Shown: one piece after another, positions 1-64,000 of the stretch | How positions within the stretch are numbered: position 1 is the first letter of the stretch | Layout of the letters: each line of letters begins with the position of its first letter | Made by a program: the position numbers and the translations under genes | NCBI RefSeq assembly: GCF_032121415.1 | Contig: NZ_CP135079.1 | Location: forward strand, 6,882,001-6,946,000 | Origin: Streptomyces parvus | Lineage (GTDB): Bacteria > Actinomycetota > Actinomycetes > Streptomycetales > Streptomycetaceae | Direction: 5' to 3' | Length of the DNA stretch: 64,000 bases | Notes under the pieces: generated by a model | Database searches by the model: none | The model's input: only the letters and a program-made list of their open reading frames with translations | Told to the model about the DNA's origin: nothing

Positions 1-1
1 C

Positions 2-265
2 GTGTACCTGCCGACCGCCACCCCACCTCGCACCGGGCGCGTGCACCCCATGATCCTGCCGGCCGTGGAACTGGCCGTCACCACCCATGTCGGCGAGCAC
101 GACGGCATCGAGGTCACGTACGGCGAGCTCGGGGCCTGGGTGGTGGGGAACGCGATGTCGGTGGCCGGGCCGGTGCGGGAGGTCTACGTGGTCGGCCCCC
201 GTGACACAAGCGATCCCGCCGCCTGGCGCACCGAGATCGGCTGGCCGGTCTTTCGTGTCACCTGA
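2..265 (+). CDS. GyrI-like effector-binding domain protein, 3' part
   Basis: The frame is open from the left edge and ends at the TGA at 263-265, so only the C-terminal 87 residues or fewer are visible. The pattern of an LPAVELAVTTHVGEHDGI strand-turn, a short helix, then VREVYVVGP and a final WPV(F)RV strand is that of the GyrI/SOUL-like small-molecule binding domain found at the C terminus of MerR- and AraC-type multidrug regulators or standing alone. No DNA-binding part is visible, so regulator or free-standing ligand binder cannot be decided. It converges on the sugar operon. Confidence 0.55.
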   Translation: MYLPTATPPRTGRVHPMILPAVELAVTTHVGEHDGIEVTYGELGAWVVGNAMSVAGPVREVYVVGPRDTSDPAAWRTEIGWPVFRVT

Positions 266-668
266 AGCGGTCAGTGCGGGGCGGAGGCTTGGAACGACGG
301 GGCGCACGCCTTGAGCCTCGCGCCTTCCCGAGCGGGGGCGTCCGGCACGGAAAGAAGTCCTCTCCAGGCGAAGAAGCGTATCGGGTCGTACGCGCGTTTC
401 CGCATCGAGGGCGGCGGCCGGATGGTGGTCTCGCAAGCCGTGGGCGTGCTGCTGGCCCCCCTCACGTGAGGAGGGCCAGATCAGCCCACTGAGCGATCGG
501 CGTCTCTATCCGGAGATAGGACCGGGCCCGCCGGCGTCCCCCCCCGCGCTGACCCCGGCGGCGAGTCGCGAGGCCCGCCGCCGTACCCCTTCCCGCGGGA
601 GCCGGTGGACCGCTCAGCACCGTCGCCCCCGGACCGATGGTGCGAACTACCCGGCGGCCAGGTTCTGT
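266..668. other. intergenic between convergent genes
   Basis: About 400 bases between the stop of the GyrI-like gene and the stop of the alpha-xylosidase gene. No reading frame here looks like protein. There is only a weak 5-bp hairpin at 506-519 (CTATC, loop CGGA, GATAG) and a run of eight C around 538-545. No strong terminator is seen. Confidence 0.4.
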
Positions 669-2954
669 TCAGCCGAGTCGCGCCGTCAGTGACTCTGTTC
701 CGGAGTGCGCTGTCAGCAGCGTGCCCTCCGCGGATGGCCCGGGGAGCCGTACGTGCCAGGGGCCCGCCGCGCGTTCGGCCCGTACGTTCAGGACGTCGCC
801 GTCGCGCCGGGTGTGGAAGACCGCCGCGGTCGATCCGTCGGCGGCGGGGATCCGCGTGGTCACCTGATCTCCGTCCGCCGGTTCGTGGACCCGCAGGGTG
901 ACTCCGTCGGCCCAGTCGTAGACCGCGCCGTCGGCGCTCCCCCCGAAGGGGACGACGGAGCCTGGCCGGGCGAACAGGGGCAGGCTGTCGAAGCCGTACG
1001 TCTCGCGCCGCCAGACCGGGCCGCGCACCCGCTCACCGGTGAGGACATGGGTCCAGACGCCTTCGGGCAGGTAGTACTCCACGGTGCCGCTCTCGCTGAA
1101 CACCGGCGCCACCAGCAGATCGCCGCCGAGCATGTACTGCCGGTCCAGGGTGTGACAGGACGGGTCGTCGGGGAATTCCAGCACCATCGCGCGCATCACC
1201 GGCGTGCCGTGCCCGGCCGCCTGCCGGGCCGCCTCGTAGAGGTAGGGCATGAGCCGGTGCTTGAGCCGGGTGAAGTCGCGGGTGACCTCGACGGCTTCCT
1301 CGTCGTAGTCCCAGGGCACCCGGTAGGACTTGCTGCCGTGCAGTCTGCTGTGCGAGGAGAGCAGGCCGAACTGTGCCCAGCGCTTGAACACCGCCGGTGT
1401 CGGTGTCCCCTCGAAGCCCCCGATGTCGTGGCTCCAGAAGCCGAAACCGGACAGCCCCAATGAGAGCCCGCCGCGCAGCGACTCGGCCATCGCGCCGAAC
1501 GTGGACTCGCAGTCGCCGCCCCAGTGGACGGGGAACTGCTGTCCGCCCGCCGTGGCGGAGCGGGCGAAGAGGACGGCTTCGCCCTCACCGCGTTCCTCGG
1601 TGAGCACCTGGAAGACGGTCTCGTTGTAGAGCTGCGTGTAGTAGTTGTGCATCAGCTCCGGGTCCGAGCCGTCGTGCCAGACCACATCGGTGGGAATGCG
1701 CTCGCCGAAGTCCGTCTTGAAGCAGTCCACGCCCTGTCGGGTGAGAGCGCGCAGTTTCTCGGCGTACCAGTCTCTGGCGCCGGGGTGGGTGAAGTCCACC
1801 AGCCCCATGCCGGCCTGCCACAGGTCCCACTGCCAGACAGCGCCGTCTGCCTTGCGCAGCAGGTATCCCTGCTCGCGGGCCTCCTCGAACAGCGGGGACT
1901 TCTGCGCGATGTACGGGTTGATCCACACCGAGACCCGCAGGTCCCGCTCCTTCAGCCGGCGCAGCATCCCCTCCGGGTCGGGGAACACCTCGGGGTCCCA
2001 GGTGAAGTCGCACCACTGGTACTGGCGCATCCAGAAGCAGTCGAAGTGGAACACCCCGAGAGGGATGTCGCGTTCGGCCATGCCGCTCACGAACCGGTTC
2101 ACCGTCTCCTCGTCGTAGGAGGTGGTGAAGGACGTCGACAGCCAGAGCCCCAGGGACCAGGCGGGGGGCAGCGCGGGGCGGCCGGTGAGCGCGGTGTAGC
2201 GGTCGATGATCTCTTTGGGCGTCGGCCCGTGGATGACGAAGTACTCGACCGACTGGCCGGGGACGCTGAACTGCACCTGGCCGACGGACTCGGAGCCGAT
2301 CTCGTAACTGACCCGGCCGGGGTGGTTGACGAAGACGCCGTAGCCGCGGTTGGTCAGATGGAACGGGACGTTCTTGTACGCCTGCTCGCTGGCGGTGCCG
2401 CCGTCGGCCTGCCAGATGTCGACCGTCTGGCCGTTCTTGACGAACGGAGTGAAGCGTTCTCCGAGCCCGTAGACCAGTTCACCTACGTCCAGAGCGAGTT
2501 GGCCCACCGAGTGGTGCTCTCCGCCGGCGGTGGTGGCGAAGCCCGTACCGCGCCTGCCCGCCGAGGTAAGAGGCCGACCGTCGGCGCGGAAGTCGAGTCG
2601 CCACGGCGCTTCGGTGTCCACTCGCAGGGACAGCGCGCCGCTGGTCAGTTCCACCGTCGAGCCGTCACGGGTGATTTTGGGGGTGTGGTCCGGGGCCGAG
2701 TTCAGTGTGAAGTGGGGGCCGCGGTCGACACAGCCCGTGTGGTGGCTGGAGCGGACGCCGATCACGCCTTCAGCGGGTGACCAGCATTCGACTGTCAGCA
2801 GGGGGCTGTTGAGGGTGTGGCCCCTGTTCTCGACTTGCCGGACGGGGGCGTAGAGGGTGAGGCGGTCGTCCTCCACGCGGGTCTCGGCGACCTCGGTGGC
2901 GTACGAGGCGCTGATGCCGTCGCGCATGAGCCAGTAGCCGTCGGTGAACTTCAT
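669..2954 (-). CDS. GH31 alpha-xylosidase (YicI type)
   Basis: 761 residues, the usual length of E. coli YicI. The GH31 signature KTDFGERIPTDV places the nucleophile at about Asp415 and WGGDCESTFG gives the acid/base Asp481; both positions are within one residue of the YicI numbering I recall, and the C-proximal FWSHDIGG and SSHSRLHG blocks are also YicI-like. YicI enzymes release alpha-xylose from the non-reducing end of isoprimeverose and xyloglucan oligosaccharides. There is no signal peptide, so it acts in the cytoplasm on imported sugar. It is the last gene of the operon; its ATG overlaps the stop of the GH1 gene by 4 nt (ATGA), indicating coupled translation. Family assignment is firm; the exact sugar is inferred. 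Confidence 0.93.
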   Translation of the reverse strand: MKFTDGYWLMRDGISASYATEVAETRVEDDRLTLYAPVRQVENRGHTLNSPLLTVECWSPAEGVIGVRSSHHTGCVDRGPHFTLNSAPDHTPKITRDGSTVELTSGALSLRVDTEAPWRLDFRADGRPLTSAGRRGTGFATTAGGEHHSVGQLALDVGELVYGLGERFTPFVKNGQTVDIWQADGGTASEQAYKNVPFHLTNRGYGVFVNHPGRVSYEIGSESVGQVQFSVPGQSVEYFVIHGPTPKEIIDRYTALTGRPALPPAWSLGLWLSTSFTTSYDEETVNRFVSGMAERDIPLGVFHFDCFWMRQYQWCDFTWDPEVFPDPEGMLRRLKERDLRVSVWINPYIAQKSPLFEEAREQGYLLRKADGAVWQWDLWQAGMGLVDFTHPGARDWYAEKLRALTRQGVDCFKTDFGERIPTDVVWHDGSDPELMHNYYTQLYNETVFQVLTEERGEGEAVLFARSATAGGQQFPVHWGGDCESTFGAMAESLRGGLSLGLSGFGFWSHDIGGFEGTPTPAVFKRWAQFGLLSSHSRLHGSKSYRVPWDYDEEAVEVTRDFTRLKHRLMPYLYEAARQAAGHGTPVMRAMVLEFPDDPSCHTLDRQYMLGGDLLVAPVFSESGTVEYYLPEGVWTHVLTGERVRGPVWRRETYGFDSLPLFARPGSVVPFGGSADGAVYDWADGVTLRVHEPADGDQVTTRIPAADGSTAAVFHTRRDGDVLNVRAERAAGPWHVRLPGPSAEGTLLTAHSGTESLTARLG

Positions 2955-4441
2955 CGGTGGTGCATCTCCTGACCGGTGGATCGGGTGCTGGAGTGGGTGT
3001 GGTCATGGCCGCCCTTGGGGCCCCGGTGGGCGGCGATCAGGTCCCGGTACCAGCGGTAGCTGTCCTTCGGGACGCGTTCCAGGGTGTCGTAGTCGACCCG
3101 GACGATGCCGAAGCGCTTGCTGTAGCCGCGGGCCCACTCGAAGTTGTCCAGCAGCGACCAGACGTAGTAGCCGCGTACGTCAACGCCCTGGTCCATGGCA
3201 TCGGCGAGCGCCGCGAGATGGTCGCGCAGGTAGGCCACCCGGTCGGTGTCGTGGATCGCGCCGTCTGCGTCGACCTGGTCGTCCTCGGACGAGCCGTTCT
3301 CGGTGATCAGCAGCGGTGGCAGAGCCGGGTAGCGCCGCCGCAGTCCGATCAGCAGGTCGGTGAAGGCGTGCGGGACCACGGGCCAGCCCATCGTGGTGTG
3401 GCGCACGTCCTGCCGCCACGATTCCTCGGCGCGGATATCCACGGCGCTACGGGTGGCCGGGTCCGGGTCCCGGTGAGGGACGGCGGAGATGGTGATCGGC
3501 CGGTAGTAGTTGATGCCGATGAAGTCCAACGGTGCGCCGATGAGGGACAGGTCGCCGTCGAGCCGGTACGTCCCGTCCGCCAGTTCGCCCCACGTCTGCG
3601 TCTCGTGCGCGGCGTAACGTCCTGCCAGGAGCGGCTCCAGCCAGACGTCGTTGTGCATCGTCTCCGCGCGCCGCACCGCCGCCAGGTCGGCCTCGCTGTC
3701 CGTGGCGGGCAGCAGGACGTCGGGGTTGAGCGTGATCCCGACGTCCGTGGCGCCGCTCTCGCGCAGGGCGCGGACGGCGAGCCCGTGGCCCACCAGCAGA
3801 TGGTGGGCGGCGGCGAGAGCGCCGCGGCCCTCCCGGGCGCCGGGGGCGTGAGCGCCTGCGCCGTAACCGACGAAGGCGCTGCAATAGGGCTCGTTGAGGG
3901 TGATCCACCGCTCCACCCGGTCGCCGAGCCGCTCGGCGGCGATCCGGGTGTAGTCGGCGAAGCGTTCGGCGGTGTTCCGGACCCGCCAGCCGCCCCGGTC
4001 CTCCAGAGCCTGCGGCAGATCCCAGTGGTAGAGGGTCGCGGCGGGTGAGATACCGGCAGCGAGCAGTTCGTCGACCAGCCGGTCGTAGAAGTCGAGCCCT
4101 GCGGGGTTGCCGGGGCCGGCTCCGTCCGGCTGGACTCGGGGCCAGGAGATCGAGAACCGGTAGCTGTCGACGCCCAGACCGCTGAGCAGGGCGACGTCCT
4201 CGCGGTAGCGGTGGTAGTGGTCGCAGGCCACGTCGCCGGTGGCGCCGTCGGCGACCCGGCCGGGCTCACGGCTGTAGGTGTCCCAGATGGACGGGGTACG
4301 TCCGCCCACGTCGTGGGCGCCCTCGATCTGGTAGCTCGCCGTGGCGGCTCCGAAGAGGAAACCGTTCGGGAAGCGGGTGGGTACGGGAGTGCCGGGGCCG
4401 GCCGGGGCGCTGCGCACCCCGCGGTCGTCGGTGGAACTCAT
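2951..4441 (-). CDS. GH1 beta-glucosidase
   Basis: 496 residues. The GH1 fold is clear: FPNGFLFGAATASYQIEGA at the N terminus, acid/base Glu184 in TLNEP, nucleophile Glu381 in LLITENGS, and a VRGYYVWSLLDNFEWARGY block near the end. No signal peptide, so cytoplasmic. It hydrolyses beta-glucosides such as cello- or xyloglucan-derived oligomers; with the next gene, an alpha-xylosidase, the pair would strip xylose and then glucose alternately. It lies 15 nt behind the MalG-like permease and overlaps the xylosidase start. The first ~20 residues, before PTRFPNGF, are a low-complexity extension. Confidence 0.93.
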   Translation of the reverse strand: MSSTDDRGVRSAPAGPGTPVPTRFPNGFLFGAATASYQIEGAHDVGGRTPSIWDTYSREPGRVADGATGDVACDHYHRYREDVALLSGLGVDSYRFSISWPRVQPDGAGPGNPAGLDFYDRLVDELLAAGISPAATLYHWDLPQALEDRGGWRVRNTAERFADYTRIAAERLGDRVERWITLNEPYCSAFVGYGAGAHAPGAREGRGALAAAHHLLVGHGLAVRALRESGATDVGITLNPDVLLPATDSEADLAAVRRAETMHNDVWLEPLLAGRYAAHETQTWGELADGTYRLDGDLSLIGAPLDFIGINYYRPITISAVPHRDPDPATRSAVDIRAEESWRQDVRHTTMGWPVVPHAFTDLLIGLRRRYPALPPLLITENGSSEDDQVDADGAIHDTDRVAYLRDHLAALADAMDQGVDVRGYYVWSLLDNFEWARGYSKRFGIVRVDYDTLERVPKDSYRWYRDLIAAHRGPKGGHDHTHSSTRSTGQEMHHR

Positions 4442-4456
4442 CAGGGGGAGGTGCCT

Positions 4457-5275
4457 TCACTTGATGGAGCCGCCGGAGACCCCGGCGGCGATGTACTTCT
4501 GGGCGAGGACGAGAAGGATCGCCGCGGGTACGGCCGACAGCACGGCGGTGGCCATCACGGCGCCCCAGTCGCTGACATGGGCCCCGACGAACTGGTAGAT
4601 GCCGAGGGTGATCGGCCTGACGTCGTCGGTGGTGTTGAGAGTCAGGGCGAACATGAAGTCCGACCAGGCGAACAGGAACGTGAACAGGCCCGCGGTGATC
4701 AGCGCGTTGCGGCTCATCGGGAGCACGATGCGTACGAAGGCCGTGAACCGGTTCGCGCCGTCGACCAGCGCGGCCTCGACGACCTCACCCGGTATGGACA
4801 CCATGAACGCGCGCAGCAGCACGATCGAGAACGGCAGGCCCAGCGACGCATCGGCGAAGATCAGCCCCAGATAGGAGTTGACGAGGCCCAGTTCCGCGTA
4901 GGCGCTGTACAGCGCGTTGGCGATCACGATGCCCGGCACCATCTGGGTGATGAGCGTGGTGAAGACGATGCTCCGGCCGCCGCGCAGGCCGAACTGCGCG
5001 AGCCCGTACGCCGCGGGGGCGGCCAGCGCCAGACAGACCGCGACGGCGCCGAGTGCCACGATGAGGCTGGTCAGGAGGGACTTGCCCTGGCTGCTGATGG
5101 CCGCTTCGAAGTTGGACAGGCTGAGGGAGGTGGGGAACCACTCGGTCGCCGCGATGCTCGTGTCCGGCTGAAGCGCGGTGTTGAGCATCCAGTAGACCGG
5201 GAAGAGCAGCAAGCCGAGGATGAGCAGCGCGGCGGTGGTGTTCCAGGGGCCGCGCAGGGTCGAGGGCCGCTTCAT
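4457..5275 (-). CDS. sugar ABC transporter permease, MalG type
   Basis: About 272 residues from ATG 5275 (MKRPSTLRGPWNTT), with six predicted membrane helices and the cytoplasmic EAA loop EAALVDGANRFTAFVRIVLP that docks the ATPase. An in-frame GTG at 5293 overlaps the stop of the upstream permease as GTGA and could be the true coupled start; neither has a strong ribosome site. It forms the inner-membrane channel with the MalF-type protein. No ATPase gene is in the operon, so a shared ATPase such as MsiK is expected elsewhere. Confidence 0.9.
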   Translation of the reverse strand: MKRPSTLRGPWNTTAALLILGLLLFPVYWMLNTALQPDTSIAATEWFPTSLSLSNFEAAISSQGKSLLTSLIVALGAVAVCLALAAPAAYGLAQFGLRGGRSIVFTTLITQMVPGIVIANALYSAYAELGLVNSYLGLIFADASLGLPFSIVLLRAFMVSIPGEVVEAALVDGANRFTAFVRIVLPMSRNALITAGLFTFLFAWSDFMFALTLNTTDDVRPITLGIYQFVGAHVSDWGAVMATAVLSAVPAAILLVLAQKYIAAGVSGGSIK

Positions 5276-5289
5276 CGGTTTCACTTGGA

Positions 5290-6303
5290 TCACTTCCCCG
5301 TTCCGAAGTCGGCCCGGTTGGCCCGTAGGTAGAGCACGGCGAAGACCGCGCTGATGACGATGAGGACGTTGCCGACGACGGCACCTTGTCCGAAGTCGAG
5401 TTGGAGGAAGGAGAGTTGATAGGTGACGGTGCCCAGAGTCTGTGTGGAGTCGGCCGGGCCGCCCGAGGTCAGTGCCAGGATCAGGTCGAGGATCTTCACC
5501 GTGGACATGAAGCCGAGCACCAGTACGACGGTGATCACCGGTCGTAGCAGCGGCAATGTGACACTGCGGAACGTGCGCCACGGGCTGGCGCCGTCCAGGG
5601 ACGCCGCCTCGTAGAGCTCTCGTGGGATCTCCTGGAGCCCGCCGTAGAGGATCACCATGTTGAACGGGATGCCGATCCAGATGTTGACCATGATGGCCGA
5701 GAGCAGTGCCACGCTGGGACTGCTCAACCACGGCACGCCGCCGTCGGCCAGGCCGACGGCCTGGAGGGCCGTGTTGAGGATGCCGTGGTCCTGGTCGAGC
5801 ATGCGTCGCCAGACGACGGCGGATACCACCATGGGGACCAGCCAGGGCAGCAGCAGGACGGCCCGGATGGCGCCGGAGAGCCGGAAGCGGCGGGAGAAGA
5901 AGACGGCGAGCGCGAGGCCGATGGTGAACTGGCCGGTGAGCGAGCCGACAGTGAAGACCGCGGTGTGCCACAGCGAGTCGGCGAACAGTTCGTTGGAGAA
6001 CACCGCGCGCCAGTTGTCCAGCCCGGTGAAGGGGGCCTCGCCGGTGAAGTAGGTCGTCGGCGTGTACCGCTGGAAGCTCATGACGACGTTGCGCACCAGC
6101 GGGTAGCCGAAGAACAGCGCCATGTAGAGGAGCGCGGGCAGGACGAACAACCAGCGCAGCAGCGAATGCCCGTCGCGGCGTGGCTTCTTGAGAGTGGGGC
6201 GGGCGTTCTTCCCGGGCACGCCGGTGGAGGAGCTGGAGGAAGAGCCGGAGGGGGAGGGCGGCGCGGGGTCCAAGGACCCGGCCGGGGGGACGGCGGTGGT
6301 CAT
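5290..6303 (-). CDS. sugar ABC transporter permease, MalF type
   Basis: 337 residues: a Ser/Pro-rich cytoplasmic tail of about 45 residues (a run of SSSSSST), then six membrane helices and the EAA loop YEAASLDGASPWRTFRSVTL. Belongs to the carbohydrate CUT1 transporter class. It sits 7 nt behind the binding-protein gene and ends 14 nt before the ATG of its MalG partner. Confidence 0.91.
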   Translation of the reverse strand: MTTAVPPAGSLDPAPPSPSGSSSSSSTGVPGKNARPTLKKPRRDGHSLLRWLFVLPALLYMALFFGYPLVRNVVMSFQRYTPTTYFTGEAPFTGLDNWRAVFSNELFADSLWHTAVFTVGSLTGQFTIGLALAVFFSRRFRLSGAIRAVLLLPWLVPMVVSAVVWRRMLDQDHGILNTALQAVGLADGGVPWLSSPSVALLSAIMVNIWIGIPFNMVILYGGLQEIPRELYEAASLDGASPWRTFRSVTLPLLRPVITVVLVLGFMSTVKILDLILALTSGGPADSTQTLGTVTYQLSFLQLDFGQGAVVGNVLIVISAVFAVLYLRANRADFGTGK

Positions 6304-6310
6304 GGTGTCC

Positions 6311-7543
6311 TCACTTCTCCCCGGCCGATGCCTGTCGTTGCGCGTTCTTCAGAGCCGCTTCCGGCCCCGCCCTGCCGGTCAGCACCGACTGGAAGGCTCC
6401 GGCGAGCGCGTCGTTGACCACCGGCCAGCGGGTGCCGACCTTGGCGGTACGGGAGCGTGCCGTGGCCACCAGATCGACGAACGGGGCCAGTTCGGGGTGC
6501 TTCTCGGCGTACGAGGCCGCCGCGGACGCCCTGGTGGGCACGTTGTTCACCGACTCGCCCCAGGCGAGTTGGTTCCGCTCGCTGTTCAGGCAGGTGAGGA
6601 TCTTCCCCGCGTTCTTCTCGCGTCCGCTGTCGTCGCTCTTCGGAACGGCCATCACCGTGCCGCCGATCGGCGCGACCGCGTCCTGGCCGGCCCGGGGGAC
6701 GGGGATGGTGGCGACGGCCCAGTCGACCTTGTCCTGCGCGCTGAGCACCGGCACCTGCCACGGCCCGTTGATCATCATGGCCGCGCGGCCCGCGACGAAC
6801 TGGTCGTTCACATCCTGCTGGTTCCAGTTGACGACCGACTTCGACACGGATCCGTCACCCATCAGCTCCTTCCACAGCGTCAGGGCGGCTTCTCCCTTAC
6901 CGTTGTCCAGCCGCACCTCGTCGCCGCCGCCTGACCAGAAGAACGGCAGGAACTGGTAGACGCCGTCGGCGTTCGGGCTGGCGCTGAAGGCCATGCCGTA
7001 CGTGTTGCCCGACGTCAGCTTCTTCGCTGCCGCCCTCAACTCGGCCCAGGTAGTGGGCGGTTCGACGTCCGCTGCGCGCAACAGGTCTTTGTTGTAGAGC
7101 AGCGCGAGGGAGTTCACCGAACGGGCCACGGCGTACTGCGTCCCCTCGAAGCTTCCCAGCGAGGTGGCGCTGTCGGAGAATCCGGCGGTGTCCAGGCCCA
7201 CTTCCTCCAGGGGGCGCAGCCCTCCGGTCTCCGCGAACTGGGGAAGTTCCGAGCCGTCCAGTTCCAGGATGTCGGTGAGTGAGTCGGAGGACGCCATCCG
7301 CAGAGCCTTCGAGGCGACGGTGTCCGCAGGCACGCTGATCTGTTCGACCTTCAGGCCCAGCGGCCTCGCGCAGCGGTCGAGGAACTTCTGGTTCGCGTCG
7401 TGCTCGGCCGCGTCGGTGGCCGAGTTGAGCACCGTGACGGTGCCCGGGTCGGGGGTGGCGGCGCACCCCGTCAGACCCAGTGTCACAGGGACGAGCGCGG
7501 CTGTGGCGGCCGCGATCACCCGTATGCCTCTTGGGCGTCGCAT
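6311..7543 (-). CDS. sugar-binding lipoprotein of the ABC transporter
   Basis: About 410 residues, family 1 extracellular solute-binding protein. The chosen ATG at 7543 (MRRPRGIRV) has GGAGAG nine bases upstream; an in-frame ATG at 7564 overlaps the lacI stop but lacks a site. A signal peptide ends in the lipobox LTGC, so the mature protein is anchored outside the membrane. A middle segment of the type NGPWQVPVLSA and the WNQQDVNDQFVAGRAAMMING block are typical of CUT1 binding proteins. It captures the oligosaccharide for the two permeases encoded just downstream. Confidence 0.92.
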   Translation of the reverse strand: MRRPRGIRVIAAATAALVPVTLGLTGCAATPDPGTVTVLNSATDAAEHDANQKFLDRCARPLGLKVEQISVPADTVASKALRMASSDSLTDILELDGSELPQFAETGGLRPLEEVGLDTAGFSDSATSLGSFEGTQYAVARSVNSLALLYNKDLLRAADVEPPTTWAELRAAAKKLTSGNTYGMAFSASPNADGVYQFLPFFWSGGGDEVRLDNGKGEAALTLWKELMGDGSVSKSVVNWNQQDVNDQFVAGRAAMMINGPWQVPVLSAQDKVDWAVATIPVPRAGQDAVAPIGGTVMAVPKSDDSGREKNAGKILTCLNSERNQLAWGESVNNVPTRASAAASYAEKHPELAPFVDLVATARSRTAKVGTRWPVVNDALAGAFQSVLTGRAGPEAALKNAQRQASAGEK

Positions 7544-7560
7544 GGTGGTTGGCTCTCCGT

Positions 7561-8592
7561 TCACGAAGTCGGCTCCGAAGGAGGGCAGATCACGCTTCCC
7601 GTCGCCATCAGGGGGGTGATCAGCCGGTGCGGGGGTTGTTCTCCCGGCGGGACGGAACCGTCTGTGCCCACGGCATCGAGCGCGAGCCGGACCACGGCGG
7701 TGGACATCTCCGTCACGGGAAGTTCGATACGGGGCAGTGGCCGCCCGCCCGGGTCATCGGGGGAACTGCCGACGAGGACGACGGCCAGATCTTCCGGCAC
7801 GCGCAGTCCGGCGGCGGAGACCTCGCGCAGCAGGTGGGGCAACAGGATCAGGTGCTGGACGACGAGCGCGGTGGGAGCGGGCCGGAAGGCCAGCGCCTCA
7901 CACAGCGCGCGAGCCAGCTTCTCGGGCTCGCCGCTGGAGGGAACGACCCGGATGTCGGCGGTGTTCTCGCGGGCGGCGAGCCGGGCGCCGGCCAGACCCC
8001 GCAGGGCGTAGCCGCGCCGGGAGTCGATCTCGTGCTGGGCGGACGACAGGAAGACGATGTGCCGGTGACCGGCCGCCGCGGTCTCCCGCAGGGCGAGGGC
8101 CACGGCGGCCTCCCAGTCGAGATCGACCCAGGGCAGACCGGGCTCGTCCTCGCTGCGGCCGAGCAGCACGACGGGGAACTCCTTCTCGCGCAAGACGGCG
8201 GCGCGCTGGTCCCGCTCCTCCACGGCCATGAGCACGGCCGCGTCGGCCATTCCGCTGCCGACGACACGGCGCATGGCCGCGACACCGTTCAGATCGGTGA
8301 TCAGCACGACGTCGTAACCGTGGTCGCGTGCCGCGTCGCTGATGTCTATGGCGAACGTGCCGTCCGTGCCCCGGTACTTGCCGGGCTGCCGGGGCACGGC
8401 AAGTGCCAGGACGTTGCTGCGGGCGCTGCGCAGCGTACGCGCGCTGGCCCGCGGGTGGTAGCCGAGTTCCTCGACGGCGGCGCGGACCGCGGTCCGGGTC
8501 TCCTGGGAGATCTTGCGGGAGCCGCTCAGTACGTACGAAACGGTGCTGGGGGCCACTCCGGCCCGCCGCGCTACGTCCTTGATCGTGGCCAC
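7561..8592 (-). CDS. LacI-family regulator of the sugar operon
   Basis: About 343 residues. N-terminal helix-turn-helix ATIKDVARRAGVAPSTVSYV with the hinge ASARTLRSARSN, then a periplasmic-binding-protein-like sugar domain. Two GTG starts are possible, 8604 and 8592; I prefer 8592 because GGGGAG precedes it and the product would begin MATIKDVA, as most family members do. It is the first gene of the operon it presumably represses, and the perfect palindrome 18 bases upstream is the obvious operator, so it is probably autoregulated and induced by the imported sugar. Confidence 0.92.
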   Translation of the reverse strand: MATIKDVARRAGVAPSTVSYVLSGSRKISQETRTAVRAAVEELGYHPRASARTLRSARSNVLALAVPRQPGKYRGTDGTFAIDISDAARDHGYDVVLITDLNGVAAMRRVVGSGMADAAVLMAVEERDQRAAVLREKEFPVVLLGRSEDEPGLPWVDLDWEAAVALALRETAAAGHRHIVFLSSAQHEIDSRRGYALRGLAGARLAARENTADIRVVPSSGEPEKLARALCEALAFRPAPTALVVQHLILLPHLLREVSAAGLRVPEDLAVVLVGSSPDDPGGRPLPRIELPVTEMSTAVVRLALDAVGTDGSVPPGEQPPHRLITPLMATGSVICPPSEPTS

Positions 8593-8609
8593 ACCACTCC
8601 CCACGCCGG

Positions 8610-8627
8610 TGTCGAATCGATTCGACA
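8610..8627 (-). promoter_or_regulatory. LacI-type operator, perfect 18-bp palindrome
   Basis: TGTCGAATCGATTCGACA is its own reverse complement and has the central CG of LacI-family operators. It lies just upstream of the lacI start. On the minus strand TACTGT (8630-8625) could be the -10 box and overlaps the operator edge, so bound repressor would cover the promoter. The -10 assignment is inference. Confidence 0.8.
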
Positions 8628-8631
8628 GTAT

Positions 8632-9116
8632 TTACGTGGGGGTCACGTTAGGGCGGTCCGGCACAGCCGAACAAGAGTCCGGCCAAGATTTGTTTTCTGT
8701 CATGCCAAATTCGGCGGGCAGCACCCGGGAACCACGCGTCGCACACTCGCTGATGCCCTTGCGACCATCACCCCGGCCTTCGTCGAGCCCGAGCCGATGT
8801 CCCGCGCTCTCGCGAACTGCGGCGGGCACTGCACTCGTGGGCGTCCGACGAGAACGCCTGGAAGCGGGCCCTCCCGAGGAGTAGCCGGTCGCGCTCGACT
8901 GGCTGCAGCGTCACTCGCTGCCGGGTCAGCGCGAGTCCCCGTGCCGCCTGCCAGCCGTAGTCGCTTCCCCCGGAATGTCTGCTCGTTGGCCCGGTTGTGT
9001 CGCTGACTGACGCGCAGTGGCCCGGGGGCGGCCGGGCTCCCGCCCCCGGGCACGTGACCCCGCGTCGGCATGACCGCTTCCGGAACGGGGCACACAGCCC
9101 TTGGCTGAGGGCGGGG
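8632..9116. other. intergenic upstream of lacI and of the TIGR04222-type gene
   Basis: Roughly 490 bases between divergent genes. It must carry the lacI promoter at its left end. No frame in the remainder resembles a known protein, and I see no repeats or strong hairpins. Confidence 0.4.
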
Positions 9117-9125
9117 GGAGTGACT

Positions 9126-9986
9126 ATGGGGTGGATACCCGAAGAATGGAACATAGTGGCCGGCTGGCTGCTGGGCTTCGTGGTGGCGAACTGCGCGCTG
9201 GGGGCCCTGTTCCGGAGACGCGGCCGGGCCGACCGCGCGACCATCCGCCGGTACCTGACCGAAGGCATCGGCCCCGTGGCCGCGGCGGAGCAGGTGGACG
9301 ACCAGCAGTACACCGCACGGGTCGCCGTGTGCGCCCTCGTTGCCGACGGGGTTTTGGAGGTGTCGGAGGAGGGGATTCTGACCGCGGTCCCGGGCGCTCC
9401 GGAACCCGCCGGTCCCGCACTGCGCGCGCTCGCCCACTGCATCGGGGACCGCGGTCCCCAAGGAGCACAGCTGTACGAGCTGCGACGGGGCCCCCACTTC
9501 GAGCCCTACCGGACCGCACTGACCCAGGAGAGAACCGGTCTGCGCCGGTTCGCAGAGCCCGGCCGGGTCCTCTCCCTGAGCGCCGCGCTGCTGGCGAGCG
9601 TCGGCATGACCTTCCAGTCCATCCCAACCGGGGCGCCGGTGCCGTTCCTCCCCACGGGCGACGTGGCCGCGTGGATCTTCGCACAGCTGATCGTCTGGGC
9701 CCTTCTCTCGCTGCTCTCCGCCGCGTGGCCGGGCTGGTTGACCCGGCGCTGGCGACGTTTCAACCAGCACTGCCGGCAACAGGCCGACGCCGAACTGGCA
9801 AGGGTCCCACCCGTGACACTCGCCGCAGTGCGCAAGAGGGAGTTCGAGCCGAGCCTTCCGCGGGCACCACGCGGGAGCCGGCCCCCGGGCCGGACGGACG
9901 GTGAGGGTCCCGGCGACGGGGGCAGCTGGGCCGACGAGGGCGACACCCACTCCTGCGGCAGTGGATGCGGCGGGGGCGGCGACTGA
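9126..9986 (+). CDS. TIGR04222-type membrane protein with Cys/Gly tail
   Basis: 286 residues from ATG 9126, which has GGGGGGAG five bases upstream. One membrane helix near residues 9-26, a soluble winged-helix-like middle (RRYLTEGIGPVAAAEQV), two further hydrophobic stretches around 160-205, a basic/proline region, and a tail ending HSCGSGCGGGGD. This architecture, with the terminal CGSGCGGGG motif, is that of the actinobacterial TIGR04222 family, whose function is unknown. It is monocistronic here. Confidence 0.75.
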   Translation: MGWIPEEWNIVAGWLLGFVVANCALGALFRRRGRADRATIRRYLTEGIGPVAAAEQVDDQQYTARVAVCALVADGVLEVSEEGILTAVPGAPEPAGPALRALAHCIGDRGPQGAQLYELRRGPHFEPYRTALTQERTGLRRFAEPGRVLSLSAALLASVGMTFQSIPTGAPVPFLPTGDVAAWIFAQLIVWALLSLLSAAWPGWLTRRWRRFNQHCRQQADAELARVPPVTLAAVRKREFEPSLPRAPRGSRPPGRTDGEGPGDGGSWADEGDTHSCGSGCGGGGD

Positions 9987-10021
9987 GACCGCCGTTGGCG
10001 TCGCACCAGTCGAGGAAGTCC

Positions 10022-10108
10022 GGAACGCCCCCGCGTCGGCGGGGTGGACCCCTCCGACCGCCATCGGGTGTACGGCGTGACCGGAACACCCCGCGTCGGC
10101 GGGAGGAC
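10022..10108. CRISPR. two-repeat CRISPR-like remnant (type I-E style)
   Basis: Two GGAAC...GGAC units start at 10022 and 10083, exactly 61 bases apart, the usual repeat-plus-spacer period of type I-E arrays. Unit 1 is 28 nt and unit 2 is 26 nt; they share GGAAC, CCCC, GCGTCGGCGGG and GGAC and differ by two substitutions and two single-base gaps. Each contains a hairpin CCCGC-GTCG-GCGGG. Read on the minus strand the units resemble Streptomyces I-E repeats (GTCCxCCC...). No third unit is found 61 bases either side and no cas genes are in the window. Confidence 0.4.
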
Positions 10109-10147
10109 GGCCTGCCCGGGCGCGGTCGGCTCGGGGCCGCTCTTGCC

Positions 10148-10177
10148 GCACTCGCTCAGCCCGCACTCGCTCAGCCC
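10148..10177. repeat. 15-bp tandem duplication
   Basis: GCACTCGCTCAGCCC occurs twice in tandem (10148-10162 and 10163-10177), between the CRISPR-like remnant and the IS fragment. It codes for nothing recognisable. Confidence 0.6.
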
Positions 10178-10225
10178 ACCGAAGAAAATGCCTTCGCTCA
10201 CCGCGCAGTTCCCGGTTAGAGATCG

Positions 10226-10563
10226 CCTCATTTGGGTGACTCGGTATGTCGGGAGTCCTGGTGGGGATCGTTGAGCGGCTGGTGCCGGACGAGTTGTGGG
10301 AGGAGCCTGCTCTGCCATCGGACCCCAACGCCAACCCCGACGGCGAGATCGAGGTCTTCTACAACGGCGAGTCCGCCGCCACGGTGCCCAACCTGCGCTT
10401 CGTCACCAACAACGACCAGGTCGACCGCGCCTACTTCTCCAGCTTCGCCGGCGGCGCGACCCCCTCCTTCGCGCCCAACAACGACAACAGCTTCATCTGG
10501 TGCGACGACATCAAGGTCTCCACCGACCGCAACGACATCTGCGAACTCAGCTCCTGCGCCTGA
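10226..10563 (+). pseudogene. IS5-type transposase start fused to a polysaccharide lyase 3' end
   Basis: The frame from ATG 10246 begins MSGVLVGIVERLVPDELWEE, the conserved start of a Streptomyces IS5-family transposase, but after about 20 residues it changes to a different protein: IEVFYNGESAATVPNLRF, then AYFSSFAGGATPSFAPNN and FIWCDDIKVS, which looks like the C-terminal beta-strands of a secreted polysaccharide lyase (PL14-like). The junction is near 10306. It marks the place where an IS inserted and most of the element plus the 5' part of the lyase gene were lost. The product is unlikely to be functional. The lyase family assignment is tentative. Confidence 0.6.
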
Positions 10564-10641
10564 CCCGCACCCCGCCGGGGGCGCGGACTCCGGCCCGCGC
10601 CCCCGGCACACCTCCTGCCCCCCGCACCCCGGAGGCCCACC

Positions 10642-10972
10642 GTGCCCGTCACTCCCTTCCCCGCCCCGCGCACCCTCACGACGACCCCGGGCGGCGCGGC
10701 CCTCGACGCCCCGGTCCGCGTGCGCACCGATCCGGCCCTCCCACCCCAGGGATACCGCCTGCGCACCGGCCCGGGAGGCGTCACCGTCGACCACCGCGAC
10801 GCCCTCGGCCTGCGCTACGCCCTGGGCGCCCTGGACCAGCTCCGCGCGGGGCACGACTACACCGCCACCGGCTACGACATCAGCGACCACCCCGACTTCC
10901 CGGTCCGGGGCTTCCTCCTCGACATCAGCCGCGACCGCGTCCCCACCCGCCGCACCCTGGCTCGCTGGATCG
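10642..10972 (+). pseudogene. 5' fragment of a GH20-like hexosaminidase gene
   Basis: Starting at 10642 the reading is VPVTPFPAPRTLTTTPGG, then GYRLRTGPGGVTVDHRDALGL and FPVRGFLLDISRDRVPTRRTL, the N-terminal domain and the first strand of the catalytic barrel of a GH20-type hexosaminidase. At about 10972, where the barrel should continue, the sequence turns into unrelated DNA containing a terminator, so about three quarters of the gene is missing. It follows the lyase remnant by 78 bases, so the two were probably neighbours in a lost polysaccharide locus. Confidence 0.6.
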
Positions 10973-10988
10973 AGAACAGAACGTGGCG

Positions 10989-11023
10989 GTCCTCCCGAAC
11001 GCAGGCGTTGCGTACGGGAGGAC
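10989..11023. terminator. strong hairpin between convergent genes
   Basis: Arms GTCCTCCCG-A-ACGCA and TGCGT-A-CGGGAGGAC pair over 15 positions with one A.A mismatch around the loop GGCGT. It lies 17 bases beyond the stop of the minus-strand peptidase gene, as expected for its terminator. Confidence 0.65.
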
Positions 11024-11039
11024 GAGGATCGTGAGGGGG

Positions 11040-12516
11040 TCAGTTCGAGGGGCAGTTGATGTCCTTGTCGGGGCGATCGCCCGTGACGAGGAAGGTGGTG
11101 ACGGTGTCGTGGGCGCACTTGTTGTCGAGGAACAGGTACGCCAGGTGACCGCCTTGATCGGCTGTCACCAGCCGTGCCCGGCTCCCGAGCGCCGCACGCG
11201 TCTCGCGGGCGCCGTTCAGCGGCGTCGCGGGGTCACGGCGGTTCTGGAGGAGCAGGATGTTCGACGGCCCGCGGTCGGTGAGCTTCACCGGCTTCTCTGC
11301 AGGCTCCGAGGGCCAGAACGCGCAAGGAGTGATGTTGGCGCCCGCGGCCCCGAACTTGGGGTGGGCCTTCCGGTCCTGTTCGACGTTTCGGGCATAGACC
11401 GAGACGTTCGCAGGCCAGTTGGAGTCGTTGCAGATGACGTGCATCTGGCTGGCCACGTAGTTGTCCGACGGAACCCCGGACGAGCCGGTGGTCGGTGTCT
11501 CGCCCGTGCCGGACTTGGACTGGGGCACCGGCTTGCCGGTGTCCAGTGCCTTCCAGATCTCGGCCAGTTCCGGCAGCTTGCTGTCGTAGTAGAAGTTGGC
11601 GAACGTCACGTGCCGGAACGCGGCGCCTGTGAACCCGTCCGCGCTCGGCTTCCTGTCGAGTTTCGCGGCGATGTCGAAGTAGGTATCCTCAACCGCGGCG
11701 GGCGTCTTTCCCAGGCCGTACTTCTTGTTCTGGGCTGCGGCGAACTTCGTGAAGTCGGGGAAGCGGTCCTCGAAACCCCGGCTGAGATTTCGCGCGAACG
11801 AGGCGTCCCAGCCGCCGGGGCCGGTCACGCTGTCGAGGAAGACCCGTTCGGTGTTCCTGGGGAACATCGTGGCGTAGACGGAGCCGAGATAGGTGCCGTA
11901 GGAGATGCCGAAGTAGGAAGCCTTGGACTCGCCGAGGGCCTCGCGGACCCGGTCCAGATCGCGGGCGGTGTTCGCCGTGGTGATGTGGGGGAGCACGTCG
12001 GCGGTCTCGGATGCCGCGCATTTCTTCGCGACCGACTCGACACGCCTCGCTTCGGCCGCCACGTCCGCCGCGTTCCGTGCGTAGGTGGGGACGTTGGTCG
12101 AATGGTCAGCCAGCTTCAGCCCGCAGGTGACCGGCGTGCTTCGCCCAACCCCCCGGGGATCCATCCCGATGATGTCGTAACTGTCCAGGACGCTCTTGGG
12201 GAGTCCGATTTTACGCAAGGTGGCAGGCATGGTGAGGGTTTCCCCGCCGGGCCCCACTGTTGGTGAGGAGGACTCCACGGCGCTTGTCGGGATTCTTGCT
12301 CGCCAGTCGGGAGACGGCGATCTCGATCGTCTTTCCGTCCGGTTTCTTGTAGTCGAGGGGAACATCGAGCGTGGTGCACTCCACTCCGGCTGCGGCGACC
12401 CCTTCTGGGCACTTCTTCCAGGAGAGTTTCTCTTCGTTGGCCTCGGCCGTCGAACAGGCGGTGGACAGCGTTGTCAGCAGGCCTATGGCGAGCGCTGTTG
12501 CTACGGACTTCCTCAC
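11040..12516 (-). pseudogene. TAP-like secreted alpha/beta hydrolase, frameshifted
   Basis: From GTG 12516 (RBS GAAAGG seven bases upstream) the protein has a lipoprotein-type signal (LLTTLSTACST) and the start of a tripeptidyl-aminopeptidase-like hydrolase up to GVLLTNSG. There the frame breaks at 12249-12255: the DNA has GGGGCCC where SGGPGG needs two more bases. The remainder continues in another frame through MDPRGVGRS, the nucleophile elbow GISYGTYLG, and a final GGHLAYLFLDNK with the catalytic His. All catalytic residues survive on the second frame, so this is either a recent mutation or a sequencing error in a GC-rich homopolymer. Confidence 0.75.
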
Positions 12517-13169
12517 GAGCGGGCCTTTCGTGGGGGGATAAAGTGTCGTTCGGTGATGGTCGACCCGAGAAGAAGTGCTGAAAATCAGCTGTCGCATCGA
12601 TTTCGCCGAATCGATGTTTTCCTCCGTGCCACTGTCACCTGCAGCACCAATACCTCTTGTTTCCGTAGTCAAACGTGTGACGTTACGGCATGCTTTGTCG
12701 CGCGACTATTCGCTCTGCGGAAGAGCGAGGCCAGGCCGGCATCGGCTTACGCGGCAGCCCCGTGCTCCAGCTGTAGGTCGTGATCTTGCTGCTTGTCGGT
12801 GCGTCAGGAGCGTGGCAGGCGTCAGGGTGCTCGCGGGCGCGTCGATGCCCTGGGCCGCGAAGACCTCTCGCGCGGCCTTCAGGACGCGTCCGCGGTTGCG
12901 TCGGGTTGCCGCGCCGGCCCGCGGAAGGCGTGCCCATGACCGTTTCGAGGGGCGCTGCTGAGGCGGCGGGAGGGCCGCCAGGCCGTGGACCTGAACAAGG
13001 GACGTGAGGCTATCCGCTTTGCCCGACTCGCGCAGACACACGCGGTTATGTGGAGCGCGCCAACGCGTGTCACGGCACTCTTGGCGATCCGTGAGGCCCT
13101 GAGGCTCGCCCGGGTCGGCGACGCCTCCAGCTGCGAGTCCGCGAGACTGCTCGTTTCAGAATGACGCAC
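12517..13169. other. decayed region with a TetR remnant
   Basis: No intact gene. The only recognisable piece is a TetR N terminus (annotated separately). The rest shows no convincing frame. Confidence 0.35.
12832..12906 (-). pseudogene. TetR-family N-terminal fragment
   Basis: Translation of the minus strand gives TRRNRGRVLKAAREVFAAQG followed by IDAPAS, the first helix and start of the DNA-binding domain of a TetR regulator. The helix-turn-helix that should follow is absent, so only about 25 residues remain. Confidence 0.5.
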
Positions 13170-13780
13170 CCGGCAGCCCGGCTGTGAGTCAAGCGCGGTC
13201 GTGCACCTGGACCAGACGTCGCCGCCACAGGCCCACGTCCACAGCCAGTGCCGCAGTGACGGGCTCGCGCTTCGAAGGCCATCGCGGGGATCTTCGCCCC
13301 AGCTGGGCTGCCACCCGTCCACGTCGAAGAGCAGCACTGGGTTGTCCACCGCAAGCAGCGGAACGTGCCACTCCATCGTGCAACCACCTGGCGGGAGATA
13401 CAGCCACGAGGAAGGCAGCCCCTCGGTGCGGTCGCGTTCGTGCATGCGGAGCGAGGAGTGCCAGTCAGCCAGGTGACCCGGTACGCGCTGGCCCGCCGTC
13501 AACGAAGCAATACCCGCATCGGGCCCGAATCCGCCGTTGCCGACCTCGGTGTGGATCCGGCGGAGCATTCGGCAGAGGGCGTCCGATGATCCGGTCGGCA
13601 GCGTCGACTTCCTGCGGTGCAATCGGTGCGAACAAGGGCGCCCGGGCAGCGTCCGCGAGGCAACTCGTGATCTCCTCTGCCAGGGCGTCGAGCGTGACCT
13701 TCCCCGGGCTGCTGCGGGAAATGACCCTGCCCTGGATCCGCTCAAGCCCGCCCTGACCGTAGTGCTCCTCAAATCACGCG
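13170..13780 (-). pseudogene. SUKH (SMI1/KNR4) family gene, frameshifted and truncated
   Basis: One frame reads VTLDALAEEITSCLADAARA and then GRPLP; near 13566-13572 an extra base moves the reading to RRIHTEVGNGGFGPDAGI, LPPGGCTMEWHVPLL and SLRHWLWTWACGGDVW. Together these give the order of motifs of a SMI1/KNR4 protein, a family often serving as immunity proteins. A stop lies upstream without any start codon, so the 5' end is also lost; a transposase fragment begins about 35 bases further upstream. Confidence 0.6.
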
Positions 13781-13814
13781 AGCGGAATCTCGGCTCTGTC
13801 GAACCGCAGGCCCG

Positions 13815-13925
13815 GATCCCGACCGTGTCGGCCGGGACGTCGCGCCGGGCGACACCGGTCCGCAGCACGTACAGAACGCCGGCCAGAGCCACCCGGTCCG
13901 AAACCCGCGCTCCGGGTTGTAGGGG
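13815..13925 (-). mobile_element. IS5-family transposase fragment
   Basis: The minus strand reads ARVSDRVALAGVLYVLRTGV then ARRDVPADTVG, a conserved N-proximal stretch of IS5-group transposases. Both the start and the DDE catalytic part are missing. It separates the SUKH remnant from the next remnant. Confidence 0.6.
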
Positions 13926-13926
13926 A

Positions 13927-14109
13927 AGCAGTGGCGGGGCACTTCCGGCTGCCCGATGGTGACCGCCATCGTGGGCTTGCGGCCGGTGCCGAACTCCGAC
14001 CGGGGTTCCTGCCAGATATGCAGGCGGTGCGCGTCGGCGAAGCCGAACAACTCCAGCACCCGGCCGTGGTGGTGTCGTTCGCCAGCACTTCGTTCGCTGG
14101 TGTCTTCAC
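13927..14109 (-). pseudogene. remnant of a gene coupled to 14106-14531
   Basis: A GTG at 14109 overlaps the stop of the upstream gene as GTGA, a typical coupled start (VKTPANEVLAND). The best protein-like reading then continues in another frame (RVLELFGFADAHRLHIW, TGRKPTMAVTIGQPEVPRHC) and breaks off at the IS fragment. I do not recognise the family. It was probably the second gene of a small operon that was cut by the IS insertion. Confidence 0.35.
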
Positions 14110-14531
14110 GGTGTCGCCCCGTCTCCCGCGTAGAGGTAACCGCCGGGGTTGGCCGGGTCCGCGATCAGTAGTACCTGATCACCGGCGCGGGGGATGCGCA
14201 GTTTCGAAACGATGGTCTGGAGCGTGACCGGGTCGGCGGTGACCCCGGTCAGCTGGAGGGCCAGGTCGACGACCGGGTCGAAGTTGACCAGCCTGCCGGT
14301 GTCGCTGATCGACACGACGACGGCGGGGACCGTCGGGACGCCCATGGCGAGCAACTGTTGCACCGTGGCACCGGAGTTGTACGCGCCGAGCGACTGCTGG
14401 AGCTTGGCGTAGTCCTCGCCGCCGAGTGTCGCGCGCGTCATACGGCCGTAGAAACCCTTGCCGTCGGCCACCTGCTCCACGATCTTGGCGGTCTTCTCCT
14501 CGCGACTCCTGCCCCTGCCGAAGATTCCCAT
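14106..14531 (-). CDS. conserved hypothetical protein, 141 aa
   Basis: Begins MGIFGRGRSREEKTAKIVEQ and contains a helical N-terminal half (GKGFYGRMTRATLGGEDYAK) and a second half of alternating strands (VPAVVVSISDTGRLVNFDPV, DQVLLIADPANPGGYLYAG). No membrane segment or signal. I do not recognise a catalytic motif. It is transcribed divergently from the CHAT cluster and carries upstream the same 19-bp element as the DUF3592 gene at the other end, so it may belong to that system. Confidence 0.7.
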   Translation of the reverse strand: MGIFGRGRSREEKTAKIVEQVADGKGFYGRMTRATLGGEDYAKLQQSLGAYNSGATVQQLLAMGVPTVPAVVVSISDTGRLVNFDPVVDLALQLTGVTADPVTLQTIVSKLRIPRAGDQVLLIADPANPGGYLYAGDGATP

Positions 14532-14592
14532 GCTGTGCCTGCCCTTCCGGTCCGTTCTGCCTGGTGATGTGGACGTTAGGAGGCGGGTGGCG

Positions 14593-14611
14593 CCTACCGA
14601 TCCCAGGTTCG
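14593..14611. promoter_or_regulatory. 19-bp element, copy 1
   Basis: CCTACCGATCCCAGGTTCG lies between the divergent genes starting at 14531 (minus) and 14645 (plus). An 18/19 identical copy is found at 21054-21072, upstream of the minus-strand gene that ends the cluster. A shared operator or promoter part is the simplest reading; the binding factor is unknown. Confidence 0.5.
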
Positions 14612-14644
14612 ACCACTGGTTCCCCCAGGACGTACGCTCTGCCC

Positions 14645-16006
14645 ATGCCGTCCCCGAGCCAGCCGTCGACCGGCGAGCGCCGTCCGCGCGCCATGGTCAT
14701 CGACAGGGCTTGGCGCGGCCTCGGGCCGGGTCCCCAGGCGCTGAGTGGGCCCGGTGGCGCGCCGCTGACCCGGACGGTCAAGCTGATCGTGCTGCCGCTG
14801 GTCGTCCGGCCCGCGCTGCGTCCGGAGCTCGCCGCCGACTTCCTCGACGCGCGGGGGGCGGAGCGGCTCGACGCGCTGATACGGGAGTCCGGTGCGGTTC
14901 TGGAAGCGACGGCACAGTGGTTCACCCTGCTGAAGAGGACCCGCCGGGCACTGGGGATCGTGGCCGGCAACCCCCAGGACCTGTATTTCCAGCGGTGCTT
15001 CGAGCTGGCGACCGAGCACGGGCCGCCGGGGCCCGGCTCGGACGCGGTGGCGAGGGCGGTACTCGAGGACGTCGTGGAGGCTTCCGGAGGACGGACGGTG
15101 GAGGCGCTCAAGGAGCATCTGGCGGACGCCGCCCGGCGCGCGCGGCTCGACGCCGAGCTGGCGGCGGCGTGGGACGGCCGCGAAGCGGTGCCGGGCGCCG
15201 CCGATACGGGCCTGGCGGCCGAGGTCCTCGAGGCCTGCGGTGCGGCGGGAGCCGACTCGCCGGCCTTCGCCGCCATGGTCCGGGCCGAGCACGGCAGCCT
15301 GCTCGGGCGAGCCCTGTGGGCCGCGCACCCGGCCGACGTCTGGGACCGCCCCGACGTACCCCCGCACCTCGGACTGACCGTGCACCGCGTGCCCCCACGC
15401 CCCGAGGTCGGCCGGAGCGCCTCGACCGCCACACTCCCCGCGCCGTTCGACCGCACGCTCTTCGAACGGCTCTTCACCGTGCTCCAAACGTCGGCCCACC
15501 GCGAGCAACTGCCGACCGTGCCGGAGCTCGTCCGGCGGGAGGTCGACCGCAGTTGCGCCCCGCTGGGCCTGTACGACGAGAGCCTGCGCGTCACCGTCGT
15601 GCTCGGTGGCCGACTCGCGGTGGGCCTCGATCCGCTGGGCGCCGGGACCTTCATGGCGGGGTCGACGGCGGCACACCGCATCATAAACAGCCGCTGGCAG
15701 CGGGAGGCTTCGGTCCTCCGAGCCCGCAGGATGACCGTCTCCCTCCGCCCCGATCCGGACGGCGGTGTGCTGAACGCCCTGGCCCAGGACCTGCGCACCC
15801 CGTGGGCCGCGTACATGCGGCGCCTCTGGGTGCGGCTGCACGGGCGCGACGTCCGCGACGCGGCACTGCCCGACGCGGCATCGGCCTGGAGCGTGCTCGA
15901 CGGGGTCGCCCGCTCGGTGATGATGGACCACCGCGCACGAGTCCGCACCGCACTGCGCACCCTGTCGGCGACCGCCCTGACCGCCGCCGAGCCGAGGAGC
16001 GCGTGA
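14645..16006 (+). CDS. CHAT-cluster protein 1, unknown function
   Basis: About 453 residues from ATG 14645; ATG 14690 (MVIDRAWRGLG) is an alternative. Nearly all helix is suggested, with no signal or membrane segment. Features include LTRTVKLIVLPLVVRPALRP near residues 40-60, a long Ala/Arg/Glu-rich middle, and a C-terminal half with FDRTLFERLFTVLQT and RRMTVSLRPDPDGGVLNA. I recognise no enzyme motif. It is the first gene of a four-gene operon; its TGA overlaps the ATG of the next gene by one base. Its constant company with TPR and CHAT proteins is the best clue: a sensor or adaptor role is plausible but not shown. Confidence 0.75.
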   Translation: MPSPSQPSTGERRPRAMVIDRAWRGLGPGPQALSGPGGAPLTRTVKLIVLPLVVRPALRPELAADFLDARGAERLDALIRESGAVLEATAQWFTLLKRTRRALGIVAGNPQDLYFQRCFELATEHGPPGPGSDAVARAVLEDVVEASGGRTVEALKEHLADAARRARLDAELAAAWDGREAVPGAADTGLAAEVLEACGAAGADSPAFAAMVRAEHGSLLGRALWAAHPADVWDRPDVPPHLGLTVHRVPPRPEVGRSASTATLPAPFDRTLFERLFTVLQTSAHREQLPTVPELVRREVDRSCAPLGLYDESLRVTVVLGGRLAVGLDPLGAGTFMAGSTAAHRIINSRWQREASVLRARRMTVSLRPDPDGGVLNALAQDLRTPWAAYMRRLWVRLHGRDVRDAALPDAASAWSVLDGVARSVMMDHRARVRTALRTLSATALTAAEPRSA

Positions 16007-17214
16007 TGCCGGAACGGCGCTGTGCCGTCACGCGGGTCGAGGACGGCACCGTACGCATCGCGGGACCCCCCGTCGGCCCCGCCTTCACCCGAGCCGTTCT
16101 CGAAGTCGCGGGTGCTGTCCTGACCTGGCCCGTGCTTGGCCCGACAGGCCTGTCGGCGACGGAGATCCACGATGTGGGGCAGGCTCAGCAGTGGCTGTGG
16201 GCGGTCTACGGCGAGCGTGTGGCCGCCGCTGTCGACGCCGTCGCGTCGGGAACCCCGGCTGTCGAGCTGACGCTGCCCGAGCGGCCGACCGCCCTCGCCG
16301 AGGGTGCCGCCCGCCTCGCCCTCGGGCATTGGGCGGCCCGCTGGTGGCCGACGTCGTATCTGGACGGGATTCCCGCGCTCGAACCGGACGTGCTGGGGCT
16401 GGAGTTGGCCGCACTGACCCACGAGTGCCAGCAACTCATCGACGATTCAGCGGAGTTGGAGGGATTAGACCTGCTGGAGGAGCACCTGGCCGCCCTCGAC
16501 CCGCTGATCCGCTGGCGGCGGTCGGCGGACCCCCCTCGCCAGCTGGACCGTGTCCTGCGGCTGACCGGCGACGCGGCCGACAATGCCGGGCTGGACGGGG
16601 AGGCGCTACGGCACCTCCGGTCAGCCCTGGACCAGGACCACAGGCCGACCGCCACGCCGCTCGACCTCGCCGAACTCTTCCTGCGGCATCAGGAGTTCAC
16701 CCTCGCGGCAGGCGCTCTCGGCACCGCGAGCGGCCGCGTGATCGCCCGGGGGTCGGGGACCAACGACTGGTGCCGCTATCCGCCCGGCTTCGTAGACGCG
16801 GCCGAGAACGCCGTGTCCTGGACCGCGTACGCGCTCGGTGCCGATCGGCGGATGGAGGTCGAGGTCGTCGCTGGCATCGCGGCCCCCGTGGGCGGGGTGC
16901 ACCTCGCGGCGGAGGTCCACGTGGACGGCAGCCCGCCGAACCGCGTTCCGCTGGCCAGGCGGGACGACGTGTGGGCCGGCCGGGTGGACCTGGACATCCC
17001 GGCCTCGACGACACCCAGCATGGAAGTCGGCATCCTGCTGCCGGGCTTCGACCCGGGGCCGGGCGCCGATGACCGTGCGGCACGTGAGGCAGTACGAGCC
17101 CTGGCCCGGCACCGGCTCGATGTCGCGTCGGCACCGCACGACAGCGAGGCCGCACACCCGGAGCCGTTCCTCGCCGAGATCGCGGCTGCCGCTGCCGTGG
17201 AGGAGGACTTCTAG
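16006..17214 (+). CDS. CHAT-cluster protein 2, unknown function
   Basis: 402 residues; ATG 16006 overlaps the previous stop (TGATG) and has GAGGAG upstream. The N-terminal half is helical (LALGHWAARWWPTSYLDGIP; LEEHLAALDPLIRW; LRHLRSALDQDH), and the C-terminal part has beta-strands (MEVEVVAGIAAPVGGVHLAA; SMEVGILLPGFDPG) like a small sandwich domain. No catalytic motif, signal or membrane segment seen. Ends four bases before the TPR gene, whose ribosome site lies inside its last codons. Unknown function; part of the CHAT operon. Confidence 0.75.
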   Translation: MPERRCAVTRVEDGTVRIAGPPVGPAFTRAVLEVAGAVLTWPVLGPTGLSATEIHDVGQAQQWLWAVYGERVAAAVDAVASGTPAVELTLPERPTALAEGAARLALGHWAARWWPTSYLDGIPALEPDVLGLELAALTHECQQLIDDSAELEGLDLLEEHLAALDPLIRWRRSADPPRQLDRVLRLTGDAADNAGLDGEALRHLRSALDQDHRPTATPLDLAELFLRHQEFTLAAGALGTASGRVIARGSGTNDWCRYPPGFVDAAENAVSWTAYALGADRRMEVEVVAGIAAPVGGVHLAAEVHVDGSPPNRVPLARRDDVWAGRVDLDIPASTTPSMEVGILLPGFDPGPGADDRAAREAVRALARHRLDVASAPHDSEAAHPEPFLAEIAAAAAVEEDF

Positions 17215-17217
17215 CCC

Positions 17218-18897
17218 ATGCCGGAAGACTCGGAAGGCCTGGGAAGCACGGAAGACGCGGAAAGCACGGAAGACGCGGAAGGCTCGGCGGAACAGGGAGA
17301 GCAGGCGGTGGGGCTCAGCTACGGCGAGCCCTTCGACAGCGGCTTCGCGCTCGCCGAACAGCATCAACTCACCCCGGATCTCCCGGCGGCGTTGGCCGTC
17401 TACGGCGAACTCCTCGCTGTGGCCGAGTCGTTCGAGGACTCACCCGACGCACGACTTCTACGCGGGCACCTGTTGTCCGACATCGGGGCGGTTCGGCTCG
17501 CGGCCACGGATCTGCCCGGCGCAGCCCTGTCCATCGGACGGTCCCTCGATCTGGTGCGGGGCATCGCGTCCGTGCCGATGGGGCCGAACGGCCGACGGCT
17601 GTGGCTGGAGATCCTGCTGAAGACACTGCTGGCCAGGGGCGAACTTCTGCGCAGAACCGGGCAGTTCGACGAGGCGCAGGAGGCGATTGGCGAGGCGACG
17701 GCCCTGTTGTCGGAGTTCGACGACATCGAAGGGCTGCGCACCGCCGAGATCGGCCTGAGCCGGGTGCATCTGCTGATGGACCGCAGCGCGTGGGGCGCCG
17801 CCGAGGAACTGGCCTCCGCGCTGCTGGCCGACGCGCCCCTGGCCGAGCCGTATCTGCTGGACTGCCTGGGGGTCGTCTGCGCCTCGACCGTGCGTTTCGA
17901 GCAGGCCGAGGACTACTTCGCCCGGGCGGAGCAGGCCTATCTGACGCTGGGCCACCACGCGGGGCGCCAACAGGTGCTTTCCCACCGGGCGTACGCGGCG
18001 CTACAGGCCGGCAACCTGGGCCGCGCGGAGGAGTTGTATGCGCAGGCCGCCGAGATCTTCGAACGGCAGGGCCAGGCCGAGGACCTGGCGGTCTGCGAAC
18101 AGGCCCGTGCCGTCATCGCCGCACACCGCGGGGACGCGGCCGGCGCCGCCGCTCTGACGGCGTCCAGCCTGGCTCGCTTCCAGCGGGTCGGTGCCGCGGT
18201 CGCCGCCGCCGACACCATGCTGGTGGGCGCCCGGCACGCGTACGAGCGGGGCGACATCGACGAGATGAAGCGGCTCGCCCAGGGCGCGCGGGACGTGTAC
18301 CAGGAGCGCGGGGTGTACGAGCGGTGCGCCCAGGTGGACCTGATGCTCGCGCGAACCCTTGAGGACGACCTGAACCGGACCGACCACGGCCTCCATGAAC
18401 GCGCCTCGCTCGCGAACGCGCTCTCCCTCGCCCTGCCCGCGGCCCTGACGCTGGAAGCGGCCCGCTACGACTTCGCCACCGCCCACGCCCGCAGTCAGTG
18501 GCTTCAACTGGCCGACGAAGCAATGCAGTTGGTGTTCCGCCTGGCCCTCCGCAGCAACGACCAGGGGCTGATCTTCGAGCTGGTGGAACACCGGTGCGCG
18601 GGCGCCTCCCTGGCGCTGAGCCGTACGCCCACCGTCGCCAGGGCTGCGGCGGTCTGCCCGGACGCCGCCATGAAGACGTACGCCCCCGATGACGGTGCCC
18701 CCCTGACGCTGGGCGGCATCGCGGCCGAGGCCGCCGCTTCCGTCGGCCTGCGGGTCGCACCGCCACCGAAGATCGTGATGTCGGCGGAGGCGGGTGGCCG
18801 TACCGCGCTCCAGGAGTACGTGCAGGCAGCCGAGTTCCGCTATCACCGGCGGATCGTGAGCGAGGAGGAGGTGCCGTTCTGTCCGCCGACGCTCTGA
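17218..18897 (+). CDS. TPR protein of the CHAT operon
   Basis: 559 residues. An acidic low-complexity N terminus of about 27 residues with a repeated STEDAE unit is followed by tetratricopeptide helices over residues 50-420: LPAALAVYGELLAVAESFED, ARGELLRRTGQFDEAQEAIG, FEQAEDYFARAEQAYLTLGH, NLGRAEELYAQAAEIFERQG. The last ~120 residues are less repetitive. TPR arrays are protein-binding scaffolds, and in TPR-CHAT pairs they are thought to hold or sense the partner that releases protease activity. GGAGGA upstream of the ATG; the CHAT gene begins at or just inside its 3' end. Confidence 0.85.
   Translation: MPEDSEGLGSTEDAESTEDAEGSAEQGEQAVGLSYGEPFDSGFALAEQHQLTPDLPAALAVYGELLAVAESFEDSPDARLLRGHLLSDIGAVRLAATDLPGAALSIGRSLDLVRGIASVPMGPNGRRLWLEILLKTLLARGELLRRTGQFDEAQEAIGEATALLSEFDDIEGLRTAEIGLSRVHLLMDRSAWGAAEELASALLADAPLAEPYLLDCLGVVCASTVRFEQAEDYFARAEQAYLTLGHHAGRQQVLSHRAYAALQAGNLGRAEELYAQAAEIFERQGQAEDLAVCEQARAVIAAHRGDAAGAAALTASSLARFQRVGAAVAAADTMLVGARHAYERGDIDEMKRLAQGARDVYQERGVYERCAQVDLMLARTLEDDLNRTDHGLHERASLANALSLALPAALTLEAARYDFATAHARSQWLQLADEAMQLVFRLALRSNDQGLIFELVEHRCAGASLALSRTPTVARAAAVCPDAAMKTYAPDDGAPLTLGGIAAEAAASVGLRVAPPPKIVMSAEAGGRTALQEYVQAAEFRYHRRIVSEEEVPFCPPTL
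17244..17279 (+). repeat. two 18-bp tandem units in the TPR gene
   Basis: AAGCACGGAAGACGCGGA is repeated at 17244-17261 and 17262-17279, coding for the duplicated STEDAE of the acidic N terminus. Such in-frame units can expand or contract without breaking the gene. Confidence 0.7.
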
Positions 18898-18914
18898 CCG
18901 ATCCGAACCGTCCG

Positions 18915-20159
18915 GTGGTCCAGGTCCGCCTGGCCGACGCCGGTGACCTGCACATGACCTGGACGTGGGCCCGTGGTGCCCAGGGCTTCGGCACCGGGTA
19001 CACGCCGGGGCCGGACGTGGAGGAGGCCGTCCGCGCGCTGGCCGCGGTACTGCCGGGCGGCGGCGCGGAAGGCATGCGGCGCGCGTTCGAGTCCGGCGCG
19101 CTGGCCTCGTCCGAGGAAGAGCGCTGCCTTTCCCGCATGCTGGCCGAGGCGCTGTGGCCGCCGGGCCTGACCGACCAGATCCGTCAGGTCTCGGCGCAGC
19201 TGGGCCGTCCGCTGATGCGGCTCCAGCCGTCGCCCCGGGTCGCCCAGGTCCCGTGGGAACTGCTCGCAGTGGACGGTGGCGACAGCGACGTACGGCTGAT
19301 CGACCTGGTGGACATCGCCACCACGGCCCCGGCGTCGCTACGACGGGCAGGCGCCACCCCGACCGGTGAAAACCCGGAATCGGACACCGTGGTTCTCGTC
19401 CTGGATCCCCGCGTGCCCGGCTTCCGCGCCGACTCCCCGCTCGGCTCGGTCCTGGGGCAGCCCGGCTCGGACCCGGAGCTGCTGTCTCTCGTACAGCGCA
19501 GGCTCGACGCGGGCACCGTCGTACCGTCCGTCGCCTCCCCCGCCGAGGCCTTCCGCCGTACCGACCTCGACCGCGACCGGCTGGGCGAGGCGCTGCGTAA
19601 GGGTGCCCGCCGTTTGATGTACGTCGGTCACGTCAGCGGCGCTCCCGTCGAGGGCGGGCAGAGCGAGGACGTCACCCTCCATCTGTGCTGCGGCCCCCAG
19701 ACCACGGGGATGGCCGAACCGGTGCGCACCCACCGTCCTTTGTCCGCCAAGGACCTTCTCCTGGGCACACTCCCGCTGCGCGCGGACGGCTTGCCGGGCG
19801 CCCAGCTCTGGCCCGCGCCGCCGCGCGTCGCGCTGATCGCCTGCGAGAGCGGCGGCGATCTCCGCTTCGCCGAATCCTTCGGCCTGGCGACGGCGATGAT
19901 CCACAACGGCGCCCAGCTGGTCACCGCCACCCGCTGGGTGCTCCCCACCAGCTTCGCCTACCACCGGCTGGCCGGTCTGCCGGAGTCTGTACGGCCGCTC
20001 ACGGAAGCCGTGGTCGCCGTGGACGCGGCCCACGAGGACCACGACCCCGTCCGCCATCTCGGCGCCTGGCAGCGACAGCAGCTCGACCGGTGGCGCACCG
20101 ACGGCCAGATCGAGCACTCGCCCCTCCTCTGGGCCGCTCTGACCTGCATCGTCAGGTGA
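18915..20159 (+). CDS. CHAT-domain caspase-like protease
   Basis: 414 residues from GTG 18915. The C-terminal ~250 residues are a CHAT domain: catalytic His239 in LMYVGHVSG and catalytic Cys310 in VALIACESGGD, with the preceding QVPWELLAVD strand block of the family. CHAT proteases are caspase relatives that cleave specific target proteins once triggered. The GTG has no ribosome site; GAGGAGGAGGT at 18862-18872 points instead to CTG 18879 (LSADALTDPNRPV), which would overlap the TPR stop, so the real start may be there. Its 3' end overlaps the convergent DUF3592 gene by 8 bases. TPR plus CHAT plus helical partners resembles the computationally described CATRA conflict systems; I recall that name and have not checked it. 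Confidence 0.88.
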   Translation: MVQVRLADAGDLHMTWTWARGAQGFGTGYTPGPDVEEAVRALAAVLPGGGAEGMRRAFESGALASSEEERCLSRMLAEALWPPGLTDQIRQVSAQLGRPLMRLQPSPRVAQVPWELLAVDGGDSDVRLIDLVDIATTAPASLRRAGATPTGENPESDTVVLVLDPRVPGFRADSPLGSVLGQPGSDPELLSLVQRRLDAGTVVPSVASPAEAFRRTDLDRDRLGEALRKGARRLMYVGHVSGAPVEGGQSEDVTLHLCCGPQTTGMAEPVRTHRPLSAKDLLLGTLPLRADGLPGAQLWPAPPRVALIACESGGDLRFAESFGLATAMIHNGAQLVTATRWVLPTSFAYHRLAGLPESVRPLTEAVVAVDAAHEDHDPVRHLGAWQRQQLDRWRTDGQIEHSPLLWAALTCIVR

Positions 20160-21027
20160 GGGGCCAGGGGTGGTGGAGGCAGTACGCGCCCACCCCGATC
20201 GCGGCGATCCCCGTGACCAGCAATGAGACGACGAACCGGATCTGCGACGTGCGCTCATGGCGTTCGTGGTCGGGGTCGGTGGTGAGCAGGGACGGGTCGG
20301 CGGGCGCGTAACGCAAGGGAATGTCACGGCCGAGGGACCTGGCGATGTTGCGGATGCCCTGCGTGCACAGCGCGGTGACCTCGACGCCCTCGTGGGTGGT
20401 GAAAGCGACGACGGAGGCGTGGCTGACGCTCTCGCCGCCTTCGGCGTCGGAGTGGACGTCCCTGGTGACAGCGACCACACGGCCCTGGACGGTGACGCCC
20501 TCGGCCAGTTGAGCGGCGCGGGCGCGGACGTACTCGCCGTCCCGGCACAGCGCGACGACGAGAAGCAGGAGTCCTCCGACGCAGATCAGCCCCCACTGCC
20601 AGCCCCACGCGAAGAACGAATGGACGATCAGACCCAACACCAGCAGAAACACCATGCAGTTCGGCCCGCCGACCCCGGAGGTCCGCCCCTCGCTGTCCAG
20701 CATGAGATAGAAGCGCTCCGGCCGCCGCCGCGGAAACCGGACCGGGAACTCCTGCCCCGCCCAGGCCACCAGCACCCGATCACCACGCTTGTTCTCGTGC
20801 CGCAGTCTGAACTCCCGCCCGGTGCCCGGGTCCTGGTAGACGATCGTCACCGGTATCCCGTGGGTCCCCGACTCTCCGTGTCCTGGCGGATGCACCTCCA
20901 CGACCCGAGCCGTCACCCACACCGCCCGCTGCGGCCGGGTCAGCCCGGCCAGCGAACACGCATAGCCCACCAACGCCAGCCCAGCGGGCACCGTCCACCA
21001 CAGCCCGAACAACTTCTGCATGTCCAT
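20152..21027 (-). CDS. DUF3592-type membrane protein
   Basis: 291 residues. Membrane helices near residues 9-28, 120-165 (two close together) and 262-282, separated by two beta-rich domains of the DUF3592 kind (VWVTARVVEVHPPG ... RVLVAWAGQEFPVRFPRRRP; VTVQGRVVAVTRDV ... DIPLRYAPADPSLL). Function of the family is unknown; the domains usually face the exterior. It converges on the CHAT gene with an 8-base overlap and carries the 19-bp element 26 bases before its ATG, linking it with the other end of the cluster. Confidence 0.8.
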   Translation of the reverse strand: MDMQKLFGLWWTVPAGLALVGYACSLAGLTRPQRAVWVTARVVEVHPPGHGESGTHGIPVTIVYQDPGTGREFRLRHENKRGDRVLVAWAGQEFPVRFPRRRPERFYLMLDSEGRTSGVGGPNCMVFLLVLGLIVHSFFAWGWQWGLICVGGLLLLVVALCRDGEYVRARAAQLAEGVTVQGRVVAVTRDVHSDAEGGESVSHASVVAFTTHEGVEVTALCTQGIRNIARSLGRDIPLRYAPADPSLLTTDPDHERHERTSQIRFVVSLLVTGIAAIGVGAYCLHHPWPLT

Positions 21028-21053
21028 GCGGCGAGGCTCTCGCCGCCGGGACT

Positions 21054-21072
21054 CCTACCGATCCCGGGTTCG
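21054..21072. promoter_or_regulatory. 19-bp element, copy 2
   Basis: CCTACCGATCCCGGGTTCG differs in one base from the copy at 14593-14611 and lies 26 bases upstream of the DUF3592 start on the minus strand. Confidence 0.5.
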
Positions 21073-21170
21073 GGCCGGGCCGGCCATCCTTTTCGGCCCG
21101 GCCGACCGACGCGAGGCAACAGCTCATCACAGCATCGGCCTCTCTGGGCCCGGTCATGCGAACCGGCGCG

Positions 21171-21560
21171 TCAATCGCGAACCGCGTAGGTCTCGCGCCG
21201 TTCGGGCGTCCAGTTGTGGGCGCCGCTGTCCCAGGCCTCGGCGAGCGGGACCATGTGGTCGATGTCGAGTTTCTTCGCGGCGGTGACCTCGGCCTCGTCG
21301 TAGTACGACATCCAGCTGCCGCTGCCCAGCATGCACCGGGCGCTCTGTTCCGGGGTGGTGACCGCTTCGGCGGGGAGGACTCCCTGGCGGGTCGGGCAGC
21401 CGACGCCGTCCTCGTCGACCCAGTGCTTGAAGGAGTCGCGCTCGTACCCGGTGCGCTTCTCCTCGGCGACGGGGATCTCCTTGATGGCGTCCGGGAACCT
21501 TGCGGTTCTGTTGTTCCCGGCGGTGGCCCATGCGGTGGTGTTGCCTGTAGACGTGAACAC
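21171..21560 (-). pseudogene. HNH endonuclease-family (GmrSD C-terminal type) fragment
   Basis: The minus strand reads AGNNRTARFPDAIKEIPVAE, then RDSFKHWVDEDGVGCPTRQ, GSWMSYYDEAEVTAAKK and LDIDHMVPLAEAWDSGAHNW, ending YAVRD-stop. This is the central part of the secreted DUF1524-like HNH nucleases, with the DH of the metal site present. The signal peptide, and the C-terminal Asn/His part after the first helix, are missing at both ends, so the nuclease is dead. Confidence 0.65.
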
Positions 21561-21673
21561 GGCAGCGGCATCTGTTCGAGTTCCTCGTCGGTCACCGGGA
21601 CCCTCTGGCCCTTCGCGATCCCGTAGCCCTTGCCGATCTCGTCCTGGTCGTCCAGCTCACAACGGTCGCGGCA
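21560..21673 (-). pseudogene. Ku-protein fragment
   Basis: In another minus-strand frame the DNA directly upstream of the HNH fragment reads RDRCELDDQDEIGKGYGIAK then GQRVPVTDEELEQMPLP, the well-conserved ring region of bacterial Ku (non-homologous end joining). About 35 residues are left and they abut the HNH remnant without a gap. Confidence 0.6.
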
Positions 21674-21937
21674 TCTCTTCCACCTCCAGGGCCCCTGCGC
21701 CGCTGCTCGGCGAGGGAACGCCCGGCCCGAGAGCCCGGGCTGCTGCGTCCTACTCCTGCTGATCCTCACGTGACGCAGGGGAGCCCGCATCTCCCACTAG
21801 GGCCGCCGGGGGGAAGGTGCGTGACGTCAGTCGGCTGCACAGCGGTGCCTCTTAGCAGTGCGAGTGCACCGTGCCGATCAACGGAGTCCCGACGCGTTCC
21901 TCTGCGTGATCGGCATTGGCCTGGGTACCGGAGGCGT

Positions 21938-22216
21938 ATGTTCAAGCATCGGCGGACCAGGGTGACGTGTGCATTGTTGGGTGCCTGGGCCGTGTTGACG
22001 GCCACGGAGCGGTGGCACGGGGAGACCTCGTGGCTGACGGCTCTGACGAACGCTCTGCTATGGGCCTGTGTACTGGCAGGCACTTGGTGGTTCGTCGAGA
22101 TGACGCAAGGGCGATCGGCACAAACGGGCGGCGGCTCGGCAGAACACAGTCCGGCCTCTGAACTGCCCGCGCGAAGCGATAGCCCCGGAGAAGGGAACCG
22201 TGCTGCCCGAGAGTGA
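21938..22216 (+). CDS. small two-helix membrane protein
   Basis: 92 residues from ATG 21938 with GGAGG just upstream. Two hydrophobic segments (TCALLGAWAVLTA and LTNALLWACVLAGTWWFV) followed by a polar tail. No family recognised; monocistronic. Supported by start context and the clear membrane pattern only. Confidence 0.5.
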   Translation: MFKHRRTRVTCALLGAWAVLTATERWHGETSWLTALTNALLWACVLAGTWWFVEMTQGRSAQTGGGSAEHSPASELPARSDSPGEGNRAARE

Positions 22217-23145
22217 AGCTCTCTCCCACCTCTGACTTGCAGGACGAGCCACCGGCTTCTTTCGCGAGGCTCGGGCAGGGCGACCGCGCCCCAAAAACGC
22301 CGCGGTGCCCGCATCGGCCGGGCACCAAGTCGGGCACCGGTACCGACAGCGCTTCGTGGAGTTGTCCCAGGGCCGGTTCCTGGCACGACCCCACCACCCC
22401 TGTGACCGTCGGCGGCGCTTTGTTCTCCGCGATGCGCCGCAGTACGGCGACGCCCAGGACGAGCGCGGCCACCGTGTACCGCCAGGCGACCAGGGCCGCC
22501 TGCCGCTCGTACTCGCTCGCACCGCTGGCGAGTAGGCCGACGGCTTTCTCATGGAAGGAGAAAGATGCCGGCACCCTGCGCAGTTCGGCCGTTTCGCCGC
22601 CGGTGTGCAGGTGGCGGAAACCGCACCGCCACTCCCCGCCCCGGATCCAGACCTCTGTCCGGGACGCTCCTAACCAGTACAGGGCTCGGGACCGCTCTGA
22701 ACCGTGGGCAGTCAGCGGTAACTCGCCCAGTGTGAGATGGCGTGGGAGCGAGCGGGCGAGGTGGACTCTCGCCCGACATCATCGCGGGCCAGGGCCCTCA
22801 CCGTTAGGCCCCGCCGTGCGGGCCGGACAGCTCCCTACTGGCCACGCCCCGGGCCAGCACAGCCCCTGCGGCCCAGGCGCGTGCATCCGCCTCAGTAGCC
22901 CCCGGCCCTCACCGCCCGGCAGGGACGACACCCCCGGTCTGCGTCGGCCACTGCCCGTGGTGATGCGGTGATGACGTCATGGGGACGGCATTCGAGACGG
23001 TGAGCGAAGTCGCCAAACGACCCCGCGACCCGGGGCCAGGGCGCACAGTCCCTGTCCCTCACGGCCAGCGCCAACCGTCGAGCGCAGTCGGACTAGGAGC
23101 AGGGCGATCACTGGCGAGCACCATCAACGCAGAGGACGAAGACCA
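22217..23145. other. long stretch without a supported gene
   Basis: 930 bases. A minus-strand frame starting with GTG at 22574 contains one hydrophobic helix (AALVAWRYTVAALVLGVAV) and runs on without family resemblance; it overlaps the small membrane gene and lacks a ribosome site, so I do not call it. Nothing else is seen. Confidence 0.35.
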
Positions 23146-23565
23146 ATGACGAAGCTCAGGACCCCGACTCACCTCGACCAGGACCAGGCCATGTCGGCCA
23201 AGGCCACGCGGTGGCGCTTCGCGACGACTGCGGCGGTACTGGCCGCGGCCAGTACCGTAGGGCTGGTGACCGCAGCGCCGGCGAGCGCCGCGGTGAAGCA
23301 GACGTGCGGAACCTACATCTGCGTGGCCACTGCCTACCAGGGCAGCCGCTACGTTCAGGACATCACCGTCTTCACCAGGGACGGACTGCCGGGGACGCTG
23401 CGGGCCTTCGCGGGCGACTATCGGAATTCCAAGGCCAACGACGACCGCCACGTGTTCAGCGTCAACCGGGAGCTCGGCCAGCCCGGAAGCGGCCAGCTGG
23501 CCGTCTGCGGGGGCCTGGACCGTAGCAGCAGGGTCATCGAGAACCACTGCGTCCTGATCCCCTGA
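23146..23565 (+). CDS. small secreted protein with four cysteines
   Basis: 139 residues. An N-terminal signal peptide with a long n-region (hydrophobic core TTAAVLAAASTVGLVTAAPA, likely cleavage after ASA) precedes a mature part of about 90 residues with Cys in CGTYICVATAY, CGGL and NHC, probably two disulfides. GAGGA upstream of ATG 23146; ATG 23191 is a second possible start that gives a more usual signal length. No family recognised; exported to the medium or cell surface. Confidence 0.7.
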   Translation: MTKLRTPTHLDQDQAMSAKATRWRFATTAAVLAAASTVGLVTAAPASAAVKQTCGTYICVATAYQGSRYVQDITVFTRDGLPGTLRAFAGDYRNSKANDDRHVFSVNRELGQPGSGQLAVCGGLDRSSRVIENHCVLIP

Positions 23566-23845
23566 TTCACAAGGAGCCGACAGTTCTTGAGTTCGCTCAG
23601 GAAGAGTTCACGAGGTCCCGTCCGATCTGATGGATCGGCGGGATCTCGGCGTTTCCCGGGTCTGTTCGAGGGGCGTCCGAACGTGGCCGATGCTGCGGGC
23701 GGGGGCCTGGCGGTCGTCGGCCTGGAGTTTCGGGGTGATTACTCTGCGTCTGGCGTTCTGCGGCCGTCGGTGGGCGTGCGTGATCCCTGCTTGTGCTGCT
23801 GAGGTCTCAGGGGCACTCGGTCGGGCGGGGCGGATCTCCGGCCCC

Positions 23846-24343
23846 TTGGGTGGAGGCTCTCTGCGAGCGTTTCTTCTCGGCCTTCGGCGCGGCGCAACAC
23901 ACCAAGGCCAGGTGCAGAGCGTCCACAACTTCGGTGTGTTCGTGAACCTCGACGGCGAGCCCGATCCGTGCACCGGGTTCATCCGGATCCCCGAACTGAG
24001 CTGGCGGTGGATCGACCATCCCACCGACGCCGTCACAGCAGGTCAGCGGGTCGTGGGCGAGATCATCGGCATACACACCCGGCGCGGACAGGTTCAGCTG
24101 TCATTGAAGGCTCTCCAAGAGGACCCGCTCCTTCCCTTCGCGGACCAAGCAGGCCTTGTCGCCGACGGAATTGCGGGGCTCGTGCACAACACCGAGTTCC
24201 GAGACGAGCCCGTCGAGCACCCCAGCCAGATCGTGAGCGAGGGCGACGAGATCACCGTACGGATCGTCGAGGTCGACCTCGTGCGCCGCCGCCTCACCTT
24301 GTCCGCCAGAAACCTGCCGCAGAGCGGGAAACGACCTATCTGA
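23846..24343 (+). CDS. S1 RNA-binding domain protein
   Basis: Two S1-type OB folds: QVQSVHNFGVFVNLDGEPDP to GEIIGIHTRRGQVQLSLKAL, then IVSEGDEITVRIVEVDLVRR to RLTLSARNLP. These bind RNA and occur in stand-alone Streptomyces proteins of unclear role. The start is uncertain: the frame is open from ATG 23630, but the first 70 residues do not look like protein, and TTG 23846 just before SLRAFLLGLRRG is my best guess. The 5' part may have been altered by rearrangement. Confidence 0.65.
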   Translation: MGGGSLRAFLLGLRRGATHQGQVQSVHNFGVFVNLDGEPDPCTGFIRIPELSWRWIDHPTDAVTAGQRVVGEIIGIHTRRGQVQLSLKALQEDPLLPFADQAGLVADGIAGLVHNTEFRDEPVEHPSQIVSEGDEITVRIVEVDLVRRRLTLSARNLPQSGKRPI

Positions 24344-24536
24344 GAATGGGAAGCGATCTCCAGGTGCCCTGTACCGCACCAGGTCACCCCTGCTCGTGAA
24401 CACCCCCGGAGCGGCTGAGTGGCCGTGGGCGACCCCCCACGGCCACTCGTTCACAGTCACGCGCGCCCCTCTTGTTTCCGTCACCCGCGTTCCCCTCATG
24501 CGAAGCGATCCCGCCGCGCGAACGCTGCGTGATCGC

Positions 24537-24542
24537 TATGCT
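24537..24542 (+). promoter_or_regulatory. -10 box of a probably leaderless transcript
   Basis: TATGCT ends eight bases before the GTG of the SARP gene, which has no ribosome site. Transcription would start at or next to the GTG. No good -35 is seen. Confidence 0.4.
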
Positions 24543-24550
24543 GCAATTGG

Positions 24551-27484
24551 GTGACCGTTAGCGAGGAAGAGGCTGCGAGGGTGGAGTTCCAGGTGCTCGG
24601 CCCGCTTCAGGTTCGGGCCCACGGCAGCCGAGTGCCGTTACCCGGAGCGCGACGTCAGCGGCTGCTGGCGGGCCTGCTCACGGCCGCCAACTCCCTGGTG
24701 CCGATGGGCCGACTGATCGAGGCGGTCTTCGAGGACGAGCCGCCCGGTACCGCGGTGAAGCAGGTACAGAACTCCGTGTCGGTACTTCGGGAGCGCCTGA
24801 ACGACAGCGAACGGCGGCTGATCGTCACCGAGGAGTCCGGCTACCGGATCTGCGTCCGTGAGAACGAACTCGACTCGCTCCAGTTCACCACGAGGCTCGC
24901 CGACAGCCGCCGCCACGCAGCCGAAGGCGGCCTCGAACGGGCCATCAGCGTGATCCGGTCTGCCCTGGACCTGTGGCGTGGGCCCGCCCTCGACGGGCTG
25001 GGAAGCGCGGCGCTGAGCGGACCGGCCGCTCGACTGGAGGAGCAACGGCTCGGCGCGCTGGAACTCTGCGCCAGATGGCGGCTGGAACTCGGGCAGCACC
25101 AGGAAGTCGTCGACGAGCTGAGCGACCTCGTACCCTCGCACCCTCTGCGCGAGGGCCTGCACGCGCAACTCATCACCGCACTCGACCGGTGCGGCCGCCG
25201 CGCCGAGGCCCTGCACGCCTTCCACCGCCTGAGTACGTCCCTCGTCCAGGAACTCGGAGTCGGCCCCGGAGCTGGACTCCAGCGACTGCACGAACAGATC
25301 CTGACCGGACACCCCCACCCCAGCCGACCGCCTCACCCCCGCCAGCATGACGACACCAGGCCCGGCACAACGCTGCCCGCTCCCCAGCTCCGCTCCGCCA
25401 CCACCGCGCCGGCCGCCCCCAGACAACTCCCGCATGCCATTCGGGACTTTACGGGCCGCACCGACCACCTGACCGCGCTTGACGCTCTTCTCCCGCCGGG
25501 TGGTGATGAGCTGGGCAGCGGACAGGCCGTGGTGATCTCCGCGCTCGACGGCTCGGGCGGCGTGGGAAAGACGACCCTCGCCGTGCACTGGGCCCACCGG
25601 GTCCAGCACCGGTTCCCCGACGGAACACTCCACACAGACCTGCGCGGGTACGGGCCCGGCAGGCCCGCCACCCCCGCCGAGGTCCTCGACGACTTCCTCG
25701 TCGCGCTCGGCGTCCCGCCGGCGGCCGTACCCGCCGGGACCGGCGCCCGCTCCGGGCTTTACCGCACTTTGGTCACCGGACGGCGCATGCTCATCGTCCT
25801 GGACAACGCCAACAGCGCCGAGCAGGTGAGACCGCTGCTGCCGGGAGCCCCCGGGTGCATGGTCCTGGTGACCAGCCGCGACAGCCTGAGCGGCTTGGTC
25901 GTCACCGAAGCCGCGCACCGGCTCACCGTTGATGTCCTGAGCCGCTCCGAGGCGACGGCCCTGGTCGTCGGCATCATCGGCCCACACCGCGCCGCGGCGG
26001 ACTCCGCCGCGGTCGACGACCTCGTCCGCCTGTGCGCCCGGCTTCCGCTGGCACTGCGGATCGCCGCCGGGCGCTCAGCCGCCCACCCCGGAATCACCGT
26101 CGCCGACATCGTCGCCGAACTCACCAACGAGGACTTCGCCCTCGACGCGCTGAGCCGGAACCAGGACCCCCGGGCGGCGGTCCGCACCGTGTTCGCCTGG
26201 TCCTACGACCAACTGACCTCACCCCAGGCCCACCTGTTCCGGCACCTGGGCCTCCACCCCGGCCCAGACATCTCCACACCTGCAGCCGCAGCCCTGGCCC
26301 ACCTAGCACCCCGCGAAGCCCGAAGCCTGCTCAGCGCGCTGGCCGACGCCCACCTCATCGAACCCGTCGCCCACGACCGCTACCGCTTCCACGACCTCCT
26401 GCGAGCCTACGCAGCCGAGCTCACCCACCGCCGCGATACCGAACAGGACCACCAACGCGCCCGCGAAGCGGTCCTCACCTGGTACACCCACACCGCCCAC
26501 ACCGCCGACCGCCAGGTCTACCCCACCTGCACCCGCCTGACCACCAACCCCGCCACGCCCCCTCACCCCCACCCCCACGCTGACCGGGCACGCGCATGGG
26601 ACTGGCTGAGCACCGAGCGGACCAACCTCGTCGTTGCGCTCCACCACGCCGTCGACCACCGGCTCGACCACCACGCCGTGCAGCTCGTCGACGCTCTTGG
26701 CTTCCTCGTGCTCGCAGGCGCTTGGGAGGACCGCATCACCACCGCCACAGCAGCCCTCGAAGCGGCACGGCGGACCGGCGCACCCGACCATGAGGCCAAC
26801 GTCCTCCTTGCCCGCGGTGAAGCACTGGCTCACCTGCGACGCCCCGAAGCCGAACCGGACCTCACCCGCGCAGCCGAACTCGCCCAGGACACCGGCAACA
26901 TCCACCTCCAGATCGCGGCACGCACCGAACTCGGCCAGGTCACGCGCCGCCAGAACCGTCTCCTCGAAGCACTGCGGCACTTCGAGGACGCACTGACACT
27001 CGGCCGCGGATTCGGCCCCGGACGATGGGAAGCGGTCGCAGAAGGCAACCTCGCCGACCTCCACGCCGACCTCGGCAACCACCACCAGGCCATCGAGCAC
27101 GGCACCCGCAGCGCGGAGCTGCGCCACGCCATCGGCGACACGGACGGGGAGGCATGCGCCCTCGCCACCGTGGCCAGAGGCTGGCAAGGCACCGGCGACC
27201 ACCGCACAGCCCTCACCCACGCCCGGCGCGCGGTCCAACTCGGCCGCACATCAATCGGATCCCATGACGAAACACTCGCCCCGCCGCTGACCGTCCTTGC
27301 CACCTCGCTTCATCGTCTCGGACACGTGACCGAAGCAGTCGCCAGCTGGCGGGAGGCCGCCCAGATCTACACCGAGAGGGGACTGGACGCCGACGCCGAC
27401 GCGATTCACCAGCACATCCGGACGGCGACCCCGACCCAACAGCAGCCTGCCAACGCCAAGGCGGGCGCCGGGCCCGCCCCATGA
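24551..27484 (+). CDS. SARP-family regulator with NB-ARC and TPR domains (AfsR type)
   Basis: 977 residues. Residues 1-100 are the OmpR-type winged helix of SARPs (VEFQVLGPLQVRAHGSRVPL), 105-260 the bacterial activation domain (BTAD), about 300-560 an NB-ARC ATPase with P-loop GSGGVGKTT near residue 335 and Walker B RMLIVLDNA, and 620-977 a TPR array (RQNRLLEALRHFEDALTLGR). AfsR-like proteins activate secondary metabolism in response to phosphorylation or nucleotide. The gene is monocistronic. No biosynthetic cluster adjoins, so the target is unknown. Confidence 0.92.
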   Translation: MTVSEEEAARVEFQVLGPLQVRAHGSRVPLPGARRQRLLAGLLTAANSLVPMGRLIEAVFEDEPPGTAVKQVQNSVSVLRERLNDSERRLIVTEESGYRICVRENELDSLQFTTRLADSRRHAAEGGLERAISVIRSALDLWRGPALDGLGSAALSGPAARLEEQRLGALELCARWRLELGQHQEVVDELSDLVPSHPLREGLHAQLITALDRCGRRAEALHAFHRLSTSLVQELGVGPGAGLQRLHEQILTGHPHPSRPPHPRQHDDTRPGTTLPAPQLRSATTAPAAPRQLPHAIRDFTGRTDHLTALDALLPPGGDELGSGQAVVISALDGSGGVGKTTLAVHWAHRVQHRFPDGTLHTDLRGYGPGRPATPAEVLDDFLVALGVPPAAVPAGTGARSGLYRTLVTGRRMLIVLDNANSAEQVRPLLPGAPGCMVLVTSRDSLSGLVVTEAAHRLTVDVLSRSEATALVVGIIGPHRAAADSAAVDDLVRLCARLPLALRIAAGRSAAHPGITVADIVAELTNEDFALDALSRNQDPRAAVRTVFAWSYDQLTSPQAHLFRHLGLHPGPDISTPAAAALAHLAPREARSLLSALADAHLIEPVAHDRYRFHDLLRAYAAELTHRRDTEQDHQRAREAVLTWYTHTAHTADRQVYPTCTRLTTNPATPPHPHPHADRARAWDWLSTERTNLVVALHHAVDHRLDHHAVQLVDALGFLVLAGAWEDRITTATAALEAARRTGAPDHEANVLLARGEALAHLRRPEAEPDLTRAAELAQDTGNIHLQIAARTELGQVTRRQNRLLEALRHFEDALTLGRGFGPGRWEAVAEGNLADLHADLGNHHQAIEHGTRSAELRHAIGDTDGEACALATVARGWQGTGDHRTALTHARRAVQLGRTSIGSHDETLAPPLTVLATSLHRLGHVTEAVASWREAAQIYTERGLDADADAIHQHIRTATPTQQQPANAKAGAGPAP

Positions 27485-27691
27485 GGTTGACCGGACGCGC
27501 CTCCCATTGACGCGGCAGGCCAGCACACTCTGGCTCGGCCTCGGAAGCCCGCATTCCCGTACGGACACGATCAGCTGCCGCGTCTGCCGCGCCCGGCATC
27601 GCGTCACCGCGGCTGAGCGCGGGAATCCGGTGCCGGAGGAGGCGCCTGCCCACGAGGCGATCCAAGGGTGGACAACAGTTGAACGACAAGC

Positions 27692-28264
27692 TCAGGGGGC
27701 GTCCGAGGCGTACGTCACACAGTCGGGCTCCAGATCACACCGAGGGTAGAAGCTGGTCCACTGACCAGGGGTCCCGTAGGTTCCCCGGGCGAACCACGCC
27801 ACCGCGTTCCCCCGCCGGAACATCAGCCCGCCCTGGGCCTGGACCGGGCTGGACTCCAGTAGCCGTGCGAGATCGGTGCCCCGGAACCCGAACTCGTCGC
27901 GCCACATGGCGACGATCTCCAGGGACGTGCAGCCCGAGCAGGCCGTGGTGCCGAAGTACTCGGGCGACCCCTCGAACTCCAGCAGCCGAGCGAGGCGAGG
28001 GTAGTCCTCGGCGCAGGCCGCCCGGTAGGTGGGGCCGATGATGCCCTGCCAGAACTGCGCCAACTCCTTGTCATCCGCGCCGGGCACCATCGGCGTGAGG
28101 CCGTCCAGGCCGGCCTCCGTGCAACGTGCGGACGCCGATGGGCGAGATGCGGATGAGCGGGGCGCTGTCGCACCGGTGTCTTCCTCATACGACAGCATCA
28201 GGGCGACCACGCCTACGACCGCCAGAATCAGGGCCAGCGGCCACTGCAGTCGGCGGGCGGTCAT
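27692..28264 (-). CDS. membrane-anchored hypothetical protein
   Basis: 190 residues from ATG 28264, which overlaps the stop of the upstream gene as ATGA. One N-terminal helix (WPLALILAVVGVVALMLSY), a Ser/Ala linker, then an extracellular domain with six cysteines (among them CSGC and RCDLEPDC). No family recognised. Coupled to the next protein, so the two probably form a cell-surface pair. Confidence 0.7.
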   Translation of the reverse strand: MTARRLQWPLALILAVVGVVALMLSYEEDTGATAPRSSASRPSASARCTEAGLDGLTPMVPGADDKELAQFWQGIIGPTYRAACAEDYPRLARLLEFEGSPEYFGTTACSGCTSLEIVAMWRDEFGFRGTDLARLLESSPVQAQGGLMFRRGNAVAWFARGTYGTPGQWTSFYPRCDLEPDCVTYASDAP

Positions 28265-29235
28265 GACCCCTGGTACTCGCAGGCCGAAGTGGTGACAGGA
28301 ACGATCTGGCAGAGCGAGAAGTTGCCCTCCAGCGCGAAGACACGGCGGTACTTCACGTCCTCCAGCCGGTCCGACCTGCCACTGGTGGCGGTGACCTGGA
28401 AGGGCTTTCCGTGGTCGTCGATGGTGACGCTCCTCGTCCTGTTGCCCAGCATGTAGGTCGCCTTGAGCCGGAAGGCCACATAGTGGCGGGCGGTCACGGC
28501 TCGCACCATGACCACTTGCTGCCCGGTGTCCTTGAGAGTGATCGTCCGTTCGCCGAAGAAGGGGCCGCCCGGCGTGATCCGGCCCTCCTCCTCGTCGAAC
28601 CTCGCCTTCCTGGCGACCGGGCGAGGGCGGTCCAGGTCGAACATCATGTTCATGGTGGGACTGCCGGCCTGAGACGGGACGCTGAAGAGCGTTCCCGACC
28701 ACGGTGCACCGCGCTCCACGATCTCCGGTTCGATGTTGACGATATTGACCGTCTGATTCCGGTGGCCGGTGAAGACGACCCGAAGCGTGAGACGCTCCAG
28801 ATTCACTGCCCCGACCGACTGGAGTCGCTGATCGAACTCCGGCGAGGACGCCGCTCCCTGCCGGGAGAGGAACTGCCGCAACGACGTGCTCGGCCGGTAG
28901 TCCTTCCGGGTGACCCTGCTCATGCCCTCGTCCTCGAGCTGAACCTTCACCACGGCCACGGAGACGTCAGGGCCCGAGCGGATGTCGTCCTTGAGCGAGG
29001 GGACGTTGAAGAGCTGGCCCGGGAGTGCCATGATCCCGCCGGTGATCATCAGCGTCAGCGCTCCGCCGAGGAGCGCCGCGAGCCACCCCCGCGCCTGGAG
29101 CAGGCGCTCCACGAAACCGGTCGGGCCCGTGTTGGTCTCGTTCCGTGTCCTTCGGAGCCGTGCGGCCCGCGTGGTCGACCGGCCCCGCCGTCGTGAGAGG
29201 GCCAGACGCCAACCGGGACCTGATTTCCGAGGCAT
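28261..29235 (-). CDS. single-span membrane protein with extracellular domain
   Basis: About 324 residues from ATG 29235 (MPRKSGPGWRL; GGAGAG upstream). Basic cytoplasmic tail, one membrane helix near residues 50-75 (GWLAALLGGALTLMITGGI), then a large beta-rich outer domain. No known domain recognised. First gene of a two-gene operon; it stops inside the start of the following gene. Confidence 0.7.
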   Translation of the reverse strand: MPRKSGPGWRLALSRRRGRSTTRAARLRRTRNETNTGPTGFVERLLQARGWLAALLGGALTLMITGGIMALPGQLFNVPSLKDDIRSGPDVSVAVVKVQLEDEGMSRVTRKDYRPSTSLRQFLSRQGAASSPEFDQRLQSVGAVNLERLTLRVVFTGHRNQTVNIVNIEPEIVERGAPWSGTLFSVPSQAGSPTMNMMFDLDRPRPVARKARFDEEEGRITPGGPFFGERTITLKDTGQQVVMVRAVTARHYVAFRLKATYMLGNRTRSVTIDDHGKPFQVTATSGRSDRLEDVKYRRVFALEGNFSLCQIVPVTTSACEYQGS

Positions 29236-29468
29236 CGGGCTCTCCTCTCCGCAGGTCCGCCGGCATCCCTGTTGGCTACCAACTCGCCCTGAAACAAACG
29301 ACATTGTAGGTCCACAGACCCAGGCCGGGCAAAGCTTGAGGCAGGGCCTCACGGACAGCAGATCGTCGACCCCGCCCCACGGCGACCCACCGCACGCACA
29401 GTCCGAGCGGAGAGCCCCCTCCCGTAATTCTCAGACTCCTGTCATATCCGGCCAGTACGCTGCACCGT

Positions 29469-29657
29469 ATGACCTCCCCGTCCGCCGCCGGCCTCCCGAT
29501 ACAGCCGCTCTCCAGGGCCGCCGTGGTGAACGCGAGGATCCGCCAGCTCATGGACCAGGATCTCGACGACACCGATCGCGCGCAGCAGTATGCGGCCCTC
29601 CTGGAGGAATGGGCCCGGGCAACGTGCCCCTGCTCCACCCCTGTTCGCGCCGCCTGA
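29469..29657 (+). CDS. small hypothetical protein, 62 aa
   Basis: Helical core AAVVNARIRQLMDQDLDDTD RAQQYAALLEEW followed by a short Pro/Ala tail. This resembles small Streptomyces proteins of unknown function that share the (V)NARIRxL and LLxEWA motifs. A good terminator follows 50 bases downstream. A CPC motif near the end is notable. Confidence 0.5.
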   Translation: MTSPSAAGLPIQPLSRAAVVNARIRQLMDQDLDDTDRAQQYAALLEEWARATCPCSTPVRAA

Positions 29658-29705
29658 TTGCCGAAGCTCTGAAGACTTAGGGCCCTCAGGGCCCGGCTCC
29701 ACGCT

Positions 29706-29738
29706 GCAGGGGTGCCCCACGTAGGGGGACGCCCCTGC
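29706..29738 (+). terminator. GC-rich hairpin terminator
   Basis: GCAGGGG (29706-29712) pairs with CCCCTGC (29732-29738), with an inner CCCC/GGGG stem around ACGTA and the short T-rich stretch CTTGCTTT after it. Fits termination of the 62-residue gene. Confidence 0.6.
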
Positions 29739-30244
29739 CTTGCTTTGCGCGAGGGGCCGAGTTTACCGGGAGATCCTCACGCGCTGGAGAACCGCCGACA
29801 CGAAGCGAGCCTCACGGCTCAGGGATGAGCGGAGGTGCGCTGAGGCCCGGTCCTTTCAGGGTTCCGCGATGAGATTTCTGCGCCGATGAGACGTCAAAGG
29901 CCTGGATCGGAAGTTGGCTGCTACGCCGCCCCGGCCTCTTTCAACAGGTCACAACGCCGCACCTGGGGGAAGGCCATGGTGGGCCAGGTACCTGGACGCT
30001 GGAGCTGTGCCACCTCACCACCAGCCCGTTCGGAGGCCGAACTCTCACCCAGGAACCGCCGCCCCGAGCTGGGCCTGCCGTGCACCCCGACTGTTAGGAC
30101 CTGCTCGCGCGTACTGCCCGAAGGCACCCAGCGCGCCGCGACGACGGGGGCACTGCCACATCTGCCACGCTGAGCGCGAACCGGACAGGCCGGGAGCGCG
30201 TGGTTGACCGGCCGCGGAGGGGGCGCTTCGCCGCATGTCCGACG
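29739..30244. other. intergenic, no supported gene
   Basis: 500 bases downstream of the terminator. Frames of 60-97 codons occur on both strands but none has a ribosome site together with protein-like composition. Confidence 0.35.
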
Positions 30245-30862
30245 CTACCGGGTATCGGCACGGGCTGGTGTGGGGGTGGCGGGAGCCAAGACGTCGTTCA
30301 GCTGAGCGGTAAGTTCTTCGACAGCCAGAGTGCCGTCGAGGACAAAGTCTGCGCTGTACCGTATGGGGGCGACGTGTTCGCCGTGGCTGGCGCGGCCGCG
30401 TGCGAGGTAGCCGAGAAGGCCGATCCGGGGGTCGGCGCCCTCGTCGATCTTTCGGAGGGTCTTTCGGGCGAGGCGCAGGTCGTCCGGGGTGTCCAGATAG
30501 ACGGTCCAGTGAGCAAGTCGACGGATCTGCTTCCCCAGGGCGAAGGTCCCCTCGATCAGTAGCAGTTGGTCAGTCGGCGTTGCCTCGATGACCTGGTGGA
30601 CGCGGTCCCAGTCGATAGAGCGGGGGTCGCTGAAGTCGATGACGTGCCCTGTGCCGGAGAGGTCGGGCACCGTCGGCGCCCGGTCGGTTTCCGTGTGGAA
30701 GAACCGGTCGAGGTGCAGGAGAGCGGTGTTCGCCCGCGTTCCGGCGAAGGACGCGGCGAGCGTGGTTTTGCCGGAACCTGCGCCGCCGGCGAGGGCGAGG
30801 AGCTTCCGGGGCGGGCCATCGGGCAAGTTGTGCCCTCCCAGTCGGTGGTCGGGGGAGGGCAC
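30245..30862 (-). CDS. uridine kinase-like P-loop protein
   Basis: 205 residues from GTG 30862. P-loop AGGAGSGKTTLAASFA near residue 26, LLHLDRFFHTETDRAP with the Asp that binds the phosphate acceptor, FSDPRSIDWDRV, the WTVYLDTPDDLRLARK lid region. This is the layout of the uridine/pantothenate kinase group of NMP-kinase-fold enzymes; the substrate cannot be told. Monocistronic, surrounded by decayed DNA. Confidence 0.75.
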   Translation of the reverse strand: MPSPDHRLGGHNLPDGPPRKLLALAGGAGSGKTTLAASFAGTRANTALLHLDRFFHTETDRAPTVPDLSGTGHVIDFSDPRSIDWDRVHQVIEATPTDQLLLIEGTFALGKQIRRLAHWTVYLDTPDDLRLARKTLRKIDEGADPRIGLLGYLARGRASHGEHVAPIRYSADFVLDGTLAVEELTAQLNDVLAPATPTPARADTR

Positions 30863-31475
30863 ATCGTAGGCGTCGGAACGGACGTCTCAGGTCCACGACG
30901 CGGCCGGTTGACGGCCGCGAGACGGCCGTGCAGCTGGTGGGGCGCAGTGCCGGGAATCGGTCCCGCCCCGGCGGCGTGGACTCTGGGCTGCGGACGCGGC
31001 GGGTCCTCCCGCCGGGGGTTCGGGCCCGTCGCTGCGGGCGGGACGGTGGACTGCTGCGGTGATCGACCAGATCAGGCAGCTGCGCCACGGTGTTCTCGGT
31101 CGCCGCCAGGTACGACTTCTCCCGGCCGCGGGACCCCATGACGACCAGGTGCTCCTGTGCCTCGGCAGCGACTTCGACCATCGGCTCCCGGAGCTCCGTG
31201 TAACGCGTGAGCACCCGCACGTCAACACCGGCACCGGCAGCCTTCAACACAGAGGGGGCCTGCCTGTCCTGGTGGCCGAGAAGGCTCCCTTCTGCTCCTG
31301 TCCTGAAAGAGCTTGCTCAGCCCCTCGCCGGTTCTTCGCCCCGTGCGTTTGCGACCGGACTCCCACGCGCTGAGCTGACTCGCGTCCGTCCCACCTCTGT
31401 TGATGCTGTTCAGCCGGGCGGCAGTCTCCTTCGGCGTCAGGCGGGAGCCCACCCGTCTGCTGTGCATCAGCCGTC
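30863..31475 (-). other. degenerate region with stress-protein-like and HTH-like fragments
   Basis: Minus strand 31250-31080 reads VDVRVLTRYTELREPMVEVA and EHLVVMGSRGREKS, like the C-terminal part of a UspA-type universal stress protein. Upstream, 31467-31300 reads RLTPKETAARLNSINRGGTD and SQLSAWESGRK, which looks like the recognition helices of an XRE-like protein. Neither is complete; both are probably remnants. Confidence 0.35.
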
Positions 31476-31479
31476 TTAC

Positions 31480-32245
31480 GACATGGTCCGCGATCGAGGC
31501 CCCGACATGCTGGCTTGGCGGGTTGGCCGGTGAGCGGAGCGGCCCCGTTCGGTACCAGCGAGGCGATCGGGGGACGGGTTTCGGCGTAGCCCTCGCGTCG
31601 GGTGGTGTAGCGCTGGAGCGGGTGCCGCTTCCGCAGCTCGGCGTTGGTGTGCTCGACGCAGCTCTGGGCCGAGGAATGCTGGCGGCGCATGTCTAGCCAT
31701 GCGTAATGCTCGCCGGGCGGCGCGTCGTCTTCCGGCTTCTTCGGCCAGACCCCGATAGTCTTCGTCGACTTCGGCTTTCGCAACCGGGTGGAACTGGAAC
31801 ATCTCCGCGATGCCCTCGGTGCGCGCGGCGGTCTGGTCGTGCATGCGGCCGGGCCGCTTCGCCCGCCACAGCAGGCGGCCCTCATCACTGACGGTGGCGG
31901 TCTTGATTGTGTTCTGTTTCTGACCGGTCTTGGGGCGGCGAACCTGGGGCCCGGCGCCGTAGATTCGGAGACGGATCCCCTCGGCCTCGGCGTAGGCGAA
32001 TACATCCGCCAGGGTGCGCAGCCTGACGCCGGGGCGGTCGGGAACGGCGAAGCCACATGAGGCCAGTAGCGGCGGATCTCGCATGCCGGGGAGATCGTGG
32101 AGAGGGCTGTGCCGTGCAGCTCGGCCGGCGCGGCGTGCGGGAGCCAGGTGCAGATGCACCAGCGTGACCAGCACACGGTCGGTGAAGGCCAGGCCATGCT
32201 TCGGTCCGGCACCAGCGTCCTGCTGCCTCTCGGCACCACGTCGCT
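31480..32245 (-). mobile_element. IS5-family transposase, decayed
   Basis: The minus strand gives a DDE (HARBI1-like) transposase in at least two frames: RLRTLADVFAYAEAEGIRLR, QNTIKTATVSDEGRLLW, RPGRMHDQTAARTEGIAEMF and KAEVDEDYRGLAEEA in one, then PPGEHYAWLDMRRQHSSAQS and CVEHTNAELRKRHPLQRYT in another. The frameshift near 31730 disables the gene. Terminal repeats were not identified. Confidence 0.75.
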
Positions 32246-32404
32246 TCCGTAGTGCAGACTCACACTGGGCGAGTTACGGGCCTGCCAACTCCCCAGCGAA
32301 ATTCCCGAGGCGCACGGGAGACGCCGCTGAAGGCAGGATGAGACGAGGCGGCACGAACCCGAAGGAGACGGCACATCCGCTGACCTCGTGCGGTTCATTT
32401 CAGG

Positions 32405-32872
32405 TCACGGGTGCATCCGCCCGGTCTGTGGTCGGCGGAGGTAGAACAGCTCGGGATCATCCTCATCGAGACCGTGGAGAAGGCCGGCCGGGCTCCATCC
32501 GGCTCTTTGGAGCAGTCGCTGCATGGGCTGGTTGGAGACGTTGGTCGAGGTGAAGAGCTTCGGCGTCGTGCACGACGCGCCCACTGCATCCAACAACCGA
32601 TGACCAACGCCCCTGCCGCGGGCCGATGGGGCCACCATGAGCATCGTGACGAAGCCCTGTTCGAAGAACGTGTACTCAACCACGCAATAGCCAAGCAGGC
32701 CAGACGCGTCCTCTGCTACGACCGCCAGGCCCTGCCGGCACCACCTTCGGATGCTCGCCTGTCTCCCGGCATCGCCTTCGACCGCGACCGAGTCGATCCC
32801 GACCAGCGCGTCCGACTCCGACTCACTCGCGTTGCGCACAACGAACTCGCCACGGTCTACTGCATCGTCCAT
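32405..32872 (-). CDS. GNAT-family N-acetyltransferase
   Basis: 155 residues. Acetyl-CoA binding motif A VTMLMVAPSARGRGVGHRLL at residues 75-95, motif B NQPMQRLLQRAGWSPAG. Small free-standing GNAT enzyme, substrate unknown. Monocistronic; lies between an IS remnant and a frameshifted gene. Confidence 0.85.
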   Translation of the reverse strand: MDDAVDRGEFVVRNASESESDALVGIDSVAVEGDAGRQASIRRWCRQGLAVVAEDASGLLGYCVVEYTFFEQGFVTMLMVAPSARGRGVGHRLLDAVGASCTTPKLFTSTNVSNQPMQRLLQRAGWSPAGLLHGLDEDDPELFYLRRPQTGRMHP

Positions 32873-32924
32873 GAGCCCATGCTCTCAGTTCGCCCCGGAA
32901 ACCCGTCCTGCCCCCGGGCCTCTA

Positions 32925-33522
32925 TCACGGGCCAGGTCGTATGTGCCCTACCAGGTTGCCCGGCGTGAAGAGGGGTGGGCGCGTTCGCGCGCCTATCGGT
33001 GTCCGACGTTGCGGCGGTGTGCAGGCAAGGCGACGTCCGGTGTACTGCGTCTCGTTCCTCCAGTTCGGTTCACCGGGTTTCGCCGCGCCCGCCCGGACCA
33101 CCCGCCACAGGTCTCCAGCGCTGGAGAAGAACCGGACGTGGACGTCGCGCGGCGCGGTCGTGCCGGTGTAGCAGGCGGAGAAGCGGCCGTCGGTGGCGCT
33201 GGTGAGTCCGCTGCTCAGCCGTTCCACCTGGCCCGCCGTTGTCTCGCGGCCCCACAGCTCCCAGTCGGAGTTCCTCGCCTGCCGCGTGACCTGGGGCTTG
33301 CTGGTGCCGGCCTCGGCGTCGTCGTGCTCGTAGGCCAGAGCACCGTTGAGACAGGTGGAGGACGCGGCGACGGCCGTCCCCGCCGAGAGGGGGGGTGGCG
33401 AGGGCGAGGCCGGCCCCCAGGGCCGGAGCGGCCGCCAGGGTGCGGCGCCTGGTGAGCGTACCGGCCGGGGAACCGGCGGGTCTGGTCGCCGGGGCGAGCG
33501 GGGTCAGGGGATGTATGCGCAT
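32925..33522 (-). pseudogene. secreted protein gene with a C7-tract frameshift
   Basis: From ATG 33522 a signal peptide (RRRTLAAAPALGAGLALATP) runs into a tract of seven C on the minus strand (33395-33389). Taking one C away restores PLSAGTAVAASSTCLNGALA, a normal signal cleavage region, and a continuous mature part EHDDAEAGTSKPQVTRQARN, RFSACYTGTTAPRDVHVRFF to the stop at 32925. So the gene is intact apart from one base. This can be an error, a null allele, or phase variation. Family unknown. Confidence 0.6.
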
Positions 33523-33578
33523 GAACTCCTGTTGTCGAAGGTGGTGACAGCGGGCGTGGCTCTGCGTCGCAGCCGCTG

Positions 33579-34832
33579 CTACGGACGCAGGACGGGTGTC
33601 CGCCTGCCCGTGTGCAGCGGCGTGCCGGTCGCGAGCTGCTCGGGGGCCAGGCCCAGCGACCGGGCGGCGGTGGCGCCCACATCGGCGAGAGTGTCCGCGT
33701 CCGGCAGCAGTTCGATGCCGTCCTCGCCGGGCCGGTGGATGAGCACCGGCACGTACTCCCGGGTGTGGTGGGCGTGGCCGATCGTCGGGTCGTTGCCGTG
33801 GTCCCCGGTGACGATCAGCCGGTCGCCGGGGGACGCCAGCAGTGCCACGAGCCCCGCGAGCCCCGAGTCGACCTGTTCCAGGAGCCGCGCGTACCGGGTG
33901 GCGTCCTGCTGGTGGCCCGCCAGATCGGTCTCCTGCACGTTCGCGACGACCAGGACGTCGCCGTCGGCGCGTACGGCCTCCAGCGTGTGGTCCAGGACGT
34001 CGGAGGTGGCGACGGCCGGGCGGCGGGCCGCCGCCTCGCACACGAGGATGTCGGCCGCCTTCCCGACCAGGGTGACCGGGATCCCGGCCCCCGCCGCCAG
34101 TTCGGGCAGTTGACGGGTGTGGTCCAGCGGGGCGCCCAGGTGCTGGACGCGCAGCCCGCCGTTGCGGTAGAAGCCGGTGGCCGGAGTGTCCAGGCCGACC
34201 GTCCCGCCCTCGCCGGGCCGTACGAAGCCGGGGAGCGGCCCGTCCGAGTGTCCGCCGACCGCGATCACCCGGGCGACAGGCGCGACCGCGCGTACGGTGC
34301 GGGCGATGGCGAGGATCCCGGTGTCCCCCTCGAAGGGGAGGTCCTCCAGCGAGCCGGAGGCGTTCCAGTTGATCCCGGGATCGGCCTCCAGGTTGTCGTG
34401 CACGAGGACCGTCCCGTCGACCAGCAGCAGGGGCCGGCCCTCCAGCCGCTCCGCCCGGTGCCCGGCCGCCGCGAGCGCATCGGCGACCTCGTCGAGGTGG
34501 TCGGCCAGGCGGGCGACGGAGACCCGGCTGAAGTCGGCCCCCATCATGGTCTGGTGCCCGGCGAAGGTGTCCGCGCCCGGGTAGCCGAGTGCGGCGCGGC
34601 CCGCCGCCACCGGGAGGCGGGTGCGGCGGTCCAGGTCCGGGTGGGGGTGGACCAGGCCCAGGCCCAGCGCCCCCAGCACCGGCAGGCGCAGCGGACGGCC
34701 CAGGGCGGTGCGTGCGTGGTCGAGGACGTGCCCGCAGGTGTCGGCGGCGAGGTCGCCGGGGCGCTGCACGCCCGCGTCGGGCATGGCGCCGATGCCGAAT
34801 CCGTCGATGACGACGATGACGGTCCTGGCCAT
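33579..34832 (-). CDS. yhfW: phosphopentomutase-like protein (YhfW type)
   Basis: 417 residues, alkaline-phosphatase superfamily. TVIVVIDGFGIGAMPDAG carries the first metal-binding Asp, GHQTMMGADFS the phosphoacceptor region (HQTMMG), and NVQETDLAGHQQD and IVTGDHGNDPT the remaining metal ligands, as in DeoB. Substrate is presumably a sugar phosphate but not ribose phosphate for certain. Last gene of the yhf-like operon, 10 nt behind yhfX; AAGGAG before ATG 34832. Confidence 0.88.
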   Translation of the reverse strand: MARTVIVVIDGFGIGAMPDAGVQRPGDLAADTCGHVLDHARTALGRPLRLPVLGALGLGLVHPHPDLDRRTRLPVAAGRAALGYPGADTFAGHQTMMGADFSRVSVARLADHLDEVADALAAAGHRAERLEGRPLLLVDGTVLVHDNLEADPGINWNASGSLEDLPFEGDTGILAIARTVRAVAPVARVIAVGGHSDGPLPGFVRPGEGGTVGLDTPATGFYRNGGLRVQHLGAPLDHTRQLPELAAGAGIPVTLVGKAADILVCEAAARRPAVATSDVLDHTLEAVRADGDVLVVANVQETDLAGHQQDATRYARLLEQVDSGLAGLVALLASPGDRLIVTGDHGNDPTIGHAHHTREYVPVLIHRPGEDGIELLPDADTLADVGATAARSLGLAPEQLATGTPLHTGRRTPVLRP

Positions 34833-34842
34833 GAGGTGCTCC

Positions 34843-36006
34843 TTACAGGGCTCGGCCCTGGGCGTCGTAGAGGCCGTTCAGGCGGGGGGTGCCGGAGGAG
34901 AGGCCGGAGACGACGGCGACGGTCGAGCGGGTGACGAAGATCTGGGTGCGGAAGGCGAGCAGCGCGGTGTCGCCGGCACGGACGTCGGTGCCGTCGGCAG
35001 GCGCGTCGAGCAGCCGGTAGTAGTCGATGTTCCGGGCGGGCGCGTCCTGTACACCGAGGCGGGCGCCGGTCCGGGGGAGGAGGGCGGTGCGGATGTGGGA
35101 ACGGGCGTAGAAGCCGCCGCCGAACAGGGCAGGGCGGCCGTCGTCGAGGGTGTGGGCGACCTCCGTGACGTAGACGTAGGCGGGCTTCTCGGGCTGGGTC
35201 GGGTCGAGGGCGTGCAGCGGGGTGGTGCCGGTGAGGGCGTGGCCCGGTTCGCCATGGGTGGCGCCCCGTTCGGCCAGCAGCGGGAGGGAGGCGGCCGCTG
35301 TGGCGCTGGGGGCGCTCAGCACCAGGTCGCGGTGGCCTCGGGCGGCCAGCACCTCGCGGGCCTTTACCAGCAGGTCGAACGTGGGGGTGGCCGTGGGCAG
35401 GCCCGTGGACGGATCGCACAGGACGCACGGGAAGGCGGTGACACCCGCGATCCGGACGGAGTCCAGGGCCTCGGCGGCATCGGCGAAGGCGTCCAGGTGC
35501 TCCAGCGGTACGCCGCCCTCCTGGCCGGGGTAGACGGTGCCCTCGGCGCCCTCGATCCGGATCAGGACGTCCTGGGTCCGGTCCGCCGCGCGGGCCGCGT
35601 CCGCCACGGCACGCGCGTTGGCCAGGTCGAAGACCGTGATGTGGTCGGGGCGGTGGGCCAGTAGCCCGGGCAGCGCGCGCCGCGGGACCTGGCTGAGGTG
35701 GCCGACGTTGCCGAGGAGCGCCCCTGCGCTGTGCAGGGTCCGGGCCTCGCCGACGTCGATGGCGGCGGCGCGGGGGATGTGGCGGGCGACGGACCGGATG
35801 AGTTCGGGGTTGCGGCCCAGCTGCTTGACGACGAACCAGAGCCCCACACCGACGCGTTCGGCCTCCCCGGCGAGCAGGGCCGCGTTCTCCTCGACGGCGT
35901 CGAGGTCCATGACGTAGGTGTCCGGCGGGATGTCCCCCCGGTCGTGCAGGCCGGCGGCGGCGTCGACGAGCCCGGGGTTGCGGTGGAGCACGGTGTCCAG
36001 AAACAC
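34843..36006 (-). CDS. yhfX: YhfX-type alanine-racemase-fold PLP enzyme
   Basis: 387 residues from GTG 36006 (AAGGA nine bases upstream, TGACCGTG junction with yhfS). Fold-type III: PLP-binding Lys61 in GLWFVVKQLGRN, followed by a barrel with HITVFDLANARAV and LSAPSATAAASLPLL, and a C-terminal beta domain. The typical racemase Tyr context is not evident, so reaction unknown. Second PLP enzyme of the operon after YhfS. Confidence 0.86.
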   Translation of the reverse strand: MFLDTVLHRNPGLVDAAAGLHDRGDIPPDTYVMDLDAVEENAALLAGEAERVGVGLWFVVKQLGRNPELIRSVARHIPRAAAIDVGEARTLHSAGALLGNVGHLSQVPRRALPGLLAHRPDHITVFDLANARAVADAARAADRTQDVLIRIEGAEGTVYPGQEGGVPLEHLDAFADAAEALDSVRIAGVTAFPCVLCDPSTGLPTATPTFDLLVKAREVLAARGHRDLVLSAPSATAAASLPLLAERGATHGEPGHALTGTTPLHALDPTQPEKPAYVYVTEVAHTLDDGRPALFGGGFYARSHIRTALLPRTGARLGVQDAPARNIDYYRLLDAPADGTDVRAGDTALLAFRTQIFVTRSTVAVVSGLSSGTPRLNGLYDAQGRAL

Positions 36007-36008
36007 GG

Positions 36009-37127
36009 TCAGCGGTCCTTCGGTTCGTTCAGGGCGGCGAGCGAGCGGCGCAGGATGTCGATCACGAGATCCGCGCCGGCCCGCATCGGATTGACGCGTA
36101 CGGTCCAGGCGGCCAGCTCCGGGGCGTCGTCCAGGGTGGAGCTGGACATCCGGTAGAAGAGCGGAGCGATTTCGTAGCGGGAGTTGGAGCCGACCGGGTA
36201 GGGCGCGGCGCCGAATCGCGCGGCCACGGCCGGGAGCCGCGTGGCGACGGGCCGGTCCAGCCGGACCAGCAGGCACCGGTCCTGCGCGTTGGCGATCCGC
36301 ACCTCCGCGACGCCCGCCACCTCCCCGGTCGCCAGCCGTTCGGCGACCTCGGCGCCCACCCGGGACTGGACGGCCCACACCACGGGGACGTGGGTGAGCG
36401 CCCGGAGGGCGTCCAGCGCCTGGTGGCCCTGCACCTGCCCGCCACCGGAGTAGTTGTCGCCGCGGACCCGGGCGACCAGGTCACGGGCGCCGGTGACGAG
36501 GCCGACCCCTTCGGGTCCGTGCAGCTTGAACAGGGAGAAGCACGAGGCGTCGGCGCCCATCTCGACACCGGCCGCCGGGGTGCGCAGCACGGCGTAGTTG
36601 TCGTCGACCACCGTGCGGACACCGGCTGCGCGGCAGGCGGCGATCACCTCGGCCGGTTCGTAGGAGTCCGCCAGCCGCTGCCGGGTGTGCTGGACGTAGG
36701 CCCACCGGAACCGGCCCGAGGCCAGTGCCTCCCGCAGCGCATCCAGGTCGTTGAAGTCGGCTTCCACCATCCGTACGCCGAGACCGCGCAGCGTGACCTC
36801 CGTACTGCGGTACACCGGGGCCCGGTGGATCAGCAGCTCCTCGCCCGGCCGCAGCGCCCCCGTGAGCGCGGCCCGGATCGCGCCGGTCCCCGCGCCCTGG
36901 ACGAAGGCGGCGTCCTCGGCACCGAAGAATTCCGCAAGAACAGCCTCTACCCGGGCCGTGGTGCGCGGTCTGCCGAGGCCGGGGACGACCCCCGCGTCGG
37001 CCGAGAAGAGCTGATCGCCCTCGAAGTGCGCGGCGGTGGCCTCCAGCAGCCGGAACTGCCGGGCGACCGCGTCCTCCAGGCCGACCGTCGCCAGCGGGAA
37101 GGTCTCGGGCAGTACAGGGGGTTTCAC
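36009..37127 (-). CDS. yhfS: YhfS-type PLP-dependent aminotransferase-like enzyme
   Basis: 372 residues from GTG 37127. Fold-type I: QGAGTGAIRAAL phosphate loop, VVDDNYAVLR with the PLP Asp, Lys201 in SCFSLFKLHGPEG, and DNYSGGGQVQGHQALDALRA after it. Substrate unknown. Starts one base after the PHP stop, ends two bases before yhfX. Confidence 0.87.
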   Translation of the reverse strand: MKPPVLPETFPLATVGLEDAVARQFRLLEATAAHFEGDQLFSADAGVVPGLGRPRTTARVEAVLAEFFGAEDAAFVQGAGTGAIRAALTGALRPGEELLIHRAPVYRSTEVTLRGLGVRMVEADFNDLDALREALASGRFRWAYVQHTRQRLADSYEPAEVIAACRAAGVRTVVDDNYAVLRTPAAGVEMGADASCFSLFKLHGPEGVGLVTGARDLVARVRGDNYSGGGQVQGHQALDALRALTHVPVVWAVQSRVGAEVAERLATGEVAGVAEVRIANAQDRCLLVRLDRPVATRLPAVAARFGAAPYPVGSNSRYEIAPLFYRMSSSTLDDAPELAAWTVRVNPMRAGADLVIDILRRSLAALNEPKDR

Positions 37128-37128
37128 G

Positions 37129-38085
37129 TCAGTTCTCCTCCACGTCGGCGCCGGTCAGGAAGCGCAGTGGGTTGCGGCGGGTCAGCAGGTCGATGAGCTC
37201 CTCGTCTGCGCCCGCCGCCCGGAACCTCGGCAGGAAGTCCTCGAAGAGGTGCCCGTATCCCTGGCCGCCCTCTCCGCGCAGATAGCCGTGGCGCGAGATG
37301 TCGCAGCTGAGCAGGGCCCGGTCGCCGTGGCCCGCTTCTACCAGGGCCGACAGCAGCCGCAACCGGGTCTGGTCGCTCTGGTAGGACTCCTTGCCGACCG
37401 TGTCGAAGGCGACGTGCGCGCCCCGCTCGGCCAGCTCCCGGTGCACCCCGGGATCGTCCAGCAGGTCCTGGTGGCCGATGCAGATCCGCTCGGCGGGCAG
37501 GCCCTCCGCCATGAGGAGATCCAGCTGGGCGAGGCCGCCCCGGCCCAGCTGGGCGTGGGTGGCCAACGGCAGCCCGGTGGCCAGCGCGGCCCGCCCGGCG
37601 GCCCGCAGCACCTTCGCCTCGGCAGGCGACGGTAGGTCGCCGTGGCTGCCGATCTCGCCGAGGACACCGGGGCGGATGCCGGTGGCGGCTATGCCGTCCT
37701 CGATCTCCCTTACGAGGACGCCGGTGAGCTGTGCCACGTCGGCCGTGTCTACCTCCGGGGTGTGGAACGGCTCGTAGTACCAGCCGGTCGCGGCGACGAC
37801 GGGCACGCCCGCCTCCCGGGAGATCCTGGCCAGCGCACGGACATCGCGGCCCATGCCCCGGCAGGTCAGCTCGACGACCAGGGAGAGCCCGAACCGCTGC
37901 CGCAGGCCGCCCAGTTCGCCGGTCACGGCCGCCGCGTGGCGTTCTGCGTCCAGGACGGCCGCCCCGTCCCCCTGCCGGTCGAGGTCCAGGACGAGGTGCT
38001 CGTGGGGGAGGACGGGGCCGCGTACCGCGTCGGCGGCGAGCTCTCCGGTGACGGTGCGCAGGATGCGGGGTGGAGGGTGGTCCAT
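37129..38085 (-). CDS. php: phosphotriesterase homology protein (PHP/YhfV)
   Basis: 318 residues from ATG 38085 (GAAGGA upstream). Amidohydrolase fold: the metal pair HEH in VLPHEHLVLDLD, VVAATGWYYEPFHTPE, a GEIGSHG strand, THAQLGRGG, IGHQD and the final Asp in SCDISRHG. E. coli PHP is of unknown physiological substrate although it resembles lactonase/phosphotriesterase enzymes. Sits between yhfT and yhfS. Confidence 0.88.
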   Translation of the reverse strand: MDHPPPRILRTVTGELAADAVRGPVLPHEHLVLDLDRQGDGAAVLDAERHAAAVTGELGGLRQRFGLSLVVELTCRGMGRDVRALARISREAGVPVVAATGWYYEPFHTPEVDTADVAQLTGVLVREIEDGIAATGIRPGVLGEIGSHGDLPSPAEAKVLRAAGRAALATGLPLATHAQLGRGGLAQLDLLMAEGLPAERICIGHQDLLDDPGVHRELAERGAHVAFDTVGKESYQSDQTRLRLLSALVEAGHGDRALLSCDISRHGYLRGEGGQGYGHLFEDFLPRFRAAGADEELIDLLTRRNPLRFLTGADVEEN

Positions 38086-38122
38086 GGCGGGTTCCTTCTC
38101 CGGTACGTGCCGGTGCCGGGGG

Positions 38123-39457
38123 TCAGCCCTTGACCGGGGTGAACAGGTCGAGCCAGTACAGGAGGTTGAGGAGGACACCGCCGATGATGACCGCGGCCGG
38201 GGCGGCGGCCATCTTCACGACGGGCCGTCCCATCGCCTCGTTGAACAGGTACAGCCCGCCGACGATGAGGATGCCGAGCCCGCCGCCCATGGCGTTCGCC
38301 GCCATAAGCGAACCGAAGAGGATCGCCAGCTGGAGGGTGTCGCCGATGGCGCTGCGCAGATGCTCCGACGAGTCCCGCACACTGGGCAGCTTGCCCAGCA
38401 CCTTGCCGATCCAGGACAGGGCGAGCACCTCGACGGCGAAGACGAGCGCGCCCACGACGGCGGCCAGGAACGGGTTCGGCATCAGGTAGCCGATCGGGTA
38501 TACCAGCGTGAAACCGGCGATGCCGTACGCACCCGAGGCCAGCGCGGTCGTCGCGATCAGCGGGACGAAGCCGAACACCCGGTAGAAGTCGACCTGGGCG
38601 GCTTCGGCGTACTGCCCCTTGGCGATCAGGAAGCTCGTCGCCTCACCGCCGCCGAACACATGCATCTGGGCGAGGACGCAGACCCCGGCGCCGAGGACCA
38701 TGAACAGCGGCAGGTAGCGCCGCAGTCGGGCCGCGCTGGCGCTGAAGAGCGACGCCATCGGATCGTCCGCCGGCACCTCCTCGACCACCCCGGCCGCCCG
38801 GTCCGCCCGGCGCTGCCGGAGGTCCTTGGCGACCGCGAGGCCGATGAGCATCAGCACGCCGACGGCCATGGCCAGCGCCCCGGCGAACATGTTCGGCCAG
38901 AGCTTCATCGTCAGGACGACGAGGGCCACCTCGATCACGCCCGCCACGGCGCCCCGCAGCCGGCCGAACTGCTTGGTGATGGCGAGGACCGGGAACAGCG
39001 TGAAGAGGAAGAGGATCGGCGTGGACATCTGCTGCATCGCGGTCAGGAAGTCGACCGGCAGGTCGTGCGCGATGTCGTTGGCGCCGTTCAGACCGAAGAC
39101 GACCACCGATCCCCAGGCCCCGCCGAGGATCGGCGCGAGCCACTTCTTCGGGGACAGCAGGCCGAGGATGTCGGTGGGGAGGAAGAGCAGCCAGGGGTTG
39201 AGGACCCCGGTGGACAGGGCCATCGGGGCACCGAGGCCGAAGATGAACCCGGCGGAGAGACCGAAGGACACGGCGGTGGTCGCGCTACGGGTGGTGCGTC
39301 CCTGGATGAAGTCCAGCAGGAAGGGGCGGACCCCGTCGTTGAAGACGGCCAGGGCCATGTGCGCGATGAAGGCGGTCAGCGCACAGAGGGCTATGACGGT
39401 CAGCTGCTGGGCGAGCGTGAAGTCGAAGCCGCTGCCTGCGGCGAGGATGGTGCTCAC
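38123..39457 (-). CDS. yhfT: YhfT-family polytopic membrane protein
   Basis: 444 residues from GTG 39457 (AAGGAGTGACTC before it). About 11-12 membrane helices, an N-terminal LAVFNDGVRPFLLDFIQGRT loop, FGLGAPMALSTGVLNPW and FNEAMGRPVVKMAA near the end. YhfT is the presumed transporter of the operon; substrate unknown. It is preceded by the small YhfU gene as in enterobacteria. Confidence 0.88.
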   Translation of the reverse strand: MSTILAAGSGFDFTLAQQLTVIALCALTAFIAHMALAVFNDGVRPFLLDFIQGRTTRSATTAVSFGLSAGFIFGLGAPMALSTGVLNPWLLFLPTDILGLLSPKKWLAPILGGAWGSVVVFGLNGANDIAHDLPVDFLTAMQQMSTPILFLFTLFPVLAITKQFGRLRGAVAGVIEVALVVLTMKLWPNMFAGALAMAVGVLMLIGLAVAKDLRQRRADRAAGVVEEVPADDPMASLFSASAARLRRYLPLFMVLGAGVCVLAQMHVFGGGEATSFLIAKGQYAEAAQVDFYRVFGFVPLIATTALASGAYGIAGFTLVYPIGYLMPNPFLAAVVGALVFAVEVLALSWIGKVLGKLPSVRDSSEHLRSAIGDTLQLAILFGSLMAANAMGGGLGILIVGGLYLFNEAMGRPVVKMAAAPAAVIIGGVLLNLLYWLDLFTPVKG

Positions 39458-39498
39458 GAGTCACTCCTTGGTGCCCGGTACGGCGATCCGGCGCCGGG

Positions 39499-39855
39499 TC
39501 AGCCGCGGTCCGCGATGGCGCGGGCCATGAGGGGGGCGATGGTGTCGATCTGGTCCATCGAGAAGCCGAAGACCTTCTTGCCGTCGGCGAGCAGGGCGTC
39601 GATCTCCGCGGCGTCCGGGACACCGCGGCCGAAGGTGTGGCAGACGGCGCTGCCCATGAGGCCGACGAGGACCCCCAGAGAGGCGCCGGCACCGGTGTGG
39701 CAGGTGCCGAGGTAGTAGTCGGCCTGGCCCGCACGGAACTTCATCGCGGCATCGATGTCGCTGGAGGCGGCGACGTCGAGCGAGTCGATCCCGAGGGCGT
39801 CGATGGCCCGGGTGACCTCGACCTTGCCGACTCCGCCGGTGAGGATCTTCGTCAT
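39499..39855 (-). CDS. yhfU: YhfU-family (DUF2620) small protein
   Basis: 118 residues. MTKILTGGVGKVEVTRAIDA, YYLGTCHTGAGASLGVLVGL and AVCHTFGRGVPD are the conserved blocks of the family; two Cys-His pairs. Soluble, Rossmann-like start reminiscent of PTS EIIB folds, possibly a regulatory or transport partner of YhfT. AAGGA before ATG. Confidence 0.86.
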   Translation of the reverse strand: MTKILTGGVGKVEVTRAIDALGIDSLDVAASSDIDAAMKFRAGQADYYLGTCHTGAGASLGVLVGLMGSAVCHTFGRGVPDAAEIDALLADGKKVFGFSMDQIDTIAPLMARAIADRG

Positions 39856-39923
39856 TGCTGTCCTTCTCTCTGTGCTGTGCGGTGCGGTGAGTTGCTGGGC
39901 CCGGGGGCGCGGGGGCCGTGGGG

Positions 39924-40313
39924 TCAGGTGCCGGGTGCGGCTGACGACGACTGCTGGATCAGGACGGCCAGATGCATGCCGAGGAAGTTGATCTCCGACT
40001 CGGGAAGTACCGGTCCGAGCGTCCGTTCGGCCCGCTCGGAGATCGCCCGCGCCCGTGCTACGGCCTCGGGGTGGGCGGCCAGCTCGGCTGCGACCTGCTC
40101 GTCGGTGGAGAACTCCTGGATCGGCTCCCCGCGGAGGAGACGGCCGAGCGCCATCGTGAGATGGCTGGTGAGCATGCCCGCCGTGGCCTCGGTGACGGTG
40201 TTGCCCTCGTCCTCCAGCGCGGTCAGCTCGGCGGCCACGAAGTCGATGACCTCAGGTGTGGCCTGGCCGCCCTCACGGAAGAGCCGAAGCCGTAGAGCGA
40301 GCTGTTCGTCCAT
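39924..40313 (-). CDS. yhfY: PRD-domain protein (YhfY type)
   Basis: 129 residues from ATG 40313 with AGGAGG seven bases upstream. A single PRD-like helical domain: LRLRLFREGGQATPEVIDFV, MLTSHLTMALGRLLRGEPIQ with the conserved His, and PESEINFLGMHLAVL with the second His. PRDs are normally phosphorylated by the PTS; here the domain is free-standing. First structural gene of the yhf-like operon and directly behind the element at 40330-40347. Confidence 0.82.
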   Translation of the reverse strand: MDEQLALRLRLFREGGQATPEVIDFVAAELTALEDEGNTVTEATAGMLTSHLTMALGRLLRGEPIQEFSTDEQVAAELAAHPEAVARARAISERAERTLGPVLPESEINFLGMHLAVLIQQSSSAAPGT

Positions 40314-40329
40314 GGTGATCCTCCTAATA

Positions 40330-40347
40330 AACAATAACCAGGATTTT
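40330..40347 (-). promoter_or_regulatory. yhf operator/promoter, copy at yhfY
   Basis: On the minus strand AAAATCCTGGTTATTGTT, matching 15 of 18 bases of the element before yhfZ. The TATTGT at its 3' end fits a -10 box seven bases before the ribosome site. Probably bound by the YhfZ regulator. Confidence 0.6.
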
Positions 40348-40421
40348 GTATTTTCAGGCCGTGCGACGCTCCCGCCGGTGCGGGCCGCTTGCCGGGCGTG
40401 GATCCCGTATCGGCCCTCCGG

Positions 40422-41360
40422 TCAGTACGAGGGCGTGCGTTCGCCCCGCAGCACCTCGCTCTGCATCCGCGTCACCACCGAAAGGTCGAGCGCCTCGCGC
40501 ACCGCGTCGAGAGCCTTCGCGCCGTCCTTCCGGCCGATCACCGCCGCGCTGGAGTTCCGCAGGGCCAGCTCGCGGGTGACCTCGTCCCCCAGCGGGAGGA
40601 CGTCGACCCCGATGCCCAGCCGCTCGCGCGCCTCGTCCAGGTTCCATACGGTCGCGTCCACCTCGTGACGGGCGAAGAGGTCGTGCAACTGCATGTACGA
40701 GACCTCCCGCCACTCGATGTCGCGCCGCCCGGCGAACACGCGCTCCACCAGCATGCGCAGGTCTTCCGACGTGTGGTCGACCGCCACCCGCAGCCCCGCT
40801 GCCTCCAGGTCGACGCCGTGCCGCACCAGCATCCCGTGCGCGCCGACGTAGGTGGCGGGACCGAGGTCGGCCACCAGCTCCACCGGATGCTCGGCGATCA
40901 GCTGGTCCGCGGCGAACCGCGACAGCACCACCAGATCCACCTTCCCTTCCAGCAGTGCCGCTGTCCGGGCTCCGGCGCCGCGCATGAAGGTGACGGCGAA
41001 CGGTGCCCCGGCCTGCTCGAACGCTCCGCGCAGGCCGGTGGCCAGCCCCTCGTAGCGGCGGGAGTACGGCAGCGGCATCGCCGCGAGCAGCGTGCCGAGT
41101 CCGGACAGCCGCCACAGGACCGCCCGGTCCGAGCGCACGAGGAACGTGCCCAGGTGGCCCCGGGCGGTGGTGGTGATCGCTCCCGACTCCTCCAGCAGCT
41201 GGAGCGCGGCCTGGACGGTGCCGTTGCCGCATCCCAGCTCCTCCGCGAAGTCCCGTACGCGGGGCAGGCGGGTGTCCGGCTCGCGGTTGAGCAGAAGGAC
41301 GGCCAGCTGCCGGGCGGCCAGGCCGTTGCGGGTGAGGAAGCGGGAGTCGAAGTCGTCCAC
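40422..41360 (-). CDS. yhfZ: GntR-like regulator (YhfZ type)
   Basis: 312 residues from GTG 41360. Winged helix in the first 80 residues (RQLAVLLLNREPDTRLPRVR, GNGTVQAALQLLEESGAI) and a C-terminal PBP-like ligand domain (LPYSRRYEGLATGLRGAFEQ, KVDLVVLSRFAADQ, THVG-like loop), the YhfZ architecture. Presumed repressor of the operon it heads. The -10 box lies only eight bases before the GTG and no ribosome site exists, so the message is probably leaderless. Confidence 0.87.
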   Translation of the reverse strand: MDDFDSRFLTRNGLAARQLAVLLLNREPDTRLPRVRDFAEELGCGNGTVQAALQLLEESGAITTTARGHLGTFLVRSDRAVLWRLSGLGTLLAAMPLPYSRRYEGLATGLRGAFEQAGAPFAVTFMRGAGARTAALLEGKVDLVVLSRFAADQLIAEHPVELVADLGPATYVGAHGMLVRHGVDLEAAGLRVAVDHTSEDLRMLVERVFAGRRDIEWREVSYMQLHDLFARHEVDATVWNLDEARERLGIGVDVLPLGDEVTRELALRNSSAAVIGRKDGAKALDAVREALDLSVVTRMQSEVLRGERTPSY

Positions 41361-41366
41361 GCCTCG

Positions 41367-41384
41367 AACAGTAAACAGGATTCT
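41367..41384 (-). promoter_or_regulatory. yhf operator/promoter, copy at yhfZ
   Basis: On the minus strand AGAATCCTGTTTACTGTT. TACTGT at 41374-41369 fits a -10 box. Shared with the copy before yhfY, so YhfZ likely controls both promoters. Confidence 0.6.
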
Positions 41385-41968
41385 GGATACTGACAAGGGT
41401 CCTGCGGAACCGGGAGCCCGGCGTCCTTGCGTACGGCGTGGCGCCCGCCCCCTTTCGGGCCGGGCGCCCTCGTTTACGGACTCATCGGCGGGTCCGACGA
41501 CGGCTGCTCGCCCGGCACCCTTGTCTCCTATGCTGTCGCCGCGCTCGCCCCCCGTTTCGCGCCGCGGGGGACAACCCGGCCGGAGTCGACCAGCAGCCCG
41601 CTGGTCGACTCCGACGCCTTCGGCCAGCCCGGCGCTCTTCGCCCGTGCGCCGAGCCGCAGGAGCCGAAGAATGGATACGAGCAGCAGCGGCTTTGTCTGC
41701 GACGGCCGTCCGTGACACCTCTCATCGCGAACATCTACGTGCAATCCCCGGTGGGGCAGCGGGTCCTTCGGCACCGGCCGGCCATGGCGTGATCGGATTA
41801 GCCCGACCATCATGTGGAGATCCTGCAAAGTCCGCTGGTAACTTGAGAGCCGCGATCCGTGAGGTCGGGGAAGTCAGGGTTTGCGACCGCCATACGGTAG
41901 TTGGGTCAAGCCCTCATACGTCTGTACTGCCTGCCTGCGTGCATAGGAGTACGGGGAGAGGGCCGATC
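41385..41968. other. intergenic between yhfZ and the PBP gene, with a large hairpin
   Basis: 580 bases between divergent genes with no protein-like frame. The notable structure is the perfect 14-bp inverted repeat at 41581-41613 (separate entry). A ribosome site GGGGAGAGG for the PBP gene is at its right end. Confidence 0.4.
41581..41613. repeat. perfect 14-bp inverted repeat, 5-nt loop
   Basis: CGGAGTCGACCAGC (41581-41594), loop AGCCC, GCTGGTCGACTCCG (41600-41613). It stands 200 bases from either gene and has no T-run. Terminator, protein site or remnant of a mobile element are all possible. Confidence 0.6.
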
Positions 41969-44347
41969 GTGAGCCAGGCAGGGCAGGGAGCGCACGCTCA
42001 GGGAGGCGAGGGAGAGCCCTCCGAAGCGAGTCCCTCGGCACACAGACCGGCACCCGGACAGCGGCTCATGCTCGACGAGACGATGCAACTCCGCGTAACC
42101 GGAGGTGGCATACCCACCACCCCCCCTGAAGAGCCGTCCATATCCGGCTGGGGGCGGCGTGAGATACCCGGCGATATAGCCGACACACCTTCCGCTCCGG
42201 GGAAAATCGCACGGACCGCACCGACCGGCGACTCCCCAGCGTCCACCTCCGGATCCCGCGTGTCTCGCCGCGCCGACGCCAAGCCCGCCGTGTTCGGCCA
42301 GCCGGTTACCCGGCACCGGCGCAAGCCGCCCAAGCCGCCGCCCGCCGCCCGCCTCGCTGCCACGGTCGCCTCCACCACCGGTGCCCTCGTGGCCGTACTC
42401 GGCCCGCGGCTTCGCCGAGTGCGGCCGCAGTATCCCCGGCCCGGACTCACTGGCTGGAAGCGCTGGGTGCCCACCTGGCGGCAAACCGGGGGCTCGGTCC
42501 TCGCCTCGTTCGGGCTGAGCGTCCTGACCTTGACGGTCGCCTACGCCGTCACCGACATTCCGGACGACCTCAACTCCTTCGCCACCCAGCAGGACACCGT
42601 CTACTTCTGGGCCGACGGCACTCCCATGGCCCGCGCTGGCTGGGTGCAACGGCAGGAGATGGAGCTAGACAACGTGCCCGAGGACGTGCGTTGGGCAGTG
42701 CTCGCCGCCGAGAACGAGAGCTTCTACAGTGACCCCGGCATCTCGGCCAAGGGTCTCACCCGCGCTCTCCTGCGAACTGTCGGACAGGGCAGCACCGAGG
42801 GCGGCTCGACTATCACCCAGCAGTACGTCAAGAACGCCTACCTGAGCCAGGAAAGGACCTACAGCCGAAAGTTCACCGAGGGCATCATGGCTCTCAAGCT
42901 CGACAACAAGATGAGCAAGGACGAGATCCTGGAGGGATACCTCAACACCAGTTGGTTCGGCCGCGGCACCTATGGCATCCAGCGTGCAGCCCAGGCGTAC
43001 TACGGCAAGGACGTAAGCGAACTCAACGCCAGCGAGGGCGCCTTCCTCGCCACCCTCCTCAAGGGCGCCGGACTGTACGATCCGACGCTCGGCCCGGCCA
43101 ACCGTGCCCGCGCGGAAGAGCGGTGGCGGTGGACGCTCGACCGGATGGTGAAGATCGGCAGGATGTCGCCGGAGGAGCGCGCCGGCTACCGGACCTTCCC
43201 GAAGGTGTTGGAAAGCAACCCGCTCTACAGCACCGGCGAGCAGAGCGACTACCTGGTGGAACTCGCTACCCGGTACGCCAAGAAGAGGGCCCGCATCTCC
43301 GACAAGGACTTCGACCGCGGGGGCTACCAGATCTACACGACGTTCGACAAGCAGCGCGTGGACCAGCTCACCCGGGCCGTCAGCAGCGCCCGCAAAAAGG
43401 CCCGTGAGGACAACCCGAAGGCGGCGAAACACGTCCACTACGGCGCCGCCTCCATCGCTGTCGACGGGCGGATCCTGGCCATCCACGGCGGCCCCGACCA
43501 CCGCAAGCAGGGCTACAACGAGTCCAACGCGACCACCGTGCCCGCTGGCTCGGCGTTCCAGCCGTTCGTCTACGCTGCCGCTCTGGAGCACGGCGTGCGC
43601 AAGCGCAGGGACAGCGCCCCCGAGCCGGTGACGGGCGCGACGGTGTACGACGGCGAGGACGAGGTGCCGGTCACCACGCCGGAAGGGCCCTACTGGGACC
43701 GCAGCGGTCGCAAGGTCGCCGCGAAGAACGATGGCGGGCGATCCTACGGGCGGATCACTCTGCACCGGGCCCTCGCGTCATCCGTCAACACCACCTTCAT
43801 GCAGCTCGGTATGGACACCGGACTGGACAAGGTCCGCGACACCGCCCGGGCCGCCGGACTGCTGACCTCCAGCCTCGGCGCCCAGGTGCCCGCACTGGCC
43901 GCCGGAAGCTCTAGACCCAGCGCCATCCGTATGGCAAGCGGCTACACCACCTTCGCCGCCGAGGGCCGGCACACCGAGCCGTACGCCATCCTCAAGGTCA
44001 CCCGCAACGGCCACGAGGTCCCCACGGACGTCCCGGTCGCGCGCGCGGCCGTGGACGCCGACACCGCCGCTGAGGTGCAGTCCGCCCTGACGGACGCCTT
44101 CCGCACCGCCTACCCGGAGACCGCCGCAAAGGCGGACGGCGAGGTCGCGGGAAAGAGGGGCACCACCGAGGACGACACCGCCGCCTGGTATGTCGGCACG
44201 GAGAAGAAGGTGTCCACCGCAGTCGTCGTCTACCGCATCGACCTGGCCAAGAGCTTGGAGCCCCTACCGTTGGAGGGACTGGGCGGCACGATCAGCGACA
44301 GCGTTCCTTACGGCATCTGGTCGGAAGCCCTGAGCCCGCTCGGCTGA
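41969..44347 (+). CDS. class A PBP with degenerate transpeptidase motifs
   Basis: 792 residues from GTG 41969. A disordered cytoplasmic tail of about 170 residues, one membrane helix (173-197), then a GT51 glycosyltransferase with catalytic Glu248 in AAENESFYSDPG, and EGGSTITQQYVKNAYL, so it should polymerise lipid II outside the membrane. The penicillin-binding domain follows, but the SxxK motif reads SAFQ (Ser528, Gln531) and KTG reads KRG (729-731), while SVN (605-607) is kept. Without the Lys general base, crosslinking activity is doubtful. Followed 72 bases later by a deacetylase gene. Confidence 0.88.
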   Translation: MSQAGQGAHAQGGEGEPSEASPSAHRPAPGQRLMLDETMQLRVTGGGIPTTPPEEPSISGWGRREIPGDIADTPSAPGKIARTAPTGDSPASTSGSRVSRRADAKPAVFGQPVTRHRRKPPKPPPAARLAATVASTTGALVAVLGPRLRRVRPQYPRPGLTGWKRWVPTWRQTGGSVLASFGLSVLTLTVAYAVTDIPDDLNSFATQQDTVYFWADGTPMARAGWVQRQEMELDNVPEDVRWAVLAAENESFYSDPGISAKGLTRALLRTVGQGSTEGGSTITQQYVKNAYLSQERTYSRKFTEGIMALKLDNKMSKDEILEGYLNTSWFGRGTYGIQRAAQAYYGKDVSELNASEGAFLATLLKGAGLYDPTLGPANRARAEERWRWTLDRMVKIGRMSPEERAGYRTFPKVLESNPLYSTGEQSDYLVELATRYAKKRARISDKDFDRGGYQIYTTFDKQRVDQLTRAVSSARKKAREDNPKAAKHVHYGAASIAVDGRILAIHGGPDHRKQGYNESNATTVPAGSAFQPFVYAAALEHGVRKRRDSAPEPVTGATVYDGEDEVPVTTPEGPYWDRSGRKVAAKNDGGRSYGRITLHRALASSVNTTFMQLGMDTGLDKVRDTARAAGLLTSSLGAQVPALAAGSSRPSAIRMASGYTTFAAEGRHTEPYAILKVTRNGHEVPTDVPVARAAVDADTAAEVQSALTDAFRTAYPETAAKADGEVAGKRGTTEDDTAAWYVGTEKKVSTAVVVYRIDLAKSLEPLPLEGLGGTISDSVPYGIWSEALSPLG

Positions 44348-44419
44348 CCACCGGCACGACCGACACCGTCCACTTCCGCGCCTCCCACAGGCTGAGGCCG
44401 CCAAGAGATTGAGCCGTTC

Positions 44420-45706
44420 ATGAACAAGCCGTCGGGCCGACGCCGCAAGGACCCCGCGCCCCGCCGCCCCCCCGCCCGCCCTCGGATGCTCGCCCTGGCG
44501 GTACTCGTCGTCGTCGCCTCAACCCTCGGCGGCTACCTGGTCCTGTCCGGCACCGACGACACGGCCCCGACCGCGTCCGCGACGAACCGCTCGCCGCGCC
44601 AACCGCTGTCCGGGGATTCGGGGAAACCGGCTTGGGACGGCAAGGTCAAAGTGATCGGCGACGGCTCGACCTCCTACACAGGCCCGCAGAAGGGGCAGCT
44701 CAAGCCCCGGCCCCTCAAACCCGGCGAGAAACCACCGCAGTTCGTAGTGTTCTCCTGGGACGGCGCCCTTCAAGGCGATGACGGACTGTTCGCGCACTAC
44801 CGGGAGATGGCCAACCGGCACAACGCCCGCATGACCTTCTTCCTCACCGGCATCTACCTACTGCCGAAGGGCAAGAGGGACCTGTATGACCCGCCGCAGC
44901 ACCCCCGGGGCAGCGCGGCCATTAGCTTCCCCACCGACGAGCACGTCTACACCACACTGGAGCAGCTGAGCGGGGCCTGGAAGGACGGCAACGAGATCGG
45001 CACCCACTTCAACGGGCACTTCTGCGGCCCGAAGGGCGGCGGCGACTGGACCGTGCCCGAATGGAAAAGTGAGATCGACCAGTTCTACGACTTCGTCGAG
45101 AAGTGGAAGACGAACACCGGAAGGACCGATCTTGAACCGCTGCCGTTCGACATACGCCGCGAGGTCGTCGGCGGCCGCGCGCCCTGCCTCGAAGGCCAGG
45201 CGAACCTCCTCAAGGCCGCCAAGACCTACGACTGGCGCTACGACGCCAGCTCCGCCGGTGACTTCCAAATATGGCCTCAGAAGAAGAACGGCATATGGGA
45301 CTTTCCGCTCCAGATGCTTCCGTATGAGGGAGGCAAGTATCAAGGCTTGTCCATGGACTTCAACTTCCTCTACAACCAGTCCGAGGGCAAAACCGACGGC
45401 GATCCGGCCATGCACCCGAAGTGGCAGCAGGAGACCCTGAACACCTACATAGCCGGGTTCAACCGCGTCTACTACGGCAGTCGCGCACCTCTGTTCATCG
45501 GCAACCACTTTGAGGAGTGGAACGGCGGCATCTACATGAAGGCCGTCGACCAGATGATAGAGAAGGTGTGCACTAAGAAGGACGTCCATTGCGTTTCCTT
45601 CAAGGAACTTGCCGACTGGATGGACGTCCAGAAGCCCGCCACACTGGAGCGGCTCCGCAGCCTCGACCCCGCCCAATCTCCGGACTGGTCCACCGTCGTG
45701 AAGTGA
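44420..45706 (+). CDS. NodB-type polysaccharide deacetylase, membrane-anchored
   Basis: 428 residues. Basic Pro/Arg-rich N terminus, one membrane anchor (LALAVLVVVASTLGGYLVLS), and an outer NodB-like domain with FVVFSWDGALQGDD (metal Asp), RMTFFLTGIYLL and the HxxxH motif in GTHFNGHFCG. Removes acetyl groups from cell-surface sugars, probably peptidoglycan or a related polymer. Directly follows the PBP, which suggests that newly made glycan is its substrate. Confidence 0.85.
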   Translation: MNKPSGRRRKDPAPRRPPARPRMLALAVLVVVASTLGGYLVLSGTDDTAPTASATNRSPRQPLSGDSGKPAWDGKVKVIGDGSTSYTGPQKGQLKPRPLKPGEKPPQFVVFSWDGALQGDDGLFAHYREMANRHNARMTFFLTGIYLLPKGKRDLYDPPQHPRGSAAISFPTDEHVYTTLEQLSGAWKDGNEIGTHFNGHFCGPKGGGDWTVPEWKSEIDQFYDFVEKWKTNTGRTDLEPLPFDIRREVVGGRAPCLEGQANLLKAAKTYDWRYDASSAGDFQIWPQKKNGIWDFPLQMLPYEGGKYQGLSMDFNFLYNQSEGKTDGDPAMHPKWQQETLNTYIAGFNRVYYGSRAPLFIGNHFEEWNGGIYMKAVDQMIEKVCTKKDVHCVSFKELADWMDVQKPATLERLRSLDPAQSPDWSTVVK

Positions 45707-45787
45707 CAGCCCAACGGCCTTTGCTCCCGGGCCGGTCATGGCATGAACGGCACCGGGCCAAGCTGGTGTGCCGGGGTGGCCCTGATG

Positions 45788-46570
45788 ATTCCGTATCCTG
45801 CCATGCTCGACGTCTTGCACGAGCTGGTTGAGCATGTTTCCTGGCTGCTTCACGAGCACCGCCGAGCTCGCAACACCCGCTGGCGCAAGCTCGGCTGCTT
45901 CAAGCAGGCACTCCTCACGCTGGGCCATCTGCGGAAGAACGAGACGTTCTCGCAGCTCGGAACCGGTTTCGGAATATCCCAGGCCATCGCCTGGCGGTAC
46001 GTCGACGAAACGCTGGACGTCCTGGCCTACTGGGCGCCCGGCCTGCGTGAAGCCCTCACCGGCCTCGGTGAAGGCGACCACGTCATCGTTGACGGCACCT
46101 TGACCCCCATCGACCGGATCGCCGCGGACGAGCCGTACTGCTCGACGAAGCACCGCAAGCACGGAATGAACGTGCAGGTCATCGCCCGGTCCGAGGTCAC
46201 ACCTCTGTGGTTCTCCCGCGACACCGGACCGCACCCATGATCTGACTCCGGCCAGGGCTCACGGCATCGTGCAGGCGCCTTACCAGAGAGATCCTCATCC
46301 TTGCGGACCGTGCCCAGGGCGCCGGCGCAACGGTCCGCACTCGGTACCAGAACCACCGCGAACAGCCCGAGCACTACCCGCAGTTCAACCGAGACCACGC
46401 GCGCCTGAGAGCACCGGGAGAACGGGCCGTCGCACAGTTGAAGTCCTGGCGAATCCTCCGACGAGCCCGATGCTCCACCGCCGCATCGGCACCATCGTCC
46501 AAGCCGTCCACACCCTCTACTGGCGCATCGAGCTCGACCCCGCCGCGCCCCGGAACTCTCCTCCGGGGCG
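45788..46570 (+). mobile_element. IS5-family element, decayed transposase
   Basis: Frame from about 45788: MLDVLHELVEHVSWLLHEHR, QLGTGFGISQAIAWRYVDET, DHVIVDGTLTPIDRIAADEP and KHRKHGMNVQVIA, the N half with the first DDE Asp. After WFSRDTGPHP the frame ends, and the rest follows in other frames: REILILADRAQGAGA, HARLRAPGERAVAQLKSWRI, then GTIVQAVHTLYWRIELD. At least two frameshifts. Confidence 0.78.
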
Positions 46571-46685
46571 CGGCGGCATGAGCGGCCGCGCTGCTGGAAG
46601 GCCATGCGAAATCGGCCTGACGCAGCAGTTTCAGCCGTCTTTCCTTCATGAGGCAGTCGCGGTCGCGGCGCTGCTCAAGGATGAC

Positions 46686-47092
<407 letters not shown>

Positions 47093-47339
47093 GCGTCGTC
47101 GGAGGCTTCGGCCGTCACTTTGGGCGGAAAGAACGATCACGGACAGAGGGAACACGTCCCCGTACGCCTCGCTGAACACCGCGCTCTGGTTGCCGTAGTA
47201 CTGAAGCCGACCGCGAGAACGTGCAGAGGCATGCCTCTCAGGGCTGTCCCGCGGGCTCTGCTGCCCAGCTGAGACAGCGCGGCAGGGCCCTGGAACGTCG
47301 CCTGTGGCAGCAGGTCCATCAGGAGCTGGCGAGGTGCGC

Positions 47340-47719
47340 AACCAGGAGCTGAGGGGGCAACCAGTTCGCCTGGGCGGAGGCCGGCGAGGATTACCTGATC
47401 CAGTCGGTCAACACCGCGAAAGACGGCGGGGCCCAGCTGTTCACCCACAACTACGCCAAGCCCGGCGACCGGGTCGGTCCGCACGCCTCGTACCACTTCG
47501 CTTAGCTGGTGCTGGCCAGCGACTCTGGAGAACGAGACAGCCTCCCGAACCGGGATCCCGGCGGGCTCGACGCTGATCTTCGTCGAGGACCCGCTCACCG
47601 TCGTGGGTGGGCCCACCGTGGCTGGGTCCGGCCCGACGCTCGGCCTAAACGCGATGTTCCCGGGGTACCTCGTCCCGTTCTGCGACAGCCGCTGGGCTGG
47701 TGGCTGGGACCGGGCATAG
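47340..47719 (+). pseudogene. unrecognised gene in at least three frames
   Basis: Protein-like pieces occur in order: FAWAEAGEDYLIQSVNTAKD, GAQLFTHNYAKPGDRVG and ASYHFA; then ETASRTGIPAGSTLIFVEDP, LTVVGGPTVAGSG and FPGYLVPFCDSRWAGGWDRA in another frame ending at the TAG at 47717-47719. The family is not known to me. Confidence 0.35.
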
Positions 47720-47822
47720 GCCCTGAGGCCCTTGTCCGCCCGGCGGCCGACAGCTGATCCTTGCACTCCTGCCCCGACGGGGCGCGGAGGCCGGGTACCC
47801 GGGAACGTGGACGGAGTCGTAC

Positions 47823-48377
47823 ATGAGCGGGATGAAGAGAGTTCTGCGCCGCACGGCGGTAGGGGCGAGCGCGCTGCTCACGGCGGTGGGTATCACCATG
47901 ACGGGGGCGTCCCCGGCCGCGGCGGTGGACTACTACTACGAGCTGCCGTACCCGGCGGGGGAGGCCTACACGGTGACCCAGGGGCCGGAGGGCACGTACT
48001 CCCACACCGGTCCCTACAACGAGTACGCGTGGGACTTCGGGCTCCCCGCCAACTACGAGGTGTCCGCCGCCCAGGCAGGCACCATCGTCTTCTCGAACTG
48101 GTCGCCGTACTGGCAGAACGGCATCGAGGTGCTCATCCGGCACTCGAACGGCCAGTGCACCCACTACGCGCACCTGAACCGGTCGTTCTACGAGCCGGGC
48201 GACTGGGTTCCGCAGGGCCGGATCGTCGGCTGGTCGGGCAGCACGGGCGCCTCCACGGGCCCGCATCTGCACTTCCAGGTCATCGACTGCAACAGCCGCG
48301 TGGGCCTGCCCGCCACCATCCAGGGCTGGACGCCCTACACCGGGACGCGCCCCGTCAGCGTGAACCACTACGCCTGA
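47823..48377 (+). CDS. secreted M23 (LytM) metallopeptidase
   Basis: 184 residues. Signal peptide (RRTAVGASALLTAVGITMTG, cleavage after AAA), then one LytM domain: first zinc-binding pair in YSHTGPYNEYAWDFGLP (His, Asp), second in CTHYAHLN and STGPHLHFQV (HxH). Typical for a small exported peptidoglycan endopeptidase. GGAG seven bases before ATG 47823. Its last 10 bases overlap the end of the minus-strand dehydratase fragment. It is the only intact gene in this decayed stretch. Confidence 0.88.
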   Translation: MSGMKRVLRRTAVGASALLTAVGITMTGASPAAAVDYYYELPYPAGEAYTVTQGPEGTYSHTGPYNEYAWDFGLPANYEVSAAQAGTIVFSNWSPYWQNGIEVLIRHSNGQCTHYAHLNRSFYEPGDWVPQGRIVGWSGSTGASTGPHLHFQVIDCNSRVGLPATIQGWTPYTGTRPVSVNHYA

Positions 48378-48768
48378 CTGGACCGGACCCGCACGGGTGG
48401 TGCCCCCGGCACCACCCGCATGCCCGGTCCCCGGACCCGGTAGATGCACCTGTCGTCGCCCCACAATGACGCGTCCGCCACGGTGTAGGGACCCCGTGCG
48501 TCCGTGCCGCTCTCCACGATGTCCATGTCCACTCGGATCAGCCGGTTGGCCGGGATGATCTGGCCGCGGCACGTCCAGGTCGCCTCGCGGCCCGGCAGCA
48601 CCGGTTGGAACCCGGGGTCGACGAGCCCGTCGGCCGCGCCCTGCTCCAGCAGGTGGTACTGGAGCAGTTGGCACATGGCCTCGATCCCCAACGAGCCCGG
48701 CTGCACGGGGTCCTGGAAGAAGTGGGCCCGGAAGAACAAGGCGTCCGGACGGACGTCCTTCGGGCGCG
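48368..48768 (-). pseudogene. 3' fragment of a FabA-like (hot-dog) dehydratase gene
   Basis: About 130 residues remain: KDVRPDALFFRAHFFQDPVQ, PGSLGIEAMCQLLQYHLLEQ, CRGQIIPANRLIRVDMDIVE to the stop. This is the C-terminal hot-dog of a beta-hydroxyacyl-ACP dehydratase as in PfaC-type synthases. The 5' part ends abruptly at 48768 where an unrelated plus-strand gene piece begins. Confidence 0.6.
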
Positions 48769-49101
48769 GGCAAGGGACTGGCCTACCTGCACGTCGCCCT
48801 CGCCAACCCAAAGCAGCCGCTCTTCGCCCGCCTGCGTGAACTCTGGACCGGCACTCTGATCGCCAACCCGGTCCTGCCCGCCGACCAGATCCCCGCCGAC
48901 GGTGGACGCGAAGCAGCCGAACGCCTCCTGGGCGCAGGCGTCGACCTCATCGCACTGGGCCGCCCGTTCCTCGCCAACCCCGACCTCGTCCAGCGCATCC
49001 GCACCGGAGCCCCGATCAACACCGTCCACGCCAAGTACGCGATGTACACCGGCGGACCCACCGGCTACACCGACTACCGCACCATGCACACCCACGACTG
49101 A
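48766..49101 (+). pseudogene. 3' fragment of an old yellow enzyme (alkene reductase)
   Basis: The frame reads GLAYLHVALANPKQPLFAR, WTGTLIANPVLPADQIPADG and GVDLIALGRPFLANPDLVQR, the FMN phosphate-binding C-terminal third of OYE-family reductases. No start codon; it begins exactly where the dehydratase fragment ends. Confidence 0.65.
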
Positions 49102-49175
49102 CTTGGGTCTGGTCGGCGAACGCCAAGGACGAAGAACCGCTCCAGCCCCGGGCGTGCGGGCACCCCGGTGGAGCC

Positions 49176-49841
49176 ATGCGAACCGATGTGTCCTACCTCA
49201 GCAGCCGACCGGAGATCGGCTCCGACCGGATCGGCGCCCTGGGCATCTGCGCCTCCGGCGGCTACGTCATTCCCGCCGCGGTCACCGACCACCGCATCCG
49301 CGCGGTCGCGACGGCCGGCGCCGTCGACCTCGGACTGTACTTCCGGGTCGGCCCCGACGGCACCCAGGACCCCGCCGCCCTCCAGGCGCTGCTCGACGCG
49401 GCGGCCGCGGCACGCACCACCGAGGCGGCCGGCGAGCCGCTCCCGACGATGTCCGTGCGCCCGACTGAGGAAGAGGCACGCGCCGGCGGCCGCTACTCCT
49501 ACGAAGCCTGGGAGTACTACAGCACCGACCGCGGCCGGCACCCGCGCCAGGCCGACGAGTTCACCTTCTCCAGCGTCGACAAGATCATGAACTTCGACGC
49601 CTTCCACCTCATCGGTCTGCTCGCCCCGCGACCGCTCCTGATGGTCGCCGGCAACGAAGCGGCCACCGCCTGGATGTCCGAGGAAGCGGTCAAGAAGGCC
49701 AACGAGCCCAAGCGGCAGCACTGGATCGAAGGAGCCAGTCACGTCGACCTCTACGACCGCTACGTACCCCAGGTCACCACCGAACTCCTCCCGTTCTTCA
49801 CCCAGAACCTCGCGGCGCAGACCGCGCACGCGACGGTCTGA
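49176..49841 (+). pseudogene. alpha/beta hydrolase (dienelactone-hydrolase-like), N-terminally truncated
   Basis: 221 residues can be read from 49176 (MRTDVSYLSSRPEIG). The nucleophile elbow GALGICASGGYVIPAAV, the Asp region LLAPRPLLMVAGNEAATAW and the His in EGASHVDLYDRY are present, but the ~90 residues with the first strands and oxyanion loop are absent. The surviving part could still be translated. Confidence 0.6.
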
Positions 49842-49853
49842 ACACCGCTCGAG

Positions 49854-50435
49854 TTGCAGTTCGGGACCAACCACCTGGGCCACTTCGCCCTGACGAACCT
49901 GCTCCTCCCGCGCATCAGGGAGCGGGTGGTCACGGTGGCCTCACTCGGGCACCGGATCGGCTCAATGGACTTCTCCGACCTTCAGTGGGAGCGCAGGCCG
50001 TACCGGCCCAACGCCGCCTATACGCAGTCCAAGCTGGCCAACCTCCTGTTCGCCGCCGAACTCCAGCGCAGACTCACCCGCGCGGGACCACCCGTCATCT
50101 CGACGGCCGCGCACCCCGGCATCTCCTCGACGAACCTGATGCGACCGGAGAAGAAGCCCTCCCTCGGATGCCGCGTCGAGAAGGTCCTCGTCGGGCTCGT
50201 CGCCCACAGCGCCGAGGAGGGGGCCCTGCCCACGCTGTACGCCGCCACCGCGAACCTTCCCGGCGACAGCTACGTCGGCCCCGACCGGCTGTGGGGCATG
50301 CGCGGCGCGCCGACGCTGGTCGGACGGGCCCGCCGAGCACGTGACGGCACGGCGGCACGGCGGCTGTGGGAGGTGTCGGAGGAACTGACCGGCACGCGCT
50401 TCCCCCTCGATGCGCCCGCGCCCTCTGCCTCGTGA
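49854..50435 (+). pseudogene. short-chain dehydrogenase, N-terminally truncated
   Basis: Begins ELQFGTNHLGHFALTNLLLP and keeps the YTQSKLAN (YxxxK) catalytic pair, followed by HPGISSTNLM. The NAD(P)-binding Rossmann half with TGxxxGxG is gone. It stands 12 bases behind the truncated hydrolase. Confidence 0.65.
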
Positions 50436-50766
50436 AGCTGGGCGAGGAAGTCCTCGGAATCCCTGTGGGACCAGCGCCGCAGGTCGTCGAGTGTGGTCAC
50501 GCCGACGCGCGCGGCGGCGACCTGTTCGGGTGTCCTGTCGATGTACGCCGCCCGCCATCGACCCGGGTATGCGCGGCAGGATCGGGAACCGGCCGCGACA
50601 GCGAGCGCGGCAGCACGCTCTACCGCAGCCTCAGAGCCTTCTCCCGCAACACAGGACTGTGCTTCGGGAACCGGATCAGTGAGGCTTAGGAGCGGTTGTA
50701 CCTGGAAACGACTACTCCCGAGCGATCGCCGCTTCGGTGGTCGGCCGACGCAGGGAGAGACCTTAC
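50436..50766. other. gap with a possible minus-strand remnant
   Basis: The minus strand at 50580-50430 reads YIDRTPEQVAAARVGVTTL then DDLRRWSHRDSEDFLAQLHE, protein-like but without a recognised family or an intact start. The promoter of the following operon should be at the right end, near TGGAAACGACTACT; no clear Fur box is seen there. Confidence 0.35.
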
Positions 50767-52272
50767 GTGGACGCGCCCTTATATCTGAGACCCAGGGTGG
50801 AGCCGCCGCTCGCCGGACTACTGACGGACCGGCACTTCCTGCACTCGCTCGTCGACGCGCTGGGTTCGCCGCTCAACGTGCTGCTCCCCGAGGCCGTGGC
50901 CGAGAACGCCGCCCGCTTCCGCACCGTCTACGACCGCCACCATCTCACCGGACGCGTGTACTTCGCACACAAGGCGAATCGTTCCAGCGCCCTACTGCGG
51001 CGACTGGCGGCGGAGGACCCGGCCGCCGTCGGCGTCGACGTCGCATCCGTGGCGGAGCTGAGGCACGCACTGGGTTGCGGGTTCACCGGCGACCGCATCA
51101 TGGCCACCGGTCCCAAGGACGCCGCGTTCCTCTGGCTGGCCGCCCGAGTCGGAGCGACCGTCAATCTGGACTCGCCCGGCGAACTGGAACGGCTCTCCGG
51201 CCTGGTGCGCGCGCACGGGTTCGGCCGGGTCGCCGTGCTGGTACGCCTGTCGGGGTTCGAGCACGCCTCCGGCCGCGAGGGAGCGGGCACCCGACTGCTC
51301 TCCCGGCGCAGCCGGTTCGGCACTCCGGTACAGGGCGCGGAGGCGCTGCTGTCGGCGCTCGAACGCAACGCGGAGACGGTGGAGTTCGTCGGCGCCGCCT
51401 ATCACCTCGACACCACCGGCTTGGAGGAGAAGGCGCGGGCGTTGGAGCAGTGCGTGCTGTTCATGGACGAATGCCGGGCGCGGGGGCTCTCACCGCGCGC
51501 TCTGGACATCGGGGGTGGATTCGGCGTCGGCTACGTCGCCGAGGCGGAGGAGTGGGAGCGGTGGACCACCGCGCTGACCGAAGCGGTGCTCGGTGTCCGC
51601 CCGCCGTTGACCTGGCGCGGTCACGGATACGGGCTGCGCAACGAGGGCGGTACGGTGCGCGGCGCCGCCGCGCTGTACCCCGCGCACCGCCCCACCGCGG
51701 GCCCCGGCTACCTCGACGAGCTGCTCTCCCTGCCCGCGCCGGTGCTGGGCCGCCATACCGCCACCCTCCTGCTGGAGCACCTTCACGACCTGCACATCGA
51801 ACCGGGGCGCTCTCTCGTCGACCAGTGCGGACTGTCGCTCGCCCGCGTGCTGGACGTACGCCCCGCGGACCCGGACTCCGGGCAGTACCTGGTGCACCTC
51901 GCCATGAACGCGGGTGACATGAGCCTGGAGGAGCACGGCGTCCTGGTGGACCCCGTCCTGCTGCCGCGGGGTGGGACCACCGCGGCCGTTGACGGGGAGG
52001 CTGTCGGTGTCTACCTCACGGGCAACCTCTGCCTGGAAGGTGATCTCCTCACGCGCCGTCTGGTCCACCTGCCGCGGCTGCCGGTGGCGGGGGACCTGCT
52101 GGCTTTCGTCAACACCGCCGGGTACGCCATGGACTTCCACGCCCACCGTGCGCAGCGGCAGCCGGTCGCGCGGACGGTCGCGGTGGAGCGGCGGGGCGAA
52201 TCCTGGAACTGGTGCCCGGACGAGGACTACTGGCCGATCACACCCGTGGGGGAGCAGCCGGATGAGGTATGA
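50767..52272 (+). CDS. fold-III PLP decarboxylase-like protein
   Basis: 501 residues from GTG 50767 (GGGAGAG upstream). Alanine-racemase/diaminopimelate decarboxylase fold: PLP Lys69 in VYFAHKANRSSA, VGVDVASVAELRHAL, GAAYHLDTTGLEEK, ALDIGGGFGVG phosphate loop, LHIEPGRSLVDQCGL with the substrate-side Arg, and YAMDFHAH near the end. The decarboxylated substrate is unknown; siderophore pathways use such enzymes (SbnH, DesA-like roles differ). First of three overlapping PLP-enzyme genes. Confidence 0.85.
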   Translation: MDAPLYLRPRVEPPLAGLLTDRHFLHSLVDALGSPLNVLLPEAVAENAARFRTVYDRHHLTGRVYFAHKANRSSALLRRLAAEDPAAVGVDVASVAELRHALGCGFTGDRIMATGPKDAAFLWLAARVGATVNLDSPGELERLSGLVRAHGFGRVAVLVRLSGFEHASGREGAGTRLLSRRSRFGTPVQGAEALLSALERNAETVEFVGAAYHLDTTGLEEKARALEQCVLFMDECRARGLSPRALDIGGGFGVGYVAEAEEWERWTTALTEAVLGVRPPLTWRGHGYGLRNEGGTVRGAAALYPAHRPTAGPGYLDELLSLPAPVLGRHTATLLLEHLHDLHIEPGRSLVDQCGLSLARVLDVRPADPDSGQYLVHLAMNAGDMSLEEHGVLVDPVLLPRGGTTAAVDGEAVGVYLTGNLCLEGDLLTRRLVHLPRLPVAGDLLAFVNTAGYAMDFHAHRAQRQPVARTVAVERRGESWNWCPDEDYWPITPVGEQPDEV

Positions 52273-53599
52273 CAGCATCACCGAGGCCATAGGCAACACG
52301 CCTCTGGTGCGCATAGATCCCGCCGTGCACGGACTGCGCAACATCGACCTCTACGCCAAGCTGGAGATGCTCAACCCGTTCGGTTCCGTCAAGGACCGGC
52401 CCGCGTGGCACATGGCCCGGCCCCACCTGGAGGCTGCCACCGACGCCGAAGGAACGGTGGTGGAGCTTTCCAGCGGCAACACCGCCAAGGCGCTGGCCCT
52501 GCTGGCGGGTATGCACGGTGTGAGGTTCAAGAGCGTCACCAACCGCATGCGCGTACCCGAGATCAAGGAACTCCTGCTGCTCATCGGCGCCGAGATCGAG
52601 GAACTTCCCGGGCGCAGCGAGTGCCTCGATCCGACCGACACGGACGACCCGCTGACGCACTTCCACCGGGCGCTCTCCGATCCGGGGAGCACGTATCTGC
52701 ACACCGACCAGTACTTCAACCCCCGCAACGTCGAGGCCCACGCGGAGGGTACCGGTCCCGAGATCGTGAAGGATCTGGACGGCCGGGCGCCGGACTGGTT
52801 CATCGCCTGTGTGGGTACGGCCGGTTCGTCGACCGGTGTGGCCAGGGTCCTGCGCGAACACGACCCGCGCGTGCGGGTCCTCGGCCTGGTAGCCCACAAA
52901 TCGGACTTCATACCAGGCATCCGCACCATCGACGAGGTCCACCAGGTCGGTCTGTTCGACCCGGCGACGTACGACACCATCGAGTCGGTCACCTCTGACG
53001 AGGCCATCGACGGAATGATCACCCTGATCCGCCGCTGCGGACTGCTGAGCGGACCGACCGGCGGCGCCGCCTACCAAGGGGCGGTTCGTCAACTGCGCTA
53101 CGCAGACGAGGAGCTGGACGGGACGGGGCAGCGTCGTACAGCGGTGTTCATCGTGTGCGACCGGGCCGAGAGCTATCTCAGCTATGTGCGTCAGCGGCGC
53201 CCGGAACTCCTGGGCCGAACGGGCCGCGGGCGGTCCGCGGTGGCCGTCACCGGCGCCGAGGCCCGTGCGGAGGCTCGCGTCATCGGGGTGGACGACGCCC
53301 GGCGCTGGTCTGCCGAGGGCGATCCTCGTCCCCTCGTCGTCGACCTGCGCAGCCCGCACGCCTACGCCGCCCTGCACATCGAGGGCTCGGTCAACATCGT
53401 CGACGAGGTGTTCGAGGACCTGCTCCGTGGCGGGCTTCCCTTCAGCAAGCGCACTCCCGTACTGCTTGCCTGTCCCGTCGGCGAGAAGTCACTGCGTTAC
53501 GCTGCCGCACTGTCCCGGATGGGCCACCCGGACGTCCGCAGTCTGGCCGGCGGGATCGTCGCCTGGCGGGACGCGGGCGCACCGCTGGTGCGCGAATGA
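52262..53599 (+). CDS. CysK-like PLP enzyme fused to rhodanese
   Basis: 445 residues; ATG 52262 lies inside the previous gene (11-base overlap). Residues 1-320: fold-type II beta-substitution enzyme with GNTPLVRID, PLP Lys44 in GSVKDRPA, an altered Asn loop VELSSGNTAKALALLAG and GTAGSSTGVARVL. Residues 345-445: rhodanese domain with DLRSPHAYAALHIEGSVNI and active-site Cys404 in LLACPVGEKSLR. The fusion suggests that sulfur is passed as persulfide to or from the product. SbnA-like alternatives (diaminopropionate precursor) are possible. Confidence 0.86.
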   Translation: MRYDSITEAIGNTPLVRIDPAVHGLRNIDLYAKLEMLNPFGSVKDRPAWHMARPHLEAATDAEGTVVELSSGNTAKALALLAGMHGVRFKSVTNRMRVPEIKELLLLIGAEIEELPGRSECLDPTDTDDPLTHFHRALSDPGSTYLHTDQYFNPRNVEAHAEGTGPEIVKDLDGRAPDWFIACVGTAGSSTGVARVLREHDPRVRVLGLVAHKSDFIPGIRTIDEVHQVGLFDPATYDTIESVTSDEAIDGMITLIRRCGLLSGPTGGAAYQGAVRQLRYADEELDGTGQRRTAVFIVCDRAESYLSYVRQRRPELLGRTGRGRSAVAVTGAEARAEARVIGVDDARRWSAEGDPRPLVVDLRSPHAYAALHIEGSVNIVDEVFEDLLRGGLPFSKRTPVLLACPVGEKSLRYAAALSRMGHPDVRSLAGGIVAWRDAGAPLVRE

Positions 53600-54819
53600 G
53601 CCCGGCGGACCCGCTACCTTCCCCAGAGCCTGAGAACCCGCTCTGGCAGCAGGAAGCGAGGGAACAGTTCCCCATCATCACGGCACACCCGGAGCTGGCA
53701 TACCTCGACAGTGCTGCCACGTCCCAGAAGCCACGTGCCGTGCTGGAGGCCGTTCAGACCTACCTCACGACGTCGAACGCCAACGCGGGCCGCGGCACCT
53801 ACCCCTGGGCCAACCGGACGACGGAACTGGTGGAGTCGACCCGCGAGCGGGTCAAGGAGTTCCTCCATGACCCCGAACCGGGCCGCACCGGTGTCCACTT
53901 CACCAATGGCACCAGCGAGGGCCTGCGTACCGTCGCCCGGGACTGGCTCGTGCCGTACCTCAGCGACGGGGACGAGATCCTCGTGCCGTACGCCGACCAC
54001 CGGGCCAATCTGGACCCCTGGCTCGAGGCCCGGCGGCTGCTGGCCGAGCGCGGCGTCCAGGTCCGCGTGCAGGCGCTGCCGTACCAAGCGGGCTCCGGAG
54101 ACTACGACCAGCTGGCCCTGCACCGGGCCGTGGGCCCGCGAACCCGCTTCGTGGCCGCCACCCACGTCCACCACGTCTACGGCGGCGACATGAACGTGCA
54201 CCGTATCCGTGAAGCGGTCGGCCCGGACGTGGCCATCTGCCTGGACGCGGCGCAGAGCGTCGGCCACCTGCCCGTCCACCTCGACGACCCGTCCCTCGAC
54301 GTGGACTTCGTGGTCTTCTCCGGGCACAAGGCGATGGCGCTGCCCGGCTCAGGGGCGGTCTGGGCGCGCAATACGCGAGGGCCGGCGTTCCGGCCGGAGG
54401 GCTGGCAGGGCACGCCCAACACGACCGGCATCGTCTCGCTGCGGGCCGCCCTGGACTGGCTCGACACGATCGGACCGGAGCGCGTCGCGCACTGGACGAC
54501 GACGCTCACCACCCGGTTGACGGACCGGCTCGCGCGTCTGGGGCCGTACGAGATCGTCGGCTGCCAGGCGAGCCTGTCCACCGACTCCGCCTTGCCCGCC
54601 GAGCAGCGCCGACGCGGCATCGTCACCTTCCGGCACCGCGACATCCCCTCGGATGATCTCGGGTTCATTCTCTTCAGCCACGGCTTCATGGTGCGGGCCG
54701 ACAACCTGTGCCAGGCCGGCTCCGACGCTCGGGACGCTTCGGTGCGCGTGAGTCTGCACGTGTACAACACGGTGGAGGAGATCGACCGGCTGCTGGCCGT
54801 CCTTGCGTCGTTGGCGTGA
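53596..54819 (+). CDS. SufS/CsdA-like PLP enzyme with altered Cys loop
   Basis: 407 residues, ATG 53596 overlaps the preceding stop (ATGA). Fold-type I: AYLDSAATSQKPRAVLEAV, FTNGTSEGLRTVA, CLDAAQSVGHLPV, PLP Lys245 in VFSGHKAMALPG. In sulfurases the catalytic Cys lies in RxGHHCA; here the loop reads VRADNLCQAG (Cys372), keeping Cys but losing the two His. It may be a cysteine desulfurase or C-S lyase on another substrate. Third enzyme of the operon. Confidence 0.85.
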   Translation: MSPADPLPSPEPENPLWQQEAREQFPIITAHPELAYLDSAATSQKPRAVLEAVQTYLTTSNANAGRGTYPWANRTTELVESTRERVKEFLHDPEPGRTGVHFTNGTSEGLRTVARDWLVPYLSDGDEILVPYADHRANLDPWLEARRLLAERGVQVRVQALPYQAGSGDYDQLALHRAVGPRTRFVAATHVHHVYGGDMNVHRIREAVGPDVAICLDAAQSVGHLPVHLDDPSLDVDFVVFSGHKAMALPGSGAVWARNTRGPAFRPEGWQGTPNTTGIVSLRAALDWLDTIGPERVAHWTTTLTTRLTDRLARLGPYEIVGCQASLSTDSALPAEQRRRGIVTFRHRDIPSDDLGFILFSHGFMVRADNLCQAGSDARDASVRVSLHVYNTVEEIDRLLAVLASLA

Positions 54820-54827
54820 ATGGCAAT

Positions 54828-54842
54828 TGATAATCGTTACCA
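54828..54842 (+). promoter_or_regulatory. Fur-family 7-1-7 box before the methyltransferase
   Basis: TGATAATCGTTACCA: left arm TGATAAT, centre C, right arm matching 5 of 7 of the ideal ATTATCA. It is between the SufS-like stop and the methyltransferase start, and resembles the box at 57003-57017. Zinc (Zur) control is likely given the neighbouring Zur-like gene. Confidence 0.6.
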
Positions 54843-54899
54843 TCTGTAGATTCGTCGGTGCTCCCGCACGGACGAGCGACAGACGAGGTGACGCAAGCT

Positions 54900-55700
54900 A
54901 TGGGTGTGAGCATGGCGACGGCCAGGACCTGGGTCGAGCGCTGGGAACGTCAGCAGGAGCGGTACGCGGTGGACCGCGAGGAGCGATTCACCGTGATCGC
55001 CGATATCGTCGAGCACGTCGTCGTCGGCCGCGCCGACCCCCTGCTGCTGGACCTCGGGTGCGGCCCCGGCTCCCTGGCCGCCAGGCTCGCCGTCCGCTTC
55101 CCGCAGGCCGAGATCGTGGCCGCCGACATGGACCCCGTGCTGCTGGAACTGGGGCGCACCCACCATGCCGACGCCGCCCGTTACGTCGACACCGTCGTCG
55201 GAGCGGACGGCTGGACCGACGCGCTCCAGCTGGACCGCCCCTTGGACGCGGCCGTCTCGACGACCGCCCTGCACTACCTGGCCGAGCCGGTGCTGCTGCG
55301 CACCTACCGTGCCCTCGCGTCCCTGCTGCGCCCCGGCGGCGTCCTGGTCAACGGGGACCACTTCCCGCCGGCTGCGGCGGCCTGCTCGGAGCTCACCGCC
55401 CATGTGGGTCGTCGCAGGGCCGAGCGCTTGGGCGGCCACGCGTCCGAGGACTGGTGGTCCTGGTGGGACGCCGCGGCCCGGGACCCCGAACTGACCGACC
55501 TCCTCGATGAACGCCTGCGGCGCCATGCCCTCCATGGCGGCAGCGGCGGCGACGAGCAGGTCACGGTGGGCCGACACGCCGCACTGCTGCGTCGGGCCGG
55601 CTTCGCCCACGTCGCGCCGGTCTGGCAGTTCGGAGACAGCACCGTACTGGTGGCGGTCATGGGGACCACGGGCGGACTTTCCGCCCCTCTCGGAACCTGA
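54900..55700 (+). CDS. SAM-dependent methyltransferase
   Basis: 266 residues from ATG 54900, with GAGGTG nine bases upstream; other starts lie up to 54858. Class I Rossmann fold: motif I LLLDLGCGPGSLAARLAVRF, acidic turn VAADMDPVLLELGR, LDAAVSTTALHYL motif, and VNGDHFPP post-III. Small-molecule methyltransferase; substrate unknown. It has its own Fur-type box, so it is probably coexpressed with the metallophore genes. Confidence 0.85.
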   Translation: MGVSMATARTWVERWERQQERYAVDREERFTVIADIVEHVVVGRADPLLLDLGCGPGSLAARLAVRFPQAEIVAADMDPVLLELGRTHHADAARYVDTVVGADGWTDALQLDRPLDAAVSTTALHYLAEPVLLRTYRALASLLRPGGVLVNGDHFPPAAAACSELTAHVGRRRAERLGGHASEDWWSWWDAAARDPELTDLLDERLRRHALHGGSGGDEQVTVGRHAALLRRAGFAHVAPVWQFGDSTVLVAVMGTTGGLSAPLGT

Positions 55701-55760
55701 GGTCCGCGGCGGAAGCGGATCGAGCGAGGCCGTTGCGGAGGGCGGAAGTTGCCGCGGCTC

Positions 55761-56321
55761 TCACAGGACCAGACTCATCAGGATCTCGTCGCGGTCGTCG
55801 CCGGGGGACACGCGCAGTGCGCCCGGCCATCTGCCGACCTCTGTCCAGCCCGCCTTGCGGTAGAACTCCTCCAGCCCCAGACCGGACCGTACAGCGAGCT
55901 GCAGTCGCTCCAGCCCCATCTCGTCGCGCGCGACACCCTGGGCGTGCCGCATCATCGCGGCGCCGACGCCCCTGCCACGGAAGCGCACGTGTGTCTGGAC
56001 GTGGTTCAACACGCCGCAGTGCGCCGCGAGGGGATGCGCCTCGCGGCGCAGCAGCAGCCAGCCCGCGAGTGCACCGCCCACGGTCGCCACGAGGATTCTG
56101 CTGTGGTCGGGGGACAGTTCACGAGTGATTCTCTCGACCGCCGGGCGGAGCGCGGCCCGGGCCACCGGCGGAAGCGGGCAGCCCATCGGGACGACGGCCC
56201 CTCCTGCGTTGACGACCGCCGTCCAGCATGCGGCGAGGTTCCGCCGGACGGCTTCGGTGGCGTCATGGGGCCGACTGAGTTGTGTGATCACGGTGCTGGG
56301 TGCCGTCTCGGACGCTGTCAC
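55761..56321 (-). CDS. GNAT-family N-acetyltransferase
   Basis: 186 residues from GTG 56321. A helical N-terminal half and GNAT motif A LNHVQTHVRFRGRGVGAAMM, followed by FYRKAGWTEVGRWPG. Converges on the methyltransferase gene and lies 85 bases behind the Zur-like gene on the same strand. Substrate unknown. Confidence 0.83.
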   Translation of the reverse strand: MTASETAPSTVITQLSRPHDATEAVRRNLAACWTAVVNAGGAVVPMGCPLPPVARAALRPAVERITRELSPDHSRILVATVGGALAGWLLLRREAHPLAAHCGVLNHVQTHVRFRGRGVGAAMMRHAQGVARDEMGLERLQLAVRSGLGLEEFYRKAGWTEVGRWPGALRVSPGDDRDEILMSLVL

Positions 56322-56406
56322 ACCCGTCAGATTGCCAGCACCTTGCGGATCTCCGCCATGAGCTGCTGAGCCGGAGCGCGCACTGCCGGCCGGGCGCGAA
56401 CCCCGC

Positions 56407-56868
56407 TCAGGCGTGCTGTTCCGCCGGAGTGTGCGCGGTTACGTCGACGCGGCAGCGGTCGCAGACGCCGGAGAGTTCCACGGTGTGTTCCACCTCGGTG
56501 AATCTCATGGTCTCAGCGACGCCGTCCGCCCACCGTTCCACGGGGTCGGCGTCGACCGCCGCGCTGAAGCCGCAGTTGCGGCAGACGAGGTAGTGGCGGT
56601 GCCCGTCGGTGGGCCGGGGACGGTAGAGACGTTCTCCGGTCCTGTCCCGCACCACGTCGACCTGTCCGGCGCGCTCCAGGACGTGCAGGGTCCGGTAGAC
56701 CGTGGTCAGGCCGACGGTGATGCCCTCGGCTTCGAGAGTCTCGTGCAGCTCCTGTGCGGAGGTGAAGTCGGCTCGGTCGTACAGGGTGCTCAGGACAGCC
56801 ATCCGCTGCCTCGTCGGTCGCCATGACGCCGGTGACTGCTTTGCCGGTGCGTCGCGCAGGACGCCCAC
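56407..56868 (-). CDS. Zur-like Fur-family metal regulator
   Basis: About 153 residues from GTG 56868; the upstream ATG at 57012 lies inside the Fur box, so I do not use it. Winged helix SAQELHETLEAEGITVGLTT then VYRTLHVLERAGQVD, the dimer domain with RHYLVCRNCGFS and VEHTVELSGVCDRC, giving the two CxxC structural zinc sites and the HTVEL block typical of Zur. It is the probable local repressor of the zincophore and uptake genes; the 57003-57017 box lies between it and the ferredoxin operon. Confidence 0.85.
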   Translation of the reverse strand: MGVLRDAPAKQSPASWRPTRQRMAVLSTLYDRADFTSAQELHETLEAEGITVGLTTVYRTLHVLERAGQVDVVRDRTGERLYRPRPTDGHRHYLVCRNCGFSAAVDADPVERWADGVAETMRFTEVEHTVELSGVCDRCRVDVTAHTPAEQHA

Positions 56869-57002
56869 CTCCCAGTAAGCGGGGCCAGTTGGCTGTGTGC
56901 CATGTCGGCCGGGTTTGCCTCGACGGCGGAACGACCTTGCGCGGAGCTGACGGTCCTGGGTGTGAGTGCACCCGTCGGCCGACTCGCTGAGCTTATTGAA
57001 TA

Positions 57003-57017
57003 TGGAAGTCATTATCT
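57003..57017 (+). promoter_or_regulatory. Fur-family 7-1-7 box between zur-like gene and ferredoxin
   Basis: TGGAAGTCATTATCT; on the minus strand AGATAATGACTTCCA. It shares the GATAATNNYTNCCA pattern with the box at 54828-54842. It is 61 bases upstream of the ferredoxin start and about 135 upstream of the regulator start. Confidence 0.6.
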
Positions 57018-57077
57018 ACTACTGTCTGCCTGTGTCGCATCGGCGGTCGCGGACGCGACTGCAGAGGAGGGGCTCTC

Positions 57078-57299
57078 ATGACGTTGTCGGACCAGGCGCC
57101 AGGAGCCGGGAGGGTCGGCGCGGAGCGGGGTCGGTGCGTCGGCGCCGGGCAATGCGTGCTCGCCGCACCGGCCGTCTTCGACCAGGACGGGCACGACGGG
57201 CTGGTGGTCGTCCTCGCCGAGGTGCCGGCGGCGTCCCAGTCGGACGCTGTGCACGACGCCGTGTGGTCCTGCCCGTCCGGGGCTCTCACCTTCCGGTAG
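57078..57299 (+). CDS. small [3Fe-4S]/[4Fe-4S] ferredoxin
   Basis: 73 residues from ATG 57078 with GAGGAGG upstream. Cluster ligands RCVGAGQCVLAAPAVFDQDG (Cys-x5-Cys), then a final CPSGAL. The third Cys of the first group is replaced by Ala, as in the [3Fe-4S] ferredoxins that serve P450s. It leads the transport operon; SCO7676 holds the same place in the coelibactin cluster. Confidence 0.86.
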   Translation: MTLSDQAPGAGRVGAERGRCVGAGQCVLAAPAVFDQDGHDGLVVVLAEVPAASQSDAVHDAVWSCPSGALTFR

Positions 57300-57449
57300 C
57301 GGGAAGCCGGGCCGCGCCGAGGGCGTGGCAGTCCGGCTGTGCATGCGTCCGTTCATATCTGGCCATCCGCCCGTGCGGGGGGTGGCACTTCACGTGCCGT
57401 GGATGTCTTCCCGGTGCTCGGTTCAGTCAGCAGAACGTCAAGGAGAAGC

Positions 57450-59036
57450 ATGTCCAGACAGATCGATCGCCGCGCCTTCCTCCGCCGCGGTGCGGCGGCC
57501 GCCGCGGCTCTCGCGGTGGGACCCGGCCTGCTGACTGCGTGCTCCACCGACGAGCCCGGCGCCAACCCGAAGTCGGGATCGGGCTCTTCGGCTCGCTCGG
57601 GCGGCACCTTCCGGGCGGCTTTCGTCGGAGGCGGTGCCTCCGAGACGCTCGACTTCTTCAACGGCCCGTCAGCACTGGACCTGGTGCGCGCCCGCGCCTG
57701 GCATGGCACCCTGGGCAATCTGGATCCCAGGGGGCCCGACGGGGTGCGCTACGGAGTGCTCAAGGGCATCGACATCTCCGACGACCTGTCGACGTACACG
57801 CTGCACGTGCGACCCGGCGTCCGCTTCACGGACGGCTCCGAGCTCACCTCCGCCGACATCCTGCACTCGCTGAGCGCCCTCGCCGCCAAGAGCAAACTGC
57901 CTGTGTACCGGCTCGCCGCCGCCAACTTCGACCTCGCCCGCGCCAAGGCCGACGGGGGCCTGAAGGTCGTTCTGCCCACCCTGCGGCCCATCGCCGACGG
58001 CCGCATGATCCTGTGCCAGGGCAATTTCCTCGTCGTCAAGGACGGAACGAGGAAATTCGCCCAGGGCATGCCCAGTTGCGGTCCCTTCCGACTGACGGAG
58101 TTCACGGCCGGTCAGGGGTCGGCGTTCGAGCGCTACGACGACCACTACGGCCACGTTCCCCTTCTGGACGGTCTGGAACTGCGGTCGATCGCGGACTCGA
58201 CCGCCAGGGCGGGCGCGCTCACCAGTGGTGAGATCGACTTCGCCCACGACCTCTCACCCGTCACCGCGCGCACGCTCGCGGACAACGCGAAGGTAGAGCC
58301 GGCCCCCACGAAGAGCCCTTACCTGGTCGGTCTGTCCTTCCAGATGAACATGAGCGCAAAGCCCTTCGACGACCCCCGGGTCAGGGAAGCGTTCAAGCTC
58401 GCGGTCGACCGGAAGACCATGGTCAGGACGGTCTTCTACGGCAACGCCGAGGTCGGAAACGACCTGCCCTCCATCGGATTCCCCGACTACGCCCAAGGCG
58501 TACCCCAGCGCGCCCACGACCCCGAGCGGGCCCGTGAACTGCTCAAGAAGGCCCGCGCCGACGGGATGAAGGTGACGCTGACCACCGGTCCCGAGACGCC
58601 GGGTATGGTGGAAATGGCCGCCCTCTTCGTCGAGGACCTGAAAAAGGTCGGCGTTCAGGCATCGGTCCGCGAACTGCCCGCGGGACAGCTCTACGCCGAC
58701 TTCCCCGCCTACGCGGCACTGCCGCTGGCAGCTTCGTACCAGATGCCCGTTCCGGCGCTGTCGACCTACCAGATGAGCACGGCGGGCGGATCACCGTCGG
58801 CGTTCGGCTGGAAGGATTCGGAGACCGACGCCCTCGTGGCGAAGGCCCGCGCCGAGCGCGACCCGGCCCGGGCGAAGGAGCTGAGCACGCGGGCGCAGCG
58901 TACGCGCTGGACACAGGGCAACCAGGTGCTGCCGGTCTTCAAGCCGAACCTCAACGCCCAGGCCAAGGGCGTCGACGGAGTACGGGACGACCTCTTCGAA
59001 CAGTTCCCCGGATTCTCCCGGGCGTCACTGGCGTGA
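57450..59036 (+). CDS. peptide/nickel-type substrate-binding lipoprotein (Tat)
   Basis: 528 residues from ATG 57450 (AAGGAGAAGC upstream). Tat motif RRAFLRRG, hydrophobic stretch and lipobox LLTAC, then a family 5 binding protein (DISDDLSTYTLHVRPGVRFT, FDDPRVREAFKLAVDRKTM). Probably captures the metal-loaded zincophore or the metal complex outside the membrane. Stop overlaps the permease start (GTGA). Confidence 0.9.
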   Translation: MSRQIDRRAFLRRGAAAAAALAVGPGLLTACSTDEPGANPKSGSGSSARSGGTFRAAFVGGGASETLDFFNGPSALDLVRARAWHGTLGNLDPRGPDGVRYGVLKGIDISDDLSTYTLHVRPGVRFTDGSELTSADILHSLSALAAKSKLPVYRLAAANFDLARAKADGGLKVVLPTLRPIADGRMILCQGNFLVVKDGTRKFAQGMPSCGPFRLTEFTAGQGSAFERYDDHYGHVPLLDGLELRSIADSTARAGALTSGEIDFAHDLSPVTARTLADNAKVEPAPTKSPYLVGLSFQMNMSAKPFDDPRVREAFKLAVDRKTMVRTVFYGNAEVGNDLPSIGFPDYAQGVPQRAHDPERARELLKKARADGMKVTLTTGPETPGMVEMAALFVEDLKKVGVQASVRELPAGQLYADFPAYAALPLAASYQMPVPALSTYQMSTAGGSPSAFGWKDSETDALVAKARAERDPARAKELSTRAQRTRWTQGNQVLPVFKPNLNAQAKGVDGVRDDLFEQFPGFSRASLA

Positions 59037-59983
59037 GGCTGCTCGCCTTCGCCTTCCGTCGCCTGGCGGGGGCCGCCGTCCTCCTGGTGCTGCTGTCGGC
59101 CGTGGTCTTCGCGGCCACGACGGTCCTGCCGGGAGACGCCGTCAGCGCGGTCGCCGGCGTGGACGCCTCCGCGGCGCAACGCGCCGAAGTGCGTGCCGAA
59201 CTCGGCCTGGACCGGCCCGTCACCGAGAGATACACGGACTGGGCGGCCGGTGCGGTCCGGGGCGACCTCGGGCGCGGCTTCGTCGGGGAGCGGTCGGTCA
59301 CCGAGGTCATCGCCACCCGCCTGCCCAACAGTCTCCTCCTCGCCGCACTGACGCTCGCGGTCACCGCGCCGCTCGCCGTGCTGCTCGGCCTGTGGACCGG
59401 GTTGCGCGGCGGCGTCGCCGACCGTGTGGTTTCCACGTCCGCCCAGATCCTGGCCGCCGTACCCGAGTTCGTCATCGCCGCGCTGCTCGTCGCCGTACTG
59501 GCGGTATGGCTGGAGGCCCTCCCACGCGTCTCGGTCATCCCCCTGGGAGGTACGCCGCTCGACGTCCCGCACGCGCTGGTCCTGCCCGTGCTGACGCTCA
59601 GCGCGGTCGGCCTCGCGGTGGCCACCAGGCTGTTGCGGGTCTCCGTGGCGGACACCGCGGCCACGCCGCACTGCGAGGCGGCCCGACTCAACGGTGTTCG
59701 CGGCGTGCGGCTGGCGGTGCGCCACATCCTGCCCAACGCCGCGGGACCGGCCGTACAGGCGCTCACCCTCACCACGGGTGCGCTGGTCGGCTCGGCGGTG
59801 GTGGTGGAGAACGTCTTCGACTACCCGGGCATCGGCCGAGAGTTGCAACTGGCCGTCGCGGCGCGGGACGTACCGATGGTGCAGGGCATCGCCACCGCGC
59901 TGATCGCGGTCATGCTCGCGGTGCTCCTGCTGGGCGACCTGTGCACGCGTCTGCTGGGAGCAGGGGAGGGACACAGGCGATGA
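59033..59983 (+). CDS. ABC transporter permease, DppB/NikB type
   Basis: 316 residues, GTG 59033 overlapping the preceding stop. Six membrane helices; ERYTDWAAGAVRGDLGRGF after the first one and the EAA loop CEAARLNGVRGVRLAVRHIL. Partner of the next permease. Confidence 0.91.
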   Translation: MRLLAFAFRRLAGAAVLLVLLSAVVFAATTVLPGDAVSAVAGVDASAAQRAEVRAELGLDRPVTERYTDWAAGAVRGDLGRGFVGERSVTEVIATRLPNSLLLAALTLAVTAPLAVLLGLWTGLRGGVADRVVSTSAQILAAVPEFVIAALLVAVLAVWLEALPRVSVIPLGGTPLDVPHALVLPVLTLSAVGLAVATRLLRVSVADTAATPHCEAARLNGVRGVRLAVRHILPNAAGPAVQALTLTTGALVGSAVVVENVFDYPGIGRELQLAVAARDVPMVQGIATALIAVMLAVLLLGDLCTRLLGAGEGHRR

Positions 59984-60840
59984 CGACGGTCCTGACACCG
60001 CCGAGGAGGCGGATCCGCCCGGCGCGTCCGGGCACGCCGCAGTACCGGCGACCGCCGCTGCTCACCTGTGCCGGCACGCTGCTCCTGCTCCTGCTCGCCC
60101 TGCTGGGACCGCTGGCCGCGCCGTACAGCCCCACCGCCCAGCTCGCCGCGCCCTTCCAGCCGCCGGACGGCCAGTTCCTCCTCGGCACCGACGTGCTGGG
60201 CCGGGACGTGGCGAGCCGCGTGCTCGGCGGAGGCCGGTCCATCGTGCTGACCGCGCTGGCCGGGACGGCTGCGGCCGGAGCCATCGGGGTGGCCGTCGGC
60301 GTCCTGGCGGCCATGGTCTCCCGCAGGCTCGGCGACCTGCTGGTCCGCTGCGTGGACGCCCTCGCCGTCGTCCCCGCCCTCCTGGTCGTCCTGGTCCTGG
60401 CCGCCGGGTTCCCCGGCAGCGACGCGGCCCTCGTGGCGGCCGTTACCCTGGCCACCGCCCCCTTCTCCACCAGGATCCTGCGCGCTGCGGGGGACACGGT
60501 GCTCAGCAGCGGGTACGTCGAGGCGGCCCTGGCCCGCGGCGACACCCGGCGGGCCGTGCTCCGCCACGACGTGCTGCCCAACATCGCCGGACCGGCCCTC
60601 ATGGACACCGCGCTGCGCCTGGTCGCGTCCCTGCACCTCACCGCCACCGCGGGCTTCCTCGGCCTCGGTCAGGGGGGAGCGGCGCCCGACTGGGGGCGCA
60701 TGGTGAGCGAGAACGTCCCCGGGGCGACGCTGGCCGCCACGCCGTTCCTCGCACCGGCCCTGCTGCTCGTAGGGCTGTCCGTGTGTGTCGGGCTGCTGGC
60801 CGGACGGCTGGCGGAAGCGGTCGGACGGGGGATCGCGTGA
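59980..60840 (+). CDS. ABC transporter permease, DppC/NikC type
   Basis: 286 residues, ATG 59980 overlapping the preceding stop (ATGA). Membrane helices, LLGTDVLGRDVASRVLGGGR signature, and the EAA loop YVEAALARGDTRRAVLRHDV. Forms the channel with the DppB-type protein. Confidence 0.91.
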   Translation: MTTVLTPPRRRIRPARPGTPQYRRPPLLTCAGTLLLLLLALLGPLAAPYSPTAQLAAPFQPPDGQFLLGTDVLGRDVASRVLGGGRSIVLTALAGTAAAGAIGVAVGVLAAMVSRRLGDLLVRCVDALAVVPALLVVLVLAAGFPGSDAALVAAVTLATAPFSTRILRAAGDTVLSSGYVEAALARGDTRRAVLRHDVLPNIAGPALMDTALRLVASLHLTATAGFLGLGQGGAAPDWGRMVSENVPGATLAATPFLAPALLLVGLSVCVGLLAGRLAEAVGRGIA

Positions 60841-62408
60841 AAGGGAACGGGACATTCGCGCGCCGGGTGCAGGAGGGTCTGCTCGCCGAGATCAGCGGGC
60901 TGACGGTCGGTCCGGTGTCCGGGGGCCCGCCTGTCCTGCACGACGCCTCCCTGTCGGTTGCGCCAGGGCAGGTGCTGGGGATCGTGGGCAGGTCGGGTTC
61001 CGGCAAGAGCAGCTTGGCCTACAGCCTGCTCGGACACGTCCGACCCGGCCTGGAGGTGCGGTCAGGAACTGCCCAGGTGGCCGGACTCGACCCTTTTACC
61101 CCTGCGGACGCCGGTCGGCTGCGGGGACGCGTGGTGTCGTTCCTGGGACAGGACCCGGCATCATCGCTCAACCCCGCGCTACAGATCGGCACGCAGATCG
61201 CGGAGGCGGTACGCCTGCGCTCGGCCGTGAAGCGTGCGAACGACGTTCGTGCGCGGGCTGAGGAACTGCTGCTTTCCGTGCGGCTGCCGGCCGACCGGGC
61301 GTTTCGGCGACGGATGCCGCGGCAGCTGTCGGGAGGGCAGGCCCAACGCGTCGGCCTCGCACTGGCCCTGGCTGGTACACCCCGCCTGCTGGTCCTCGAC
61401 GAGCCCACCAGCGGTTTGGACACGGTCCTGGCCGACGCGATGCGCGGCCTGCTGGCCGAGGTCCTCTCCGAGGGTGACCGCGCCGCGTTGCTGGTCAGCC
61501 ACGACCCGGCGTGGATCGCGTCCGTGGCGGACGAGGTGATCCGCCTGGAGGGAGGGCGGATCGTCACGGCAGGGCCGGTGAAGAGACCGGTGCCTGTTCT
61601 GACACAGACGAAAGCCCGCACCGGCTGGTCCGGTCCGCCGCGGCCGCAGGAAGTCACCACCGAGGGAGGGCTGCACGTGCGCGGGCTGAGTGCCGCCCAC
61701 GGCCGCGTTGCCGTGCTGCACGACGTCTCCCTCACCGTCCCGGCAGGCTCCTGCACCGCCGTGGTGGGCCCCTCGGGTTCGGGGAAGACCACCCTCGCCC
61801 GCTGTCTCGCAGGGCTCCACCGGCCCGTACGAGGCAGTGCCGAGTGGCGGGAGGCCGGTGCGGAGCGAGGACGCGGCGCCGCGGTGCAACTCGTCGCACA
61901 GGACGCCCGCGGCGCCCTCAACCCCCGGGAATCCGTGAGGTCCGCGCTCCTACGCCCTCTCAGGGGAGTCGGGCGTCGACCCACCGAGGACGCGCTCGAA
62001 GAGGCCGTACGGCTGCTCGGCCTGGTCGGTCTGGATGAGGGTGTACTGACGCGCAGACCGGGGGAGTTGTCGGGCGGCCAGCGCCAGCGCGTCGCCCTGG
62101 CGCGGACGCTGGCGGCTCAGCCGCGCGCTCTCGTCTGCGACGAGATCACCTCGGCGCTGGACTCGGACACGGCGAGCGGAATCCTTGACCTGCTGGACTC
62201 GCTGCGGTCGACGATGGGGCTGACCGTCGTGATGGTGACGCACGACCTGACGGCCGTCGCCCGCCGTGCGGAGAGGGTCGTCGTCCTGGACGCGGGAAGG
62301 GTGGTCGAGGACGGCCCCGCCGAACAAGTGCTCCAGGCGCCGGAACACCCCCGTACGAGGCAACTGCTCTCCTACGCCGGCGATGCCGTCCTCGCCGTAC
62401 CGGAGTAG
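60837..62408 (+). CDS. fused double ABC ATPase (DppD-DppF type)
   Basis: 523 residues, GTG 60837 overlapping the permease stop. Two full nucleotide-binding domains in one chain: first with GRSGSGKSS near residue 50, LSGGQAQRVGL and LLVLDEPTSGLD; second with GPSGSGKTT near 311, LSGGQRQRVAL and ALVCDEITSALD. In the second Walker B the Pro is Ile. Both sites look functional. Powers the uptake system. Followed by a terminator. Confidence 0.91.
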   Translation: MKGNGTFARRVQEGLLAEISGLTVGPVSGGPPVLHDASLSVAPGQVLGIVGRSGSGKSSLAYSLLGHVRPGLEVRSGTAQVAGLDPFTPADAGRLRGRVVSFLGQDPASSLNPALQIGTQIAEAVRLRSAVKRANDVRARAEELLLSVRLPADRAFRRRMPRQLSGGQAQRVGLALALAGTPRLLVLDEPTSGLDTVLADAMRGLLAEVLSEGDRAALLVSHDPAWIASVADEVIRLEGGRIVTAGPVKRPVPVLTQTKARTGWSGPPRPQEVTTEGGLHVRGLSAAHGRVAVLHDVSLTVPAGSCTAVVGPSGSGKTTLARCLAGLHRPVRGSAEWREAGAERGRGAAVQLVAQDARGALNPRESVRSALLRPLRGVGRRPTEDALEEAVRLLGLVGLDEGVLTRRPGELSGGQRQRVALARTLAAQPRALVCDEITSALDSDTASGILDLLDSLRSTMGLTVVMVTHDLTAVARRAERVVVLDAGRVVEDGPAEQVLQAPEHPRTRQLLSYAGDAVLAVPE

Positions 62409-62438
62409 CAAGGCATGGGGGGCCTCTCACGAGCGGCA

Positions 62439-62470
62439 GGAGGAGCGCCTCGCCCACCGGGCGCTCCTCC
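62439..62470. terminator. hairpin between convergent operons
   Basis: GGAGGAGCGCC (62439-62449) pairs perfectly with GGCGCTCCTCC (62460-62470) over a 10-base loop. Serves the ABC operon and the converging ligase gene. Confidence 0.7.
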
Positions 62471-62480
62471 CGGCCGCGCC

Positions 62481-64000
62481 TTACGACTGGAGCAGACGTT
62501 CTGCCAACGCCGCCTTGTCCACCTTTCCGACCGCGGTGAGCGGGAGCGCGGGAACCTGCACGACCTCGTCCGGCGCTTTGTGCCCGGCCAGCCCGCGCTC
62601 CTTGAGATGGGCGGCGACCTCCCGCGCGCCGGGAGCCGAACCCTCGCAGACGACGAAGGCGACGGACCGCTCACCCCACCGCACGTCCGGCACACCGACC
62701 AGGGCCGCGGCGGTGATCGTCAAATGTGTCAGCAACTCCTCCTCCACCTCCACCGCGGCGATCTTCTCGCCGCCCCGGTTGATCTGGTCCTTGATCCGCC
62801 CCACCACCACGAGATGTCCGGTGGGCAAGCGCCGCACCACGTCCCCGGTCCGGTAGTACCCGTCCGGCGTGAACGCCGTGCGGTTGTACTCCTCGGCGCG
62901 GTAGTAGCCACGCAGCGTGTACGGGCCCCTGGTGAGGAGTTCGCCCGCCGTCCCGTCCGGCACGGGCGTGCCGTCGGTGTCCGCCACGAGAACCTCGTCG
63001 TCCGGCGAGACGGGTCGGCCCTGGGTGGCACAGACCAGGTCCTCGGAGTCGTCGAGGCGCGTCAGGTTGATCAGACCCTCCGCCATGCCGAAGACCTGTT
63101 GCACGGTCGCCCCGAGCGCCGGTCCCAGCTTGCGGGCCTGGTCCTCCGGCAGCCGGGCCCCGCCGACCTGCACCACCGTGAGGCTGCCGAGGTCCCAGGA
63201 TCCGGACGCGGCCTCGGCCATCCAGTGGGGGACGAGCGGCGGGGTCAGCGAGGTCAGGGTCACGCCCTCCTGCTCGACGAGGGCGAATGCCGTCTGCGGG
63301 CTGGGGTCGGGCGCGACGACGACGGTCCCGCCGGCCATCAGGGTGCCCAGCACACCGGGGCAGGCGAAGGTGAAGTTGAAGCCGATCGGCAGCACCGCCA
63401 GGTAGACGGTCCGTGCGTCGAGCGCACAGACATCGGCGCAGGCGCGGGCGTTGTAGGCGTAGTCGTCGTGCGTGCGCGGGATGAGTTTGGGGAGCCCTGT
63501 GGTGCCGCCGGACAGCAACAGGAGGGCGATGTCGGAGGGGGCGGCTCCACCGGCGTCGAGGCCGTGACCCGAGGTGGTTGGCGGTGCTGTGCGAAGCGCC
63601 TCGAAGGAGACGAAGTCCTCGCCCGGTCCCGGATCGCCGACCACGATGACATGCCGCAGCGAGCCGTCCGGTCCCTGCTCCGCCCGCACCTCGCGCATCA
63701 GTTCACGGTGGTCGAATCTGGCGTGCCGGTCGGGCACCACACAGGCCACGGCCCCCGACACGCGCACCAGATGGCCGATCTCCCGGCGCCGATGGCCGGG
63801 CATGGCGTGCACCGGTACCGCACCGAGCCGCTGCAAGGCGAACCAGAGGAGTACGAACTCGGCGCGGTTCGGGAGCTGGACCACCACGCGGTCGCCCCGT
63901 CCGATGCCCAGTCCGCGCAGTCCGCGGGCGATGAGGTCAGCCTCGGCGTCCAACTGGGCGTAGGTCCAGCGGCGGTCGCCATCGACGAGCGCGACGCGCC
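62481..64000 (-). CDS. salicylate/2,3-DHB-type AMP ligase, partial
   Basis: At least 505 residues; the N terminus lies outside the window (the frame is open to the edge with VALVDGDRRWTYAQLDAEAD). Adenylate-forming enzyme: A3 loop LLSGGTTGLPKLIPRTHDDY, IGFNFTFACPG, FGMAEGLINLTRLDD, QGRPVSPDDEV and A8-A10 YYRTGDVV, GRIKDQINRGGEKIAA, LTAVGKVDK. The NFTxxxPG and GRPxSPDDE blocks are those of EntE/DhbE-type aryl acid ligases, which load salicylate or DHB onto a siderophore NRPS. Probable first biosynthetic gene of a metallophore cluster beyond the edge. Confidence 0.9.
   Translation of the reverse strand, partial: RVALVDGDRRWTYAQLDAEADLIARGLRGLGIGRGDRVVVQLPNRAEFVLLWFALQRLGAVPVHAMPGHRRREIGHLVRVSGAVACVVPDRHARFDHRELMREVRAEQGPDGSLRHVIVVGDPGPGEDFVSFEALRTAPPTTSGHGLDAGGAAPSDIALLLLSGGTTGLPKLIPRTHDDYAYNARACADVCALDARTVYLAVLPIGFNFTFACPGVLGTLMAGGTVVVAPDPSPQTAFALVEQEGVTLTSLTPPLVPHWMAEAASGSWDLGSLTVVQVGGARLPEDQARKLGPALGATVQQVFGMAEGLINLTRLDDSEDLVCATQGRPVSPDDEVLVADTDGTPVPDGTAGELLTRGPYTLRGYYRAEEYNRTAFTPDGYYRTGDVVRRLPTGHLVVVGRIKDQINRGGEKIAAVEVEEELLTHLTITAAALVGVPDVRWGERSVAFVVCEGSAPGAREVAAHLKERGLAGHKAPDEVVQVPALPLTAVGKVDKAALAERLLQS

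Follow-up and report, generated by a model that had tools for sequence, protein, structure and literature searches.

What does the yhf operon do, and is the same operon present in Streptomyces parvus? The set belongs to the best-studied bacterium, E. coli; no function for it was found in the open-licence literature searched. In the window, that is, the whole 64,000-nucleotide stretch of S. parvus DNA analysed, all eight E. coli yhf families are matched by eight minus-strand genes at positions 33579-41360 (Pfam and NCBIfam models), with almost no gaps between neighbours. Chance does not explain the arrangement, as 59 of the 80 fetched loci show the same eight-gene row. At the level of sequence families the row is confirmed as the counterpart of the E. 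coli set, gene for gene, as a preliminary description of this DNA had claimed. That description was also right that the order differs, being Z-Y-U-T-php-S-X-W in the window and Z-Y-X-W-php-U-T-S in E. coli.

Six of the eight proteins were compared with PDB structures. For four of them the best matches are Yhf or PHP entries, namely 4kbx (YhfX), 4j8l (YhfS), 4lef/1bf6 (PHP) and 2ozz (YhfZ). YhfU gave no match in the PDB comparison, and the best matches of YhfW are phosphopentomutase entries, a YhfW chain being absent from the listing. By PDB comparison YhfX, YhfS, PHP and YhfZ are thus closer to Yhf and PHP proteins than to better-known relatives, and the same holds by bit score for YhfW (33579..34832), which scores 228 bits with E. 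coli YhfW versus 97 with E. coli DeoB. It also scores 450 bits with PRK12383 (cut-off 254) and falls below the cut-offs of the DeoB models TIGR01696 (128.4, cut-off 341.2) and PRK05362 (138.9, cut-off 256). These scores rule out a true DeoB, a case that the preliminary description had named as fatal to its own assignment, and YhfW is classed as a phosphomutase-like metalloenzyme distinct from DeoB.

Two genes encode PLP enzymes. YhfS (36009..37127; PF22475, YhfS-like_C) is of fold type I, and YhfX (34843..36012; PF21279, YhfX-like_C, and PF01168) is of fold type III; the TTG start of yhfX overlaps the yhfS stop codon by four bases. From the sequence we infer that the PLP lysines are residue 201 of YhfS, in FKL, and residue 63 of YhfX, in VKQ. 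An alanine racemase was considered for YhfX and rejected: BLASTP finds no similarity to E. coli Alr, and the resemblance is confined to the Ala_racemase_N domain detected in YhfX. PHP (37129..38085) was called an amidohydrolase in the preliminary description; it can be placed in the phosphotriesterase family of metallohydrolases (PF02126), in keeping with its name, phosphotriesterase homology protein. It passes the PF02126 threshold and stays below that of NCBIfam PRK09875, 'phosphotriesterase-related protein' (208.3 versus 486 bits). Its HEH, GEIG, TH, GH and D positions, all found, presumably have a metal role. YhfZ (40422..41360) combines a GntR-type HTH with a YhfZ_C domain (PF14503, PF14502) and is a proposed repressor; it scores 345.2 bits with NF041241 (YhfZ_full), above the equivalog cut-off of 260, and most likely starts at the GTG at 41360.

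The three remaining genes encode YhfY, YhfT and YhfU. YhfY (39924..40313) is a small PRD-domain protein and the weakest family call of the eight (PF00874, 24.9 bits, cut-off 23); E. coli YhfY itself scores just 20.2 bits. A histidine, residue 52 of P0002 (51 counted from the ATG), is conserved in all 88 aligned homologues, most of which are from Streptomyces. YhfT (38123..39457; PF10797, 511 bits) is a polytopic membrane protein and a proposed carrier. Its AlphaFold2 model is poor (pLDDT 66, from a 47-row alignment with all but one row actinobacterial), so that the carrier role is an assumption. Foldseek with this model gave no match at E <= 0.001, and the best structural row, VcINDY (Z 6.2), lies within the stated noise of the tool; the model matches no transporter convincingly, and these absences carry no weight either way.

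The model of YhfU (39499..39855; DUF2620, PF10941) is good (pLDDT 95) and is RpiB-like by fold: it aligns to RpiB over 109 of 118 residues with Z 11.9 and rmsd 2.4. The first 20 structural rows reach Z 8.0-11.9 and consist of RpiB, LacAB and one uronate ketol-isomerase; the next row has Z 7.0. Cys52, in a CxTGxG motif, is kept in 95 of 95 aligned homologues (mostly from Streptomyces) and lies in register with the cysteine of the RpiB CGTGxG loop in the profile alignment. However, the profile evidence is weaker than the fold. The match has P 1.3e-4 with all YhfU sequences and 8.6e-4 with a smaller, mostly distant set, and weakens to 0.0042 when E. coli RpiB is added under a looser alignment setting; the score of 31.8 compares with 29.9 for the best of 200 column shuffles. 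The profile link is thus used together with the fold and the Pfam chain. Since the N-terminal DH motif of RpiB is absent from YhfU in the profile alignment, the protein is named RpiB-like and not RpiB. It is also related to SFCGS, a family belonging to another uncharacterised operon, PRD-SFCGS-DUF4312-DUF4311-DUF4310-amidohydrolase-DgaE; both the RpiB-like nature of YhfU and this relationship are new here. The PRD protein of that operon matches YhfY as well (profile P 2.1e-7).

A candidate operator precedes the row. A 30 bp palindromic element (operator 1, 41367..41396, minus strand) overlaps a possible yhfZ promoter read as -35 TTGTCA, 17 bp, -10 TACTGT. The element is conserved in 11 Streptomyces sequences where the DNA further upstream is mostly unalignable, and it has one match in the window against 0 expected. 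The scan covered the window and the fetched loci. A plus-strand element at yhfZ itself is present in 60 of 64 actinobacterial loci with yhfZ and missing in four. A second copy (operator 2, 40331..40349, minus strand), with two mismatches to the 19-mer consensus, lies upstream of yhfY, a position that the element occupies in 46 of 75 loci. Among loci with 500 bp or more of upstream DNA, the element is found at yhfZ and/or yhfY in 63 of 64 loci that have yhfZ versus 2 of 12 that lack it (Fisher 7e-10, the rows not being phylogenetically independent). Of 11 Bacillota loci, 10 carry a related palindrome close to the start of yhfZ, compared with 1.2% of random windows, its consensus being derived from those loci themselves, some of them close relatives. 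For the yhfZ genes of E. coli, Vibrio, Cetobacterium and the Bacillota locus L112, no convincing upstream operator was found. The palindromic element, newly described here, is probably the YhfZ operator.

The operon is patchily distributed. Counting the genome of the window, it occurs in 6 of 37 genomes of the same genus and 2 of 396 Actinomycetota; in Bacillota it is found in 13 of 398 genomes at E <= 0.001, 12 of them above cut-off, a count that includes one genome (G061) picked for having the operon. On the other hand, ffh lies within the fetched DNA of 40 of the 80 loci, a sign that the location is largely constant in Streptomyces, although the window copy has no ffh neighbour. The transferable unit suggested in the preliminary description agrees with the patchy occurrence and sits poorly with this fixed place. 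The order seen in the window is the commonest one found, with 59 of 80 fetched and 7 of 13 distant loci. Despite the rearrangement of other genes, yhfU and yhfT stay side by side both in E. coli and in 12 of the 13 distant loci, the exception being L112, where yhfS stands between them.

Members of the gene set can be missing. In ten Streptomyces loci, another new observation, yhfW and yhfZ are both absent and Y-U-T-PHP-S-X are kept, the absence probably reflecting several events; in eight of the ten, the remaining six genes can be aligned in a single frame for 86% or more of their length, and no YhfW scores above cut-off in the genomes of these ten loci. Where DNA is available, further exceptions lack S, X and W (L066), Z and Y (L020), W alone (L059), S (L109) or PHP (L120). 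A recount of the loci thus rules out the rule that W and Z are always lost together from a strict six-gene core. An amidase-like ninth gene, likewise newly noted and absent from the window, is found in 8 of 14 distant loci; three of the eight were scanned with PF01425 (cut-off 27), and two score above (L114, 41; L117, 32) and one below (L108, 21.3).

On balance, we lean towards a YhfZ-repressed, inducible operon that would import and degrade an amino-containing, amide- or ester-linked compound. YhfZ may repress its own promoter and a second promoter before yhfY via the palindromic operators, and would be released when a ligand binds its C-terminal domain. With YhfY (the small PRD protein) and the RpiB-like YhfU as helpers, YhfT could then import the compound; PHP, in many distant loci together with the amidase-like enzyme, would cleave it at an amide, ester or lactone bond; and YhfX and YhfS might process the freed amino part. 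YhfW, phosphomutase-like and absent in some lineages, may finish or feed the route. The sequence itself establishes the families, the conserved element and its lack in most loci without yhfZ, the RpiB-like character of YhfU and the usual gene set; repression, transport by YhfT, the catabolic direction, the order of these steps and the substrate class are putative. The catabolic pathway for an imported amino compound envisaged in the preliminary description fits the probable operator, the trio of PRD, RpiB-like and membrane proteins and the amidase-like ninth gene of other loci, and still has to assume that YhfT is a carrier. In favour of the import-and-degrade reading we count the eight-family row, the operator contrast, the loci without W and Z, the amidase-like gene and the second operon; against it count the poor YhfT model, the operator gaps, the loose gene set and the fact that biosynthesis or export could employ the same gene types.

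Indeed, the sequence does not fix which way YhfT and the PLP reactions run, and the operon might make or modify a compound, for biosynthesis or signalling, and then export it. We regard this as decidedly improbable, as a metallohydrolase, an amidase-like gene (here in many distant loci) and a GntR-type regulator that has a site at the promoter of its own gene are typically seen in catabolic operons. Another possibility, rather unlikely in our view, is that YhfU is a soluble pathway enzyme, an isomerase or one of related chemistry via Cys52, with YhfT an ordinary secondary carrier and YhfY a regulator only. The RpiB fold and the aligned CxTGxG loop speak for it, the loop cysteine being the catalytic base in RpiB; however, the missing DH motif does not, and the persistent adjacency of yhfU and yhfT would better suit a shared job.

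A further possibility is that YhfY, YhfU and YhfT form an unrecognised PTS-like permease, in which phosphate would pass from EI/HPr to the YhfY histidine, from there to the YhfU cysteine and finally to the substrate during import by YhfT; the operon enzymes would then act on a phosphorylated compound. We consider this doubtful. In its favour are the invariant histidine and cysteine and, in Bartonella sp. HY761, an antiterminator and ptsP that come after the SFCGS operon. EI is above cut-off in 27 of 29 genomes with the yhf operon. In Bacillota this holds for 11 of 12 genomes with the operon versus 36 of 116 without it (p 6e-5, uncorrected for kinship). However, there is no enrichment within Actinomadura (5 of 6 versus 54 of 59), where one genome with the operon (G894, completeness not given) has no EI above cut-off. 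The co-occurrence, which looks strong in Bacillota and is missing within Actinomadura, thus lends weak support to a PTS link. Moreover, hhalign detects no profile similarity of YhfT to EIIC-GAT, DUF4310 or DUF4311, and RpiB-like proteins are not known to serve as EIIB. The homologous PRD and SFCGS pair occurs in operons with DgaE, whose substrate is a 6-phosphate made by DgaABCD (PMC9529869). On the other hand, the Enterococcus SFCGS row has its own PTS IIC gene and is followed by a sugar kinase, and the phosphate could come from those. Similarly doubtful is a wider reading, in which YhfY-YhfU-YhfT and PRD-SFCGS-DUF4312-DUF4311-DUF4310 represent two branches of a single unrecognised phosphorelay permease class; the places of the usual PTS EIIA and EIIB would be taken by a PRD protein and a cysteine-bearing RpiB-like protein, next to a membrane protein of unknown fold. 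If the phosphorelay were real, sugar-phosphotransferase permeases would gain a new type.

Under the import-and-degrade reading, the probable operator should make the inducer findable by a DNA-binding or reporter screen, and the naturally reduced gene sets give hints as to dispensable steps. Since YhfU connects two uncharacterised operons, solving one would help with the other.

Among known systems, the E. coli K-12 row yhfS-yhfT-yhfU-php-yhfW-yhfX-yhfY-yhfZ (NC_000913.3, 3504935-3512344) likewise holds all eight families on one strand within about 8 kb, YhfT and YhfW being 43% and 38% identical to the window proteins; apart from order, it differs in that no convincing operator was found ahead of its yhfZ. 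YhfW resembles the DeoB phosphopentomutase in overall sequence (28% identity), in the DHGxDP and HTRE motifs, and in having Thr or Ser where the Thr of DeoB, which is phosphorylated, aligns. Unlike DeoB, it has one residue fewer ahead of the GH motif and a DNLEAD-type stretch missing from the E. coli enzyme. YhfU shares with the RpiB and LacAB sugar-phosphate isomerases the fold and the cysteine loop in register; it differs by the missing DH motif and by a length that is 31 residues below that of E. coli RpiB.

The SFCGS operon of Klebsiella, Enterococcus and Bartonella likewise combines in one row PRD, RpiB-like and fold-I PLP proteins, homologous to the yhf ones, with membrane parts and a metallohydrolase. 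However, the membrane proteins and the metallohydrolase have no detectable similarity to those of yhf; homology of PHP to the amidohydrolase was tried by profile comparison and gave no signal. None of the eight yhf genes corresponds to DUF4312 or to the KDGP aldolase, and the annotation of the SFCGS rows includes nothing YhfX- or YhfW-like. The Enterococcus row has, besides the PTS IIC gene, an extra MupG-family gene.

The eight minus-strand genes at window positions 33579-41360 correspond family by family to the yhf set of E. coli, so the one-to-one match claimed in the preliminary description holds. Intergenic distances from yhfU onward are 41, 37, 1, -4 and 10 bases; the gaps Z-Y and Y-U are larger (genes are denoted by their last letters, and php by P). 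The weakest family call is yhfY (PRD, 24.9 bits at a cut-off of 23). The PHP protein belongs to the PTE family, yet scores 208 against a cut-off of 486 for NCBIfam PRK09875. YhfW scores 450 bits with PRK12383, and both DeoB models stay below cut-off. The same description had named greater closeness to true DeoB as an outcome that would speak against it; pairwise BLASTP gives YhfW 228 bits to E. coli YhfW versus 97 to DeoB. The DeoB assignment was thus ruled out, and by these scores the protein is of the E. coli YhfW type. Divergent from the operon is a class A penicillin-binding protein gene (PF00912, PF00905; 41438-44347, plus strand), whose true start is probably well inside the open reading frame. 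A perfect inverted repeat of 13 bases with a 5-base loop, read by eye, lies upstream of yhfZ at 41583-41613, in a stretch that cannot be aligned with the upstream DNA of the other Streptomyces.

A YhfT search of contigs yielded 193 relatives, the best 80 of which were used as loci (74 Streptomyces, 5 Actinomadura, one Bacillota MAG). In genome searches YhfT was found in 6 of 61 relatives, all six among the 37 same-genus genomes (own included), in 2/396 Actinomycetota (own included), in 6/65 Actinomadura, five of them known beforehand, and in 13/398 Bacillota at E <= 0.001, with 12 above cut-off, counting the centre, G061.

The full row in the window's order Z-Y-U-T-PHP-S-X-W is present in 59 of these best 80 of 193. 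Among the other 21, seven (L008, L009, L012, L013, L017, L031, L083) end at contig ends on the missing-gene side, and 14 miss genes with DNA available. Seven of the 14 distant loci (L108-L121) share the window's order: a Cetobacterium plasmid, where an amidase gene sits between T and PHP, and six Bacillota. The order is Z-Y-U-T-S-P-X-W in L119 and, without PHP, in L120; Z-S-X-W-(Y)-U-T-P in L117 and L118, with YhfY detected only through BLASTP on ORFs; U-S-T-Z-Y-P-X-W in L112; and Z-Y-P-U-T-X-W, without S, in Vibrio (L109). The sub-threshold match L121 has no yhf order. Since the orders in distant loci vary, the E. coli order is one among several, and the window's is the commonest in this sample. 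An amidase-like ninth gene is present in 8/14 distant loci; two of the three scanned exceed the PF01425 cut-off. Look-alikes, by eye, of chitobiose-type PTS IIB, IIC and IIA lie upstream of the row on the Vibrio halioticoli plasmid (L109:5109-7110, plus strand). In a Bacillota locus a glucosamine-6-phosphate isomerase-type gene (PF01182; L114:2635-3390, minus strand) directly follows yhfW with a slight overlap, a possible hint at an amino-sugar phosphate. Another Bacillota locus has an aminoglycoside-phosphotransferase-type kinase gene (PF01636; L119:6260-7270, plus strand) immediately before yhfZ.

Both Z and W are missing from ten Streptomyces loci that have flanking DNA on each side and contain Y-U-T-PHP-S-X. 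The presence of yhfZ was scored within the fetched loci; the genomes of these ten contain no YhfW above the family cut-off, and five give weak partial matches. In eight of the ten, single-frame alignments span 86% or more of the length of each of the six kept genes (alignment coverage only). The exceptions are yhfX of L069 and yhfT of L086, whose alignments are broken or split, through sequencing error, insertion or decay. The state without Z and W probably arose more than once, because the YhfT tree requires five changes within Streptomyces and six against all rows, at least three of them, counted without direction, forced by well-supported branches; the tree was built by a quick method, with long branches flagged. 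A strict joint absence of W and Z was rejected. L059 keeps Z and misses W, L056 (cut at its 3' end and counted for Z only) misses Z, and with DNA available L020 is U-T-PHP-S-X-W, without Z and Y, and L066 is Z-Y-U-T-PHP, without S, X and W.

The contig behind the window is 7.14 Mb long, and the operon sits about 220 kb away from its end. The ffh gene is inside the fetched DNA of 40 of the best 80 of 193 loci, some with shortened flanks, and was not found in the window. Rough gene calling gave 41 neighbour pairs among 64 loci flanked on each side by 3 kb or more; the three most frequent have an ffh-type cluster, identified by eye, downstream. The operon thus seems to keep largely to one location, although some clades, that of the window included, have it elsewhere.

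The roughly 35 bases immediately preceding the yhfZ start show strong conservation in 11 Streptomyces sequences (the window and ten loci), and the DNA beyond is mostly unalignable, though L025 and L072 resemble each other. The element, at 41396-41367, matches once in the window, where no match is expected. It holds a palindrome with core CCAGGATCCTGG in L038, L039, L059 and L061, and plausibly overlaps a promoter, TTGTCA-17-TACTGT. A 19-mer consensus (at most two mismatches, 3.08 Mb, both strands) matched before yhfZ in 60/64 loci, before yhfY in 46/75, and 24 times elsewhere. All 24 are opposite-strand matches, of which 23 share bases with a plus-strand site; the remaining one, in L055, is at the yhfZ/yhfY start. 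At least one site occurs in 63 of 64 loci with yhfZ (L066 has no match) versus 2 of 12 loci without it and with at least 500 bp upstream (Fisher 7e-10, related genomes treated as independent). Ten of the 11 Bacillota loci L110-L120, all but L112, have a palindrome CAATRTACA-N6-TGTAYATTG close to the yhfZ start at up to 4/18 mismatches (random windows, 1.2%). This consensus was derived from the same loci, some of them close relatives, and therefore the weight rests on the random-window control. A merged consensus with at most four mismatches covers 63/64 actinobacterial and 10/11 Bacillota sites, the control applying to the Bacillota form only. The strict actinobacterial form has an exact core among the distant loci in L116 only, and no convincing site was found in E. 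coli, Vibrio, Cetobacterium or L112, where yhfZ is not at the row head. The best inference is that the palindromic element is the YhfZ operator, through which YhfZ would repress its own gene and those downstream.

The YhfU model (pLDDT 95) has RpiB and LacAB proteins, with one uronate ketol-isomerase, as its top 20 structural rows (Z 11.9 to 8.0, 107-112 residues); the next row, an unrelated protein, has Z 7.0. The best Foldseek row is RpiB (E 1e-3, TM-score 0.64). Profiles of YhfU and RpiB align with P 1.3e-4, cysteine on cysteine, and score 31.8, compared with 29.9 for the top of 200 column shuffles, 13.9 for the reversed alignment and at most 21.1 for five other yhf families; P weakens to 0.0042 when E. 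coli RpiB is included and the setting is looser. The RpiB-like SFCGS family is similar to YhfU (104-111 columns, P 4e-7 to 1e-5) and to RpiB (P 1e-4 to 7e-4). One SFCGS protein reaches 24.2 bits with Pfam LacAB_rpiB (cut-off 24.7), E. coli YhfU just 13.6. The YhfU cysteine is present in 95/95 aligned sequences, mostly from Streptomyces. The DH motif of RpiB is missing, and YhfU is therefore described, from model and profiles, as RpiB-like, with no isomerase activity claimed.

No function of the yhf operon was found in the open-licence literature searched. There, yhfZ is named in a cluster of attenuator candidates matching BIMEs (PMC2965389), YhfZ is among the entries of a knockout resistance screen (PMC12147183), the operon appears in riboswitch-prediction tables (PMC4448311), and a DUF2620 protein is tabulated for a Lactobacillus rhamnosus clade (PMC7513527).

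A link with the PTS is possible. The general enzyme EI (TIGR01417) is above cut-off in 27 of 29 genomes with the operon. The exceptions are G894 and G061, the latter a short-contig MAG. Among Bacillota it occurs in 11/12 genomes with the operon versus 36/116 without (Fisher 6e-5, kinship uncorrected); in Actinomadura (5/6 versus 54/59) there is no enrichment.

SFCGS proteins are encoded in a second operon, PRD-SFCGS-DUF4312-DUF4311-DUF4310, followed in three annotated records by amidohydrolase and DgaE. In the Enterococcus row, PTS IIC, hypothetical and MupG-family genes intervene and a sugar kinase follows; the other two records have an annotated KDGP aldolase. In Bartonella sp. HY761 (L160/L176) a BglG-type antiterminator gene and ptsP come after the row; this operon is on a 56-kb plasmid that also carries type VI secretion genes. 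According to PMC9529869, DgaE converts D-glucosaminate-6-P, supplied by DgaABCD, to KDG-6-P. Profile comparison revealed no similarity between the membrane parts or the metallohydrolases of the two operons. YhfY and the PRD protein of the SFCGS operon are homologues (P 2.1e-7); DgaE and YhfS have a common fold-I core (P 4.9e-8, although many fold-I enzymes would match likewise). The comparison suggests that both trios may be phosphate-linked uptake systems.
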